Assembly (NCBI GenBank): GCA_001007975.1
Contig: CP011268.1
Coordinates: 434,001 to 498,000 of the forward strand
DNA: 64,000 bases
Direction: 5' to 3'
Origin: a candidate division SR1 bacterium Aalborg_AAW-1
GTDB taxonomy: Bacteria; Patescibacteriota; Gracilibacteria; Absconditabacterales; Absconditicoccaceae
Shown here: in pieces, positions 1-64,000 of the stretch
Layout: every line of letters starts with the position of its first letter
Numbering within the stretch: position 1 is the first letter of the stretch
Translations under genes and position numbers: made by a program
The notes under the pieces: generated by a model
What the model was told of the DNA's origin: nothing
Database searches by the model: none
Seen by the model: only the letters and a program-made list of their open reading frames with translations

Positions 1-307
1 TCAAGAAGATACTCTCACCTACCTGTATGGATTCTCTAATCGCGATGAAAGATTTCGCAATGTTGGCGTTCATCAGTTTATTAAATATAAAATGTTTTCA
101 TGGGCAAGAGAGAATGGTTTACAGTATCTAGATCTTTTTGGGTGAGCACCAACAGGATTTCCAGAACACCCTCTAACGAGTGTGAGTGCGTTTAAAGAAT
201 CACTCTGAGGAACGAAAATAGAATGGTATGGTAATTATGATATTGTTCTCAATCCAACACTTTATTATAGCTCCAAAACTATATATAGATGGAAACGTAA
301 AAAATAA
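1..307 (+). CDS. FemAB-like peptidyltransferase, C-terminal part
   Basis: Partial gene entering from the left edge; about 101 codons remain, ending in TAA. FemAB/FemX enzymes use aminoacyl-tRNA to add residues to peptidoglycan precursors, or act as related GNAT-fold transferases. The visible end has the family pattern: a YLYGFSNRDE stretch, a helix leading into YLDLFGGAPTG, then a phenylalanine-lysine-glutamate followed by two glycines, and a final aromatic-rich WYGNYDIVLNP segment. Two glycines, in FGGAP and in SLGGT, are written UGA and sit at family glycine positions, so they support glycine recoding. The N-terminal half is outside the window, so substrate cannot be judged. Confidence 0.65.
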
Positions 308-439
308 ATAATAATATAGTATAAACAAACACAATTATTATGCACATGTTGTAAACTTTTTCTGTCACAAATATATTATTTTTTCGTAGTATAAGTAGTA
401 TCTTATACTCGCTTCATATTACAAGCAATTATTCTTCAT

Positions 440-1744
440 ATGAAACAAAGTTTAGCTCAACATTTAGCCTCATATCAACCACCTCATCTTAGCACAACAC
501 ACAGAGCTGCTGTCTATAAAGATTTTTTAGAAAAAAAGCAGAGAAGTCATAATAATAACCGAATTCGTATCTACAAAAGCATAGCTTATAGTATCAGTAC
601 TCTTGTTGTTATTAGTACAATACTATTTGGTAACTTCTTCGGAATATTTGATTATAAAGCGACTGAGTTTTCACAATCAGTTGTTGCTCAAACCATAGGA
701 AAGATACTTTCTTCTGAGTGAACATTTACGATATATAATAAAGACAATAGACCTATCGCATGAGATGCTGTAGAAATTACTGATCGTGTTGTTGTTGATG
801 AAAAATCTCAAGTTAATATACTTGTTTCTGATTCGTTTATTGCACAAGTGAGCGGACCAGCACAATTTGAGATTATTTTAAGCGACGATAAGGAAAGTTA
901 TACCATAAAATTCATGAATTGATGAGACAATATTGCCATTAATAGTATTAGCGAAAGCGACAAAAACATTAGCATTCAAACGAGCGATGGTGTTGTTATA
1001 AGAAACAATGATAAAGGTCAGAAATTATCATTTTCTGTCAACACCAACACAGCAGATAATCAAAAATCTATTAGTAACGAATCATCTGCACGTATCGAAA
1101 TTATCAATTCTGAAAATACACAAACATCATCTATTGTTGTCCAACCTCAGCACACACTCAGTTTTATCAACAACACAGAGAAAGACAGTATTGAAGTCAT
1201 ATCAGAACAAGCAATACTACCAACACCTATTCTACCTGAAAAACAAACAAATAGCTCTTCAAAACCTATCCCTCAATCACAAACCACACCTGAAGAACAA
1301 ACAAACAACTCTTCAAAACCTATCATAACCAAAAATCAAATTAAAGAGATAAAAACAAATCTCAATATTATATTTGTACAAAATGAATATAATGATCTTG
1401 TAGTATCATATTTTATCAACAATACAAACTCTTACCAGGCTATATTGACTAACATCAACAGTAGGCTAAATAGATTATCAACCATTGCAAACCTTGAACC
1501 AAACACATCTCTAGATCTTACTAATCTTATTATTCATGCCGAAAAAATCATCCAATGATTTGAAAACCTCAAACTTAATCCATCTGTCTACTACAATTTA
1601 AAAGTCATGGTTAATAAATTAAAAGAAATACAAACACACCAACCTGGCCTATTACAAAAAACCAATACTATAAAGTCCGTAGACATCAACTATATACAAT
1701 CTGTCATTAATTTTAATAATGATCTTGCGCATACTTACCTGTAA
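440..1744 (+). CDS. membrane-anchored FecR-like protein
   Basis: 434 residues from ATG to TAA with UGA read as glycine. A cytoplasmic N-terminus of about 50 residues rich in Lys/Arg is followed by one membrane segment (about 52-72, ending NFFGIF). Next comes an external domain starting VAQTIGKILSSEG and containing IYNKDNRPIAGDAVEI and repeated short beta-strand patterns, which resembles the FecR domain (Gly-x-V, a threshold-type loop, then V-x-L-x-DG). Residues about 250-300 are a Ser/Thr/Pro/Gln-rich linker with two near-identical KQTN(S/N)SSKP units, followed by a helical C-terminus. In other bacteria FecR domains serve anti-sigma or surface-sensing roles. No sigma factor lies beside it, so function is open. 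Confidence 0.45.
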
Positions 1745-1751
1745 GAAAAAC

Positions 1752-1781
1752 AACTCCTATCGACAAGAGAGGAGTTTTTGT
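1752..1781 (+). terminator. Rho-independent terminator
   Basis: A 7-bp stem AACTCCT / AGGAGTT with a loop of about 11 nt is followed by a T-run. It lies just after the stop of the FecR-like gene. Confidence 0.8.
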
Positions 1782-1801
1782 TTTATTACTAATACATTAC
1801 G

Positions 1802-2461
1802 ATGAAACATATACATAGGATGTTATGATATAGTATAGGAATTATAATACTATTCAGTATAATTGTTTTATGATATATGTATTATACAACATACCACAAA
1901 AGGAAAGAACATAACACTAATCATATCAATATACTTACAACACTTAAATCAGGACAGTCGTTCTTGATACAATGAACCTACAATCATAATGAGAATATAT
2001 TTTCTTGAGCTATAAAATGAGTATTACATAAGACACAACCTTTATTTACAAGCAAATTTACATTACAATATAATCCCATTTCTCATCATATCAGCTCACT
2101 CAGCATAGAAGAAATAAGTGAATATCAAAATCTCAACCATGCAGAAATAGTATTTATTGAAGACCTTATTATACCAAGCATTGGTACTAATCTTATTCAA
2201 AAACCTTTGCAACATATAGATTTTCAAAACAGCCAGAACTTTCTCACCAATACCATGCTATGGAACGGAACATATACTACACATAATAATTCTAAACAAT
2301 TATTTAATATACATATACAACAGTATTGTTCTCTACGATACTATCTTTGATGGTGAGATACATGCTCAATATATGGCACAATAGACCTTACCACACCTCT
2401 GGTATCAGGACCTATTTCTTGAAAAATACAAGGATCTTTTTGGACATCAACCTTGCAATAA
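1802..2461 (+). CDS. hypothetical single-pass membrane protein
   Basis: 219 residues from ATG to TAA, with eight UGA codons read as glycine. A short basic N-terminus precedes one membrane segment (about residues 9-28, IGIIILFSIIVLGYMYY). The remainder is an external domain of mixed beta/alpha character with cysteines near residues 174 and 185 (QYCSLRYYLG, GDTCSIYG). I recognise no family. It lies between the FecR-like gene and an LCP-family gene, all on the same strand, which suggests an envelope role by context only. Reading UGA as stop would break the frame repeatedly. Confidence 0.55.
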
Positions 2462-2509
2462 CACAAACAATTCTCTATACTATCATGGTTATTTTATTAT
2501 CCAAATAAT

Positions 2510-3994
2510 ATGAGCATGACAGCTTCTTGATCTCATAAAAAAAATAATATTCAAAATTATTATAAATTTTCTCTTATTGGTTTAGTTTTAATTATTTGCC
2601 TAGTCTTTGTTGTTACAAGTTCTGCATTTTTCTCTCAAGCTATAAACAAAGCGACAAATACACTATCCTCAACCACAAATAATATTCTTTCTTCAACTAC
2701 CCAACTCGTAAGTAACACAATAGGTAAAGCCATGAAACAAGATACTAATGGAAAAATCAATGTTTTATTAGTCTGATATTGAGGAGATTGACATGCAGGA
2801 TGATATCTTGCTGATTCTATTATTGTAGCCTCATTTGACCCTAAAGAATATTCAGTTGCAATGATTTCTATCCCCAGAGATTTAATCGTTAATCAATCTG
2901 GATCAATCAACAAAATCAATAGTGTTATGGCCTATAGCTATAACAGAAGTAAAGATATTACTATTGCTACTCAAACACTCATTAATAAAATTACAGATAT
3001 TACTGGATTAGAGATACCATATTACGCTTTAATAGATTTTGATGGATTCTCTTCATTGGTGAATAAAATTGGAGGAATTGATGTTAATGTTCCTCAATCA
3101 ATCATAGATCGTACCTATCCTTGACCAAATTATTCCTATATAACCTTTAGTATTAAGTCATGACTGCAACATCTTGATGGAGCAACTGCACTCAAATACG
3201 CAAGATCAAGACATAGCTCATCTGATTTTTCTCGCTCTCAAAGACAACAATTGATTATAAAAGCCATTACTGAAAAATTAGTACAGGATGGATTGTCTAT
3301 AAATAATCTTCAAAGTATCTACGAGACCTACCAAGAGTATGTTACAACAAACATCTCTCTTGATGAAATGCTAGGCCTTCTCGCATATGGGAAAACAATA
3401 CCACCTATGTTTAGTTTTTGATATACTTATGAGTGTAATAACTCAGCATGGAAAACAATGCAAGCAGCATGTATGCTCTATCCTGTAGTACAAGAACAAT
3501 TTAATGGAATGTCAGGAATGTTACCAATAGGCGCAAGCATTGGAAAAATATCATTTTATGACAATACGAAAAGATTCGCTGATTTTGTAAGTAATAATCA
3601 ATGACTCTTTAAAGAGAATTTTACTTTTTCTCTGTATAACGCTATTGATTCTAGCTATGCAAAAAAATTCCCTTATAGAAACAATATTGCATCCAATCTA
3701 GCTATAAAAATGAAGAGATATGGATTATCAGTAAATGATGTTATTAATGCTGAACAGCCATCGTCTGGTACTATTATTATGATTAGTGGATCTGGTGAAT
3801 ATCAAGAAACACTCAAAAGTCTTTCAGAATTTCTTACTATCGATACAGTAAAATTCAATGAAGCAACCGTAGATATGAGTGGTAATGCATTACCAAATCA
3901 TATCGATATTTATCTTGGTAATACCTTTATTGAAGAATTCTGAAACCAAAGATTTACTACTTACCTTACCAATGCTCAACAATCAAATCAATAA
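2510..3994 (+). CDS. LytR-CpsA-Psr (LCP) family cell-wall transferase
   Basis: 494 residues. LCP enzymes move lipid-linked glycopolymers onto peptidoglycan outside the membrane. After a basic N-terminus there is one membrane segment (about 24-44). The LCP domain follows: INVLLVGYGGDG, DSIIVASFDP, then SIPRD at about 119-123, a GGIDVNVP strand, and HLDGATALKYARSRH with the arginine cluster that contacts the pyrophosphate. The C-terminal third carries a LytR_C-like domain. Ten UGA codons fall at conserved glycines, including several in the GYGGDGHAGG loop. The gene overlaps the next (rnc) by 23 bp, so the two are probably co-transcribed. Start ATG at 2510 was chosen; a second ATG two codons later is possible. 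Confidence 0.85.
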
Positions 3995-4712
3995 TAAACT
4001 CAATGAACTTATTACATTTGTCAAATGACTATGATTTACTAACTCTGATAATTTAACAGAGATACAGAAAGAAATACTTTTAACAGCATTTGTTCATAAA
4101 TCATATGCTTCAGATTTTGTTCCTGCATTGTCACACAACGAAAGACTAGAATTTTTATGAGATAGTATCTTATGAGCAGCAATAGGGTCTCTGTTATATA
4201 ACACCTATCCAGAACGATCAGAAGCACAAATGACCCTCTATAAAATAGCACTCGTAAGAGAAGAAACACTTGCAAAAGTAGCACGTGACATACACCTTTG
4301 AGAACATCTTTTTCTCTCAAAAGGAGAAGAAAAACAATGATGAATAGAAAAAGAATCTATACTTTCTGATGGATTGGAAGCTCTTATTGGAGCATGATAT
4401 TTAATTTACGGATTTGAACAAACCTATAACTTTATTCGTCAGACCATTCGAAAAAACTTAGAAGAATTCATAGAAACAGATTGTAAAAGTTATAAATCTC
4501 TTATCCAAGAACGAGCACAAGGGAATGGTCTTCCTCTTCCAAGTTATCATACAAGAGAAATGAATGAAAAAGGAGAAAAATTATTTGAATCAGAGCTTAT
4601 AATCAACAATACCCTCTATGGTAAAGGTCAAGGGAAAAACAAGAAAAAATCACAAGAAGAAGCAGCAAAAGACGCCTATCTCCAGAGAGAACACATATTT
4701 TGAATGCTATAA
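3972..4712 (+). CDS. rnc: ribonuclease III
   Basis: 246 residues. RNase III cuts double-stranded RNA during rRNA maturation and in RNA regulation. The signature HNERLEFLGDS lies at about residues 55-65, with catalytic Glu and Asp present and its glycine encoded by UGA. SDGLEALIGA, the second acidic patch, follows at about 135-145. A dsRNA-binding domain ends the protein (SYKSLIQERAQ, KGQGKNKKKSQEEAA). The length is normal for the family. The start overlaps the end of the LCP gene in another frame. Confidence 0.93.
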
Positions 4713-4828
4713 TCACTACACATACTCGACCATAAGAAATAGTGTTATATACATTACTCTTGCATTAATTAGTAAATTTAGATATAAAATAAAAATAATA
4801 TTATTTATTTTTCTTGTGATATAGTAGA

Positions 4829-5806
4829 ATGAAGAAACAACAAATCTGACTTTTCAAAATTATTAAACATTCATTTTTCTGGATAGCGGTATCTGTTATG
4901 ATGATGATCGGAAGTATTGTGTTGTTTGTTGTAAACGCAAGACTCTCTATTGAATTTACTGGAGGTATTGATCTTACTATCAACGAACTCAACAATGAAG
5001 AAAACCTTGTATCTGCACTGAAAGATGGTCTCACGGCACAAGGATTTAATCAGCCACAAATCAATATTGAGAAAGAAGGAACAAATACGAGTCTTCTTGT
5101 TTCTCTTCCTTTTGAAAACGACGAACAAGTCAAAGAAGTAAGTAGTGGTGTAAATCAAATTCTTCTCAATCAATGATTTATCTCAAGTCCTGATGCTATT
5201 GTCGGTTTATCTCTCAACGGACCTAGTGTATCATCATACATGAAATCAGGAGCCATTAACGCTATCATAGTCGGACTCATTCTCATTTCAATCTACATTA
5301 TGTTCTCTTTTGCTAGTGTAAGAAAACATATATCCCCTCTTGTGTTAGGATGAGTTACTATCCTAACAATGTTGTTTGATACCAGTATTGCATTATGAGC
5401 GTATGGATTATGGATGGCATTTAACAGTACCGTTACCGTAGACACGATCTTCATTATCTCTATCCTTACCATTATGGGTTATAGTATAAATGATACTATT
5501 ATTATTCTTGATAGAATTAGAGAAAATATTGCAAGACAAAGTGATTCTCTTGACAAAGGAACAGTGTTATATGGACAACTCGTTGAAGATAGTATTTGGC
5601 AAACTATGAGAAGGTCATTAGGAACTGGTGTAACGACATTACTTGTAACTCTGACTATGTTTATCTTTGGTACTGATATGTTGCAAAAATTTGCATTTAC
5701 TATCGCTATAGGAATCATAGCTGGAACATATTCATCTCTCTTCTTCGCTTCTCCTATGACGTATATCTTCCTTAATAAATGGAAGAAAGAATTAAAAAAA
5801 CTATAG
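4829..5806 (+). CDS. secF: protein translocase subunit SecF
   Basis: 325 residues, ending TAG. SecF works with SecD in the Sec translocon to pull exported proteins across the membrane. It has an N-terminal membrane segment, a periplasmic P1-like domain beginning SIEFTGGIDL, then a group of C-terminal membrane segments with the SecF signature GYSINDTIIILDRIREN (about 210-225). No secD is next to it, although the two usually sit together. ATG at 4829 gives the basic MKKQQ start before the first membrane helix. Confidence 0.9.
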
Positions 5807-5830
5807 AACTACCCTAAGGTAGTTTTTTCT
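5807..5830 (+). terminator. Rho-independent terminator after secF
   Basis: Stem AACTACC / GGTAGTT with a 4-nt loop, followed by a T-run, directly after the secF stop. Confidence 0.85.
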
Positions 5831-5858
5831 CTTTTATATTCATAATTATACATTACCA

Positions 5859-6308
5859 ATGCATAAGAAAATCATTATTATAATTACACTTTGTGTTGTA
5901 GCAATCTTCAATGCTGCTTATTTAACACATCTAGCATATTCAGAATTAGCTGGACCATCATTTTGTGATATTAATAGTACATTATCATGTAATAGTGTCC
6001 TTGCTCATCCAGCCGCACAAATCTTTGGAGTACCATTTCCTGTCATTGCATTACTTGTTTATCCTCTATTACTTATCATCAGTATTTTATGATACACAAA
6101 GACAATCACAAGTCATCGAACACGACTTCGTCGATTATCACTATGAGGAATACTTTTCAATTCGTATGTAATTAGCCAAGAAGCATTTGTAATCAAAGCA
6201 TTTTGTCCATTATGCCTTATCTGTACTGCTATTATCATCACTATTCATATACTTACTTATAATAACAAAGCTAGTATTAATCAAAATCAAGAAATTATTG
6301 AAGCATAA
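5859..6308 (+). CDS. vitamin K epoxide reductase (VKOR) family protein
   Basis: 149 residues, integral membrane. Bacterial VKOR homologues reoxidise DsbA-like thioredoxin-fold proteins using quinone and so drive disulfide formation in exported proteins. Four predicted membrane helices carry both cysteine pairs: C36 and C44 in the loop SFCDINSTLSCN, and the active CxxC at C116/C119 in FCPLC. The following VPFP segment is typical. It is a stand-alone VKOR with no fused thioredoxin domain, and no DsbA is visible in the window. UGA encodes glycine in ILGYTK and SLGGIL. Confidence 0.88.
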
Positions 6309-6316
6309 TCAGTACA

Positions 6317-6346
6317 AAACTTGTCATCAAAGACAGGTTTTTTATT
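6317..6346 (+). terminator. Rho-independent terminator after the VKOR gene
   Basis: Stem AAACTTGTC / GACAGGTTT with one G-U pair, a 6-nt loop and a T-rich tail. Confidence 0.75.
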
Positions 6347-6380
6347 GTTTTAAAAAAAGATTTGTATATACTATAGAACA

Positions 6381-6845
6381 ATGAGAATTATAGCAAAAAA
6401 TAAAAGAGCATATTTTGATTACGATATCGATCAGACACGAGAAGCTGGTCTTATTTTGCAATGACACGAAGTCAAAGCCTGTAAACTCGATCACTGTACG
6501 ATAACTGAAGCTATTATTAAAATTGATGAAAAAAATAAAATATTGAATATCATCAATATGGATATTCCACTATACAGTAAAACACAACACAACCTCGCTC
6601 CCTGATATATACCCAAAAGACCAAGATGATTGCTCCTCAATCAAAAAGAACTCACTCGTATTTATGCATCATTGAAACAAGGATGAGGATATACAATCAT
6701 ACCGCTTGAACTCTTTGAGACAAAAAATCGTAGACTCAAACTCAAGATAGGTCTAGCGAAACTTCGTCGTAAAGTAGAGAAAAAACAGATCTTAAAAGAA
6801 AAAGACACCGATAGACAGATGAGAAGAGAGATTAGGGAATACTAA
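6381..6845 (+). CDS. smpB: SsrA-binding protein SmpB
   Basis: 154 residues. SmpB delivers tmRNA to stalled ribosomes. Conserved blocks are present: NKRAYFDYDI, EAGLILQGHEVKACK, the RGLLLNQKEL strand and a basic C-terminal tail rich in KK/RR that enters the decoding centre. Four glycines are UGA, including the one in QGHEVKA. The stop TAA shares bases with the stop of the convergent gene on the other strand. No tmRNA gene was found nearby. Confidence 0.93.
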
Positions 6846-7642
6846 TCAAAAGTTATCACCTCTACCCTCTCTCCTTGATAAAAATATCACTTACTATCCT
6901 TAGCATCATAACCATCACCATCAGATAGTACTTCAAAGTTCTCACGATCTACTCACTGTAAGATACGATGTATATTACCGTCAGAGTATACAATTTTTTC
7001 TTTATCTTGAAGATAAAATGAAGTAAGAACCTCTACACTACTAGGATCAATATCATCAATACGATCACCCAACATATAGACATGATTGGTGTCTTTAGCA
7101 TAAGGTATGATATTATAATAACGTAATGAATACAATGACTGAAAAGAGTCTGCATCAGCACCAACAATCTGAGTATGTTGTCCTTCCCAAGTATAATAAA
7201 CATTACTAGTATTTTTCATATATACTCATCAAGGAAGTACTGATGGAACGTCTCCACCTGAAAAAAATAATTTTCCATCTTTATAAAGATTATTCTTATC
7301 TCTCGACCACGACTGATCTATAGGAGTAAATGTTTCATAGTGTATTCCTTGTAGTTCAGTTTTTGTTATAAAATTATTAGGATCAGAAACAAAAAATATT
7401 TTTTTCTGACGCTCATCTCGTACGTAATATCTGAGAATATCAGAAAGCCCATCACGTTCATATGGTTGTAGAGGATAATTATAATGTCGCTCTTGAGGAT
7501 AAAATGCATTGTGAGCAAGCACTATAGCTTCTTGGTGTTGTTCTTGTTCAATATTGGCAGATCTTTGTTGATAAGCATAGACACTTCAAGCCAACACTGT
7601 TACACCAACCATTCAGAGAAAAATTTTCTGGAGCATTGTCAT
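6842..7642 (-). CDS. DKNYY-repeat family exported protein
   Basis: 266 residues from ATG at 7642 to TAG at 6842. The N-terminus has a hydrophobic signal or anchor (KIFLGMVGVTVLAGSVYA). The body repeats a short pattern in which Asp-Lys/Thr-Asn-x-Val/Leu-Tyr is followed by a glycine turn: RDKNNLYKDGK, AKDTNHVYMLGDR, DSKGYFYQGE. This is the pattern of the DKNYY family, found in surface proteins of unknown role. Six glycines are UGA. Its stop codon overlaps that of smpB on the opposite strand. Confidence 0.6.
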
Positions 7643-7702
7643 ATTTTATATAAATCAATATAATAATAATGACATTTTGTAAAAAAGCAAATTTTATGAT
7701 AC

Positions 7703-7732
7703 AAAAAAATGAGGAAAGAAAACCTTCCTCAT
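7703..7732 (-). terminator. Rho-independent terminator, minus strand
   Basis: Perfect 8-bp stem ATGAGGAA / TTCCTCAT followed on the minus strand by a run of seven T. It lies 25 bp after the 22-residue ORF and 61 bp before the start of the DKNYY gene. It could end a short transcript or act as an attenuator. Confidence 0.75.
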
Positions 7733-7756
7733 TCACTAATAACCAAACATTAAAAC

Positions 7757-7825
7757 TTAAATAGTTATTGTTCCACCACTAGGAGAAAACGAGATTCCTC
7801 CACCTAATTTTAATACATTTTTCAT
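7757..7825 (-). CDS. possible 22-residue peptide or leader peptide
   Basis: Very short ORF from ATG to TAA encoding MKNVLKLGGGISF, then SPSGGTITI. It is supported by a strong minus-strand terminator 25 bp downstream and by lying in an otherwise gene-free stretch (7643-7969). It contains a Gly-Gly-Gly motif and no charged residue after Lys6. It could be a leader peptide in an attenuator for the DKNYY gene, a small secreted peptide, or chance. No Shine-Dalgarno sequence is clear. Confidence 0.3.
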   Translation of the reverse strand: MKNVLKLGGGISFSPSGGTITI

Positions 7826-7969
7826 GATTTCTAAAATTTTTTGTTAGACATTTATTTTTGTACAATAATAGTATATATCAAGATGAATAAAATCAAGATA
7901 TTCTTAGCATTGAATTTACAATCATAAACTATATACTACATCAATAAAGTTTATTATCCTGTTGTATAC

Positions 7970-9700
7970 ATGACTCCTTTTAAACAGATATTTGCACAAC
8001 TTCTTGCTCCTCATCTCCCAGAATTATCAGTTGAAGAAATTATTAATCTTATCGAGGTACCACCTCAAGGATTATGAGCTGATCTTGCTTTCCCTTGTTT
8101 TTCTCTTGCTAAGACACGTGGACAATCTCCAGTTCAGATCAGCGGAGACATAGCCAACACAATTCAAAAAACTCCCAACACCAATCAAAACACAACAAGT
8201 AAATGACCATACATCAATATCTCCTTTGATCCGCTGTTTGTTATAGAAAAAATCAAAGAGTTTAACACTCATAACTCTACACTTTCAACTCCGAAGGGAT
8301 TAGTTCTCATCGAGTCTCCAAGTCCCAACACCAACAAACCACTGCATCTGGGTCATGTCAGGAATATGGTTTTGGGTAATGTACTTGCACGTAGTATGAC
8401 TCATGAGTGATATGATATCCAGAAGGTAGAAGTAGTAAATGATCGTGGTATTCACATCTGTAAATCAATGCTTGCCTATAAACTCTGGGGAAACAATGCA
8501 GAACCTGACAAAAAATCTGATCACTACGTAGGTGACTGGTATGTTCGCTATGCGAGTGAAGAAGAGAAGAATCCAGAACTGAAAGAACAAGCCCAATCTA
8601 TGCTTCGTGACCGAGAAGATGGAGATCCAGAAGTTCGTGCGTTATGGAAAAAAATGAATAAGCGAGCCATTGATGGTATTAGAGAAACGTATACGAGATA
8701 TTGAACCCATATCGATGATGCGACGTTTGAGAGTGATGTGTATCAAGACGGAAAAGAAGTAGCAGAACAAGGATTAGCAAAAGGCGTCTTCGTACGTGAT
8801 CCTAAAGGAAATATTGCCCTTCCCTTACCCATCAATAAAGAAGAGACAAGCTACTTTGTCGTCTTAAGATCAGATGGAACAACACTCTATGCAACCCAAG
8901 ATCTAGCCCTCGTAGACAAAAGGTTTAAAACCTATCATATGGACAAGATGGTCTATGTAGTTGGTAACGAACAAGACGACTATTTTAGAGCATTATTCAA
9001 ATGCTTCAAAGCACTTGACTATCCTTTCGCTTCACAGTGTCATCATCTCTCATATGGAATGATTGAACTACCTAACGGAAAGATGAAATCGCGTACAGGA
9101 AATGTTATCGACGCAGACAATCTTATCGAAGAACTTCACCAAGAAAGTGTTGAAGAAATCACAAGGAGAAATCCTGACCTCGATGAACGTACCGCCCATG
9201 AAAGGGCCGAAAAGATAGCACTCTGAGCGATCAACTTCTTTATGATCAAAACAGATCCAGCGAAATGATTTGTGTTCGATCCAGCAGAATCTCTTTCTTT
9301 TGAGGGTGAAACAGGTCCTTATATTCAGTATACCTATGCGCGTATATGATCTATTATTACAAAAGTAAAAGAACTTGGAACTAACAACCAAAATGAAAAA
9401 AAACTTGAAACCAATAACCAAGATGAAAAAGAACTTGAAACCACCAAGCAACTCTATTTCCATCTCTGATCTCAAGATGAGATCATCAGTAAATCAAACA
9501 CTGAGTATAAACCAAGCACACTGGCAAGATATACACTCGATCTATGTCAGATGATCAATTCTTTCTATCAACAATATCATATTATCAATCCTGGCGATCT
9601 TAGTCTCACCCAAACTCGTGGTCAAGTACTTCAAGATGTCCATACAACTTTAGGCAATATGATGAATATACTCTGAATACCAAGAATTGATACCATGTAA
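7970..9700 (+). CDS. argS: arginyl-tRNA synthetase
   Basis: 576 residues. It charges tRNA-Arg. The class I signature is at about 126-129 (HLGH in PNTNKPLHLGHVRN) and the KMSKS-type loop is at about 371 (KMKSRTGN). An N-terminal additional domain and a C-terminal anticodon-binding domain are present, the latter ending with LGIPRIDTM. Nine glycines are UGA. A 30-bp tandem repeat near residues 468-494 adds a charged low-complexity insertion. Confidence 0.95.
9371..9451 (+). repeat. 30-bp tandem repeat inside argS
   Basis: About 2.7 copies of a 30-bp unit (9371-9400, 9401-9430, 9431-9451) encode ELGTNNQNEK, KLETNNQDEK and ELETTKQ. The unit is a multiple of three, so the frame is kept. Confidence 0.85.
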
Positions 9701-9734
9701 CACTACAATCTTTTATTTATTATCCTTATCTCTT

Positions 9735-10421
9735 ATGAAAAACTTCTTACTTATACTCCTTGCACTTGTTGTCTGATGATGAATCGGTTATATTGCAAAT
9801 CAACAACTTACTGAACACAACACTATGGATCATACTAATGAACCAACACCTGAACTTATCATAGAAATTCCAACAACAGTTACAGGAGCGACAGAAACTT
9901 CTCCTATTACTGTCAATGGTGTAGCTGTTGAACTTGAAGGAAAAAGAATTATTTCTGGTGCAAAACTTATTGATACAGAACTTGATAAAAAAGCTGATTA
10001 TTTTGATCAAGTACAAACAGATCGTATCTCCAACTATAGTGGATACAAACTGATCGAAATAGTACCATCTCTTGATACTCCTGTATGTACCAGACAAACC
10101 AAAGAACTTGAATCTGCTGCTAAACTTTTTCCAACCACTCCAATCCTTATCATATCAAATGATACGCCTTTTGCGTTACAAAGATTCTGTGCAGCAAATG
10201 GAATAAGTAATATTCATGTATTTAGTGATGCTCGTACGAGACAATTTGGTAGATCAAACGGATTATTTATGCCACAATACGGACTTCTTGCTCGTGCCAT
10301 CATGATTGTTGACAACGATATGAATGTTGTGTATATCGATTATGCTGAAGAAGTAACTCATGAACTTGATCTTATGAATGCTCTTGCTTATCTCAAGAAA
10401 CTTACCACAACTCAACAATAA
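9735..10421 (+). CDS. tpx: membrane-anchored thiol peroxidase (Tpx-type peroxiredoxin)
   Basis: 228 residues. It reduces peroxides using cysteine thiols. The Tpx active-site motif is PSLDTPVC (peroxidatic C118), and the resolving cysteine C152 lies in FALQRFC. The 34-residue spacing equals that of Escherichia coli Tpx (C61/C95). The segments GLLARA and YIDYAEEVTHELD are typical. Unlike cytoplasmic Tpx it has an N-terminal hydrophobic anchor (residues 1-21, with a UGA-encoded Gly-Gly) and a Thr/Pro linker of about 35 residues, placing the enzyme outside the membrane. No dedicated reductant is adjacent. Confidence 0.9.
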
Positions 10422-10443
10422 TATATCATAATTTAGTATAATT

Positions 10444-10470
10444 AGGCTCTTTTTATGAGAGCTTTTTTTT
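10444..10470 (+). terminator. Rho-independent terminator after tpx
   Basis: Short stem GCTCT / AGAGC with a 7-nt loop and an 8-base T-run. Confidence 0.7.
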
Positions 10471-10537
10471 GATCGTATTGTTTTTTTCAAAAAAAAGAAT
10501 ATAATTCTGACAGAATTTTATAGTATATTATTGATAT

Positions 10538-11059
10538 ATGATAGAACATGAAGTAAAGGTATTAGATATTGATGCTCAACTCGTCATGAAACAGCTCGAA
10601 AAACTCTGAGCTGAACATTATCATACCGTCTTTATCAAAGATTGGTATTATGATACTAAGGATGATTCCTTGCGCAAACAAAATCAACGTTTGAGAATTC
10701 GCTGTGAAGACAATACTATTGTCATTACTAAAAAAACAAAATATGAACATGATTATACCAAATCAATGAAAGAAGACGATATAACCGTTAAAAGCGTGAA
10801 ATATGCCAAGAAACTCCTTGAAGAAGAACTTTGATTAGTCTGTAAAAAGTATAAAGAAAAAAAAAGAGTAACATACAAACGAGAGAATGCGCTTTTTGAT
10901 TTCGATTATTACGAAGATATGCCTCCTGTACTAGAAATAGAAGGAGAGTCTCCTGAAGATGTGATGGATATTGTGCGTCGTCTTGGTCTCCATTTTCATC
11001 CACAGGTTAAACGATGAAGCAGAAGACTCTTCAAACACTATGGAAAAAAACATTTGTAA
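10538..11059 (+). CDS. CYTH-domain protein (class IV adenylate cyclase / triphosphatase type)
   Basis: 173 residues. CYTH enzymes act on triphosphates such as inorganic triphosphate, thiamine triphosphate or ATP. The N-terminal E-x-E-x-K motif is EHEVK (residues 3-7). Further acidic and basic strands line the tunnel: RLRIRCED, ITKKTK, KRVTYKRENALFDFDYYEDM and LEIEGES. The C-terminus is basic (VKRGSRRLFKHYGKK). UGA encodes three glycines. The exact substrate cannot be told from sequence. Confidence 0.8.
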
Positions 11060-11079
11060 AACAAAAGTCAACTCAACTC

Positions 11080-11104
11080 AACACTGTAACATCAGTGTTT
11101 TTTT
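11080..11104 (+). terminator. Rho-independent terminator after the CYTH gene
   Basis: Stem AACACTG / CAGTGTT with a 6-nt loop and a T-run. Confidence 0.8.
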
Positions 11105-11161
11105 GAAAAAAAAAGAATTTATCTATACTTATATCAGAAATTTATCACTATTCACCATTCT

Positions 11162-11614
11162 ATGAAAGTTCTCTTTCCTCGTCATATCAAAAAATGATTT
11201 CTTTCAAGCATGACCTTTACTGTTTGACCTCTTACTATCAGTATTGTACAACTCTTTGTATTAGCTCTTGGAATAGCAGGATCGTTTGCTGTTGCAAATT
11301 TTTTGATTAAAAATGGAAATCATAAAGTTATTGCTATTGCTTGAGCAGCGCCACTTACACTTATTGCTTTTGCTATTGCTTTCTTCGAAGTATCTGAAAT
11401 GTGATTATTAGAGTTTTTAGCGAAAATGGCTAGAACTCATTTTTTTGACACAACGACAAAATATCAAGTCAACGTCAATAAACCAGATAAAATCGATCTC
11501 CTCATCAAAGAAATTCATAGTGAAGAACAAACGCAAAAAATAACCTTCAAAACTCAAAAATGACTCCTTAATGATGATACAGAAGATAAAATTAGAGAAA
11601 GTGGATTATTATAA
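11162..11614 (+). CDS. PrgI-like membrane protein
   Basis: 150 residues. It has the layout of PrgI-family proteins linked to conjugation-type or pilus secretion machines: a short N-terminus (FPRHIKKGF), the motif TVGPLTISIVQL leading into two close membrane helices (about 26-72), then a soluble tail with a helix EFLAKMARTHFF. Five glycines are UGA. No VirB4-type ATPase, the usual partner, is visible next to it, so the assignment rests on the N-terminal pattern alone. Confidence 0.5.
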
Positions 11615-11655
11615 TGTTATAATATATATCAATATTATTTAAAATTACAAAATAG

Positions 11656-12459
11656 ATGAGATCTAAATTTATTCCGAATAGTTATATAAGAGAAACAAAA
11701 CCTTGAACAAAAAATCATGGCTTATATATTTGTGTTACAGAAAAATGAAAAGAAATAGCAAATACACTAAATCATCATGAATATAATTATCTCAAAAAAA
11801 AATTGATAAATATTACAACAAAAAAGAAAGATAGAGATTATTATATACAACAGATCTTACTTTTTGTAAAAAGATTCGGTACAACATTACAAAATATTAA
11901 TATACAAGAACAAACAAAGCCACCACACAATGATGCAGTACATACAGACAAATCTTTTATTATCACTATATGAGAAAATAAATTCTTTGTAAAAATAGCA
12001 TTCAATAGTGATGATATATATAATGGATATAATGAATCTATATGATTATGATATAGCAAAGAATTATTACATGATATATTACAAACTATAAATGCTAACT
12101 CTATAAATATACACATAGAGATATTAGAGTCTCTTTATGCTGTATATAATAAACATAATAATTGTTCTCTTATTATTACTCCCTATAAAGAATGATATGA
12201 ATCATTGGAGAAAGTATGGCACAATAAATCTTCAATGAATATCAATACTCGTCAAAAAGAAAAAATAATAACATATATTACAACATTAGAAAAAACTCTA
12301 CAACAATCAATAATAGGAGACATAAAAGATATTCTAGACTCAAGAAATATTTTAATTAAAAAAAACAACAAATGACATATTAATCTTATACTCACCGACC
12401 CTTATATAAAAGACAAACACACAGACAATATTCATAGTATACTAATACAACATCAGTAA
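11656..12459 (+). CDS. hypothetical protein, possibly divergent kinase-like fold
   Basis: 267 residues, Lys/Asn/Ile-rich, with no signal or membrane segment. Some features loosely recall a protein-kinase-like fold: a strand with a lysine (ENKFFVKIAF, about 116-125), a helical middle, then DSRNILIKKNNKGHINLIL followed by TDP near the C-terminus. That last segment resembles the catalytic loop to metal-binding Asp. I cannot identify a clear catalytic set, so this is only a suggestion. It lies 41 bp after the PrgI-like gene and 23 bp before the OLD-type ATPase, and could form a unit with the latter. Confidence 0.4.
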
Positions 12460-12482
12460 TTTTATATTTATTCTTAACTATT

Positions 12483-14243
12483 GTGCAACTCTCAACTGTC
12501 AAAATATCCAATATTCTTTCATTTCCTTACGTAGAAAATCTTACTTCAGTTGAGGGAATAAAATTTCATAATCATGAAAATGGTATTACGAATATTCTTA
12601 TAGGACCAAATGGTTCAGGAAAATCTAACCTTCTGGATATTATTTCATCAGTATGGAAATATGGTATTACAATTGATTATGAGTTTGATAAACATAACCA
12701 AATCATCACAAAACTCCCATCACCATCTCACCATCTCAAACAATTTCGTGGTCAGGAAAATCTCTCTTCTCATATCTATATATCGATCTATCTGAATACT
12801 GATGATATCAGCAACTTACTATTTGTTGCTCATAATTCTAAAGAAATTAATACTATTATTCACGAACACAAACTCGATACTATCTTTCCACAAATAGATA
12901 GTGAAATTATTACAACACTTCACAAAGTTCCTTTTTATATAACATTAGAAGAAAATAATAATCTTATTCTTGAAGAACATACTGATCCTATTATCAAATT
13001 TGTACATCTGTATTTTCAAAATTTTGAACTTATTCAACATTGTATTAGTATTTATAATACAACAAACAAATTATCACGACAACCACTCCGCAATACTTTT
13101 GCATTTATAACAAACGATTATAATTATGCTGATCCATCAAATAATAAACCACTTCGTTTATTATTACAAAAGTATCATAACCTGACATCATTCGAAGAAC
13201 AAAGTAAAAGTCTGATTCAGCATTTTTTTCTTGAAGCAATAAATACAACACTTGTACGTTATACAACACTTACTCTCATTATACAACAAGATCAAATACT
13301 CTTTCAGTCTCCATCATGATACAATTATGAATTTCATGAATTAAGTTCTGGTGAACAATCCTTTATCCGTCTTATATTTCTTATCTATAGTCATGATCTT
13401 CATAATGGGCTATTAATTATTGATGAACCAGAACTGCATCTTCATCCTCAAGCACAAAAAGAATTTCTGAAACTTATTGAAGAAATGATATGAAAGCAAC
13501 ATATCCAAACCATTATAGCAACACATTCTCCGTCACTTGTTACTGCATATAATATTCATAATGTATTCCGTTGTACCAAAATTCAAGGTGAAACAAAAAT
13601 CTATTCCAATCCTCAACAAGGAAAACAGTCAGATTCGACTCTTTTACAACTTCTTAAATTTGATGCTATTGCAAAGGTATTTTTTGTTGATACTATTATT
13701 CTCGTAGAAGGAGATACAGATCTTTATTTCTTTTCTCATTATGTAGAATATCTTTCTACGTTGCCAGAGTGGCAAAATCGTATCAAAAATTACGAAATTA
13801 TTGCTATTAGTGGAAAATGATCAGTAGGAAAATGGAAACATTTTTTGAAAAAATACAAAACAAGTGTATTTTATATAGGAGACTGGGATAATATCACAGA
13901 ATTTGGAATCTTATCTCATCAGGAGATTCATGCATTACAACAAGAACGTTCAAATAATAATAAAGGAAGTAAATATTGATCAACTGTAGATTTTGTACAT
14001 ACAAAAAAACCAAAACTTGCACAACATATCGACAATGGAATTAATAATCTTTATCAACATAATACATTTATACTTCATCATGGAGATCTTGAAAGTTATC
14101 TTTGATTACAAGATAAGGGTCTTGATGATACGGTATATTTCTGTACTCATCAATTTTCACAATGGCTGCAAAATCCTCACTATCAAGAAAAAAGAGAAGA
14201 ACTTCTCTCTATTATTGAACATATTTTTACAGAAAAAAAATAA
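12483..14243 (+). CDS. OLD-family ATPase with TOPRIM nuclease domain
   Basis: 586 residues, GTG start. OLD proteins combine an ABC/SMC-like ATPase with a TOPRIM nuclease; several act in phage defence or DNA repair. The Walker A motif GPNGSGKS is at 41-48, the signature LSSGEQS at about 286-292, and Walker B LLIIDEPELHLHP at about 307-319. The TOPRIM Glu motif LVEGDTD is near 407-413 and the acidic GDWDN motif near 466-470. An N-terminal strand precedes Walker A as in RecF/OLD proteins. No UvrD-like helicase is adjacent, so it is class 1-like or stand-alone. GTG at 12483 follows a TAA by 21 bp. Confidence 0.85.
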
Positions 14244-14502
14244 ATAATTACTCATTAAAAATAGTTTTTCACATTTTTGTAAAAACATTGTAAAAAACAA
14301 TAGCGACTTTTTTTCTCATTATGATATTCTGTACACATTTTCACATTCTGTTAATTCTTTGTGAAAACAAAAAAAGATAGTACTATTATAGACTATCTTC
14401 TGTTTTATCATAGTTTTTACAATCTAATCTTATTATTACTATTATAATTTTTTAAATAAATTTATAATATATAATAAGCGAAGAGATGATATGAAAATAT
14501 AA
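14244..14502. other. AT-rich intergenic region with repeated short motifs
   Basis: 259 bp between convergent genes. It holds three TTTTCACA-type motifs (two on the plus strand near 14273 and 14338, one reversed near 14360) and a repeated TTGTAAAAA motif near 14278-14300. There is one minus-strand terminator. I see no gene. Confidence 0.5.
14369..14399 (-). terminator. Rho-independent terminator, minus strand
   Basis: Stem AAGATAG / CTATCTT; on the minus strand it is followed by a T-run. It is suited to the 677-residue gene that ends at 14503. Confidence 0.65.
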
Positions 14503-16536
14503 TTATGTTATGATTCATAAATCTTTAAGCATATTATATGATTTGCCATCTTCTTTTTTAGCATGAGCATGAGCAAGTTCTATAGCATCAATGTCTTTAA
14601 TATGTGTTGTTGGAGTAATATTGAGATTTTCTGTTATTTCTTTAATATATTGATTGGTGTTGTTTTCATGAGGTGGTGCGTATTTATACATATATTCTTT
14701 GAGTGTCATAGTAGGTTTATATATTTTACTTCCTCATGCTTGTATGTTTTTTATTTTATTTATTAATGCCTGAAATCATTCTTGTGGACTCTCAAATCTT
14801 GTAAATCTTTCTCCTTCAATTTTAGATCATCCAAAACTAGTATCCATAATATTTCCAGGATTAAAATTTCTTACAGCTGCTGTTTTACCATATTTAGCAA
14901 TTGCTTCTTCTCTTGTAATATGAGATCATAGACTAAGAAATTCATCTTCATTGTTTTTATTCTTTATATTTCATTCTTCTTTTTTTATATCTACTCCTGT
15001 AGAAAATACTAATCATGAGAGAAGATAATTTGCAATTTGCAATTTCCCCTTTCCCTCTTGTATCATATTTGTTATCTGTTCTGGTTGTACTAATCCATCT
15101 TTTCCTAACCATACAGCAGAACATATTTCATTAAGATTTTTGTCTATAAAAGATTTATAGTCTGATAGTTTTTCAGCATTAAGAATGATATTTCATTCTT
15201 TATCTTGTGTATAATATTGTTCACTATTACGAAAACTTTCATTACCATTATTATAAAGTTTTTGAAATATTCAAGGATTGATAAAAAAGCTTTGATCTGA
15301 CTCGAGTGATGTTGTGATTGCTTTTTTGAGTATTTCTTCACTCGGAAGTTGTTGATATATTTCTTCTTTTGTTATTTTATGATCAGTATACCACTGTGTA
15401 TCAAGATTATCGAACACTGCACTAAACTCTTTACCTACTGTGTCAGAAGGATTGTTTTTCATATATTCTATAGCTTGTAACAATCCCGCTTTCTGAGATT
15501 CTGGTGCTTTTTTATTGAGATCTTTGATATTATTTCTACTTTCATATCTCGATAAACTTCCAAATCACAGAATCGAAGCAATAAAATTCAGGGGTTTCTC
15601 AAACCAACTTCATTTAATTACTTCACTAAGTGGTTTACCATCATGAAACATACTAATTATCTGACTAACTTGATCATATAATCCTCCAAAGGTAGATTTA
15701 AGAGTAGATCTGGATTCAAGTATTTTTGGTCAAAGAATTGATACCTTGGTCATAAGTTTATGTGCATTATCTCCGTATGAAGTAGCAAGTTTTTCTATAA
15801 TTTGAGCACTATTAATTTGTCATTGTTGTTGAATATCAAAATAATCTTCAAATGTTCCTATATGTTCAGGCCTTTGATTTCAAGGAGAGAGGGTATGTTT
15901 TTTGAGTAAGCGTACAAATCATTCTGGTGATTGAAATGCTTCATTTTGGGATATTTGTTTGTTTGGATCTCAACAAAGTTCTTTAGTATAAATATCCATT
16001 CATTCAGTAATATGAGTAATTGCAGACATCTGTTCTTTAAAAGATGTGAGATGTTTAAATATTCCCATAAGATCACTTGCTTTAGATAACAGTCCATTTA
16101 TTCAACTTCAGACTTGTGCAACCTCTTTTATCTGTCATGTAGATAATCCATTGAGCCAGTCAGTAAAATAAAGAGAAAGACCTGTTTTCATATTTTGTAG
16201 TAAAGCAGGTTCTTGTTGTATTTTTTCTTGAAGTTCTGGAGATAAAGCTCAAAAAGCAAATTCTCACCATATTTTTTCTATTTTTCATGACCAAGTTTCT
16301 ATAGTTTCTGGTTGTTGAAGATATCATTCTATTTTTTGTAATGTCTGAGGATATTCCTGAAGATATTCTACAAAAGATTTACCATAATTATTTGGTTTTT
16401 CTATATTATTTTTGAGTGTATTAAGTTGTTGAATAGAGTTATTATCGATTTTTTCATGAGAAAAATCTACTTTATATTTAGTATTATCTATACTTCATTC
16501 AGTAGGAGATGTATTTTCAAACAACTTTGGCTCCAT
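14503..16536 (-). CDS. large protein with peptidoglycan-hydrolase-like C-terminal domain
   Basis: 677 residues from ATG at 16536 to TAA at 14503, with more than 20 UGA codons read as glycine. The first 500 residues are helical and unrecognised. The last 150 resemble a domain found at the ends of phage tail proteins and putative transglycosylases: NFNPGNIM, then SKIEGERFTRFESPQEGFQ, then TLKEYMYKYAPPHENNTNQY. The pattern is a G-N-I core, a phenylalanine-in-F-x-S-x-x-x-G helix and a Pro-Pro-x-E-N-x-T-x-x-Y motif. No signal peptide or membrane segment is seen, so if secreted it uses another route. It is convergent with the OLD-type nuclease. Confidence 0.5.
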
Positions 16537-16696
16537 TTCAATATTATTAAGTATTTAAATAAAAATTCTCATTATCATAAATATATTGAAAAAAACAAAT
16601 ATGTAAAAATACAATATAAGATTACGTCTTATCTCTATTGACATTAAATCATAATACATGTTTTTTTGATAAAAAAAAGAAAATTAATAAAATCTC

Positions 16697-16725
16697 TTGA
16701 TTTTATGTATAAAAATTGTTATAAC
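16697..16725 (+). promoter_or_regulatory. sigma-70-type promoter for the tRNA cluster
   Basis: TTGATT, a 17-bp spacer, then TATAAC, upstream of the first tRNA. A second possible pair (TTGATA at 16731 with TTATAT at 16755) lies just downstream. Confidence 0.5.
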
Positions 16726-16768
16726 ATCTCTTGATACTTCAAAAAAGTATATTCTTATATGCACCTAT

Positions 16769-16842
16769 GCGAGCATGATGTAGTTGGTGTAGCATAGCAG
16801 ACTTCAGCTCTGCTCGTACGGGTTCGAGTCCCGTTGCTCGCT
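16769..16842 (+). tRNA. tRNA-Gly(UCA), reads UGA as glycine
   Basis: 74-nt cloverleaf. The acceptor pairs GCGAGCA with TGCTCGC and the discriminator is T, as in bacterial tRNA-Gly. The anticodon stem is GCAGA / TCTGC with loop CTTCAGC, so the anticodon is UCA. The T-arm is ACGGG / CCCGT with loop TTCGAGT. The anticodon reads UGA and keeps C35, an important glycine identity base. This is the tRNA needed for the code-25 reading seen across the window. Confidence 0.93.
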
Positions 16843-16867
16843 AGTTATCTACAATAACAATTCCTAT

Positions 16868-16950
16868 GGGCGAGTGGCAGAGTGGTCAATTGCAAGGGAC
16901 TGTAAATCCCTCGGGGCAACCCTACGTAGGTTCAAATCCTACCTTTCCCA
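16868..16950 (+). tRNA. tRNA-Tyr(GUA)
   Basis: 83-nt class II tRNA with a long variable arm. The anticodon stem is AGGGA / TCCCT with loop CTGTAAA, giving anticodon GUA. The discriminator is A. One acceptor position (C4 against T69) does not pair. Confidence 0.9.
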
Positions 16951-17160
16951 AATTCTATATTATTCTTATCTCTTAGAGATAATGATATAGTAAAAAATTA
17001 TAAATTAATTTCAAAGCTTTGAAATATAATTTACCCTATTTGATCAAGGGGATTTATCGTTTCGATAGATTGTTGATATAAGAATCTTTCTTATTCACGA
17101 TCAACATGAGATAATATATTTTACTAGTATTGTCCATGTCTATTATTATACTCAAACTTT
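16951..17160. other. spacer between tRNA genes with an 18-bp palindrome
   Basis: 210 bp without a gene or clear RNA. It contains a perfect palindrome ATTTCAAAGCTTTGAAAT at 17008-17025. Confidence 0.4.
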
Positions 17161-17234
17161 GGGTCCTTAGCTCATTTGGCTAGAGCGCCTGCTTTGCACG
17201 CAGGAGGTGATCGGTTCGACTCCGATAGGATCCA
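17161..17234 (+). tRNA. tRNA-Ala(UGC)
   Basis: 74 nt. Acceptor GGGTCCT / AGGATCC contains the G3-U70 pair that identifies alanine tRNAs. The anticodon loop CTTTGCACG region gives UGC and the discriminator is A. Confidence 0.96.
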
Positions 17235-17269
17235 TTCTTTTCGTGTTTTGTTTTGAAGACTGGGATTTT

Positions 17270-17341
17270 GTCCTCATAGCTCAATGGATAGAGCAGTAGC
17301 CTTCTAAGCTATTGACCTAGGTTCGATTCCTAGTGAGGATA
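17270..17341 (+). tRNA. tRNA-Arg(UCU)
   Basis: 72 nt. The acceptor is GTCCTCA / TGAGGAT. The anticodon stem is GTAGC / GCTAT with loop CTTCTAA, giving anticodon UCU. The next bases are CCA, so the 3' end may be encoded here; the other tRNAs in the cluster do not clearly show this. Confidence 0.93.
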
Positions 17342-17352
17342 CCATTTGGTAT

Positions 17353-17425
17353 GTTCTCGTGGTCTAGTGGCTATGACGCTACCCTCTCACGGTAGAAATC
17401 GTGGGTTCGATCCCCACCGGGAACG
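17353..17425 (+). tRNA. tRNA-Glu(CUC)
   Basis: 73 nt. The acceptor is GTTCTCG / CGGGAAC. The anticodon stem is CTACC / GGTAG with loop CTCTCAC, giving anticodon CUC. The discriminator is G. Confidence 0.92.
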
Positions 17426-17454
17426 ATTGTTGTTTATTTTATTATTAGTATTGT

Positions 17455-18126
17455 ATGGTTCAACTACCTCCTCAAAAAACTTCTCAGTTTGTTGGATCTC
17501 GTCCTGCTACTGGGTCAGTAAATAATGGAGTGAGACCATCTCAAAGTTCTGTGTCGCAGAATTCTACTATTACTAAGAGAGAAACAAAAACTCAAAATTC
17601 TGACCCACAAAATGTTGTTTACATTAATGATAAGATTAAAGCATTTGAAGTGATAGTTATTACTGATGATGGTGAAAATCTTGGAAAAATGAAAAGGTTT
17701 GATGCATTAGCATTAGCTCAAGAACAGTGATTAGATCTTGTTCAGTTGTCATATAATCCTATTGATAAAGTTTGTACTGCAAAAATTACTGACTTTGGAA
17801 GATATATGTATGATAAAAAGAAAACAACAAAAGAAAAAAAAAAGAGTGCAAATAAATGAATGAAACAGATTAAATTTGCTTATGGAATTTGAACTAATGA
17901 TCTTCTACTAAAAGTTAAGAAGACAAAAGAAATGTTAGATGAAGGTTATACGGTAAGAATATTTGTACAATTAAAATGAAGAGAAAATATTTACAAAGAT
18001 AAAATTATTGAAAAATTGCTCTTTGTACAAGAACAGTTGAAAGACGTTGCTAAATCACAATCTCCATTACCAAAACAAGATAAAAACACTTATTCATTTG
18101 TTTTCATGGGATTGTCTAAAAAATAA
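17455..18126 (+). CDS. infC: translation initiation factor IF-3
   Basis: 223 residues. IF-3 binds the 30S subunit and checks initiator tRNA. The core begins at about residue 53 (VVYINDKIKAFEVIVI), followed by LALAQEQGLDLVQL, the linker FGRYMYDKKK and the C-terminal domain KQIKFAYGIGTNDLLLKVKK. About 50 residues of Ser/Gln/Thr-rich sequence precede the usual start, an extension of unknown role. Four UGA glycines. It begins 29 bp after tRNA-Glu and is followed by rpmI and rplT in the classic infC-rpmI-rplT order. Confidence 0.95.
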
Positions 18127-18146
18127 TATCTTTAATTTATTATATT

Positions 18147-18350
18147 ATGCTATCAATGAAATTGAAGACGCACAAAGGAACTGCGAAAAGAATCAAAGTT
18201 ACTAAATCAGGTAAATTGATTCATTCTAAAGCAGGAAGAAGTCATCTTCGTGTAAGAAAATGAAATAATCTTGATAAACTATCGTTTGGAAAAGAAATTC
18301 ATAAGTCTGAATATAGAAAATTAAAAGCTTTACTTCCCTATTCTGCATAA
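18147..18350 (+). CDS. rpmI: 50S ribosomal protein bL35
   Basis: 67 residues. The signature KLKTHKGTAKRIKVTKSGK is near the N-terminus, with the basic RSHLRVRK region after it. One UGA glycine (RKGNN). Start is ATG at 18147; an internal ATG three codons later would give the usual length. It lies between infC and rplT. Confidence 0.93.
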
Positions 18351-18356
18351 TTATTC

Positions 18357-18704
18357 ATGGTAAGAGTTACAAACGGTCTTCAGAGACATAAAAGACATAA
18401 AAAATTCAGAAATCTAGCAAAGGGGTTTAGATTGTGAAGAAGTTCTGTATATAAACAAATAAGACTTGCTCTTGTTAAACAAGGACAACATGCCTATGTT
18501 GGTCGTAAAGAAAAGAAGAGAGTTCAAAGACAAATTTGGATTGAAAGAATTTCAGCTGCATTAAGAGAAAAGGGATTAAAATATAGTACATTTATTGCGC
18601 AAGCAAATCAAAAAAATGTAATTCTAAATAGAAAAATTCTGTCAAATATTGCAGTTGCTTTCCCTACTGTTTTTGATTCTATTGTTGCTAGTGTTACTAA
18701 ATAA
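18357..18704 (+). CDS. rplT: 50S ribosomal protein bL20
   Basis: 115 residues, normal length. Typical motifs are KGFRLGRSSVYKQ, ALVKQGQHAYVGRKEKKR, FRNLAKGF and QIWIERISAA. One UGA glycine. It starts 6 bp after rpmI. In other bacteria L20 represses its own operon through the infC leader; I see no such structure here. Confidence 0.95.
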
Positions 18705-18768
18705 TTTCCTTAGTGTAATATAATTCTAGGATTGGTGGTTTATTATAATGCTGCTACCTAGGGTTTGT

Positions 18769-18854
18769 GCCGGGGTGGTGGAATTGGTAGACACGAAGGA
18801 CTTAAAATCCTTTTCTCTTAATTGAGAGTGCCGGTTCGATTCCGGTCCCCGGCA
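18769..18854 (+). tRNA. tRNA-Leu(UAA)
   Basis: 86-nt class II tRNA. The acceptor is GCCGGGG / CCCCGGC, with a long variable arm. The anticodon stem is AAGGA / TCCTT with loop CTTAAAA, giving UAA. The discriminator is A. Confidence 0.95.
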
Positions 18855-18919
18855 AACTTCCTTCTTAGTATTTCTTATATTATACATAATTAATATTTAT
18901 ATATTATACTCTATATTTC

Positions 18920-19183
18920 ATGTGATTTGTAATCTATAGAACAGGTGATCTTAATAATAATGAAAGAATGATCTCGTTCTTTAAAAAAGAATTATATGCT
19001 TCCCATCTTATGGAAAAAGCAAAAAAACAAAAACATTATGGTACAAAATTCTATAGAAAATCTGTGGAATATAAATTTCCTGGATCAAGAAGATATATAA
19101 GATTAAGAGCACTTGTTTCTGATGCTTATAGAAAAAATAAAAAGAAATACAATACTCTTTCTCAACTTGGTAAAGTGTTGTAA
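18920..19183 (+). CDS. small basic protein, possible divergent bS21
   Basis: 87 residues, strongly basic, with one UGA glycine as residue 2. It lies among ribosomal protein genes, 52 bp before rplU. The pattern ISFFKKELYASHLMEKAKKQ, then HYGTKFYRKS and SRRYIRLRA, loosely matches bS21: a helix of the RFKR..E type, an R/K-x-x-Y/F element and a basic tail. The match is weak and the protein is longer than usual bS21, so another ribosome-associated protein remains possible. Confidence 0.4.
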
Positions 19184-19235
19184 TTTGTTTTGTTTTGAGT
19201 TGAAAAGTTTATTTATTTACTATTAATTAATAGTT

Positions 19236-19553
19236 ATGTACGCAGTTGTTGAATTACAATGACATCAATATATTGTATCACAAGGTTTAGATCTTGTTGT
19301 TGATAAATTAGATTTTGAAGTTGGTAAAAATTTTGATGTTCGTGTTTTGGCTCTTTTTTCTGAGGATGGTAAACAAACTACACTTGGTGCTCCATTTGTT
19401 GATGGTGCAAGTGTTGGTTTTGAAGTGAAAGCTCATCAAAGAGGTGAAAAAATAAGAGTATTGAAATTTAAAAGAAAAAATAGATATGAAAGAAATTTTG
19501 GACATAGATCATATCAAACTGTTTTAACCGTTACTACAGTGAATGGCAAATAA
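19236..19553 (+). CDS. rplU: 50S ribosomal protein bL21
   Basis: 105 residues. It starts MYAVVELQGHQYIVSQG, the family N-terminus with one UGA glycine, and ends with KIRVLKFKRKNRYERNFGHR, the usual basic loop with the GHR motif. It overlaps infA by 11 bp; rpmA, its usual partner, does not follow. Confidence 0.93.
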
Positions 19554-19836
19554 TTCTGATTTAGAATTTATTGGTGAGGTTGTTGAAGTATTACCAGCAA
19601 GAAGGTATCTTATTCGTCTTGTTGAGATGGATGTGATAGTCGAATGAACTATGTCTGGTAAAATGAAACTCAATAAAATAACTGTTATGGAATGAGATTA
19701 TGTAAAAGTTGAATTGAGTGAATACGAAATGTCAAAAGGACGTGTTGTCTATAGATATAAGGACCCTCAACAAGCTCTTGCTGCACTGAACACTTCTACA
19801 GAGTCAGAAAATGATGTTTTACAATCAGCTGCATAG
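19543..19836 (+). CDS. infA: translation initiation factor IF-1
   Basis: 97 residues including a C-terminal tail of about 25. The OB-fold core shows EFIGEVVEVLPARRYLIRL, SGKMKLNKI and GDYVKVELSEYEMSKGRVVYR. Two UGA glycines lie in the core. The tail (QALAALNTSTESENDVLQSAA) is beyond the normal IF-1 end. The start overlaps rplU. Confidence 0.92.
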
Positions 19837-19884
19837 AGAAATATCAACAAACACCACTTTATTTGTATTATTATAAGGTATAGT

Positions 19885-20016
19885 ATGAAAGTTATGACAT
19901 CAATTAAACCAATTTGTTCTGGATGTATCTTGATTAAGAGAAAATCTAAATCAGGAGTATTGAGACTTTACAGATATTGTAAAACAAATCCAAAACACAA
20001 AGCAAGACAGCATTAA
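19885..20016 (+). CDS. rpmJ: 50S ribosomal protein bL36
   Basis: 43 residues. The family pattern [14 protein letters not shown], then [16 protein letters not shown], shows the zinc ligands C11, C14, C27 and H33. It sits between infA and rpsM, as in many bacteria. Confidence 0.93.
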
Positions 20017-20044
20017 TTTTTTAATTTTGTATATAACAATTATT

Positions 20045-20419
20045 ATGTTTAGACTTATGGGTCATGTTATTCCAGATAATAAATCAATCTGGATTGGACT
20101 TACAACTATCTATGGAATTGGTAGACCAAAATCATTGACTATCTTAGAGGAGATTGGTATTGATTTTATGACGAAAGTAAAAGATCTTACTGATGAACAA
20201 GAGAAAAAGATTTCTGAAGCATTAAAAGATATGGTTTTGGAAAATGATCTCAAAAGAGAAGTAATGACTCATATCAAAAGATTGAAAGAAATTAAGTGTT
20301 ATAGAGGTATGAGACATAATTTAGGTCTTCCAGTAAGAGGTCAATTGACAAGAAAGAATGGAAGAACAGCTAAAAAACTTCTTGGAAGAGCAAGGGTAAG
20401 ACCTGTACTTAAAAAATAA
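20045..20419 (+). CDS. rpsM: 30S ribosomal protein uS13
   Basis: 124 residues from ATG at 20045 (MFRLMGHVIPDNK); a frame-compatible upstream TTG would add six odd residues and was not chosen. Helix-hairpin-helix GLTTIYGIGRPKS and the C-terminal GLPVRGQ, then NGRTAKK, are characteristic. No UGA codon is used. Confidence 0.95.
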   Translation: MFRLMGHVIPDNKSIWIGLTTIYGIGRPKSLTILEEIGIDFMTKVKDLTDEQEKKISEALKDMVLENDLKREVMTHIKRLKEIKCYRGMRHNLGLPVRGQLTRKNGRTAKKLLGRARVRPVLKK

Positions 20420-20465
20420 TTCAATTCATTTATAATATTACTTTATTTTATTTGTCCGTTATTCG

Positions 20466-20861
20466 ATGGCAACTCAAAAAAAGACTGCAGTAAAGAAAAA
20501 AAAAGATATAAAAATTTCTACTGGAGTGTTACATGTACATACAACTAGCAATAATACTATTGTAACACTTTCAGCAACTGATGGTGCTTCTGTAATTAGT
20601 GCTGGTGCTGGTACTCAATGATTCAAAGGATCTAAAAAAAGCACACCATATGCTGCAGAAATGCTTACAAAAGAAATCTTGAAAGAAGGTAAAACATATG
20701 GACTCGATCATGTTGGTATTGTTTTCAAAGGTACTGGTATGGCAAGAGAAGGTGTTTTTAAAGCAATCAATGAAACAGGATTGGTTGAAATTGATTACAT
20801 TCATGAATCTACTCCTATCCAATTTGGAGGGTGTAAAAGAATTAGACCTAAGAGAAATTAA
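20466..20861 (+). CDS. rpsK: 30S ribosomal protein uS11
   Basis: 131 residues. Core motifs are HVHTTSNNTIVTLSATDG, GTQGFKGSKKSTPYAAE, and the C-terminal STPIQFGGCKRIRPKRN. One UGA glycine (TQGFKG). It follows rpsM by 46 bp. Confidence 0.95.
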
Positions 20862-20907
20862 TATTATATTCTAAACTGTTATTTTTATTCCAACAATTGT
20901 TAGTGGT

Positions 20908-21528
20908 ATGAGATATACTGGACCAAAAATGAAACTTTGTAGAAGAGAACAAAAAAATCTTTTCTGACCAACAAAGTATAATATCGATAAAAATACATCA
21001 TTGCCTGGAAAATCAGGAAGAGCAATGGTAAGACTTTCTGAATATGGAAAACTTCTAAGAAACAAACAAGTACTTAAAAGAATGTACCAAATGTCAGAAA
21101 AGCAATTTTCTAGAATGGTAAATGAAACAGCACTAAAGCTTTCAAAAAACAAAGGAATGACTCATGATGCTGCGTTGTACCAACTTCTTGAAAGAAGAGT
21201 GGATGCTGTTTTGGTAAGAGCTGGTGTTGCAAGTACTATTATGCAAGCTAGACAAATGATTACTCATGGTCACTGGTTGTTAAATGGGATAAAACATAAT
21301 ATTCCATCATATTATATCAAACCAGGAGATGTTCTTACTGTGAGAAAATCATTACAAAATTCACCTCTCTATTCAGCTACTGCAAACCATAGTCAGAATA
21401 TTCCATTTTGGATTACATCAAACCCTTCTGCTATGTCTATTGAATTAAATCAATTACCAACACATGAAGAAGGTAAAGAACTTCCTGCTGATCTGTTGAA
21501 AGTTATTGAATTCTATGCGAGAGTGTAA
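20908..21528 (+). CDS. rpsD: 30S ribosomal protein uS4
   Basis: 206 residues. It starts MRYTGPKMKLCRREQ. The S4 RNA-binding domain is visible as RRVDAVLVRAGVASTIMQARQMITHG, with the GHWLLNG turn. One UGA glycine. It lies in the order rpsM-rpsK-rpsD-rpoA. Confidence 0.95.
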
Positions 21529-21576
21529 TTGTTTGTTCTTCCTACATTGATTTTATCTTTACTCTATTTCACACAC

Positions 21577-22581
21577 ATGCTTGATCTACAAAAGTATATT
21601 GGTTTCCCAAAGATAATTGTAGATACTGTAGATGAAAAAACTACATCTTATGATCTTCAGTATCTCCCTAGAGGGATGTGACATACACTCGGTAACGCAT
21701 TTAGAAGAATTATGTTAGCGTATGATATGGCTGCATCAGTAACTGGTATGAGTATCCGTGGGGTTACTCATGAATATCAAGTTGTTGATGGTATAAAAGA
21801 AAGTGTGATTATTATTATGTTGCATGTTAAAAAACTTCGTTTCTTGGTTGAAGGTGATGAAAAAGAAATAACTGTATCTCAAACATTTTCAGGTGTTGGT
21901 GTGTACACATCAGATGATCTTAAGTTGCCTGCAGGTGTTGAAGTATTAAATGAATCTGAATATTTATTTGAAATTACAGATCCTAGTCAAAAATTAACTA
22001 TTGATTTCAGAATTGAAAAGGGATACGGCTATTATAGTATCGAGTTCCTAAGAAATAGACAAAAAGCAAAAGAAGAATCTGAAATTGATATGATTCTTAT
22101 TGATAATGACTTTAGAGTTATTGATTCTGTTGTCTATGATGTTGAAGAAGTTATCGATGACGTCAATGGTTCTACAAAAGATAAGCTTATTATTACTATT
22201 AGTTCTCAATTCCCTAAATACTCTCCTCAGAAATTTATGGCATTTGCTGGTGAAGTTCTGTCTAGTTATGCAAAACTTTTCGTTCTTGATGATATCTATG
22301 TAGATAGATCATTATTAGCAACATATTCTGATTTTGAATTAGATGAGAGAGTTGGAAATGAATGAGGTTCTCATATTGAATCTATCAAATCAACTCCTAT
22401 TGATGCTCTTCCATTATCAGAAAGAACAAGAAATGCTCTTATCAAAAATGGTATTCTCTATGTTGAAGATCTTGAAAAGAAAAAGAAAGGAGAATTGCTT
22501 ATTATGAAAGGAGTGGGTCGTAAGGCTATCGATGAAATCAATGTGGCGTTAGGAAATCTTGATAAAACATTGGCTGGATAA
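21577..22581 (+). CDS. rpoA: RNA polymerase alpha subunit
   Basis: 334 residues. The N-terminal dimerisation domain has LPRGMGHTLGNAFRRIML. The C-terminal domain has PIDALPLSERTRNALIKNGI and MKGVGRKAIDEI, the helix-hairpin-helix that binds UP elements. UGA encodes glycine in GMGHT and EGGS. It lies between rpsD and rplQ. Confidence 0.96.
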
Positions 22582-22630
22582 TAGTTACTATCCTATCTAC
22601 GAATTTTAATTATTTTACTATAATTGTCTC

Positions 22631-23020
22631 ATGAGACACAGAAAAAACAAATTATTGAAGATTAGAGGATCGGTGCAAAGCAGAGATCTTACTATGAGAA
22701 CTATGCTTACTAATCTTGTAAGATATGGTCATCTTACTACTACAGAAAAGAAAGCCAAGGTTCTTGTGGCATATGCTGATAGTTTTTTTGCTAAACTTGT
22801 ATCTATGAATACTACTCTTGAATCTTCAACAGCACAAAGAGAGTCTATTAGATGGGTAAAAGCTCGTATCTATGGAAACGATGAAGGTAGAAAAGTTATT
22901 CGTGAACTTGTTCCTGCTCTTCTTACAAAGAAGGTTAATTCTGGATTCTTCACTTCTGTAAAACTTTGAAAAAGAATTGGAGATGCTGCTGAACAAGTAA
23001 GAATTGAATTCGTACAATAA
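22631..23020 (+). CDS. rplQ: 50S ribosomal protein bL17
   Basis: 129 residues. The N-terminal MRHRKNKLLKI differs slightly from the usual MRHRK-x-x-KLGR. The motif SRDLTMRTMLTNLVRYG is clear, as is the C-terminal GDAAEQVRIEFV. One UGA glycine near residue 113. Confidence 0.95.
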
Positions 23021-23074
23021 TCTCTCTTTTTCTGTCAGAATATATTATTTACTTATTTCTTGTACACTATTATC

Positions 23075-23551
23075 ATGAATCAATTTACAAAATCAGATCT
23101 TAATCAAACACTTTATGTAAAAAAGGATATTGTTGATAAGTCGAGAAAACGATATCAAATTGACGCAACTGGTCTTACGCTTGGAAGACTTGCAGTAGTA
23201 GTTACTAATCACCTCGTAGGTAAAGGTAAAGTTACAAACTGTGATTTTTGGGATTCTGGTGATTTTGTGGTAGTTCATAATGTAGATAAGATGGTCTACA
23301 CAGGAAATAAGGGAATCAACAAAGAATATCATACGTATAGTGGATATAAGGGTCATGTGAAATCCATTAGATTACAAGATCTTATGAAGAAAGATCCTTC
23401 TAAGGTATTACGATATGCTATCAAAGGAATGCTTCCAAAAAATAAGCTTAGAGCAAAAAGATTGATGAGATTAAAATCTTTTGTAGGAACATCTACAAAA
23501 TTTGATTATATGAATCCTACTTCTATTGCTTCAGATTATCTTACAAAATAA
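23075..23551 (+). CDS. rplM: 50S ribosomal protein uL13
   Basis: 158 residues from ATG at 23075. The core is YQIDATGLTLGRLAVVV, GDFVVVHN and HTYSGYKGHVKS, followed by the basic MLPKNKLRAKRL. No UGA codon is used. It is paired with rpsI as usual. Confidence 0.95.
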   Translation: MNQFTKSDLNQTLYVKKDIVDKSRKRYQIDATGLTLGRLAVVVTNHLVGKGKVTNCDFWDSGDFVVVHNVDKMVYTGNKGINKEYHTYSGYKGHVKSIRLQDLMKKDPSKVLRYAIKGMLPKNKLRAKRLMRLKSFVGTSTKFDYMNPTSIASDYLTK

Positions 23552-23591
23552 GTATCACTTCACTTTATAATTTATTCTTCAATAATTTCTC

Positions 23592-24005
23592 ATGTCTCAA
23601 TACAATTATAGTATCGGTAGAAGAAAAGAATCTACAGCTGTTGTAAAACTTTATCCACAAGGATCAGGTAAATTTACAGTTAATCACAATGGTAAACAAA
23701 AAACTCTCAAAGAATACTTTGGTGGCGCTGCTTATTTGTATGAAAATGCACTTACACCATTTAGTATTCTTGGTAAAGATGTTATCAATCAATACGATGC
23801 TGAAATTACTGTATCAGGAGGAGGAATTGCTGGACAATCTAATTCTATCAGACTTGGATTTGCTAAAGCACTTACAGAATCTAATCCAGAATGGAGATTG
23901 ACTCTTAAACCATACGGGATGCTTGTCAGAGATGCTCGTATCAAAGAAAGAAAGAAACCAGGTCTCAAAAAAGCGAGAAAAGCACCAACTTGGTCAAAGA
24001 GATAA
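23592..24005 (+). CDS. rpsI: 30S ribosomal protein uS9
   Basis: 137 residues. It shows YSIGRRKESTAVVKLYPQG near the N-terminus, GGGIAGQSNSIRLGFAKAL in the middle and the basic C-terminus KERKKPGLKKARKAPTWSKR that reaches the P-site tRNA. No UGA codon is used. A strong terminator follows. Confidence 0.96.
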   Translation: MSQYNYSIGRRKESTAVVKLYPQGSGKFTVNHNGKQKTLKEYFGGAAYLYENALTPFSILGKDVINQYDAEITVSGGGIAGQSNSIRLGFAKALTESNPEWRLTLKPYGMLVRDARIKERKKPGLKKARKAPTWSKR

Positions 24006-24030
24006 TTATTCTTTACAAAAAATGAAGATT

Positions 24031-24057
24031 CCTGACAGATGTCAGGTTTTTTTTTTT
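24031..24057 (+). terminator. Rho-independent terminator of the ribosomal protein cluster
   Basis: Stem CCTGACA / TGTCAGG with a minimal loop and a run of 11 T. Confidence 0.9.
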
Positions 24058-24075
24058 ATTATTTTTGAAAATATA

Positions 24076-24103
24076 TTGACTTTTTATTTTATATTATTAT
24101 AAT
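24076..24103 (+). promoter_or_regulatory. promoter of the beta-barrel-like gene
   Basis: TTGACT, a 16-bp spacer, then TATAAT, 25 bp before the ATG. Two other AT-rich small genes in the window have a similar leader. Confidence 0.6.
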
Positions 24104-24128
24104 TAATTTATATAAAAAATAAAATATT

Positions 24129-24587
24129 ATGAAAATAAAATTAATTGTTGTTATGGTTTTTATAGGTATTCGTATTTATAGCCAAGAAAAAAGTTTCAAA
24201 GTAGGATTTCAGTTAGTTCCAAATGTGACTTTTGTTGAAGGTCAATCAGCAACCTCAGATGTTGCAATAGGTGTTGGTGGTATATATAGTTTTAATAATC
24301 AAATTACTACCATTAATACTTATAATTTTAAATATAAGAGTGTGACTTCCGTTTGGAGCTATTCTTTATCTAAAAATATACAACCTTATCTTTTATACAG
24401 AGCTTCATTTGATTCTGATATTACTCATTATATTTCTTTAGGTTTAACAACACCTTTAACTAATAATGATAATACATATCTAGGATATATAGAAGTTGGT
24501 AGAAATTTGAATAAAAATGTCTTTGTAACCTCTATAGGAATTTTGATACCTATTATGAAAAAAATTACTATTAAATGATTAATCTAG
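24129..24587 (+). CDS. small exported beta-barrel-like protein, probably foreign
   Basis: 149 residues to UGA at 24576, or 152 if UGA is read as glycine and translation stops at TAG 24585. The first 20 residues form a signal peptide ending IYSQE, as is common in Bacteroidota exported proteins. The mature part is a series of amphipathic beta-strands and turns (VGFQLVPNVTFVEG, IGVGGIYSF, YISLGLTTPL, GYIEVGRNL), as in small outer-membrane barrels. No internal UGA occurs among ten or so glycines. The promoter and terminator are its own. The odd stop and composition suggest transfer from a standard-code organism; the family is not named. Confidence 0.5.
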
Positions 24588-24607
24588 AGAATTTCTCTAG
24601 ATTTTTT
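24581..24607 (+). terminator. Rho-independent terminator overlapping the gene end
   Basis: Perfect 10-bp stem AATCTAGAGA / TCTCTAGATT plus a T-run. The TAG that ends the read-through form lies within the stem. Confidence 0.85.
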
Positions 24608-24776
24608 AATTATCTCTATTTTTAAATATTTAATATTTATATTACTATTCTTATTTATTCTATTCAATTAAATATTAAAGAGTTTCAAAAGATAGTCGTT
24701 TCTGGCTATTTTTTCTTATCTTGTAAAAATAGTATAAATCACTATATTTGATTATCTTTATTTTTTATTTTAATCT

Positions 24777-25847
24777 ATGGCAGAACTGAAATTTCTCGAG
24801 CAATATCTAAATACTCCATCACCGACGTGATTCGAGTCAGAAGGTCAAAAAATTTGGCTTGATTTTCTAAAACCGTATGTGGACACAACCTTTGTTGATG
24901 TATATGGGACTGCAGTAGGAGTGATCAATCCGGATGCGCCATATAAAGTAGTGATAGAAGCCCATGCTGATGAGATATCATGGTTTGTGAACTATATCGA
25001 TGATAAGTGATATATTTATGTCATCCGTAATGGTGGCTCTGATCATCAGATTGCTCCGAGCATGAGAGTGAATCTTCATACCAAGAATGGGCCTGTCATG
25101 GGTGTATTTGGTTGGCCTGCTATCCATACCCGTACCCCAGCAGAAGAACCAAAGACAGATCTTCATAATCTCTCTATTGATGTAGGCGCTTCTAGTAAGG
25201 AAGAGGTAGAAAAAATGGGTATCCATGTAGGAACTGTGGCGACCTTTGATGCAAATTTTATGATGCTTAATGACCGTTACTATGTCTGTCGTGCGCTCGA
25301 TAATCGTATTGGTGGATATATGATCGCACAAGTAGCCAAGAAATTAGCAGATAATAACAAAACATTACCATTCTGACTGTATGTCGTGAATAGTGTACAG
25401 GAGGAAGTTGGGTTGTATGGAGCTCAGATGATTACTGACACCATTAAACCTAATCTTGCTATCGTTACTGACGTGACCCATGATACATCGACTCCTCTTC
25501 ATCTGAATGTGAAAAAACATGGTGATCTCAAATGTGGTTTGGGCCCTGTTGTAAGTTACGCACCTAGTGTTCATAATACCCTCCGCGATCTCACCATCCA
25601 AGTAGCACAAGACAATAACATAGCATTCCAAAGACAAGCAAGTTCTCGTTGGACAGGAACGGATACGGATGCCTTTGCTTTCTCAAATGGTGGTATCCCA
25701 TCGACATTGATATCTCTTCCGCTCAAGTATATGCATACAACCGTAGAGACAGTACATAAAGATGACGTACAAGCGACTATTGATCTGATGTATCATACCC
25801 TCCTTGCCTTAGATATTACAGAAGATTATAAATATATTACATTATAG
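24777..25847 (+). CDS. M42-family metallo-aminopeptidase
   Basis: 356 residues. M42 (FrvX/TET-type) enzymes are cytoplasmic dinuclear-zinc aminopeptidases that degrade peptides. Metal-site motifs are visible: EAHADEISW (His and Asp, about residues 61-69), RALDNRIGGY (Asp), SVQEEVGLYGAQ (catalytic Glu and metal Glu) and TDVTHDTS (Asp). The C-terminal MHTTVETVHKDD carries the last His. Early UGA glycines (PTGFES, DKGYIY) fall at family positions. A terminator follows. Confidence 0.9.
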
Positions 25848-25854
25848 TATAAAA

Positions 25855-25884
25855 AAATCCTACGAATGTGTCAGGATTTTTTCT
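25855..25884. terminator. terminator between convergent genes
   Basis: Stem AAATCCT / AGGATTT flanked by an A-run and a T-run, so it could serve both the M42 peptidase and the convergent MFS gene. Confidence 0.75.
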
Positions 25885-25892
25885 TTTTAAAA

Positions 25893-27062
25893 TTATTTTT
25901 CGTGATGATATTGTTCGAGATAGAGATATCTTCTAATAGCTATAAATGCTAATACGAGTGAAACAAGAGTAAAGATAAATACAGGTATGTTCTTTGCAAG
26001 TGCGAATGATCATATAAGAGGACCAACAAACATCACTAAGGATTGAAGCGAACCTAATACACCAACAGCTTCACCTACTTTCGTATGTTCTACTTTTTTT
26101 ACTATTTCATTATTATATGCTACTTGTAGTAACGATCAAAACGGTACTATAGAAAACCAGCCTATTATAAATATCCATCGTTGGGGAGCTAATAGCATCA
26201 CCATTACCCCTGGTATCATTCCTAAACTTATAATATTAAGAAGTTGTTTGTTGGTAAAATATTTAATCCAGAATTTTGGTACAATAAGAGCTTGGTTGAT
26301 AATAGTAATGAGTCATAGTATAGCAAGATAATAACCAATATGTGTTCCTGATATATTAAATCTTTGTTCTGTAATGATAGCCATAATGGATTGGTAAGAA
26401 AAACTTGCTATTCCCACAAACAACAATGAAATCATGATCCAACGATAATCAATATGACTAATATATTTCCACAAAACAGGAAAGGGATTGATATTTAATT
26501 TCCTTGTAGAACGATGAGAGTTTGTTTCTTTAAATACTGTTAACACTAAAACAATATTAATGGCTGAAAATACCAATCCAAATGTAAAGATAGAGTGTAC
26601 TGATCCAGTATCCATGAGAAGAGATCCTAACATTGGTCCGATTACGAAACCAAGTCAAAACATTGCTCATAATAATCAAAAATTCTTTTTTCTATCATTT
26701 TCATCTATTGATATGTCAGTAAGAATAGCTTGTAGTATAGACATATTACCACCAGTAATTCCATTCACTATTCTTGCGAGAAAATAAGCCCATGGAGCAC
26801 TAATAAACAAAATTAACCATGATATTGAACTTCAAAAAATAGAAACAACCAAGGGCCATCTTCTTCCATAAATATCACTGAGCTGTCCCATAAGAGGTGC
26901 TGCTAAAAATGAACATAATGAGTATGCTACAATACCTAGACTAACAGCGTAATCAGGAAGAGCATAAAGATGCATAAGTTCTGTCATGGCTGGTATCAAA
27001 ATACCAATTCCTAGTACATCTAATAAAATGCTTACATATACTGCTATTTTTTGTCAATTCAT
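25893..27062 (-). CDS. MFS transporter, TetA-like (DHA1)
   Basis: 389 residues, about 12 membrane helices. The DHA1 motif A is present between helices 2 and 3 (GQLSDIYGRRWP), and the helix-5 motif appears as GLGFVIGPMLG. The N-terminus LDVLGIGILIPAM resembles TetA-type drug exporters. UGA glycines lie in membrane helices. The substrate is unknown. Confidence 0.8.
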
Positions 27063-27210
27063 GAGTGTGAAAATTTCAAAATTAAAACTTTTCAGTATAC
27101 TGAAAATACTTGTATATTACAACAACATAATCCATAAAAATATATTCTATCCATTGAAAGAAGAAAAAAAAATCATATACTCATGACATCTTATTTATTA
27201 CTCTTTCTTT

Positions 27211-28608
27211 ATGAATAATATAGTCCTCGTATGAGCATGATGAACAGGGATGTCGTGATTAGCGATGATGCTTTTTGATATCTGATACAAGAATATCATC
27301 TGTATCAATAATATCCAAACGGATTTAACAAACCGTCTTACGCGTCATGGCTTGAAAGTTATTATCTGACATGGAAACTACCAAGTAGATAGTAAAGATT
27401 TCGTCATCTATTCAGATATTCAAGCTATTATTGATGGACCAGAGATTACACAATCTCGTAGTTATCAACAATCACCTACTTCCAAACACTATCATATCTG
27501 TCTGACTTACAATCAGTTTATTGCTGAAATTTCAAAAAGGTTTCTCACTGTTTGTGTAAGTGGATCAAATGGTAAGACGAGTACAACAGCAATGTTGAGT
27601 TGGTCTATGTCACAAATGAATCATGAATTTTGACTTGCGATTGTAGGATGACTGATGCCCAATTTCAATCATCAATGATATGTCCTGAGTCAAAACACTG
27701 ATATTCAGTCAGATATTCATCATCTTTTTGAACATATTTTCAATCAAAAACATCAGCTCGATTATTCGCTCTTAAAAAAATATACCTTTGTTATCGAGGC
27801 GTGTGAACATAGAGAGCACTTTCTGTTGTATGATAGCGATTATGCACTAATTACGAATGTCGAACGAGATCATGTTGATTACTATACAACACTTGAATCC
27901 TATCGTCAAGCTTTTGCTGATATGATTAATCAAACGAGACGAGGTGTTGTTGTTACTCCATCGGTTTTACAGTCGTTAGAGTGATATAGATTGACACAAA
28001 AAAATATTATTGTTTCTGACCCCTATCATGTTGATACTCCTTACTTGATTGGTTCGTATACGGAGTTGAATGCAGGTATGATTGCATCGTTGTTTGAGAT
28101 GATGAATAGTGATACGGTTTGATTGGATACTATTCTTTGAAAGTTTCAATGAGTAGGAAGAAGAATGGAAATGGTTGGTAATATCAGAGATAAAATCGTC
28201 TATAGTGATTATGGACACCATGCTCCAGCATTAGCTGGAAATATCAAGGCACTGAAAACACAGTTTCCTGATCGTAACATCTGTGCCATCTTTCAACCTC
28301 ATCAGGCACAGAGAGTGTTGGCTTGACGAGATGATTTTAAACAATCCCTTGAATGAGTAGATACAACTATTATCTATCGTCTTTATACAGCGAGAGAAGA
28401 TTTTATTACACTTCAGTCTGAATATCCTCGCTTGGCTAGCGTTTCAAGTTTCGATGAGTTGGGAGAACAATTTGCACATGATATGAATGCTGAATATGTG
28501 ACTGACATAGGTATTCTTAAGACCAAACTTTGACAACTGTCAGATGATTACCTTATTGTCTACTTCTCTGCCTGAGATTTGGATGAGGAGATGAGATGAA
28601 TTTTATAA
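27211..28608 (+). CDS. murC: UDP-N-acetylmuramate--L-alanine ligase
   Basis: 465 residues. MurC adds the first amino acid to the peptidoglycan precursor. The N-terminal nucleotide loop VGAGGTGMSGLA has UGA at four of its glycines, a very clear recoding example. The ATP loop SGSNGKTSTTAM is at about 116-127. The central NVERDHVDYY and C-terminal YSDYGHHAPALAGNI and IFQPHQAQR are Mur ligase motifs. The Mpl-like ligase is less likely given the GHHP-type motif. Confidence 0.9.
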
Positions 28609-28624
28609 GATAATATAAAAATTG

Positions 28625-28942
28625 ATGTCACGAATACCCTTTATGGTATGATTATTATTATTTGAAGTCATTGCAGATATAGGTTCAAAACAGTTTGAGT
28701 TGACTAATTCTTGGTATTGGTATCTTGCCGCATTTATTGCATATATGATAGGTACTATGTTTTGGTTATGGTCTATGAAAAATGGAATAGGATTGTGAAG
28801 ATGAACTATTATTTTTGGTGTGATATCAACTATCTCTACTCTATTAATTGCTTTTGTTTGGTATAAAGAAACAGTAACTACTACTGGTTTGATTTGAATT
28901 ATCTTATGTGCTGTTTGATTAATTTTAATTGATTGGCAATAA
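28625..28942 (+). CDS. SMR-like small membrane protein
   Basis: 105 residues with four membrane helices. The pattern resembles small multidrug resistance / DMT proteins: a glutamate in helix 1 (LLLFEVIAD, Glu14) as in EmrE, WLWSMKNGIGLGRG before helix 3, and a C-terminal TTTGLIGIILCAVGLILID. It starts 16 bp after murC. Five UGA glycines. A role in exporting cations or lipids is inferred only. Confidence 0.55.
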
Positions 28943-29066
28943 TACTGAGATCCTACAATTATGTGAATAGGAGTAAATAAAAATTTACTATCAAAAAGAC
29001 ATAAGTTTATACGTTTCCTATGCAAGAAAAAAATATTACTATTATTTATTTTTTACAACTAGTATT

Positions 29067-29360
29067 ATGTCAGAATCACTAGAAAATAATGTATATATAC
29101 AATGAGAAATTTTTCCTGATCTTGAACAAGGTAAAAGAGAGCTTCAACAAAATCTTATTGATTCAATAGATGATGAAATGATGGAAAAATTACTATTCAC
29201 GTTTGATAATAATCATAAATCAATCTATACATTTTTAACAACACCAAATATTTCATTATGAGGACAAGCACCAATTATTAAACTTTGTGCACATGATGAT
29301 GTTTCAAGACAAGAAGTTTTTGATTTGCTTTGACGTATTGATAATTGAATATTTGCTTAA
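29067..29360 (+). CDS. MbcA/ParS-type (DUF2384-like) antitoxin-like protein
   Basis: 97 residues. The C-terminal half has the toxin-binding pattern of the MbcA/ParS/Xre antitoxin group: FLTTPNISLGGQAPIIKL, then a helix ending LLGRIDNGIFA. These antitoxins normally pair with RES-domain toxins. No RES gene is next to it; neighbours are the SMR-like gene and gpmI. Four UGA glycines sit in the family positions, so it is native-coded. It may be an orphan or a regulator. Confidence 0.5.
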
Positions 29361-29398
29361 TGATATATTTTGTTTTTATAGAATAATAGTATATACTA

Positions 29399-30913
29399 AT
29401 GACAGAGAAAAAAGTTGCATTGATTATTTTAGATGGATGGGGAATTGGTGACGGAGGTCCTGGTGATGCTGTTACACAAGCAAAAACGCCTACTATGGAT
29501 CATCTTCTTACGCATTATCCCTCTACACATTTATACACCTATGGAGATCATGTAGGTCTTCCGGATGGACAGATGGGTAATAGTGAAGTTGGGCATCTCA
29601 ATATTGGTGCTGGTCGTGTCGTTTATCAGGATTTTGCAAAAATCAATAAATCAATTCGTGATGGTGATTTTTTTCTGAATCCTGTCTTGCTAGATGCATT
29701 TGCTTATGCAAAATATCATAATAAAAAAGTACATATCCTAGGGTTGTTATGAGATGGTGGTGTGCATGCTCATCAAGACCATATTCTTGCACTTTGTCAT
29801 ATGGCACATCAACAAGAACTGAATGATTTGTATATTCATGGGTTTTTAGATGGTCGCGATACCTCTCCACAGAGTGGATTGTGATTTGTACAAAACTTAG
29901 AAGAAAAATTACAAGATAAAGAAAAAGTCTGACACTTGGCAACGTTGGTTGGTCGCTATTACGCTATGGATAGAGATACGCGTCGAGAGAGAGTGAAGCT
30001 TGCCTATGATCTTCTTGTTCATGGTACGGGTATGTATTATACAAACGCAGCAGATGCTATTCAGGATTCCTATGATGAAGGTGTATTTGATGAATTTATC
30101 AAACCAATCATATTGGATCAAAATGCCAAAATTCAGTCAGGAGATGTTGTGATTTTTGCTAATTTCCGTACGGATAGACCTAGAGAGTTGACTATTGCTC
30201 TTACTCAGCAAAATTTCCCTGATCATGATATGAAAGCACTTGATCTGTATTTCTGTACAATGAGTAATTATGATAAAACCTATCGTGATATTCATGTAGT
30301 CTTTGATAAGGATGATATTAGTATGTGACTTGGTGAAGTAGTCTCAAAGGCAGGACGTACACAACTTCGTATTGCGGAAACTGAAAAGTATCCTCATGTT
30401 ACGTTTTTCTTCTCTGGTGGAAGAGAGGAAGTTTTTGAAGGAGAAAAACGTATTGTCGTTCCTTCTCCTAAAGTAGCAACGTACGATTTACAACCTGAAA
30501 TGAGTGCACAAGGAGTAACTGATGCTGTGATGTGAGAAATACGCGACCATCAACCAGACCTTATCGTACTCAATTTTGCTAATCCTGATATGGTTGGACA
30601 TACAGGAGATATACCAGCAGTGATACAAGCAGTAGAGAAAGTTGATACTTGTTTAGGGGATATTATTGCTCTAGGAAAAGAATATGGATATGAATTTGTA
30701 GTGATTGCTGATCATGGAAATGCTGATCAGATGATAGGACAAGACGGTATGCCGCATACTGCCCATACAACCAATCTTGTGCCTTGTATTATCGTGTCAG
30801 AACAAAATCTTTCTCTCCAATCAGGGAAATTGTGAGATATTGCTCCTACAATTTTAGATCTGATGAATATACCACAACCGCAAGAAATGGGAGGAGTGAG
30901 TTTAATTCAATAA
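29399..30913 (+). CDS. gpmI: 2,3-bisphosphoglycerate-independent phosphoglycerate mutase
   Basis: 504 residues. It interconverts 3- and 2-phosphoglycerate using two Mn ions. The start [11 protein letters not shown] holds the first Asp. The catalytic serine lies in [17 protein letters not shown] (about 54-70). Other motifs are [38 protein letters not shown] and [10 protein letters not shown]. It is adjacent to enolase, which takes its product. Confidence 0.95.
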
Positions 30914-30973
30914 TACAAAATAATTTTTATAAACAGCAATATAAAAAAACCATAAAAAGATTGCAATTTTCAA

Positions 30974-32316
<1,343 letters not shown>

Positions 32317-32333
32317 TTTCTTATAAGAAAAAG

Positions 32334-32358
32334 GCTCGGATATTCCGAGCTTTTTTTT
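32334..32358. terminator. terminator between convergent eno and the small minus-strand gene
   Basis: Perfect 7-bp stem GCTCGGA / TCCGAGC with A/T runs on both sides, so it works on both strands. Confidence 0.85.
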
Positions 32359-32363
32359 AATAA

Positions 32364-32744
32364 TCAATTTTGAAATTGATTTTTGATTTGTTGGTTTAAA
32401 TTTTCTCCAACTTTTTCGAAACTAAGATCTTCAATGTCTTTTAAAGGTATTTCAGTCAGTTTATTATACCAATTTTTGAAAGAATTTTTTTCACTTATAA
32501 AATTAGTGCTGACTAATTGATCTGAATTACAAATTAAACCATTACCACCAATATAATAATTTTTTGGTAATTGTGATTGTAATTTAACCAATTTTACTTG
32601 AATTTCATTTTTGTTTTTTTCAAACAAAGCAGTTGATTTTTCTTTTAATAAGAATATTTTTTCTATTGATTTTTGATCTAATAGTGTTTCTTTAGAAAAG
32701 TTTTCTAAATAGTCTGCAAGTTTGATTGATTCTGTTTGTGTCAT
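32364..32744 (-). CDS. small soluble protein ending in UGA, probably foreign
   Basis: 126 residues from ATG at 32744 to TGA at 32364. It is Lys/Asn/Gln-rich with a long helical first half and no membrane segment; the family is unknown. There is no internal UGA among its five glycines (for example IGGNGLICN). The UGA stop is followed directly by the shared terminator. If UGA were read as glycine, translation would run about 159 further codons antisense through eno to TAG at 31887. UGA therefore looks like the ancestral stop, suggesting recent transfer from a standard-code genome. Confidence 0.5.
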   Translation of the reverse strand: MTQTESIKLADYLENFSKETLLDQKSIEKIFLLKEKSTALFEKNKNEIQVKLVKLQSQLPKNYYIGGNGLICNSDQLVSTNFISEKNSFKNWYNKLTEIPLKDIEDLSFEKVGENLNQQIKNQFQN

Positions 32745-32766
32745 AATATTTTATTTAATTTTTTGT

Positions 32767-32794
32767 TTTATATTTTATAATATATAAAAGTCAA
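32767..32794 (-). promoter_or_regulatory. promoter of the small UGA-ending gene
   Basis: On the minus strand TTGACT, a 16-bp spacer, then TATAAA, with an AT-rich leader ending AAATAAAATATT before the ATG. Confidence 0.55.
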
Positions 32795-32887
32795 GTATTG
32801 TTTGCAAGGGAAAACTATGTATTTCGTTGTTGAAACTGGTAAAAAAACATGTATACTCTATTGTTTATTTTTTACTCATCAGACCTA

Positions 32888-34564
32888 ATGTCATTCACAC
32901 GAACTGAACTTGAACCACAATTTCAAGCACTCCTTGAGAGAACAATCTTTTCTTATGATGATCTTGTGATGTGGATCAAAGATTGTGATAGTTTAGATGC
33001 TTCGCTCAGTGTAGACTTTGCGTGGAGATACATTCACCAAAGCACAAATACTGCTGATATACAAGCTGAATCTAATTATAATGATTTTCTTCAAACGATC
33101 TATCCACATTGGATAAAGTATGGTGACAAACTGGGGCGTAAATTGATTGCAAATGAGTTTGTCGATCAACTTCCTGCTGAATATCATAATTATGTTAGAG
33201 GAGTGAAGCACGGAGTGGAGATGTTTCGTGAAGAAAATGTCGCTCTATCGACACAAGAAGAAGAGATTAAGTCCCAATTTGCTAAGATTGCTGGTGCACA
33301 GACTATCGTCTATCAAAACCAAGAACTTACTATCCAACAAGCCAACGACTACCTTAAGAACTCAGATCGTGCAGTCAGAAAAGAAGTTTTTGAACTTATT
33401 GAAGCGAGAAAGAAACAGGATGCTGAGAAGCTCGATGAGATTATGTCGCAGTTGATTCAGATTAGGACGCAGATTGCACGTAATTGTGGGTTTGAGAGTT
33501 ATACGGATTACAAGTATTCGTATAGGTATGACTACACTAAGGATCAGATCAATGAATTTCATGAATCAATTCGTCAGGTTATTACTCCATTAGGAAAGAA
33601 ATTTTTTGACAACAGAAAGAAATTACTCTGACTGGAGTCTTTGTTACCCTACGATTTTGATGCGCCCTTGTTTGGGGAAGTAGAGAGTGAGTTGTTTGCT
33701 TCCACTGATGAGATGATTGATAAGTTATGTCTGTTGGTAAAAGATATGGATCCAGAATTTGAAACCTTTATCCGTGGGATGCAACAGGAAAAGAATCTTG
33801 ATCTTGAAACACGCAAAAATAAAGCTCCTGGGTGATATAACTACCCTCTCGCTGGACAAGCATATTCGTTTATCTTCATGAACGCACTGAGAGATAGTTA
33901 TGGATGGTTTACTCGAGCACATGAAGCGGGACATGGTATTCATCATTACCAAACCAGACACCTTCCTCTGGGGTATTTTAGAGATTGTCCGTCAGAAATC
34001 TGCGAGATCGCTTCTATGGCGATGGAATTATTTACGATGAATGATTTGGAGCGTATTGGATTGAATACAACTCAGATTAGAGATTCACTCGAGGATAAGC
34101 TCACCAAAGATATCCTCTTCTTACCCTGGATGTCACAGATCGATCTGTTTCAGCAATGGATGTACGATCATCCAGATCATACCGTAGAACAGAGGCATGC
34201 ACACTGGAAAGAATTAAATAGATTATATCCGTATGCTATCCGTATTGGAGAAGCTGCTGCATGGAATGGAGAGTATGATAGTTATGCTGATACGTTCTGG
34301 CAAAGACAGATGCATGTATTTGATTATCCATTCTATTATATCGATTATGGGATAGCATATCTAGCTGCCCTACAGTTGTATGGACAGTGGAAGATCGATA
34401 GAACACAAGCGATCAAGAATTACAATGCTATCCTCTCAGCTGGATATGTCCATTCTATTCCTGAGACGATGAAACTAGGACAAGTAGAGTTTGATATCTC
34501 AGCTTCTAAACTTCAAGAATTGATGAGCGTATTGGAGAAAGAATATGATGAGTTGATGAAATAA
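32888..34564 (+). CDS. oligoendopeptidase F-like M3 metallopeptidase
   Basis: 558 residues from ATG at 32888 (MSFTRTELEP); an upstream ATG at 32849 would add 13 hydrophobic residues. M3B peptidases cut short peptides in the cytoplasm. The zinc motif HEAGHGIHHYQ lies at about residues 346-356, with the third ligand in EICEIASMAMELF. The C-terminal YIDYGIAYLAALQLY is typical. UGA glycines lie at residues about 248 and 317. The length is near the family norm. Confidence 0.92.
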
Positions 34565-34571
34565 AATAAAA

Positions 34572-34610
34572 AAACCTCCTTATCATATATTGTAGAGTGA
34601 GGTTTTTTGT
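34572..34610. terminator. terminator between convergent genes
   Basis: Stem AAACCTC / GAGGTTT with a T-run downstream on the plus strand and an A-run upstream. It separates the peptidase from convergent rsmA. Confidence 0.7.
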
Positions 34611-35414
34611 TTACCCAATAATATTCTTCATCTTTTCCCAACCAAGCTCTTCCAATCTCTGGCTGGAATAATCCGTGATATCAAACATAATAGCGTCAGG
34701 ATTGTTGTTTTTTTGTCTATGTTTGTCTACAATCTTGTGAGAAGCTCCGAGTGTTTTTCTCTTATAGGGACTATACAGATCAAGGAACTGGAGAAGAAGT
34801 CTATAATCAAGATGTGGTATGTCAGAAAAAGCTTTGGGCCTGACACGGATGACGGTGCTGACGACTTTCGGTGGTGGTGTGAACGCGCTCGCAGGTACAT
34901 CGAAGCAATGTTCGACTTTGTAAGCGTAATTAATTAACCATCGAAGGAAGGATTTCTTCGGAGCATCGTGAACAATTTTTTCTGCGGACTCTCTCTGAAT
35001 AAGAAAAACTCCTCCAGCTCGTGTTGGTCTTTGAGTTTCAAAAAATTTTCTCAAAATCGGAGACGTGATATAATAGGGAAGATTTCAGACAATGAGCGTT
35101 TTGTCTTGCGGTGTCTGAAAAGGAAAATCTTCTTGGTTTCCTTCGTCTCGTTGTAAGATATCTTTATTGACAATCTTTGTATGACTTGAGGGTATCTTAT
35201 GACCGTTAAGATAATTCACCATCTTGGTGTCGTATTCGATCAGAAGGGTCTGAGTACTGAGGTCTTGAATGCGTTCCGTGAGTGCTCCTTTTCCTGGTCA
35301 GATTTCGACAAGTGTTTGGCTTTTTGTCGATACAAAAAGTTGTTGTACTTGGTCAGCGATATGATCCAGTATAGTTTGGTCAGTGAGGAAGTTTTGTCAT
35401 AAGTAACTCGACAT
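34611..35414 (-). CDS. rsmA: 16S rRNA dimethyladenosine transferase
   Basis: 267 residues. RsmA (KsgA) methylates two adenosines near the 3' end of 16S rRNA. Motifs: LGQNFLTD at the N-terminus, the SAM loop VEIGPGKGALTE, IEYDTKM, and the catalytic VGNLPYYITSPI. The glycines in LGQ, EIGPG and VGNLPY are UGA. The ATG at 35414 directly follows the TAA of cmk, so the two are co-translated. Confidence 0.95.
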
Positions 35415-36095
<681 letters not shown>

Positions 36096-36104
36096 CTTAT
36101 GATA

Positions 36105-36680
36105 TTAGTTAAAAAGTTTTGTCGACATAGAAATATTTTTCACTTGTTCATGAACTTCTTCGATACTTGGAGATGCATCGATACGAATAACGGGGAAAAA
36201 TTTTTCAAATAATTCAATATTGGGTAGTGTTTTTTGGAAGAAAAGATCAAGTCTCTTATCAACTGATTCTGGTGTGTCATCTGCACGACCTCTTCATAGC
36301 ATTCTTTTTTTGGCTTCTTCTCTGCTGAGTTCGAAATAGATACCTACAACCTCTCTCTGTGAATGGAGACATGTTTGGACGAGATCTACAAGTTGTGCTA
36401 ATGTTCTCGGATAACCATCCAGAAGCATAGATTTTTTATCACTTACTAATGTAGAGAAATAAAAACGAAATAATGAAATTGTTACTTCGTCGGTAATAAG
36501 TTGTCCCAGTTCTAATTTGTTGCTCAAATAATCTCCTATAGCATTAGGATGGGATTTTAATGCACGAAAGATATCTCACGAAGAAAAATAAGATAATCTA
36601 TCTCCGTACAGTTCTTGAAGAAGTGTTGATTGTGTTCCTTTTCCTGATCCTTGAATACCAAAGAGTACAATGTCTTTCAT
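36105..36680 (-). CDS. adk: adenylate kinase
   Basis: 191 residues. It interconverts AMP, ADP and ATP. P-loop GIQGSGKGTQS (about 8-18); the AMP-binding helix FSSGDIFRAL; DGYPRTLAQ; and the lid start MLGRGRADDTPESVDKR. The lid is the short form without zinc cysteines. UGA codes for glycine in FSSGDI and LGRGR. It is first in the adk-cmk-rsmA unit. Confidence 0.94.
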
Positions 36681-36869
36681 GATTAATCTTAAGTGATAAT
36701 ATAAATACGTAATCATCGATTATCTATATTATCGTAATTACTCTCTACTATAATAAATATTTCACCTTTTCACAAGAGAATTTTTATAAAAAGTGTGTAA
36801 ATATTTGCTTTATTTAAGAATCTCTCTATACTCTTATTACTTGATTTTTATATAGAGTATAAGAGATTT

Positions 36870-38129
36870 ATGCTACAATCATTTCGTAATGTACTTGTTA
36901 TGAGTACATGATATCTTTTTGCTGTAGGAAGTATCATTATTATGTATACTCTCTTGCCTGTTATCTATACTGATATTTGGTGAGCACAACTAGCAGGAAT
37001 TGCTATTATGATTTTAACGATGTTACAGGTTTTTTTGTTTGGACCACTTGTTGCTCATATGGTTGATACCTATGGTGCTAGGAAAATCCTCTTTGCGTAT
37101 GTGTGATTTTTTCTGTTTGGTGCCTTATTTTGGTATTTGTCCTATGGTATTACTGACGTTGTTTGGAAAAATATCTTTGTGATATTGATGACGTTATCAT
37201 TTGCTGCAGGGTTCTCCTGTAAATTTGTTGATGTCTATACCTTAAGAATTACACCATCATCACAGAGTGGTATTGGTTTTGGTATTTTAATTATGTTTGC
37301 GGGCTTGGGACGTTTTTTGTGAACATTAGTCCAGCCTCATCTTATCCAAGAACAGTTCCAGATCTATTGACCAGTTATTATGATTATTGCGATGCTTTTC
37401 TTTGCAGTAGCATTGTTTTTTATGAAATCTGATCTTGAACCAAATCCTGCTGTTATTCTTCATAAACAAGAACTTCATGATCATATTCAATTGAGTCTTT
37501 TACGTGTGTTATCTAACTATAAAACTACCTTTTCTTCTGGGTGGATATTTATCCAACGTTGTCGTAAATTCCCTCTTATTCCTTTGACGGTTTCGTTTTT
37601 TGAAGGTATTTTCTTTGGGTCGTTATGGTTTATTATACCTTTATATCTCTCGGCACATCCTGATGTTGTATCTCGTGGCTTGGAGATAGGTATTTATGAA
37701 ATCGTAAGTGTTTGTTTTGCTTTGTTGGCTGGTTATATCGCAGACAAGGGAAATAGTATTACTAATGTTGTGATCTGATGGTTAGGTGTCTTGATAGGGG
37801 TCTGAATTCTCTATTTTCATCCTTCCGTGGAAGTGTTGGTTATTGTCTGAGTTATTATCGGGTTGTCAAATAATCTTCTGTATGCTACTGGTCAACATAT
37901 TCTGGCTGCGAATGATGTAGATCATGAACATGACGGCGCCTATTCTCAAACCAGAAACATTATCGCTAATATTGGTTATATGTTTATGCCCGTATTGTGG
38001 TGATTATTAATACATCTTGATTTTGCTTTGATTTTGAAGTTGTTTTCGAGTATGATTTCAAGTATTGCAATGCTTGGTCTTATTGTTGCGTTTTATCTGT
38101 TGGTCATGAGAGAACACCAAAATAATTAA
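36870..38129 (+). CDS. MFS transporter
   Basis: 419 residues, about 12 membrane helices, with roughly ten UGA glycines. Motif A-like sequence FGPLVAHMVDTYGARK follows helix 2. Helix 5 has GFGILIMFAGLGRFLG. A long cytoplasmic loop (about 190-230) separates the two halves. The substrate is unknown, and it is distinct from the TetA-like transporter at 25893-27062. Confidence 0.75.
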
Positions 38130-38191
38130 CAATTAAGAATTAGCAATTATGTGTTCTTAATACAAAAAAATTTAATTTATGACACAACATT

Positions 38192-38584
38192 ATGTTACAA
38201 AAAATATTAGCGATAGATCGAGGTAGTAAACGTATTGGTTTGGCATGGATGGATGAGGAAAACAATACACCATTGCCTTTGTGATATCTGGAAAATACGA
38301 GTACGGTGTATTTTGATATGGCTTCGCTGATTGCTCAATATCGTATCACCACCATCGTATATGGTTATCCAGAAGGTAATAAAGGAGTGATAAGTAAAAT
38401 AGATAAGTTTATCACTTCATTAAAATTTTCGGTACCTGACACGGTGATATTTCATCCTATCGATGAACATTATAGTAGTACCCAAGCGTCGAATATCACC
38501 GGTGATCTCTGATCAAAACATATTTCACAGGATACGGTCAGTGCGATGGTGATTTTAGAGAGATGGAAAGCATCGCAAATGTAA
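38192..38584 (+). CDS. ruvX: YqgF/RuvX family nuclease
   Basis: 130 residues. YqgF/RuvX has an RNase H fold and takes part in 16S rRNA 3'-end processing. The N-terminal motif is ILAIDRGSKRIGLAW (usually DxGxKRIG). IVYGYPEG is in place of the common VVGLP, and the DEHYSSTQA block is close to the family DER-x-ST motif. Two UGA glycines. Confidence 0.85.
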
Positions 38585-38599
38585 TTTTTAAACAAAAAA

Positions 38600-38636
38600 G
38601 AATCCCATATTCTAGAACAGAATAAGGGAAATTTTT
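38600..38636. terminator. terminator, usable on both strands
   Basis: Stem CCCATATTCT / AGAATAAGGG with one mismatch, flanked by A and T runs. Confidence 0.65.
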
Positions 38637-38739
38637 AACATAATCTAATTTAATACAAAAGCAATTATTGATGCCGACATAATGATGCTCATTGAAGACA
38701 TTAATAATATTACTATGAATGAGATAATATTATCTCTTT

Positions 38740-38934
38740 TTAATTCTTTAAATGATATTGATAGAATATTAACCAACTCATCAAAAAGGAACATAAACAT
38801 AGCATTATTATACCAATTGAGGATATATCTTTAATTAAAGATATATTTATAGGTATGAATTTTAGTATAAAATACATGATAGCTATTTCCACTATCGTCA
38901 TTAACAAACTTATAAGAATTTTTTTTGTTTTCAT
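38740..38934 (-). CDS. small two-helix membrane protein, probably foreign or recently acquired
   Basis: 64 residues from ATG to TAA. Two membrane helices (about 6-27 and 36-58) with a basic N-terminus MKTKKILISLL. There is no UGA codon. The leader ends in AATATAATATT before the ATG and carries a TTGACA-type element, matching the leaders of the genes at 24129 and 32744. The three may share an origin. The function is unknown. Confidence 0.4.
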   Translation of the reverse strand: MKTKKILISLLMTIVEIAIMYFILKFIPINISLIKDISSIGIIMLCLCSFLMSWLIFYQYHLKN

Positions 38935-38957
38935 AATATTATATTTTTATTTTCATA

Positions 38958-38986
38958 AAAATAAAGATATAGAATATAAATGTCAA
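38958..38986 (-). promoter_or_regulatory. possible promoter of the two-helix membrane gene
   Basis: Minus-strand TTGACA with a weak TATTTT 17 bp downstream. An 11-bp ATTGTTTGCAA block (39003-39013) upstream is also found upstream of the gene at 32744 (32797-32807). Confidence 0.35.
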
Positions 38987-39095
38987 TACTTTTGAGAAAT
39001 TCATTGTTTGCAAAGTGAATTCATAATCATATAACCATCACTGTGCACAGGTATTCCTGAGTGACGTCAAAACTTTTCATAAAGTTTTATAACCT

Positions 39096-40193
39096 ATGAC
39101 AAATATAATGACAAGTAATGCAAAACAACAAGTACTTAAAGATGCAATCGCTACGATTGAAAAACAATTTGGAAAATGAGCTATCATGCGTATGGGTGAT
39201 AACGCGAACCTCGGTCAGGTAAGTACGTTTCATTCTGGTTCATATGTGATGGATCTTATCTTAGGATGAGGATATCCAGAAGGACGTGTGATCGAAATGT
39301 ATGGACACGAATCATCAGGTAAGACAACAATTGCTCTCCATGCTATCGCTGAAGTACAACGCAGAGGTGAATTAGCAGCCTTTATCGATGCAGAACACGC
39401 CTTAGATCCATTTTATGCTCGTAAACTCGGTGTAGATGTTGATAATCTTCTTCTTTCACAACCTGATTATGGAGAACAAGCACTTCAAATCGCTGAAGAA
39501 CTCGCAAAAACTGGAGCAGTAAAACTTATCGTGATCGACTCTGTATCAGCTATGGTACCAAGAGCAGAAGTAGAAGGAGATATGGGTGATAGTTTTATGG
39601 GTCTTCAAGCTCGTATGATGTCACAATGACTCAGAAAACTAACAGGTATCTTAGCAAAAACTGGGACTTCTCTTATCTTTATCAACCAAATCCGTATGAA
39701 GATCGGTGTGATGTTTGGTAATCCTGAGACGACTTCTGGAGGTAATGCATTGAAATTCTTCGCTTCTCAAAGACTTGAAATACGTAAAGGAGAAAAACTT
39801 CTCGGAGCAGACAAAGAACAAGATGGATATCTTTGTAAAATCAAGACAGCTAAAAATAAGATCTTCGCTCCATTCAAAACGGTTGAAGTACCAATCAAAT
39901 GGGCTCAAGGTATCTCAAAGATTGATGATATCGTAGAAGCTTCAGTTATTTTGAAACTTATTTCTCGTAATGGAGCATTCTATGCTCTTGGAGATCAAAA
40001 ATTCCAAGGGAAGGCAAAACTTACAGAATTTATTGCTACTGATGAAGCTACTCGTAAATCTCTTGAGACTCAAATCCAAACAAAAATTAAAGATATGAGA
40101 TCTGGAAAACAAGTTCTTGATGAAGATGCTTTGGAGTCTCTTGTAGAAGATATGCATGCATCTCTTGTAGAAGATGATATTCTAGAAGAATAG
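39096..40193 (+). CDS. recA: recombinase RecA
   Basis: 365 residues. It drives homologous DNA pairing and repair. The N-terminal EKQFGKGAIMRMG, Walker [10 protein letters not shown] (67-75), [22 protein letters not shown], loop L2 [23 protein letters not shown] and the C-terminal ALYALGD-type region are present. Three glycines, including those in KGAIM and MSQGLRK, are UGA. It is flanked by a terminator and starts with MTNIM; the second Met at codon 5 is also possible. Confidence 0.97.
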
Positions 40194-40217
40194 TATATAT
40201 ACAAAAAATGATATCCT

Positions 40218-40238
40218 GACCCGCTTTGCGGGTTTTTT
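40218..40238 (+). terminator. Rho-independent terminator after recA
   Basis: GC-rich stem CCCGC / GCGGG with a 3-nt loop and a T-run. Confidence 0.9.
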
Positions 40239-40298
40239 CTTGCATTAAAAAAATGAAATCATATGATGATCATTAATTATTTATATAAGCTTACTACA

Positions 40299-41411
40299 AT
40301 GATAAAAAAAATTATCTCATTTTGGGTTGTGTTGGTTGCATTCTTATCATGGTCGTGAGCGGTAACGATAGGGATACATGGACTTCAATCACAAAGAGAA
40401 ATTACTGATATTACTCGTTGGGAATCACTTCAGAAATGAAAAAAAATAGATATAATCTGACTGATTTTTGATCATTATACCGATGCAGAATCTGTCTATC
40501 TCCATAAAGTTGTCGATACGCTTGGTACAGGAAGGATTTATCATATCTCACTTTCCCCATATGGTTATACATCGACACAAGTTGCCAATGGTGCTTTTGA
40601 TGTCGAATATAAGAGATTTTTTAAAGAGATAAAAAGTATGGGTATTACGGTAGTGTTTCGTACTATGCATGAGATGAATGGTGGTCGATATTCTCGAGCA
40701 TCGAAGCCAGAAGAATTTCAAAAAGCACGAAAATACGTCCATACCATGGCTCGTAAAGACTTTGATCTTCAGTCAGACAAACTCCTCTTTTCTCTGTCGT
40801 TTAATAGTCAAGATTTACCCACTACAGAAGCTCTTCCAACTCAACAATCTTTTTATGAATATTGTAGTCAGCGAAGAATAGATACAAAGTGACGATGTCC
40901 TCGTATGGAAGATTATTATCCTTGAAACTCATATGTAGATTTGGTGTGAGTAACGCTTTATAACCGATGAAGATCAAGAGCTGATAGTTGGTCGGTTTGG
41001 AAGGATCCAGAATATCTTTTGACAGAAAATAATCTTATCGGAAGGCTTTCACAGCGAAACAAACCTATCATCATCGATGAGTTAGGTACGACAGCAGTAA
41101 ATTTTGACGGAGAATGGACACAAGATAAGGTAATGGAATCATTTCACAATAATCAAGAAGCGAAAAATACCTGGTTTAGACAATGGAAACTTCTCTTTGC
41201 TAACTATCCAAAAATTGTAGGCATCGTTTATTTCAATGTTGATCTTACGAAGTGAGCTACTACACAGGTGCTGGGACAAGCAGATTGGAGTGCGATTATG
41301 TCACCATATATCAGTGATTCAAGAGTTGGAAAACAATTTATCCTGAGATATGGTGATGACGCTTTAAGGAAGCTATTTGTGATTAAGAAGAAGCCAGTGA
41401 GGAAGGTGTAG
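40299..41411 (+). CDS. GH26-like glycoside hydrolase (beta-mannanase type)
   Basis: 370 residues with a signal peptide (about 1-21, VVLVAFLSWSGAV). GH26 enzymes cut mannans. The acid/base Glu125 lies in RTMHEMNGGRYS and the nucleophile Glu261 in PIIIDELGTT, the family pair. LVGVTLYNRG lies between them. The enzyme is exported, so it probably acts on polysaccharides of a host or neighbour. UGA glycines are spread through it. It ends 5 bp before the convergent rnhA. Confidence 0.8.
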
Positions 41412-41416
41412 TATGC

Positions 41417-42034
41417 TTATTTCCTTCCAAAATCAGCTGGGATCTGACCCCAAAGTTTGGTGGGTCGTTTTTTGAGAGTTATGGTTTGATTTCGTGTAGG
41501 ATTATTACGAAGCCACTCTTGGGCACGACGAATGAGATTTCGTAACTCAGTATTATCGTCATCCTCTTGTATTTGTGTCCTGAAGCTCTTCGTCTCGACT
41601 CGATTGATGGCGATTTTACTATCGCTGTAGAGAACTGTGTACTCAGGATGATTCATCATCCAAGCAAGTCCGTGTATGATGCCGAGGTATTCGGCTATGT
41701 TGGTACTCCCTCATGATAGGGGTCAGATAGAGAATATTTCTTTATTATCTCTCATGCTTACTCCTCTATATTCTATAGGTCAGGGATTGGAGGGACATGC
41801 TGCATCCGTTGCAATACTAACATCAAAATCCTCTCCCATAAGAAGACGAAGATGGTCAGGAGTATATTTTCAATGATCACCCAAAAAACCATGCTCATAG
41901 GCTTGCTGAGCACTTTCTAGTGTTGGAAAAGATTTATATTTTGCTCCAGGATATCCGTCGATATAGGATTTTGCTTCAGATCGATTAGTATATATTCCCG
42001 GTTGGTGTCCTACTCGGATGACGTAGTATTTCAT
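41417..42034 (-). CDS. rnhA: ribonuclease HI with N-terminal viroplasmin-type domain
   Basis: 205 residues. The N-terminal 45 residues (YYVIRVGHQPGIYTNRSEAKS, then FPTLESAQQAYEHG) match the hybrid-binding Caulimovirus/RNase H1 N-terminal domain. The catalytic domain has DAACPSN (Asp), TNIAEYLGIIHGL (Glu), LYSDSKIAIN (Asp) and a late GQIPADFGRK. It removes RNA from RNA-DNA hybrids. The symbol is by family; rnhA-type with this N-domain is common in Firmicutes and eukaryotes. Confidence 0.88.
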
Positions 42035-42067
42035 AAATGTTATTAATGAATTATTAGATTATGGTGT

Positions 42068-42376
42068 TTAATTGATATCTTTGCTATCAATAACTTCTTT
42101 ATCTTGGTGTTGAGATTTTCTCTTTTGTGATTCTACCGACTTTTTGACCCAATTGACTCCAAATAGAATAATGGCAATATCGTCTAACTGTCCAAGAAGA
42201 GGTAAAGCGTCAGTAAAAATATCAATAGGTGAAAGAAGATAGACGACCATTCCAATAATTATCAATCTCGTCAGTGGTTCAGTATCTTTACCTATGAGGG
42301 TATCATAGAGAAAAAAAATATCTTTTCTGACAGCAAGGAAGACTGCAAACAGACGTTTGGACATAGTGATAGACAT
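42068..42376 (-). CDS. YkvA-like (DUF1232) membrane protein
   Basis: 102 residues. The DUF1232 pattern is clear: a hydrophobic stretch LIIIGMVVYLLSPIDIFTDALPLLGQLDDIAIILFG with the conserved Pro-Ile-Asp and Asp-Asp residues, followed by a basic tail. The function of the family is unknown. It lies 9 bp after the Cys/His-tailed gene and is probably co-transcribed with it. No UGA glycine is used. Confidence 0.8.
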   Translation of the reverse strand: MSITMSKRLFAVFLAVRKDIFFLYDTLIGKDTEPLTRLIIIGMVVYLLSPIDIFTDALPLLGQLDDIAIILFGVNWVKKSVESQKRKSQHQDKEVIDSKDIN

Positions 42377-42385
42377 AGTGTAAAA

Positions 42386-42643
42386 TTAGTGATGATGATG
42401 ACCACATCCACAACCTTCTTTTTCATTGTTTTCATCGTGACATCCACAAGATCCATGACCACATCCAGCTTCATCTTCTTCTGTATCAAAAAATCCACTT
42501 GCAAGAATTTCGATAACTTTATCATCACTAAATTCTGTAATATCTTCCCCTGTGTAAGAAGCAAATACTTTTTTTACTTCTTGAAGAAGATTATACGTTT
42601 CTTGATTGATAGTGATAGTAGCTGTTTGGTGTTGTGTAGTCAT
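42386..42643 (-). CDS. small protein with Cys/His-rich metal-binding tail
   Basis: 85 residues. The first 55 form a helical domain resembling a short DNA-binding or dimerisation fold (TITINQETYNLLQEVKKVF). The last 27 are AGCGHGSCGCHD, an acidic spacer, then GCGCGHHHH. That makes five cysteines and six histidines in 27 residues, typical of Ni, Zn or Cu storage or delivery tails. No UGA codon is used, even among the six glycines of the tail. A metal chaperone or sensor is inferred. Confidence 0.55.
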   Translation of the reverse strand: MTTQHQTATITINQETYNLLQEVKKVFASYTGEDITEFSDDKVIEILASGFFDTEEDEAGCGHGSCGCHDENNEKEGCGCGHHHH

Positions 42644-42804
42644 TATACATTATTATTAAAAATAAATACTATATTCTTTATTATAATACTATATTACTCT
42701 CAAAAAGTCAATCTCTAATACATAAAAATCTTCTTGTTTTTCGTATTTTATCTCTCTTTTATCTATACTTATTCTGAATATATTTTATATAAGAAATTTC
42801 TTCC

Positions 42805-45800
42805 ATGAAAATTTCACGTTATTTCATCTCGTTTGCTTCATTAGCAGTATTAGTACTCTTAGCGGTGCCTGTTGGGAAATTTCCAATTTTTGCACAGACA
42901 AGCAATGAATATCTTCCTAATTATGGTTTGAGTCAAACATGGGAAAACATTACAACAAACTTTATTACTATTCAAGCTACAAAAAAAAGGTGAGACATAG
43001 TACCTGCAGCAGTTTTTTCCTCTCTCCTAAAAGATTTTACTGTTGTTTTCCCTCAACTACCTCAGAGAAATAATTATAGAATAGTGTATGATGTGTGTAA
43101 ATCTCAAGCACAAAAACTAGCAACAACGTATTCATCATTAGATTTTGATATCTTTTTTGATCAGTGTCAGTGACCTCTGAATACTATTATGAAGGAAATT
43201 AATGCAAACTATACCATAAAAGCTATTTCCAAAGCTTCACCTCAATCTTGATCTGCACCTCTTACGGTAACCTTAGATGCAAGATCAAGCACTGATCCAT
43301 CGAATGATACTATTCCATCAAATAATTTTTATCGATATTATAAAAATACAGATGGTGTAGATGTAGTGATTGGAAGGTGAGCTGTTATTAGCTATACGTT
43401 TGAACAAGAAGGTACCTACTATGTTCATTTAACTGCAAAAAGTGCAAACAAACCAACAGAGGGTATTCTTGATGGATCAGCAACAACAATTATCACTGTT
43501 GCGCCTGAAATTGCCAACCTTGTTGTGTATGCAAATGGGAAAAGACTGCAAGAAAAAACTTATACGAAGATAGGAACAACAGAAGCAAGAAATGGTGTTG
43601 TTTTTGATGGTTCTGCTACGCTACCAAAATGAGGTAGAGAAATTCTTTCTCATTCTCGAGAAATAGTAGGCGCAAATGGATATAAATATACTTCTAACAC
43701 TGTAGAATGAAGACCAGGAAATCTTACTCAACAACTTCCTGATAATGGAAGCTACACTATTAAACTTTCATTGACGGATAATGAAAACAATACTATTGTA
43801 AAAACATTTTTGGTCGCTGTATCTGATCCTATTGCTATCATCAAACAAAATCCAGAAACCATTACTACTACAACGCAAGTTTCCTTCGATGCTTGAGCAT
43901 CCTATTCTATTAATTCGCGTATTAAGAGATATAATTGGGAGATATATAATGATAAGTGAGATAGAGAAGTAGTTTCTCAACAGAAAACAGTCACTCATAA
44001 GTTTACGAAACCAGGCTCATACACGGTAAAACTCACGGTTACTGATGAATTAAACGAAATTAATACAGAGACAAAAACTATTGAAGTAGAATCAACCCCA
44101 CCACAGGCTCAATTTACTATTACTCCTCGTTTGGATTGGGAACATCCTTCACAGTTTGTCCTAGATGCGACTTCAAGTTTTGATGTTGATGTCTCAGCAG
44201 AACTTGATGCGCTGACGTATGAACGATCATTTAGTAATCCTTCTCTTACAAAAGTAGAACAAACGTATGATAATGGTCAGTCTATTGTTGCTTCTTTTAA
44301 TGAACCTTGAAAACATGTTGTTACTCTGACTTTAAAAGATAGTTTTGGTAAGATAAGTGTACTCAAGAGAGATATTGATGTAAAGTCGTCTCTTCGTCCC
44401 ATTATTCTTGTTAATCCAAGAGCAAATTCTCGAGGAAATACAACAAGATTTATGGTTACTTCAAATATTGAAATATTAAATTATGAACGAGATTTTGGAG
44501 ATGGGCAAAAAGAAATTGTCAGTACTTCTAATACAACACATATCTACAAAACGTCTGGGGTTTATAATGTCAAACTTACTGCTACTGATAAGAGAGGAAA
44601 TACAAATAGTATTAGTACTATGGTGTTCGTGGGTAATAAAGATATGCCTATAGGTGCATATACTATTCTCAATAGTAGACAAAATATTCTCAGAGCTGAT
44701 CAAAAGTGTAATGAAAAAGATGCCTATCTTATTAAAAGATGAGAAAAATTCTCTATCAATACGAATGAATCTGTGAATACAAAAGGAGTAAGGGCGTGAC
44801 TATTATTTTATTTTACGCCTCAGAATGATGAAATTTATAAATCGACAAATTTCTCTTATTCATTTAGAAACGTATGATGCCAAAAAATAGATATTCTTGT
44901 AGAAGATACCTTAGCTGGTAAGACTGATACACAAACGGTATGGTTTTCTGTAGTGAATAATCTTCCTAAATTAGATAGTATTGGTATGTTTTTCCCTCAA
45001 TTTGGTAATGAAGTAGGTATAGGACTGAATCAATCTGCAAAAGATAATGTATTTAATCCTCAAAAATACAACCAACTTACCGTAAAAGTAACAGCTAATA
45101 ATGCGAAAGATATGGATGGTAGTATTAGTCAATACGTATGGTATTATTATAAAACTGATGATCCTACAAAAATAATTAGTATTAAGTCTACTCCTGGCAA
45201 TGTGCCATATACATTCTTTAGTATTGATACAAAAGATCCTTTATTATGATGATGAAATATTACCTTTGGAGTGAAATTGATCGATAATGATGCAGGAGAG
45301 ATGTATAGTGAACAAATAGTGTGACAAGGTCCTACGTTTTTCATGCCACCGTGTACAACAGCGGGTCTTTGTGATCAGGCTATGGATGTCCCTATTGTTA
45401 CCCTTACGACAGATAAGACAGATATTTCTGTAGGTGATACGGTCAAGTTTGTTACGAAAGCAAGAACATTATCGAATAGACCAGATTTTGATTGACAAAG
45501 AGTAGTGAGATATGATTTTGATGGTGATGGTACATGGGATCTTACGACAAAAGCATTAGAAGTAGAGTATGTCTATACAAAACCTTCAGATGGAATGATG
45601 CCTAGTGTAGAAGTAACTTATAGAAAGAATACGGTAAAGGCTTTATGACCAGAAATTACGATCAAAAAAGATCTCAAAGTGAAATTAGAATCAGCAATTC
45701 AAGATAAAACAGTATATTTGAGAGATTATAGTTATGGTGATATTTCCAAGAAAGAGGTGTGTTTTGATCTCACCAGAGAGTGTAAAACAAATAATAATGA

Positions 45801-47013
45801 GCCATTCTTATCATATAGGTATGAAACATATGGAGAGAAAACTATAAAATATACTATTTATGATAATTATTGAAATAAAGCGGTTGGTTTGATTGTTGTA
45901 GATCTAAAAGCTCCAATATTGACATGATCAATCCTTGATCTTATATCGATACCAAAATCTACTATCAATGATCAATGAAGATATGTTATTTCGATAGCTA
46001 ATGATCAACAAAACAAAGTCTTTATCAATGCTAAGTATGCTGGTGATGGTACATGTTTCATTGATAAGGATATTAATGATGATTCTAATTATGATGGTAA
46101 GACAGACAATGACAAAGATATCCTTTGTAATTCCCCTAAATATATTGAATTAGATCCTTATACTGATGAGATTAATGGAAGAGTCATCTATTCAGGTCAA
46201 GACAATACTCTTATTGGTCACGGTATTGTGTTCAAATTTACTGAACAGACTGTAGCGATGACACAGTCACAAAAACAACAGTATAATAAAATTCTTAATC
46301 TTATGAAATCTCTTCCAAGTGCTAACGATGATCAAAAATATATCAAAACACTTCTTCAGGAAATGGCAGATAATGTAAAAATAAATAAAAATCAAACAGA
46401 AACTATTATCAATCTGAGAGTATTTCTAGAAAGCACAAAAGCAGGTCTGACCGATGCTCAATTACAAAGTATACAAGATCTTATTAAAGAATTTGAAACA
46501 AGTGATACCATAGCATTCGATGGAGGTACTATTGTTGATCAAGTAAGACAATTCTTGATAGATTATGCTCCATGACAGTCAATGAAAACACAAATTTCTG
46601 ACGCATTTGGAGTTATCCAAGCATTACCAGAGCCTGCTGCCCAACCGGAAGTAGTGAAAACACAATTAGCTCTTATTGGTCAAATCTTCCAAGATAATTC
46701 TGTTACAGCTCTCGAATCTCAAAACCCATGAAATGAAGAAAAAATTATTAGAGATGATATCGAGACACAGATTACACCAAGAATTTGTGAAGTTCTCAAT
46801 TATTATGAGATAGTTTCTGAAAAATGTCCAAATGCTGATAATATCGCTACAACAGATTCTTCATGACAGACAAGTGTTATGGGTACAGTTCTTAAATGGG
46901 TAGCTATTGTTGTTGGTGTGTTATGATGAATTTTCTTGCTTATTGTTATCTTCTTTGCTGTGAAAGCAAGATTACAACAAAGCGCTGATGAGACTGCTCC
47001 TCCATCTACATAA
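42805..47013 (+). CDS. giant exported PKD-repeat surface protein
   Basis: 1402 residues with a signal peptide (about 1-31, ending IFAQ) and a C-terminal membrane helix (about 1358-1385) followed by KARLQQ, so it is anchored with a large outside part. Repeated PKD-type beta domains are visible by their core motifs: VTLDARSSTDPSN, VSFDAGASYS, FVLDATSSFDVD, NYERDFGDGQ, VKFVTKARTL with YDFDGDGTWDLTT, each followed by a HxYKxxGxYxVxLTxxD-type strand. A helical region (about 1145-1260) precedes the anchor. Such proteins serve in adhesion. It is rich in UGA glycines. Its stop lies 13 bp from the convergent uvrB stop. Confidence 0.8.
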
Positions 47014-47036
47014 TAAAAAAAGAAGACTAATCTTCT
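47014..47036 (-). terminator. terminator coinciding with the uvrB 3' end
   Basis: Stem AGAAGA / TCTTCT around the uvrB TAG, then a minus-strand T-run. Confidence 0.6.
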
Positions 47037-48637
47037 TCTCTCAATGACTCTCCTGGCTCTGATTCTTGATAACCATCTAAGAATTTGGTCAGGTGAGGTT
47101 TTTTTGTAAGTAAGGTATCAACACTTTTAATCAGATAGTCGTAGTCTCCAGATTTGGGATAGACGCTCACCAGTGGGTCAAGTAATCCCGTAGGACGAAT
47201 AATTTGTTCAACAACTCCATTGGTAAGTTCTAATTCGTATGGGGCAGGAGTTGCTGATACAAAGAGCGCTTTCGCATGCAATTTTCTTTTTGCTTCCAGA
47301 GAGAGAGTATGGTTTTTTTGCACATCTGTTGGTATCTTAAAAAGATTATTACGATAGGTTTGATAGTCATAGACTTTTTGTTCTATTTCACTGAGAGGAA
47401 TTTCTAGATCACGATCAGCATCTGTTTTGAGTTTGATTTTTTTAGATAAAACAGATTGTACACTATCTGATCGGTCCATCATGACTTCTAGTTCTTCAAA
47501 ACGTATAGGTCTATGATCGACAGCTGATGGAAGACGGAATCCATGGGTGACAAGACTTGCTTTACGTGCAGTATCCGCTTTGGGCATTGCCATAAGTTGA
47601 GGAAGTGTCATATGTGATTCATCGACGATGAGAAGAAAATCATCTGGTAGATAATCAAAAATAGTGTAGGGTACCTGACCCGGAAGACGTCCATCGAAGT
47701 ACGGTGAATAGTTTTCGATACCGTTGACGAATCCTGTTTCACGGATCATTCTGACATCATATTCTACTCTTTTGCGTAGTCTCTGAGCTTCGACAATATG
47801 TCCACTCTTGTCGAGATCATCTGCACGTGCATTCATTTCTAAGAGCATATTATCAAGAATACTATTGAGATCTTCCACATTCTGTAAATACTGTGTCGCA
47901 GGCCATATAATTGCTTTGTCTATTTTTCCTCTGTCTTCAAAACTCACCGCATCTTTGAGTTGAATAAATTCTAGTTTCTCTTCATCGAAAAAACAACGAT
48001 AGACTTGTCTATCAGTACTAGAATAAATATCTAATCTTTCTCCCTGAAAATCAAAGGTTCCTGGCTCTATTTTAGAAGCAACAGGTTCATATCTCATCTG
48101 GATAAGTTTCTTTTTGAGCTCTTTAAAGTCATACTCTTGTCCTACTTTTAGTAAAAGACTATGATCAGCAAAAAATTCTTTCTGACCCAAACCATAGAGA
48201 GAAGAAGCAGATGCAACGATGATCACATCATCACGTGAGAGAAGTGAAGCTAGAGTAGCTAATCTATACATTTCTATCTCTTCGTTGACCGTTGCTTCTT
48301 TTTCTACATAGAGATCTTTACTCGCTACATAAGCTTCTGGTTGGTAGTAGTCAAAGTAGGACACAAAATAGTGTACGGCGTTGTTAGGAAAAAAGTGTTT
48401 AAATTCCGTTGCAAGTTGAGCTGCAAGTGTTTTGTTGTGTGATATAATAAGGGTTGGTTTTTGAAGTTTTTGGATAACATTAGCCATAGTAAAAGTCTTA
48501 CCTGTTGCAGTAGCTCCCATGAGAGTAACGGCTTTTTCTCCGTTTGCAAAAGCATCGATAATCTCCTGTATCGCTTGTGGTTGATCTCCGGCTGGAGCAT
48601 AATCAGATTTGAGTTGAAAATCTTTATGTTCTATCAT
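47027..48637 (-). CDS. uvrB: UvrB, truncated before its last helicase domain
   Basis: 536 residues, against roughly 660-680 in the family. UvrB verifies DNA damage in nucleotide excision repair. Present: Walker A GATATGKT (41-48), the damage-probing hairpin region VSYFDYYQPEAYVASKDLYVEK, DESH, and RPTGLLDPLVSV. Missing: the helicase motifs V and VI (normally GINLLREGLD and QTIGRAARN) and the C-terminal UvrC-binding domain. The end is an acidic tail (YQESEPGESLREED), with a terminator built around the TAG. No UGA occurs among about 24 glycines, unlike neighbouring genes. A functional short form, a broken allele or an assembly error are all possible. Confidence 0.85.
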   Translation of the reverse strand: MIEHKDFQLKSDYAPAGDQPQAIQEIIDAFANGEKAVTLMGATATGKTFTMANVIQKLQKPTLIISHNKTLAAQLATEFKHFFPNNAVHYFVSYFDYYQPEAYVASKDLYVEKEATVNEEIEMYRLATLASLLSRDDVIIVASASSLYGLGQKEFFADHSLLLKVGQEYDFKELKKKLIQMRYEPVASKIEPGTFDFQGERLDIYSSTDRQVYRCFFDEEKLEFIQLKDAVSFEDRGKIDKAIIWPATQYLQNVEDLNSILDNMLLEMNARADDLDKSGHIVEAQRLRKRVEYDVRMIRETGFVNGIENYSPYFDGRLPGQVPYTIFDYLPDDFLLIVDESHMTLPQLMAMPKADTARKASLVTHGFRLPSAVDHRPIRFEELEVMMDRSDSVQSVLSKKIKLKTDADRDLEIPLSEIEQKVYDYQTYRNNLFKIPTDVQKNHTLSLEAKRKLHAKALFVSATPAPYELELTNGVVEQIIRPTGLLDPLVSVYPKSGDYDYLIKSVDTLLTKKPHLTKFLDGYQESEPGESLREED

Positions 48638-48699
48638 AAGGATGATGATAGGGATTTAGAGAACGAAAACAATGAAAAAATACTATTTACAATTACTCT

Positions 48700-50967
48700 C
48701 TAACCCCAACTAATGTTTCCACCTAAACTTGATTCTGCTGGCTTGTCTTCTTTTTTAGGTGCTGGTTTTGGAATTGATGAGTGTTGTGGTTGAGGTTGTC
48801 TTGGTGTTGATGATCATTCAGATTTCATACTCAGGCTTACTTTTTCTCTATCCAAATCGATCTCTAAGACACGAACTTCGATACTCTGTCCAAGACTTAC
48901 AATATCCATAGGATGAGCGACATAACGATCAGCCATCTGTGATTTGTGCACAAGCCCATCATTGTGTAGTCCAATATCGACAAAGGCTCAGAAATCCGTA
49001 ATGTTTCTTACTACTCCTTGGAGTTTGTCGCCAATTTTGAGATCTTTGAGATCCATGATATTTCCAGCAAATACTGGTGGATCAAGATCATCACGAGGAT
49101 CACGACCTGGTGCTTGTAGTTCTTTGATGATGTCTTCTAGTGTTGCTTCACCTATATTATAAGTGATTGCAAGATTACTGATATTCATGTTATTGATGTC
49201 GAGTGGTAGTGACAATTTTTTCTTGTCGATATGTCGTTCGCCTTTTATCATATCATACACTTTACTATACATCTCTGGATGGATACCTGTCGCGTCGAGT
49301 GGTTCTTTACCGTCGATAATGCGTAGAAATCCTACTGCTTGTTCATATGCTTTTGGTCCCAGTCCTTTAACTTTTTTGAGTTGTGCTTTGCTGGTAAAGG
49401 GACCATTCTCGTCACGATAGATGACAATATTCTTCGCAATTGTAGGTGTAAGACCAGCGATATATTGTAAGAGGGTATAACTAGCAGTATTGACATCAAC
49501 TCCGACTCCGTTTACGATATCTTCTACTTTTTCATCCAATTTTTGATTCAATAATTTCTGATCGACATCGTGCTGATATTGTCCAACTCCGATGGCTTTG
49601 GGTTCAACCTTTGTCAATTCTGCAAGCGGATCTTGTACTCTATGTCAGATACTGATTGCACCTCTGACCGTCACATCGAGATCAGGATATTCTTCTTGAG
49701 CAAGTTTACTAGCTGAGTAGACGGATGCTCCTGCCTCACTGACGACCATATAATCGACTTTAAGCTTATTTTTTTTGATCACTGTATCGACAAAACTCGA
49801 CGATTCACGAGATGCAGTACCATTACCGATGACGATGAGATTGATACCATATTGAGCGATAAGATCGAGAATCTTTTTTTCAGATCATACGAAATCTTCT
49901 TGTGGTGCTGTCGGATAGATGACATCTTTCGCAAGGAATTTTCCTGTACTGTCCATGACGGCGAGTTTACATCCTGTACGGAATCCTGGATCGAATCCAA
50001 GCACTGTCTTTCCTCTTACTGGTGGTGTCATGAGCAACTGTTTGAGATTCTCTCAGAAGAGTTTAATCGCAGCTTCGTCTGATCGTCTTTTTTTATCGCT
50101 TCTGAGTTCTCTATCCAGCGATGGGATGAACAATCTCTTGAGACCGTCTTCGATCGCTTGCATGAGGTAGTCGACAAGATTACTAGCTTGTTTAGGTACA
50201 AAAAACTGAGAGGCTGACTCGGTGAGTGTTTCCATTGGCCATTGAAGTCAGACTGATAGTTGCTTTTCATCTTCGGCACGAGCGACTGCCAAGTATGCAT
50301 ATGATGGCATATCTGCAAGTGGTTTGCTGTAGTCTCCGTAGATTTTGTAGACACCATTTGGATCAAATGTTTTGGTAGCTTTGGTTGCGAGTTTGATAGT
50401 ATTACTAAGTTTATTTCTGATCGTATCTCTGAGATCTGCGTGATCTGATACTTCTTCAGCTATGATATCCATCGCTCATTGGATAGCTTCTTGTGATGTA
50501 GACACGGAAGTTTTTTTATCGCCTGTGTCGACTACATACTTCTCAGATTCTCTTTCAAATTCGCTTTTACTAAGTTGACAGAGTTTCAACACTTCTGATA
50601 ATGGTCATAATCCTTTTGCTTTTGCTATACTCGCTTTGGACATTTTTTTCTCCTTGTAAGGTCTGTAGATATCCTCCAACTTTGCCAAGGTAGTCGCTGC
50701 TATGATCTGAGAGCGAAGTTCGTCAGTCAACAACCCTTTTTCATCGATCAGACGGATAATGTCAGCCTTACGTGCTTCAAGATTCTTGGTGTAAGTGTAG
50801 ATATCGTGGAAGTCACGAAGTTGTTCGTCAGTTGCTCCTTCAGTGAGCTCTTTACGATAACGCGCAATAAATGGTACTGTATTTCCTTCATCAAGAAGTT
50901 CGATGATCGTCTCCACTATAGAGAGTTTGAGTCAAGTTTTCTGTGCGATCAGTTGGGCAAGAGACAT
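48700..50967 (-). CDS. tex: Tex-family S1 RNA-binding protein
   Basis: 755 residues. Tex proteins are transcription-associated nucleic-acid binders. The N-terminal VPFIARYRKELTEGATDEQLRD and the YqgF-like core VLGFDPGFRTGCKLAVMD are family blocks. A helix-hairpin-helix region follows (ASYTLLQYIAGLTPTIAKNIV, KKVKGLGPKAYEQ), then the S1 domain [26 protein letters not shown]. A proline-rich tail ends with GGNISWG. A few glycines are UGA. It lies 62 bp upstream of uvrB on the same strand. Confidence 0.93.
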
Positions 50968-51033
50968 GAGTTCTGATTGGTGGTAATAAAAATCATTACC
51001 TATAAGTATAGTGATTTGTGAAGTACTTTGCAA

Positions 51034-51060
51034 AGAAAAAAACTCCCACAAGGTGAGAGT
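51034..51060 (-). terminator. minus-strand terminator, copy 1 of a repeated element
   Basis: Minus-strand stem ACTCTCAC / GTGGGAGT with a 3-nt loop and a T-run. Positions 51026-51048 are identical over 23 bp to 52623-52645. Confidence 0.8.
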
Positions 51061-51092
51061 GATATGAAAAAAGCACTACAATATAAAGAATG

Positions 51093-51902
51093 CTATTTTT
51101 TGAACAAAAGGGTTTCTATCAATTCGTTCTCTGGAAAGGAACCAATTCAGAGATCAATAATACTAAAACCTTGTCTATTGTCGTAGAAGACATTTGATTT
51201 TCATCATGAAATATCTAGGGAAAGTCATAGATCTCTCATCTCTGCGATAGCATCCCAAAATGCTTTGTAGTGGTTGGCTGGTATATGATTTTTTTCATCA
51301 GAAGAGAGTTGTAGAATAGGTTTCCCCATTGCTCTTTGTTGTACTTGATAGACATTTTCTTCTAATTCTACTATTTGTAGAGTTTTTTTGATTACTGTCG
51401 ATTGTATCTTGTCTTTGTAGAGAATGAGTCTACTCGCATCATCATATCCTCGAGCTGATTTTCTTGCGACAAATTTTTCTCATAGGAGGAATACTCATTT
51501 ATTATTTGATCATCCATCAGAAATATTTTCTCCTAGTTGGGAGAGATTGGTGAAAATTTGTTCTTGCGATATTCAGGCAATATCTTGTTGAACTTGTAAT
51601 TCTCTGATTTGTTTTTCTAATTTATATCTTGGATTATCAGTCACATCCCAAGGTAAAAGATCTTTCACTTGTTTTGTATATTCTTCTCCTGAGATAGTTT
51701 TATTTTTATATTTTTGAAAAATCTCTTTTCTTTTCTCTTCTGCTTCAGCTTCCAGATATTTTATATCCGTTACTTGTTCTTGGAGTTTGGATATACGATC
51801 TTGAAAATTATCCTCTGATAAGATATTCAATATATTCTCAGAAATTTTATTTTCTTGTTTTCCCTGATTATTGGGTAATATTTCTAGTTGTTCTCTTCCC
51901 AT
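51093..51902 (-). CDS. coiled-coil protein with kinase-like C-terminal domain
   Basis: 269 residues with eight or so UGA glycines. Residues 1-110 form a charged coiled coil (KLQEQVTDIKYLEAEAEEKR, KYKLEKQIRELQVQ). The C-terminal part suggests a compact protein-kinase-like fold: GEKFVARKSARGYDDASRL (a lysine after a glycine turn), VQQRAMGKPILQL (hinge-like), SLDISGGKSNVFYDN (resembling the catalytic loop) and GFSIIDLGIG (resembling the metal-binding DFG). The usual HRD is not present. The target is unknown. Confidence 0.5.
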
Positions 51903-51965
51903 AAAGAATTATTGACTCTAAAATAATCTCTCTCCATTATATACAAAAAAATATTCCTGTCAAAA

Positions 51966-52595
51966 TTATGACATCAATTCGTCAAAATTATGAATAATAT
52001 CTTGAGGATTGATATCCGTTTGTTTCTTGTTTCTTTGGATTCGTTTTGCTTGTAGTCATAGAGACAGAGGAGTAAGATAGTCATATTTCGGATTGTCTCA
52101 GATCATGGTCATCTTATCCTTATGTATGCCTTTGCTCTGTAGAAAGTTGATCGCAAGCTCGTATGATGCAGGTTCTGGTTTCTTATAACCGATATCACAA
52201 GAAAACAATACCTTGAATATTATATCATGATAGTGTCTATATGGTTCGATAATGAGTTCTTCGATATTTTGTTTATAGTCTGCTGAGAGATTGCTGAGTA
52301 TACAAAAAGGAATATTCTGACCTATACAGTGTTTGATTATCCTCTGTGCGTCATCATAGAGTGTTGTTTTATCTTTTTGTAAGGAGTTGATAATATGTGA
52401 TTGGGTTATAGTGTCAATATGTCAAAAACTATCAGAAGCAAGATGCTCTTGTATACTTGTTGGTGTTGTCATGAGACGATCTATTCGATAATATCTTTCA
52501 TTTGCTTTGATGGTTTGTAAAAATTCCTTTGCTCAGCTGTTTGAGATAGGATGAACAAGCGTACCATAACAATCGAAAATATATCAGTGATTCAT
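51966..52595 (-). CDS. HAD-superfamily hydrolase
   Basis: 209 residues. Motif I is IFDCYGTLVHP (a Cys replaces the usual second-Asp-plus-one position, and DxYGT is typical of haloacid-dehalogenase-like enzymes). Motif II is FCILSNLS. The motif III lysine is in GYKKPEPASYELA and motif IV is MIGDNPKYD. The predicted product is a cytoplasmic phosphatase or dehalogenase of unknown substrate. UGA glycines include the one in MIGDN. Confidence 0.85.
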
Positions 52596-52622
52596 ACGTT
52601 GATGATATTGATTAGTAAGAAT

Positions 52623-52656
52623 CTTTGCAAAGAAAAAAACTCCCATAAGTGAGAGT
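52623..52656 (-). terminator. minus-strand terminator, copy 2 of a repeated element
   Basis: Minus-strand stem ACTCTCA / TGGGAGT with a G-U pair and a T-run. It follows the malic enzyme stop and shares 23 identical bp with copy 1. Confidence 0.8.
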
Positions 52657-52668
52657 AATATGAAATTT

Positions 52669-53814
52669 TTATCCAACTTTTTTCACTGCTTCAGCAACAA
52701 TAGTAGCGACCTGTTTGTCGAGAGGGTTTGGGATGATTTCATCTACTGTAGGATTGTCGACATAATTTGCGATAGCGATAGCAGCAGCGAGTTTATGATC
52801 ATCCGTGATCTGCACAATACGACCATCGAGGATACCACGGAACAGTCCTGGAAAGACTAATACATTATTCAACTGATTCGGATAGTCAGATCTTCCTGTG
52901 GCTATGATAGCAGCTCCAGCTTGTCTAGCTACCTCAGGATTGACTTCAGGAGTAGGATTCGAGAGAGCAAAGATGATAGGATCTGGATTCATCGATTTGA
53001 TATCATGCGCAGACAGGTCATCCACCTGTCCACTCACTCCGATAAAGATATCTGTACCTGATATGATGTCAGATAGTTTTCCTTTTTTATTCTCTTTATT
53101 GAGATAGGTGAGTGATTCTTTGTAGCTGTTGAGACCATCTCTTCCTTCATAGATAGCTCCTTTGCTGTCGATCATGATGATGTCAGTTGAACCGTAGAGA
53201 GCAAGGAGTTTTGTGATCGCAATACCCGCAGCGCCAGCACCAGAGACTACTATTTTACTTGTTGTTATATCTCTGTTGGTGATCTTGAGTGCATTGATAA
53301 GACCAGCTAAGACTACGATAGCTGTACCATGTTGGTCATCATGGAACACAGGAATATTGAGTTTTGCCTTGAGTTGTTCTTCGATAGTGAAACATTCAGG
53401 GGCTTTGATGTCCTCCAAATTAATTCATCAGAAGCTTGGCGCGATATTAATAATGGTTTCTACTGTTTTATTGATGTCTTGATATTCCAAAACAATAGGT
53501 ACTGCATCTACATTTCAGAACTCTTTGAAAAGAATAGATTTCCCTTCCATGACAGGAAGTCCAGCGATTCCTCCAATATTTCCTAGACCAAGGACAGCGG
53601 TCCCATCTGATACAACAGCAACGCTATTGTTTTTCCAGGTATAGTCATAGGCTGTCTCAGGATCTTTTTGAATTTCTAGACATGGTGCAGCTACTCCAGG
53701 CGAATAGTAAGTAGACAAATCTTGACGTGTGTCAAGTGGTACTTTGCTATGAATAGCAAGTTTTCCTTTGTATTCTTTATGTTTGGCGAGTGATTGTTCG
53801 TATATAGTCGACAT
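52669..53814 (-). CDS. NAD(P)-dependent malic enzyme
   Basis: 381 residues. It decarboxylates malate to pyruvate. N-terminal YSPGVAAPCLEI, the VSDGTAVLGLGNIGG block, PVMEGKSILFKEFG, the metal motif VFHDDQHGTAIV and the Rossmann loop VVSGAGAAGIAI are all present. IFALSNPTPEVNPE and ATGRSDYPNQLNNVLVFPG complete the site. It is the short bacterial form without a phosphotransacetylase domain. UGA glycines at FKEFG and APSFGG. Confidence 0.94.
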
Positions 53815-53871
53815 ATAATAGTGAGTTATCAGTTAAAAGTTGAGAGTGAATATTTTCATTGCTCATTATTT

Positions 53872-54879
<1,008 letters not shown>

Positions 54880-54970
54880 GGTGAAGGATGTGAAGCTTAA
54901 ATATTAAAAATTATATTTTTTATTATATACAAATTCTACTTCTACTACAATATATTTTCTTTATTAAGTT

Positions 54971-55537
54971 TTAATTTCAAGCACTACTTACTCATTTTTC
55001 AAATGCTTTGAGATGATTACGACTTCATTGAAGAAGTTTGTTGAGTACTGCTTGTATATCAGGATAGTTTATAAAGGAGGGTAGTATCTTTTCTATATCA
55101 GCTATATCTTTCTGTTCGATAGCTATTCCTACTTTTATTGCTTCTTGTGGACTTTGTTTACCTTGTGTGAGCAGGGTGTGGTAGAGTTCTGTAAGTTCTG
55201 GATCGCTAAACGCTCCAATACTGTCCTGAGTAGGATCTGTTATGCTATATTTTTGTAAAAGTTGGGTCATAAGTGATTTATGTTGTGCTTCTGATTTTGG
55301 TATGTTAATAAATTGTTTATTATTTCGCTTTTCTCCAAGTGTAGTATAGACATCATGTGCTAGTTTTTCTTCTTCAATAAGATAATTAAGTTGTGTGACT
55401 TGTTCTTCATTGAGTTTCGTAGTTGGCGATGATATATTGTTGTTTTCTATCTGTTCCATTCATGGTTGATATAGTGTACATCATGTCAATAAAATGACAC
55501 TTGCAATACTGAGTGATGTGAGAAGTAAATGTTTCAT
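54971..55537 (-). CDS. DUF2202 (ferritin-like) lipoprotein
   Basis: 188 residues. The N-terminal signal ends in a lipobox, ILLTGC, with its glycine written UGA. The mature part has the DUF2202 helices: LNEEQVTQLNYLIEEEKLAHDVY, then SEAQHKSLMTQLLQKY, and IEQKDIADIEK, with the Glu/His spacing of ferritin-like metal sites. The family function is unknown; the metal site is inferred. It has 167 bp upstream, so probably its own promoter. Confidence 0.75.
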
Positions 55538-55704
55538 GAGTATAAGTAATTATAAAGTAAAATTTATGATACCATCTTTGTTAATGAAATTTATATTGTC
55601 TCTAAATAATATAAAGAACATCTATGTTAAGATAATAACATACGAATATTATATATTTACCTTAAATTAAACTTATATCACTAATATATTCAAAATAGAG
55701 TTTT

Positions 55705-56085
55705 TTATTGTACAATTTGTACATTTTTGAGATCATTCATTCCTCCTCCATCGATAATATTTGTAAATCCTTGTGATTTGAGTTCAGTAAGTGCAAGTGC
55801 GCTACGACGACCAGAGCGACAGTAGACAATGAGCGGTTGGTCTTTTGGTAAATTTGAAGTCTGACCTGCTTGGATTGTTCAGAGTGGGAGATGTATCGCT
55901 CCTGAGACATGACCAGCTGCTCGTTCATCATTTTCACGGACATCAACATAGAGAGAGTCAGAATAATTGTTTTGAGATTTATTAGTCGATGTTGATGTTG
56001 GTCATGTGACGGTTGTGCTTGATCCACATCATCAAAGAATAAGGAGTAATGCAAAGAAGCTTGTTAGTATGAGTTTGTTATTCAT
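55705..56085 (-). CDS. rhodanese-domain lipoprotein
   Basis: 126 residues. The signal ends LLILGGCGSS, a lipobox in which both glycines are UGA. The rhodanese domain follows: YVDVRENDERAAGHVSGAIH, IVYCRSGRRSALA (active Cys89, loop CRSGRR) and a final GFTNIIDGGGMNDL. It would handle persulfide sulfur outside the membrane. It overlaps the preceding rhodanese-like gene by 8 bp. Confidence 0.88.
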
Positions 56086-56464
56086 GGATTGAGATGTTAG
56101 TTTTAAAAAATTCTGCATTCATTTGTTCTATATGATACATTCCTGCACCGCTTGATATGTCTACAAAACGATATTGTGGTAAGAGTGGTGTAAGTTTAGA
56201 CTTTGTATATCCTGAAATTGAGCAACCACTATCACAATAGAGTGCAAAATATGTCCCTTCAGGATGTTGTTGTTGAAAAAAAAGATCGTCAGAAGATAGT
56301 ATTGATCACTCGACAGGATGTCAAACCATGTCTACAAGAACAACATTAATGTTATTTTTAGCTAATACTTCTTTGTAAGCGAAATATTGTATCCATGACC
56401 GAACATCTTTTTTTTCTATGTCTTGTAAGGTGTCTTTATAAGGATTGTAATTATCAGTAGACAT
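56078..56464 (-). CDS. divergent rhodanese-like protein
   Basis: 128 residues. A rhodanese-like arrangement is visible: INVVLVDMVGHPVEGSIL, then FALYCDSGCSISGYTKSKL with a Cys in the active-loop position (and a second Cys four residues on), and a final FVDISSGAGMYHIEQ. No signal peptide is seen. The loop CDSGCS is unusual for rhodaneses. It is the seventh gene of the run that starts with trx. Confidence 0.6.
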
Positions 56465-56486
56465 GATATAATTGTCTTATTATAAA

Positions 56487-57293
56487 CTAAAGTAGTAGTT
56501 CTTTGATGATAATAAATCATCACATGATAAGTATAAAATATCCAAACAATACTTTAATTTTTTTGTCATCGATAAAACGTTGGATATAGTTTCATAGTAA
56601 CATTCATAGAATTGAAATGATAGAAATAATGGAAAAGAATCTCCAATCAATAGTGAGATGGCTTATGTCACCTATAAATCATAACAATGATTTGATACTA
56701 ATCACAAGCAGAGATGTTCATATTGCTGTTTTGATAGGCATTTTCGTGAAAAATACCAATGCTGGTATGATGAGAAATCATCATCATGCTCATACAAAAC
56801 CTGTAATCCCTCAAACAATAAGCCCTTCTCATATAATAAGAAGATAGCGAAGATACTTGTTATTTAGATAAGAATGTGATGGTGTTGTTTCTTTTTCTTG
56901 TTGTTGAGGTTTAATCATAGAAAATGCTGCTAAGAGCATAATAATTGAAAATACTATCATAATAATAGCTCATTTACTTATATTATAATTTATGATGGAA
57001 ATTGTTTCTGGTAGTAATGGTATCATATATGTACGTACCAATGTTACTCCAATAAGAGAAGGAATTCCAAAAATGACACCTGTTTTGATATCGATTTGTC
57101 AGGACCTATACTTGGGTATTACAGCTAATAAACTTGTCAGTCCTACTAATCATAATGAGTACGATGTTGCTAAAACTGGATCAATATTGAAGATATAGAC
57201 CAAAAGAGGTACCGCTAGTATACTACCACCTCATCATGTGAGACCAAGCATAATTCAGATAATACTTGTTAACAGATATCAGATATATTCCAT
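56487..57293 (-). CDS. TauE/SafE-family membrane exporter
   Basis: 268 residues, about eight membrane helices. The N-terminal signature GGVMLGLTGGGGSILAVPLLVY and the repeat in the second half (GAGGGFLIIPALVFF) are TauE/SafE patterns. Most of their glycines are UGA, including UGA GCA UGA UGA UGA in a row. These permeases export sulfite or sulfur-containing organics; TauE is part of the staphylococcal cst operon. Here it follows the persulfide-dioxygenase fusion, which fits a sulfite-export role. Confidence 0.85.
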
Positions 57294-57323
57294 AAATATG
57301 GTGTGAAAGAAGATAAAAAGTTA

Positions 57324-59135
57324 TTATCCTGGCATGACATGATTTGCTTGATATCCGTGGGCACGAAGTATTGTACTTGCAACACACGATTTATAGCTTC
57401 CTCAACAATATGGAATATAGGTAGTAGTTTTGTCTAGTTTTTCTAATTGAGATTGGAGTTCTTCTAATGGAATATTGATAGCATCAGAGAATAAGGGATT
57501 ATCAGCAAATGTGCTTGGCGATCTAAGATCAATAACAGTGTACTTCTTGATCTCTTTTTCAGATTTTTGTTCATGAATATACAGTCCCGTGATTAACGAT
57601 TCATATCCAATACTCATAATACTAGCAACAATCTTTTCATACTCTTTTTGATGTTCTACTATGACGATAATCTTGTCTGTTGGTAGTATAACAGATCACA
57701 ATACTCCTACAAAATTTTCATTATATGGAATATTAATTGCTCCTTTATAGAGTGGATATAAGACAAATTTATCATAAGATCTGGTATCGATTATTACTCC
57801 ATCAAATTCGTTTGGTAAAGTTCCTATCATCGGTATAGTGTCTTTAGCTTCTTGGTAAGAACTATTGCCATGTTTATTTAATAAGACGCTATTAGTAAAA
57901 TAAGGAGGAATTGATGGCTGGTCGGAAGTAAGTTCTTCTATAAATTCTTCTTTACTCATTTCTTGAAGCATAGGATTGTATTTGAGTTGATTTCATAAGC
58001 TATCCATGTTTTTTTTACTTAATCACTTACCACATGAAGTTCCTGCGCCGTGTGCTGGTAAGATCATAAGATTTTTGTCGAGTATTGGCAATATTTCTCT
58101 TGTGCTATCGTACATCATACCTGCCAATTCTGCTTGTTTCGCTTTAATATTTCCTACTTTTTCTCTGAGATCTGCTCTTCCTACATCCCCGATAAATACC
58201 CAATCTCCTGTAAAAAATGCAATTTCTTTATCATGATCGTCTTTGATAAGATAACTGATGCTGTCAGGAGAATGTCCTGGTGTGAAGTAAGATACTATTG
58301 TTGCTGTACCAACTTTTATAGTTTCTCATCACTGAAGAGATGTATGAGCATATTCTGCTCCAACTTTATCTCCTACATAAATAGTAGCTGCTGTCTCATT
58401 GTGTATTTGAAGATGTCCACTTGCAAAATCAGCATGAGGATGAGTATTGAGTACTGCAACAATTTTTGCATTATGGTGTTGAGCGAGATCATAATATTGT
58501 TGAGGATTCCTTGTAGGATCGACGACAACAGCTTCTCCATTGCTAATGGCCATATATGAATAATGTGCTAAATCCTTATCAGCAAATTGTTGTATAACAA
58601 GATTGTTTCCTGACACAGATGTTGTTTTTGTATTGGTTTCGATTTTGTTTCGTGGCATCATAGCAAGAATTTTTCCCATACCACATCGACCAGTAGCTCC
58701 AGCAAACACCAGTCCAGCTCCTACGAAGGAACTCAGTCAGATCCATCGATTGTTTGCTAAAATGCTGAGTCAAATTCACAATAACACTAAAGATCAAGCA
58801 GTAATTTGTATCTGTTGCATAAGAGGTAATGGTCCTTTTTCAACTTCTCTTGGACATCATTGACAAGCTGATAATCATCCTGCAAGATTGGTAATATGAG
58901 TATATCATAATTTTGCAGCTTTTTTGATGAATTGTGACGAGCTATTCCCAGTATTACAATAAGCGATAATATGATCGTATTGTGATAATTCTTTTTTATG
59001 GTCTTCAAAATAATCTAATGGCATGTTAATAGCTCATTGAATATGATCAAGGTGAAATTCTTCAGGAGTTCTCACATCTATTATAGTAAGGTTTTTGTCA
59101 TTAAAGTTTATATCATGTGGTTTAATGGATTTCAT
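57324..59135 (-). CDS. five-part sulfur fusion: rhodanese, membrane hairpin, persulfide dioxygenase-type MBL, pseudo-rhodanese, rhodanese
   Basis: 603 residues. Residues 1-90 are a rhodanese with Cys60 (AYCNTGNSS). About 91-165 is a DUF2892/YgaP-like hairpin starting CQGCPREVEKGPLPL, with two membrane segments. About 175-370 is a metallo-beta-lactamase domain with H232, H234 and D236 in NTHPHADFASGH, H288 in TPGHSPDS, D311 in FTGDWVF and H362 in LPAHGAGT. The HPHADF form matches CstB-type persulfide dioxygenases. About 400-500 is a rhodanese fold without Cys. About 510-603 is a rhodanese with Cys577 (YIPYCGGSYKS). This could take persulfide sulfur to sulfite and thiosulfate. The joining of the YgaP-like and CstB-like parts is unusual. 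Confidence 0.85.
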
Positions 59136-59169
59136 ATGTTTATATAACTAAAATTTAAAAATTATATTC

Positions 59170-59478
59170 TTACTGTATGATAGGTATATTTTCTATTCCA
59201 TAAATTATACCTCATGCATTATAAACATTATATCATTGTGCTTTCAGGACTTGCATGGCCACGCTAGAACGAGCTCCACTACGACAATACACACCTATAC
59301 GTTTATCTTGAGGAAGGTTGTGTTTTCACTGCTGAATATCTCATAACGGTATATTGATAGATCACTGAAGATGTCATTGAGATCGTTCTGATGGTTCACG
59401 TACATCGACATAGAGCTCAGTTTTTTCTGACGTTCAAGATGTTGGTTGTGGATTATTGAAAAACGACAATATCGACAT
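59170..59478 (-). CDS. single-domain rhodanese
   Basis: 102 residues. YVDVREPSERSQGHLQGSINIPL, the active loop VYCRSGARSSVA with Cys71, and the terminal GYNVYNAGGI form a complete rhodanese. There is no signal peptide, so it is cytoplasmic. Many glycines are UGA. It lies 34 bp upstream of the fusion gene and 32 bp after the regulator, so it belongs to the same transcript. Confidence 0.9.
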
Positions 59479-59510
59479 TGTGTTATTGGTAGTAAAGTAA
59501 AATGATTGTC

Positions 59511-59816
59511 TTATTTTTTATTACACTCTATCATGATGATAGATCAGCTTACAAGAGATTGCGTAACTTTTTGGCGAGCTGAAGCATAGATTCAAGCATA
59601 GACAGTTTTTGACACTTGCATACAATCAGCTCATTGTTGCATTGTTTTGTTGTCGATGTCTTTATCGATAAGAGTTTGCAGTTCCTCTTTACTGAGTAGT
59701 ATTTGCGGTCTTTGTTCTAGTTCTTCTTGGGATAAACTTGCAGGTCCTCGACAATTACATACGAGTGTATCAGTATTGAAACTTGTACATCTTGCTATTT
59801 TTTTGCGTCATTTCAT
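59511..59816 (-). CDS. DUF134 (UPF0251)-family DNA-binding regulator
   Basis: 101 residues. The N-terminal part has a Cys cluster (RCTSFNTDTLVCNCRGPA) and the C-terminal half a helix-turn-helix: LSKEELQTLIDKDIDNKTMQQGADCMQVSKTVYAGIYASARQKV. This is the DUF134 pattern, usually LsxdElEAlrLxDxexlxqeeaAxxMxvSrxTfxRil. The Cys may sense metal or sulfane sulfur. As the only likely DNA-binding protein in the run, it is the best candidate for its regulator. Three UGA glycines. Confidence 0.7.
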
Positions 59817-59871
59817 GATAGATCACATTGTTTTGAATAAAAATGTAGAAATTTTAACGGTATGCTGATTA

Positions 59872-61017
59872 TTATTCACATACAATAGAACTTTTGTTGT
59901 TAATGCAACCTGTCATTTTTTTGCTGATAATTATAAACATGACAATAGCAAGTACAGTCGATAATATAACAATAGCATAGAGTATAGGATTTTTAAAGAA
60001 AATATTGTAAGCAAATGATCACATCACTGCATACGCTACTAATGGACAGATTAGTCACCACATTGTCAGGTAAAATTCTTTTTTCCAAAACTCTGCTGTT
60101 AAATAATCTTTGAGTATAGTAAATCAGAATAACATATATCGAGTTTGAAACGCAAAAGCACCCATTATAACGAAAAATGTTAATGATTCTACGTGTTGAC
60201 CAGTTTGATTGCCGTAATAATGAAGTAATCTAAAAGTACTAATTCCAAATAATGTCATAGCGGGGATAACACTTAACACTCAAGGCATAGCATGTTTATT
60301 GGGTAATCCATTTTTGTCTGAGAAATGTTTTTGAAATAGTGTGATAATTTTTGTAATAAAAAGAAATATTCCATACATTAAAGAAGTGAGAGAAAAGAAT
60401 GCTGCGGTATGAGCTATCATGGTGTCTTTTGCGAGAGCTGCGATACCAGTCCCTACTACTGTTACCATACCTATAGTAAAAGGTATAAGTAATCGACTAA
60501 ATGTTATTTTCTCCATATCAAAACTTGTAGAAAAAGCTTTCTTAACGAGTACTAGTGTATATTTCATGGTAATAATCCATAATATTCCCCATGCAATCAG
60601 CGCTGGAAGCATAAGAGATTGTAGATTTTCTGATAATACTGGTATGAAAAATCTAATTACTCCAATAAATAAATTAAAAGTCATAGCGGTTGCTAGTATT
60701 GGTGCAGTAAGACCAGCATTACGTAGAGGATCGTTTTTGTATTCTTGTGCTTGCGGTGTTTTGATCCATCTTATATATTGTATGAAGAATTGTATCATTA
60801 AAACAATATGAGTTACTCAAAATACAATCATAATAGCCATCAGAATGTAGTAAAACCATCACATAGAGCTATCTAGAAGAGGCAGAATATGTTTGAGTGC
60901 AATGAGTCCTTTCGGATGATCAACACTATAGTTCATCAATGCAAAAGGTATCACAGCAATTCACCCTGCACCTAATGCCATTAAAAACACTAATGGACTA
61001 AATGATAATTTTTTCAT
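59872..61017 (-). CDS. TDT/SLAC1-like membrane protein
   Basis: 381 residues, about ten membrane helices. It starts MKKLSFSPLVFLMALGAGGIAV. The overall size and helix number fit the TDT (TehA/SLAC1) anion channel-transporter group, some members of which export sulfite. The match is by layout and not by a clear motif. It lies between trx and the DUF134 regulator in the same run. A short Cys-containing tail (TGCINNKSSIVCE) is exposed. Confidence 0.4.
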
Positions 61018-61045
61018 TGTAACTTTGTAATAATTAAAATAAAAA

Positions 61046-61378
61046 CTATGCAGCTTGTTGAAGATCACTATTTGCAAGTTGATTTTGTATTCCTTGCCAA
61101 AGTCCTTGAAGATCAGCTCCTACGATAGTTTGTACTTCTTTACCGTTGTTAAAAATCTTCAATGTTGGCATAGCAGTGATATCTTGTTGTGCTGCGAGCA
61201 TTCTTTCTTGATCGACATCAACTTTATAAAATGATACAGTATCACCGAGTTGTGTATCCATTTGTTCAAGATAAGGAGCAATCATCTGACATGGTCCACA
61301 TCGTGTGGCAAAAAAATCAACAACAGATATTCCTGATGCAATAGAGCTACTAAATTCTGCTTGAGTGAGGTGTTTCAT
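61046..61378 (-). CDS. thioredoxin with unusual TRCGPC site
   Basis: 110 residues from ATG at 61378 (MKHLTQAEF); a longer frame upstream reaches into the operator region and is not preferred. The fold is clear: VVDFFATRCGPCQMIAPYLEQ, FYKVDVDQE, ITAMPTLKIFNNGKEV with the cis-proline, and VGADLQG. The active site is C27-G-P-C30. Trp before the first Cys is replaced by Arg26, which should change redox behaviour or partner choice. No UGA glycine is used. First gene of the sulfur run. Confidence 0.9.
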   Translation of the reverse strand: MKHLTQAEFSSSIASGISVVDFFATRCGPCQMIAPYLEQMDTQLGDTVSFYKVDVDQERMLAAQQDITAMPTLKIFNNGKEVQTIVGADLQGLWQGIQNQLANSDLQQAA

Positions 61379-61403
61379 AATGGTATATGCTATAATATAA
61401 AAA

Positions 61404-61415
61404 CGAACATGTTCG
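61404..61415. promoter_or_regulatory. palindromic operator-like site 1
   Basis: Perfect 12-bp palindrome CGAACATGTTCG, 26 bp upstream of the trx start. A near copy lies 50 bp away. Confidence 0.5.
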
Positions 61416-61453
61416 GAATATAATAATTTTTTCATCAATTGCAAGAGAATTTG

Positions 61454-61465
61454 CGAATATGTTCG
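61454..61465. promoter_or_regulatory. palindromic operator-like site 2
   Basis: CGAATATGTTCG, one base different from site 1. Both copies are followed by GAAnAT. Confidence 0.5.
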
Positions 61466-61523
61466 GAAAATTGGAATAATTAAAAAGTCTTGTAACTGTT
61501 TACAAATTATCTAGAATATCAGT

Positions 61524-62639
61524 ATGTCAAAAAAAACACTCAATATTGCACTTACCTGATGAGGGTCAGGAGGACATATTTTGCCTCTGATCTCACTTTT
61601 GCAGATGATTGATGAAACGGAACAATATAGACAAGTTATGGACAAGGTCTTTCGATTTGGAGAGAAGAAAGGTATGGAGTATACATTTTTTGAGAAGTAT
61701 AAAGATACTTTTACTAACATACATCCACAGTTTATCTCCATCCTTGCTGGTAAATATCGTAGAGAGACGATCTGGATATCCAGATGGAAAAATCTTCGTG
61801 ATGTATTTCTTTTTCCGCTCGGGATTATCCAGTCAATTCGACATATCTTGACGAAAAAAATTGATGTCATCTTCTGTAAAGGATGATATGTTTCACTTCC
61901 TGTCGTTATCGCCGCTTGGATTTGTAGACGTCAGATTTATGTCCATGATAGTGATACGACACCTGGCTTGACGACAAGATTAGCTTCTCGCGTTGCGACA
62001 CAAAATTTTTCTGGATTCCCAGATACCTTACCACAAACGATAGTAGTCTGACAAATTTTGTCGTCAGGATTAGTTGCACAGGTGTCCCAATTCCCATTTC
62101 AAATTCCTGATGATAAACTTCTGATCCTAGTTGCTGGTGGATCTTTAGGAGCGCAGAAACTTTATAAAGCTGTCTTGAAAGCAACTGCGACAGATCCATG
62201 GTTTGTGGAACACTGTGTCATCGTGATCGTGAATGGACAACATCTGATCGATGCTAATGATTTACCAAAGAATCATGATCATATTATTATTACCGATCTG
62301 ATTACGGAACAGGCTATCATGTGATGGCTTTATCGTCGTGCAGATATCGCTGTGGTTCGTGGAGGTACGACGACACTTGCTGAGTGCAAACTCTTTGATA
62401 CTCCATTGGTTATCGTTCCCCTTCCTGTGACACATGATCAGCAGAAGAATGCAGAATTTTATGTCGACAACTTTGGTGATATCTTGATCTCTCAAAACGA
62501 TCCCGAATTTGTTCAAAAACTCTATAGTTCTCTTGCAAACATAAAATCAAAACATATAACAACATCAACTGATAAAATAAAAGAAAAAATTGCACAAGCT
62601 AAAATTACTATCTTAGACAGAATGCTGTCATGAAGATAG
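61524..62639 (+). CDS. murG: MurG-like UDP-GlcNAc transferase
   Basis: 371 residues. MurG makes lipid II at the inner membrane face. The N-terminal loop LTGGGSGGHILPL has two UGA glycines. CKGGYVSLPVVIAA, the acceptor region, the second-domain loop LVAGGSLGAQKLY, and the donor-site RGGTTTLAECKLF with VPLPVTHDQQKNAEFY complete the pattern. UGA at 62631 is glycine and TAG at 62637 is the stop. It is divergent from trx. Confidence 0.92.
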
Positions 62640-62758
62640 TCGTATACTTTCTTTGTAAAAAATTTTTCTAAAACAAAATTTTCTGAAGTAAATCGATATT
62701 GTAGAACGATGAAAGAATCCTGGTTGAATAGTGACTTTATTGACTAAGTAATATTAGT

Positions 62759-64000
62759 ATGAATAAATTCCTTTTGATCATTTTTGCGTATATAATAATT
62801 TTTTTATCAGGATCTGTCTGAGCGTATGACCTTCGTATCACGGAAGTGTTTGTTGATGGGAGTGATGAGTTTGTCGAGATTACGAACGTTGGTGAGAGTG
62901 ATTTTTCTGGTACGATTGTCTTGTCTGGAGTGAAGAGCTCGCCATTGATAGTGTCCAATATCTCACTAGCCTCCTGATCTCTTCTTCTCCTTGGCGATAA
63001 CGTGTCAATGTTGTCTAGTGGTAATATTACACTGAAAAGAACTTCACTCTGACTGAGTTTGGGTGACACGAATTCTCTTGCTGTTCAGTTGTTGTTTGAT
63101 GGATTAGTAGTCGATGAGTTTTTAGTTTCGCACTCTGACGTTCAATCTGTCGATAACACTTCCACGAGTTTTCACAAACTCCGAGACGGGTCAGGATGGT
63201 CAGTTTTTCCTACAACAAGTGACTATATTCGATGAACGAGTATCACTGCGAATCCATGAGTTGTCTATCAGAGTGATGGAGCGATACTCTTGCCTTTGGG
63301 TGTTGATGTCGTTCAGCCAGAAGAAACCGAAGAACCAGCTCAGTGTCCTGTGAGTCCCTTTGTTGTTGATGAAATTTTTAATGGTGAAGAATATGGTCAT
63401 TATATAGAACTTCTTTTTACCCAAGACTGGGAATGATGAATTGTTCTTTCGTGAAATACATTGACAACAGTTGTCGATATACCAACCCAATCGCGACAGA
63501 AGAATATGAGATATCTGATAGCTCCTTCAACATCCTGACTCCTCCATCCTGACAATATTATTATCAATCCTGATCTTACCATCTCTACAGGACAGCTCCT
63601 GATTTCTTCCATTGATGGTAATATTTTGTCTTCTATTTATGTCATGAATAACTGAAATTCTTGGTATGAACAGGGAGCTATGGACTGTGATATCTTTATG
63701 ACAATAGCATGAGCTCCTTCTCCTGGTTTTGATGATCAGTTTCTTCCATATATGGGAGTAGTTTCAGCACCATCATGACCATACTGTCCAGTCAATCCTC
63801 ACGCTCCTTCATGAACAGGCGCTAGTTGATGAACTGGAGAGAATGTTTGATCTTGATTTTTTTGATCTGGTATTGTTGACCTTCATCTATCACTGATCGA
63901 CTATGATCCGCCGTGATCTGATACGAACACCGAAAGGATCGGTCTGACGCTATCGGGTACAGAGAGTATATCTTTGTCGGGTTGGAAAATCATGTATGAA
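62759..64000 (+). CDS. exported lamin-tail-domain protein, 3' part outside the window
   Basis: 414 codons to the right edge with no UAA or UAG. A signal peptide (about 1-21, ending SGSVGA) is followed by beta-rich domains of the lamin-tail (LTD) type: ITEVFVDGSDEFVEITNVG near the start, a second VDEIFNGEEYGHYIELLF at about 200, and a third LSLIDYDPPGSDTNTERIGLTLSG near the edge. A Gly/Ser-rich linker with many UGA codons (CPVNPHAPSGTGASGG) lies before the third. LTD proteins sit on surfaces or bind nucleic acid; the role here is unknown. Confidence 0.75.

Follow-up and report, generated by a model that had tools for sequence, protein, structure and literature searches.

An orphan gene that loses its coding signal at a UGA codon in a UGA-glycine bacterium

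Introduction

Trans-translation by tmRNA and SmpB resolves non-stop mRNAs. The gene described here would likewise bring a ribosome to a message end that lacks a stop, in a cell that carries both factors, with the difference that the cause would lie in the genetic code of the host and not in a broken message. A second comparison is offered by recoded E. coli without RF1, in which foreign genes ending in UAG meet with suppression, frameshifting and rescue by tmRNA or Arf factors, and in which expression and gene transfer are reduced (Ma et al. 2018, PMC6207430). In both cases a foreign stop codon would find no release factor. In contrast, the E. coli strain is engineered and its codon unassigned, whereas here the code is natural, UGA means glycine and ArfB was not found. 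A third is provided by code-11-compatible phages linked to Gracilibacteria/Absconditabacteria, which have no in-frame TGA and whose TGA stops are closely trailed by other stops (Liu et al. 2023, PMC10746230). As in those phages, we find genes without in-frame TGA that appear to follow the standard code in a UGA-glycine host. The close backup stop is matched by two further genes of this genome (the siblings below) and not by the focal gene, which, unlike the phage genes, sits among ordinary chromosomal genes.

The focal gene lies in a window of 64,000 nucleotides (contig CP011268.1, positions 434,001 to 498,000) from candidate division SR1 bacterium Aalborg_AAW-1, whose genome is a single contig of 1,044,756 bases read with code 25. 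Genome-wide counts were made on a sample of 464 kb (44%), consisting of the window and 20 stretches totalling 400 kb (L017-L036); the other 56% was covered by named queries. Positions of features are collected in Table 1.

Results

The host reads UGA as glycine, and a single release-factor protein was found in it

Glycine is encoded by 2406 TGA and 5090 GGN codons in the sampled 464 kb, a TGA share of 32%, and the RF1 gene itself carries two TGA. The glycine meaning is illustrated by an SDR oxidoreductase (L028:16654-17478, plus strand), in which G84 and G273, both TGA, match glycine in a Spirosoma homologue. The TGA share rises steeply as GC content falls, from ~25% above 34% GC to 67% below 27% GC (180 TGA versus 87 GGN in the low-GC native genes). 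In the same sample, ribosomal genes avoid TGA, as do others whose expression is probably high.

A search for the RF-1 superfamily gave one protein, which clears the threshold set for RF1 (model NF001859) but not the one for RF2; neither RF2, nor any other factor reading UGA as a stop, nor ArfB was found in the genome. The presence of SmpB, as had been pointed out in the preliminary description, was confirmed, and a tmRNA was found as well, with a TAG-terminated tag (ANSNLRLNVAKKFAFAA). tmRNA-SmpB is the sole rescue system identified in this genome.

Table 1 Features of the focal locus, its neighbours and related genes. Positions are those of the window unless a stretch is named.
Feature	Position	Strand	Description
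smpB	6381..6845	+	
tRNA, anticodon UCA	16769..16842	+	Labelled tRNA-SeC by ARAGORN; the UGA-reading Gly tRNA expected of a code-25 genome, Gly identity presumed from the code
Sibling gene, low GC, secreted-looking	24129..24587	+	10 GGN glycines; sole TGA 3 codons ahead of TAG
eno, convergent neighbour	31084..32316	+	66-72% identity matches in two relatives
Formal code-25 extension	31887..32363	-	Mostly antisense to eno, up to TAG 31889-31887
Predicted tail after UGA glycine	32328..32363	-	12 codons, LLKKSSEYPSLF, no in-frame stop, up to T-run; transcript end placed from the terminator
Intrinsic terminator hairpin	32334..32350	-	7 bp, then CTTTTTC; shared with eno on the opposite strand
TAA in +1 frame	32357..32359	-	4 nt past TGA; bears on a one-base indel
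TGA where coding signal ends	32364..32366	-	Read as Gly by this cell, a stop under the standard code; no RF2 found
Focal orphan ORF	32364..32744	-	126 aa, GC 0.23, ATG...TGA
Putative promoter and leader of focal gene	32745..32800	-	TTGACT-16-TATAAA, ending AAATAAAATATT-ATG; read from sequence
M57 metalloprotease lipoprotein	L035:11161-12165	-	Pfam PF12388, 37.9 bits

The focal ORF has the signature of a small gene

The frame runs from ATG at 32744 through 126 sense codons to the TGA, in agreement with the coordinates and codon count given in the preliminary description. It contains no internal TGA, and its four glycines are encoded by GGT (three) and GGA (one). Scored with a codon model derived from this genome's own genes, it reaches +36.9 bits. 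An ORF opened by chance in AT-rich spacer DNA, which the GC content of just 0.23 and the lack of homologues (below) would allow, is nonetheless an improbable explanation: all five other frames score negative, 126 codons free of TAA, TAG and TGA persist despite 77% AT, and the ORF has a promoter-like sequence ahead of it and a terminator behind. Most likely, then, the ORF is a real small gene with its own transcription unit. The encoded protein gave an AlphaFold2 model with a mean pLDDT of 40 when no alignment was supplied, and this model was set aside.

The coding signal ends at the TGA

The score along the focal frame stays positive until the TGA and is around zero or lower over most of what follows. 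Formally, code 25 leaves the frame open for 159 further residues, the UGA glycine included, giving 285 amino acids in total; this antisense continuation through eno had been predicted, and the frame is indeed open to the TAG. The extension scores -5.4, a value as low as which is reached by just 0.26% of 1510 windows of the same length within native genes. Its length carries little weight, since 3.5% of this genome's antisense windows of 143 codons contain no code-25 stop in any case. With the signal dropping as it does, and long open frames being no rarity on antisense strands here, the TGA is most likely the end of the coding part, and no function need be assumed for the extension. A native protein that uses the UGA as a true glycine codon and comprises all or a shorter part of the 285-residue frame is very improbable: although the frame is open as far as 31887, the score of the extension is that of antisense noise, a terminator lies in its path, and its overlap with a conserved glycolytic gene would amount to ~430 nt. 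As to that gene, eno was found in two of six same-family relatives searched, with 0 and 7 TGA codons, and glycolysis is patchy in the family.

A terminator follows within 13 nucleotides, with no other in-frame stop between

A hairpin with a GC-rich stem (GCTCGGAATATCCGAGC-CTTTTTC) begins 13 nt past the TGA, so that the claim of a coding sequence stopping at UGA just before a terminator is borne out. On the eno strand the same hairpin is followed by eight T, making the terminator bidirectional. The 464 kb contain 26 terminators immediately preceded by coding sequence, of which 22 have a TAA or TAG ahead of the stem (median 16 nt); two of the remaining four lie within genes, one overlaps the stop of its own gene and one is that of the focal ORF. 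The focal gene is consequently the only terminator-linked gene end in this 44% of the genome that has a TGA and lacks TAA/TAG, at 13 nt. From the terminator we infer where the transcript ends, and no in-frame TAA or TAG lies between the TGA and this predicted end.

The same region can be viewed as the remnant of a lost stop. A native or long-resident gene could have changed its TAA to TGA by a transition, or suffered a one-base indel, and would now be decaying with a non-stop product. A single change suffices, a TAA sits in the +1 frame (32359-32357), and a single orphan gene is easily lost; furthermore, the synonymous codons of the ORF other than those for glycine fit low-GC native genes. However, an out-of-frame stop close by is common in sequence of 77% AT, the rest of the frame is intact, and none of the four glycines is TGA against ~67% in low-GC native genes. 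We regard stop loss as a serious but less probable explanation. Alternatively, a sequencing or assembly error may conceal an ordinary TAA at the 3′ end, which is rich in A/T with short homopolymers. This is a minor alternative, rated slightly above a chance ORF, as the genome is a single contig with long conserved genes intact, and in no tested pair of overlapping ORFs from the window did both halves belong to one Pfam family. Taken together, stop loss and sequencing error amount to somewhat more than a third of the weight in our judgement.

Glycine codons suggest a standard-code origin; searches return no homologue

A curve fitted to the dependence on GC predicts 69% TGA at the GC content of the focal gene, compared to zero of four observed (P ~0.009, with n=4 only). 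Windows of 126 codons without TGA do occur in low-GC native genes (6 of 92). The Shine-Dalgarno sequence was dropped as a marker of foreign origin: it is uninformative in a genome where such motifs are scarcely used at all (0.4% by strict criteria).

No homologue of the focal protein was found: searches of phages, of plasmids, of viral contigs (two query designs), of genome contigs from 84,980 species (again two designs), of 99 relatives, and of 380 genomes of the phylum and 353 of the class yielded chance-level matches only. The two best matches (E ~0.002) fall on unrelated frames and were rejected. Among the relatives compared for synteny, eno or the adjoining oligopeptidase gene is missing or located elsewhere, and the focal ORF was not found there. 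A match to the NCBIfam arginine dihydrolase NF052232 (E 2.6e-4, 20 bits against a cut-off of 450) was not returned by five shuffled or reversed copies of the ORF. It was rejected after comparison with a profile built from 18 related proteins and run against 1000 sequences, nearly all shuffles, where the focal ORF ranked below many of the shuffles.

Two further genes carry a TGA closely followed by another stop

The preliminary description had overlooked that other foreign-like genes of this genome likewise carry a terminal TGA, there backed by a further stop; one such gene lies within the window itself. The gene at 24129-24587 ends ATT AAA TGA TTA ATC TAG, the last codon being part of a terminator stem, and TGA accounts for one of its 11 glycines. 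The M57 metalloprotease gene ends TAT TGA TTA CTA GCT TAA; it has 13 GGN codons, and its single TGA (1 of 14 glycines) lies four codons ahead of the TAA. Read with the standard code, both would terminate at their TGA. A foreign origin with a backup stop is probable for the former, and the latter is a second candidate of this kind. A 15-mer at the start codon (AAATAAAATATTATG) is common to the focal gene and 24129-24587 and occurs nowhere else in the whole genome, although AT-rich matches of such length are only modestly unlikely.

Genes with a sole TGA near the end show no clear excess genome-wide (3 observed versus 1.3 expected, P 0.12), and so it is by their codon usage, not their number, that the siblings persuade. 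The SDR oxidoreductase serves as a control against calling foreign stops: its TGA two codons ahead of the end encodes a conserved glycine (RFGL* in Spirosoma), hence a near-terminal TGA can be a genuine glycine codon. Table-11 spacer ORFs ending in TGA (L023, L025, L030, L034) were rejected as parallels. Their frames run on in gene-free space and most score positive after the TGA, and they accordingly read as ordinary code-25 genes; the membrane-protein-like L023:8064-8789 is less clear than the others.

Four TGA-free genes (L028:11529-13136, L028:4300-5124, L026:14685-15305 and L031:9765-10088) look like secreted proteins or lipoproteins of Bacteroidota, a resemblance read from the sequences, with the Pfam family match of the M57 protein as its one database counterpart. 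They may indicate that this cell has a partner among the Bacteroidota. Others in the TGA-poor or TGA-free group end in TAA or TAG and have no TGA at all.

With the choice of glycine codons and the two sibling cases in hand, we infer a standard-code origin of the focal gene as our best guess, favoured over a native one. The original reading of its UGA as a foreign stop therefore stands in part: the end of the signal at the UGA, the glycine codons and the siblings agree with it, while the homologue searches came back empty and foreign origin is not proven.

Discussion

Our preferred explanation, to which we assign a probability of about 0.48, is that of a real standard-code gene with its own transcription unit, probably acquired, whose donor UGA lacks a backup stop, so that it is read through as glycine and the ribosome released by tmRNA-SmpB. 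The donor would probably have been a standard-code bacterium, Bacteroidota-like genes being present in the genome. The gene would have kept the UGA stop of its donor with no in-frame TAA or TAG behind it. With RF1 as its only release factor, the cell would decode the UGA as glycine and append ~12 further residues (LLKKSSEYPSLF). The message would be cut at the terminator common to eno, leaving the ribosome at a 3′ end without a stop codon, from which tmRNA-SmpB would free it while tagging the protein for degradation. Expression of the gene would be poor or nil as a result of tagging.

Because UGA has a sense meaning here, no stall is expected at the codon itself, only at the end of the message. 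Of the fates proposed earlier for such a product, a tail of 159 antisense codons is not favoured, as the terminator would cut the message ~12 codons beyond the UGA, and arrest at the hairpin is rated less likely than translation up to the 3′ end left by the terminator. The siblings follow the backup-stop pattern of the phages and the focal gene does not, hence little protein is expected from it. The cell is probably unable to terminate this protein in the ordinary way and has to free the stalled ribosome by rescue. A more far-reaching version, which we put forward only tentatively and consider doubtful, is that the product is made solely as a tmRNA-tagged non-stop protein and that the genome holds a series of foreign genes with unreadable UGA, some with a backup TAG or TAA (giving the tails GLI and GLLA), the focal one without.

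The experimental work that we found on recoded bacteria confronted with incoming unreadable stops concerns engineered E. coli. A stop of this kind in a resident gene, next to foreign-looking genes with backup stops, would offer a natural test of a changed code as a barrier to gene transfer, and such genes would also show ways past that barrier. If the proposed course is true, loss of termination that depends on the code of the host would act as a filter on gene gain in nature.

Follow-up and report, generated by a model that had tools for sequence, protein, structure and literature searches.

The window examined here, a stretch of 64,000 nucleotides, raises the question of what a group of sulfur-related genes does in a CPR bacterium and how these genes are controlled.

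Gene content and layout

Eight minus-strand genes (61378–55705) were readable only with TGA as glycine (i.e. translation code 25); under table 11 most of the frames were interrupted at TGA and the Trx frame was intact. Support for UGA as glycine came from the code 25 frames and from a tRNA with anticodon TCA (labelled SeC by ARAGORN), in agreement with the CPR placement made in a preliminary description of this DNA. The intergenic gaps, read from the sequence, were 28, 55, 32, 34, 30 and 22 bp in order from Trx, and the final junction was an 8-nt ATG/stop overlap, bearing out the earlier account of eight genes separated by 22–55 bp or overlapping.

The first gene encodes a thioredoxin (CGPC; 61046–61378; Pfam Thioredoxin, 6.7e-26). 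It is followed, all on the minus strand, by genes for a TsoY family membrane protein (SLAC1/TDT-like; 59872–61017), a DUF134 (UPF0251) HTH protein of a CxCxGP subfamily (59511–59816) that is the proposed repressor, a single-domain rhodanese (CRSGARS; 59170–59478; Pfam, 3.6e-13), a five-domain fusion (57324–59135), a TauE/SafE exporter (56487–57293; Pfam, 6.5e-42), a small unassigned protein (56078–56464) and a rhodanese with a lipoprotein-type signal (CRSGRRS loop; 55705–56085; Pfam Rhodanese, 5.8e-13). The LGGC lipobox of the last protein was judged by eye, and its start at 56085 was preferable to one at 56118. Pfam confirmed Trx, SLAC1/TDT, DUF134, Lactamase_B, TauE, DUF2202 and reductase families and Rhodanese in three proteins, in line with the Trx, DUF134, rhodanese and TauE identities proposed previously. 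The name rhodanese-like, given before to the 56464–56078 protein, was not confirmed: Pfam and NCBIfam searches returned no family match, and a single-sequence structure model was uninformative (pLDDT 33). The CDSGCS loop is the sole hint that suggests a rhodanese.

Both genes said to follow the operon were present, i.e. a DUF2202 lipoprotein-like gene (54971–55537, minus strand; Pfam, 4e-32) and the thioredoxin reductase gene trxB (53872–54879, minus strand; TIGR01292, 342.4 bits, just under the cut-off of 343.45). The former starts 167 bp past the operon and the latter lies another 91 bp downstream; because of these gaps co-transcription with the operon is less certain, and each may be a separate unit.

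The gene cluster is genuine. A gene-set search in relatives, as had been suggested, found orthologs of the fusion in two further genera, in one along with both Trx and DUF134 (Trx being present in the operon of G357) and in the other with DUF134. As the fusion ortholog recurs with DUF134 in this way, the association goes beyond chance. Compact persulfide handling, the function predicted at the outset, is well supported by homology.

The fusion enzyme and TsoY

The domain order of the fusion is rhodanese (C60), YgaP-like transmembrane segment, persulfide dioxygenase (PDO; H232, H288, D311; C368), pseudo-rhodanese and rhodanese (C577). Lactamase_B and Rhodanese matches agreed with the MBL-rhodanese fusion originally described, now with five domains in all. 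The best PDB matches were the PDO-rhodanese proteins 3tp9 and 3r2u, spanning PDO and RHD, and the alignment passed through the middle domain to end at residues 515–521. Pfam Rhodanese matched in two stretches, consistent with a middle pseudo-rhodanese and a C-terminal rhodanese whose active cysteine, C577, is invariant in a YCGG loop. H232, H288 and D311, which we take to be the iron ligands, aligned with 3tp9 and 3r2u (THIHADF, TPGHTP, FSGD) as a 2-His-1-carboxylate site. Full-length relatives were found in G357 (54%) and G352 (41%), and C60, H232, H288, D311, C368 and C577 were invariant across the three full fusions, these being all that were found in 49 genomes of the host's family. The YgaP-like match scored 24.8 in the window's fusion, just below the cut-off of 25.3, and 29.6 and 28.5 in the two relatives. 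By homology, the fusion is a predicted CstB with a YgaP front end that retains its iron ligands and its rhodanese cysteines.

The 27 nearest named PDO matches, found by six narrow peptide patterns, were all from Bacteroidota, with TauE near the PDO gene in seven of these loci. A tree of 31 rows (without the short row L039 but including two long-branch rows, G081 and a second copy of L050) placed the three family fusions in one clade (100/100), and their position among Bacteroidota was an open fork. Given the narrow patterns and the open fork, transfer from Bacteroidota was rejected as an established fact. Joint arrival of TsoY with PDO from this source was also rejected, as none of 15 of those genomes had a TsoY match (16 of the 27 loci given). 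As a separate observation, PDO needs O2, which was counted against the persulfide-clearing model.

The membrane protein encoded by the second gene had been called a TDT-like channel. This was correct as far as the SLAC1/TDT match goes (SLAC1, 35.1 bits), and the protein belongs more exactly to the TsoY family (NF047643, 273 bits as compared to a curated cut-off of 250). Selenoprotein forms of TsoY carry a UxxV motif, as reported in part of PMC13188914. The window's protein resembles the three selenoprotein operon (Tso) in this family score but differs in having cysteine for Sec (C324-P-L-V, codon TGT; site matched by eye to UxxV) in a genome with UGA as glycine. CP stood at the matching place in all 15 TsoY loci read (9 + 6), and the window's TsoY is, as judged from these motifs, the Cys form of a selenoprotein family. 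No other Tso family was among the NCBIfam matches listed for the ten cluster proteins, and a plasmid search for TsoY gave one weak match.

The Staphylococcus aureus cst operon comprises CstR, TauE, CstA, CstB and SQR, and the sections of PMC5480029 concerned show the same combination of a CstB-type PDO-RHD-Rhod enzyme, TauE, sulfurtransferases and a small local regulator. The cst parallel drawn earlier was upheld for the core enzyme (PDB 3tp9, 3r2u), TauE and the rhodaneses but not for SQR and CstA, which were absent within 53872–61378. The window also differs in having DUF134 rather than CstR (no PF02583, the CstR/CsoR family, among the ten cluster proteins), in the fusion of PDO to an N-terminal rhodanese and YgaP-like membrane segment, and in the addition of Trx, TsoY and an outer rhodanese lipoprotein. 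The yrkD-pdo cluster of Bacillus licheniformis likewise has PDOs, rhodanese, TauE and a thioredoxin-like gene under a sulfane-sulfur repressor, whereas its YrkD is CstR-like and NreBC, SQR, TusA and DsrE are present, according to part of PMC9918477. In CPR bacteria including Gracilibacteria, PDO adjoins rhodanese, but the part of PMC10811913 concerned describes two adjacent genes, modelled on 5VE3, whereas here one CstB-type fusion of five domains comes with a regulator and a candidate operator. Separate neighbouring Rhod-YgaP and PDO genes were seen in G027 and G391.

Sulfur feeding, in which host-derived sulfane sulfur would serve biosynthesis (thiolation, Fe-S) and not be detoxified, is highly unlikely. 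The external rhodanese lipoprotein would suit such a role, as would the CPR epibiont Vampirococcus on sulfur-granule-bearing hosts (PMC8080830, in part) and ultra-small cells on sulfur-granule-bearing filaments (PMC10811913, in part), but the dioxygenase and exporters would remove sulfur, and TusA, IscS, MoeB and Thi genes were absent among the ten cluster proteins scanned. Nothing found prefers sulfur feeding from a host to detoxification.

The DUF134 subfamily and its candidate operators

The third gene matched DUF134 (PF02001) with 29.4 bits against a gathering cut-off of 27. To our knowledge, DUF134 (UPF0251) has a family name but no characterised function; in the literature retrieved, the one UPF0251 mention was a mutation-table entry and the DUF134 papers were, by title and start of abstract, on other subjects. 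A single-sequence search of the host's family yielded seven matches (33–52% identity; E 5.8e-32 to 2.8e-13) and then a gap, the next being 1.1e-9. In an alignment with these seven relatives C20, C22, G24 and P25 were invariant (i.e. CxCxGP), and this motif did not occur in a six-frame translation of the regions around 18 further DUF134 hits. A profile made from the eight members was used for a class search of 353 genomes; the members matched it (E 1.8e-49 to 6.4e-40) because it was built from them, and the next match had 2.7e-19. The C-terminal cysteine was missing in G357. The structure model showed an HTH (pLDDT 78.6). A fold search was weak: from rank 2 on (E of 0.26 or more) most matches were sigma region-4 domains, and none of the 363 reached E ≤ 0.001. 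A sequence search of PDB led nowhere.

Upstream of the operon on the minus strand, an operator-like palindrome (CGAACATATTCG; 61454–61465) precedes the -35-like hexamer of a promoter-like TTGCAA-16-TATATT (61417–61444), and a second palindrome (CGAACATGTTCG; 61404–61415) lies just downstream of the -10-like hexamer. The 12-mer CGAACATRTTCG occurs at only two places in the 1.04-Mb genome, both flanking this promoter. Numbers in a promoter/terminator scan were near chance (e.g. 56 promoter-like sites against a mean of 48.0, sd 6.8, in shuffles). The operator core lay upstream of DUF134 or the first gene of its operon in seven of the eight CxCxGP genomes, as a flanking pair in five. A counterpart of palindrome 1 (GAAYATRTTC core) was similarly placed in G357, G352, G317 and G248, and one of palindrome 2 was found in 7/8 genomes, with one mismatch in G317; in G236 and G350, where the site is single, the assignment was by position. 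TTGCA(A/T) stood between the palindromes in all five genomes with a pair. The double operator GAACATATTCN{30,55}GAAYATGTTC was present in 3/49 family genomes, exactly those with a full fusion, and the reversed pattern in 0/49. In 167.9 kb scanned, 11 of 13 GAAYATRTTC palindromes fell within these DUF134 promoters, and none was seen around the 18 other DUF134 hits (54.7 kb, two flanks overlapping). A palindrome at window position 5724 falls within a secF-like ORF and was put down to chance. The pattern CTTGCAN{18,32}GAAYATRTTC, built from sites already known, matched 13 times in the 49 genomes. Five of the matches were known sites and five lay within ORFs of genomes without the subfamily; the other three were new, belonged to CxCxGP genomes and were intergenic with the chosen starts. 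SOS boxes have the consensus GAAC-N4-GTTC and stand upstream of several genes; a LexA/SOS operator was rejected, as the spacing here is GAAC-N2-GTTC and the 12-mer flanks one promoter only. The earlier statement that the regulator differs from that of cst is upheld, and this regulator now has a candidate operator.

Binding of the palindromes by another regulator, with DUF134 as bystander or activator, is improbable. The sigma-region-4-like HTH could serve an activator, and one CsoR-family gene lies elsewhere in the genome, but the operator tracks the DUF134 subfamily in seven genomes of six genera, and the place of palindrome 2 just past the -10-like hexamer suits a repressor. A CsoR/CstR acting in trans was rejected: the genome's CsoR looks like a copper sensor because it keeps the DHLGC motif near what is apparently, by eye, a heavy-metal-binding-domain/cupredoxin gene, and the operator is present in G352, G317 and G350 (65, 96 and 83% complete), which had no CsoR-family match. 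Absence of CsoR was not accepted as proof of replacement, as 23/49 family genomes have a CsoR-family gene.

A somewhat unlikely reading makes DUF134 a general thiol-redox (or metal) switch, with Trx, TrxB, rhodanese, DUF4395 and glutamate dehydrogenase serving redox balance and PDO being one tool among several. Operators or DUF134 adjoin Trx alone in G248 (following DUF134), glutamate dehydrogenase in G236 and G295, and a ferric-reductase-like protein in G350, and the window's operon is followed by TrxB and by what we take, by eye, to be malic enzyme. The DUF134 gene of G236 had no evident partner, its extra sites preceding DUF4395, which directly follows DUF134 in G350, and glutamate dehydrogenase. 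G295 has the only CxCxGP DUF134 without an operator. Since glutamate dehydrogenase neighbours both a G236 site and the G295 gene, the signal may exceed persulfide. Against a general switch, the unit contains a rhodanese or PDO fusion in 5/8 CxCxGP genomes (G000, G357, G352, G317, G350), and DUF134 occupies the place of a CstR-like repressor at related TsoY loci. Among the 15 TsoY loci, including that of the window, a CsoR/CstR-like gene adjoins TsoY in eight (seven without the His of copper CsoR) and DUF134 in three; two of these three DUF134 genes (G363, G413) are not CxCxGP, which counts against the persulfide-clearing model.

Proposed working and meaning

We consider it probable that this is a persulfide-/polysulfide-clearing operon, cst-like in function and autoregulated by a predicted DUF134 repressor. 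This reading is based on the genes present, on the conservation of domains, residues and operators, and on the tie of the operator to the DUF134 subfamily; from these we infer DNA binding, repression, the signal, the substrate and the directions of export. Sulfane sulfur would be collected by the small rhodanese and by the rhodanese lipoprotein outside the cell. The membrane-anchored fusion would accept it as a persulfide on cysteine C60 or C577 and use O2 to oxidise it to sulfite at the iron site (H232/H288/D311). Its C-terminal rhodanese may combine sulfite and persulfide into thiosulfate, which is the described end product of the cst system. Export of sulfite or thiosulfate would fall to TauE and probably also to TsoY, whilst Trx (with TrxB) would reduce persulfides to sulfide and reset cysteines. 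Transcription would start between or just after the two GAACATATTC-type palindromes. DUF134 would bind these and keep its own promoter repressed until modification of the CxC cysteines, for which persulfide is the likeliest signal.

More tentatively, and with somewhat less than even confidence, CxCxGP DUF134 proteins may form a new class of persulfide-sensing repressors, unrelated to CstR/CsoR, BigR/SqrR and FisR, that would act on persulfide and thiol genes via paired promoter-flanking GAACATATTC operators, DUF134 having replaced a CstR-like repressor beside TsoY in CPR bacteria with UGA as glycine.

Persulfide dioxygenase in CPR bacteria is already published, as part of PMC10811913 describes. 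New here is the regulation, i.e. a candidate operator pair tied to a DUF134 subfamily; a predicted CstB-type enzyme joined to a YgaP membrane module is also shown. For one DUF134 subfamily there is now a concrete candidate operator, together with a set of targets and a class of ligands that can be tested. CPR epibionts are usually credited with little regulation, and they would gain a dedicated sulfur-stress switch.

Gene cluster and fusion enzyme

All eight genes of the window cluster (55705–61378, minus strand) were intact when TGA was read as glycine, with gaps of 28, 55, 32, 34, 30 and 22 bp and one 8-nt overlap, confirming the compact arrangement given in the preliminary description. Family searches identified Trx, TsoY (NF047643, 273 bits against a cut-off of 250), DUF134, a single rhodanese, a rhodanese/YgaP-TM/MBL/rhodanese fusion, TauE and a rhodanese lipoprotein. 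The proposed TDT-like channel is thus TsoY, which also matched SLAC1, while the small protein between TauE and the lipoprotein, previously called rhodanese-like, was assigned no family by this search. The DUF2202 and TrxB genes described downstream were found 167 bp past the cluster and 91 bp further, respectively, followed by a malic enzyme gene (named by eye). The genome is a single contig of 1,044,756 bases. A tRNA with anticodon TCA (window 16769–16842), labelled SeC by ARAGORN, is presumably the tRNA-Gly(UCA) of code 25.

The proposed role in persulfide handling is well supported by homology; sulfur feeding from a host, also raised in the preliminary description, would be an unlikely alternative. 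The closest solved structures to the fusion, 3tp9 and 3r2u, match its dioxygenase and pseudo-rhodanese domains. The usual metallo-beta-lactamase fold motif is HxHxDH; the fusion carries THPHADF, and the F is also present in 3tp9 and 3r2u (THIHADF). Full fusions occurred in 3/49 family genomes, namely the window genome (G000), G357 (54% identity) and G352 (41%), with C60, H232, H288, D311, C368 and C577 unchanged in all three. In these relatives the fusion accompanies DUF134 in G357 (plus Trx) and G352. No further genome of the phylum (192 genomes) or class (145 genomes) samples gave a five-domain match. Within these samples, G081 matched the PDO-RHD-Rhod part at 26%. Two genomes from the class of G000, G027 and G391, have Rhod-YgaP and PDO as separate adjoining genes, which supports a functional link between these parts. 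The nearest named PDO-RHD-Rhod proteins were from Bacteroidota in 27/27 loci (best-segment identity 39–42%), seven of which had TauE near the PDO gene.

A DUF134 subfamily with candidate operators

The window DUF134, used as a single-sequence query, matched in 18/49 family genomes. This protein and seven others stood above an E-value gap (5.8e-32 in G236 to 2.8e-13 in G295, then 1.1e-9), and all eight share C-x-C-x-G-P. A profile built from these eight, which match it by construction, detected 23 of 353 class genomes at E <= 1e-12, with the members at 1.8e-49 to 6.4e-40 and then a gap to 2.7e-19. CxCxGP was present in no reading frame of 18 other listed DUF134 loci.

Two palindromes 50 bp apart, CGAACATATTCG and CGAACATGTTCG, lie 5' of Trx in the window and enclose a promoter-like TTGCAA-16-TATATT. 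Paired candidate operators were observed upstream in G000, G357, G352, G317 (second site with one mismatch) and G248, and single ones in G236 and G350; the upstream sequence of G295 contained none. The pair is followed by fusion, Trx and DUF134 in G357, and by DUF134, fusion and a cupredoxin lipoprotein in G352. The double-operator pattern occurred in 3/49 family genomes, exactly those with the full fusion, and its reversed form in 0/49. Across 167.9 kb (the window and nine loci picked for carrying DUF134 or fusion genes), 11 of 13 palindromes fell in CxCxGP DUF134/operon promoters. Seven were found in 26.0 kb around the eight CxCxGP genes versus none in 54.7 kb around the 18 others, where the flanks of two loci overlap; this short-flank count misses the candidate operators of G000 and G357, since DUF134 comes third in both operons. 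At L106:5933-7503, the operator-free DUF134 of G295 is immediately upstream of glutamate dehydrogenase. In G413 (L152, upstream of 2975), a DUF134 gene outside the CxCxGP type, with TsoY after it, is preceded by AATACATTATGAAATATATTTCATAATGTATT, a long perfect palindrome that may represent the operator class used by other DUF134 proteins.

As the second palindrome lies just past the -10-like hexamer and pair spacing is 49–56 bp, DUF134 would act as a repressor of its own operon promoter; the CxC motif and gene content would point to persulfide as its ligand. The predicted DUF134 model (pLDDT 78.6) contains an HTH, and its shape neighbours were mostly sigma-factor region 4, with weak E-values of 0.2 and above.

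Operator-like sites away from DUF134

The half-promoter pattern CTTGCAN{18,32}GAAYATRTTC, modelled on the sites found earlier, matched 13 times in 10/49 family genomes; the reversed control matched once (G344). Five of the 13 matches are those known sites. Three are new, G236 contributing two and G248, likewise a CxCxGP genome, one. The other five fall within ORFs of genomes without the subfamily. The new sites are intergenic provided that the chosen ATG starts hold (DUF4395, L142:4688; glutamate dehydrogenase, L143:3744). Those in G236 (L142:4137-4760 and L143:3654-5075) precede DUF4395 and glutamate dehydrogenase, respectively, away from DUF134, which suggests a small regulon. In G350, DUF134 is followed by DUF4395, a rhodanese and a ferric-reductase-like protein. 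Given the glutamate dehydrogenase link, the DUF134 signal may be broader than persulfide. The G248 site (L144:3835-3879) follows a gene that by eye resembles TraX and sits where the contig stops, the gene behind it falling beyond the contig. A comparable gene occurs upstream in the G352 locus (L074:4721-5482).

TsoY loci and their neighbouring putative regulators

TsoY belongs to Tso, the three selenoprotein operon, and has a UxxV motif (PMC13188914). The family matched in 18/353 class genomes, 16 above cut-off, and flanks of 1.5 kb were readable for 15 loci, window included. A CsoR/CstR-like gene (one called by Pfam, the rest by alignment) adjoins TsoY in eight, DUF134 in three (G000, G363 and G413, the last two not of CxCxGP type) and Rhod-YgaP plus PDO in one (G391); the flanks in G302, G496 and G228 contained none of these. 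The G391 locus (L150:1486-3869), from a different family for which TGA was likewise translated as Gly, runs TsoY, Rhod/YgaP, PDO, without DUF134. By these counts TsoY has a direct tie to sulfur genes in 2/15 loci (G000 and G391), and in eight the tie is to a CstR-like regulator, with which DUF134 alternates. One copper ligand of CsoR is a His placed four residues ahead of its second Cys, and 7/8 of the CsoR-like proteins beside TsoY lack it. The CsoR-family gene of G000 (L169:501-2639; G000:C1:656000-658138), near a heavy-metal-binding-domain/cupredoxin-like fusion gene (by eye), is likely a separate copper-response unit.

PDO and rhodanese have been reported in CPR bacteria including Gracilibacteria (PMC10811913), and the Bacillus licheniformis yrkD-pdo cluster (PMC9918477) and the Staphylococcus aureus cst operon (PMC5480029) offer comparisons. 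The CPR epibiont Vampirococcus lives on hosts that carry sulfur granules (PMC8080830). No functional study of DUF134/UPF0251 was found among the open-licence papers searched, one of which lists UPF0251 in a mutation table (PMC5886521). The operon is a variation on a known type; the novelty would lie in the putative pairing of DUF134 with its operator.
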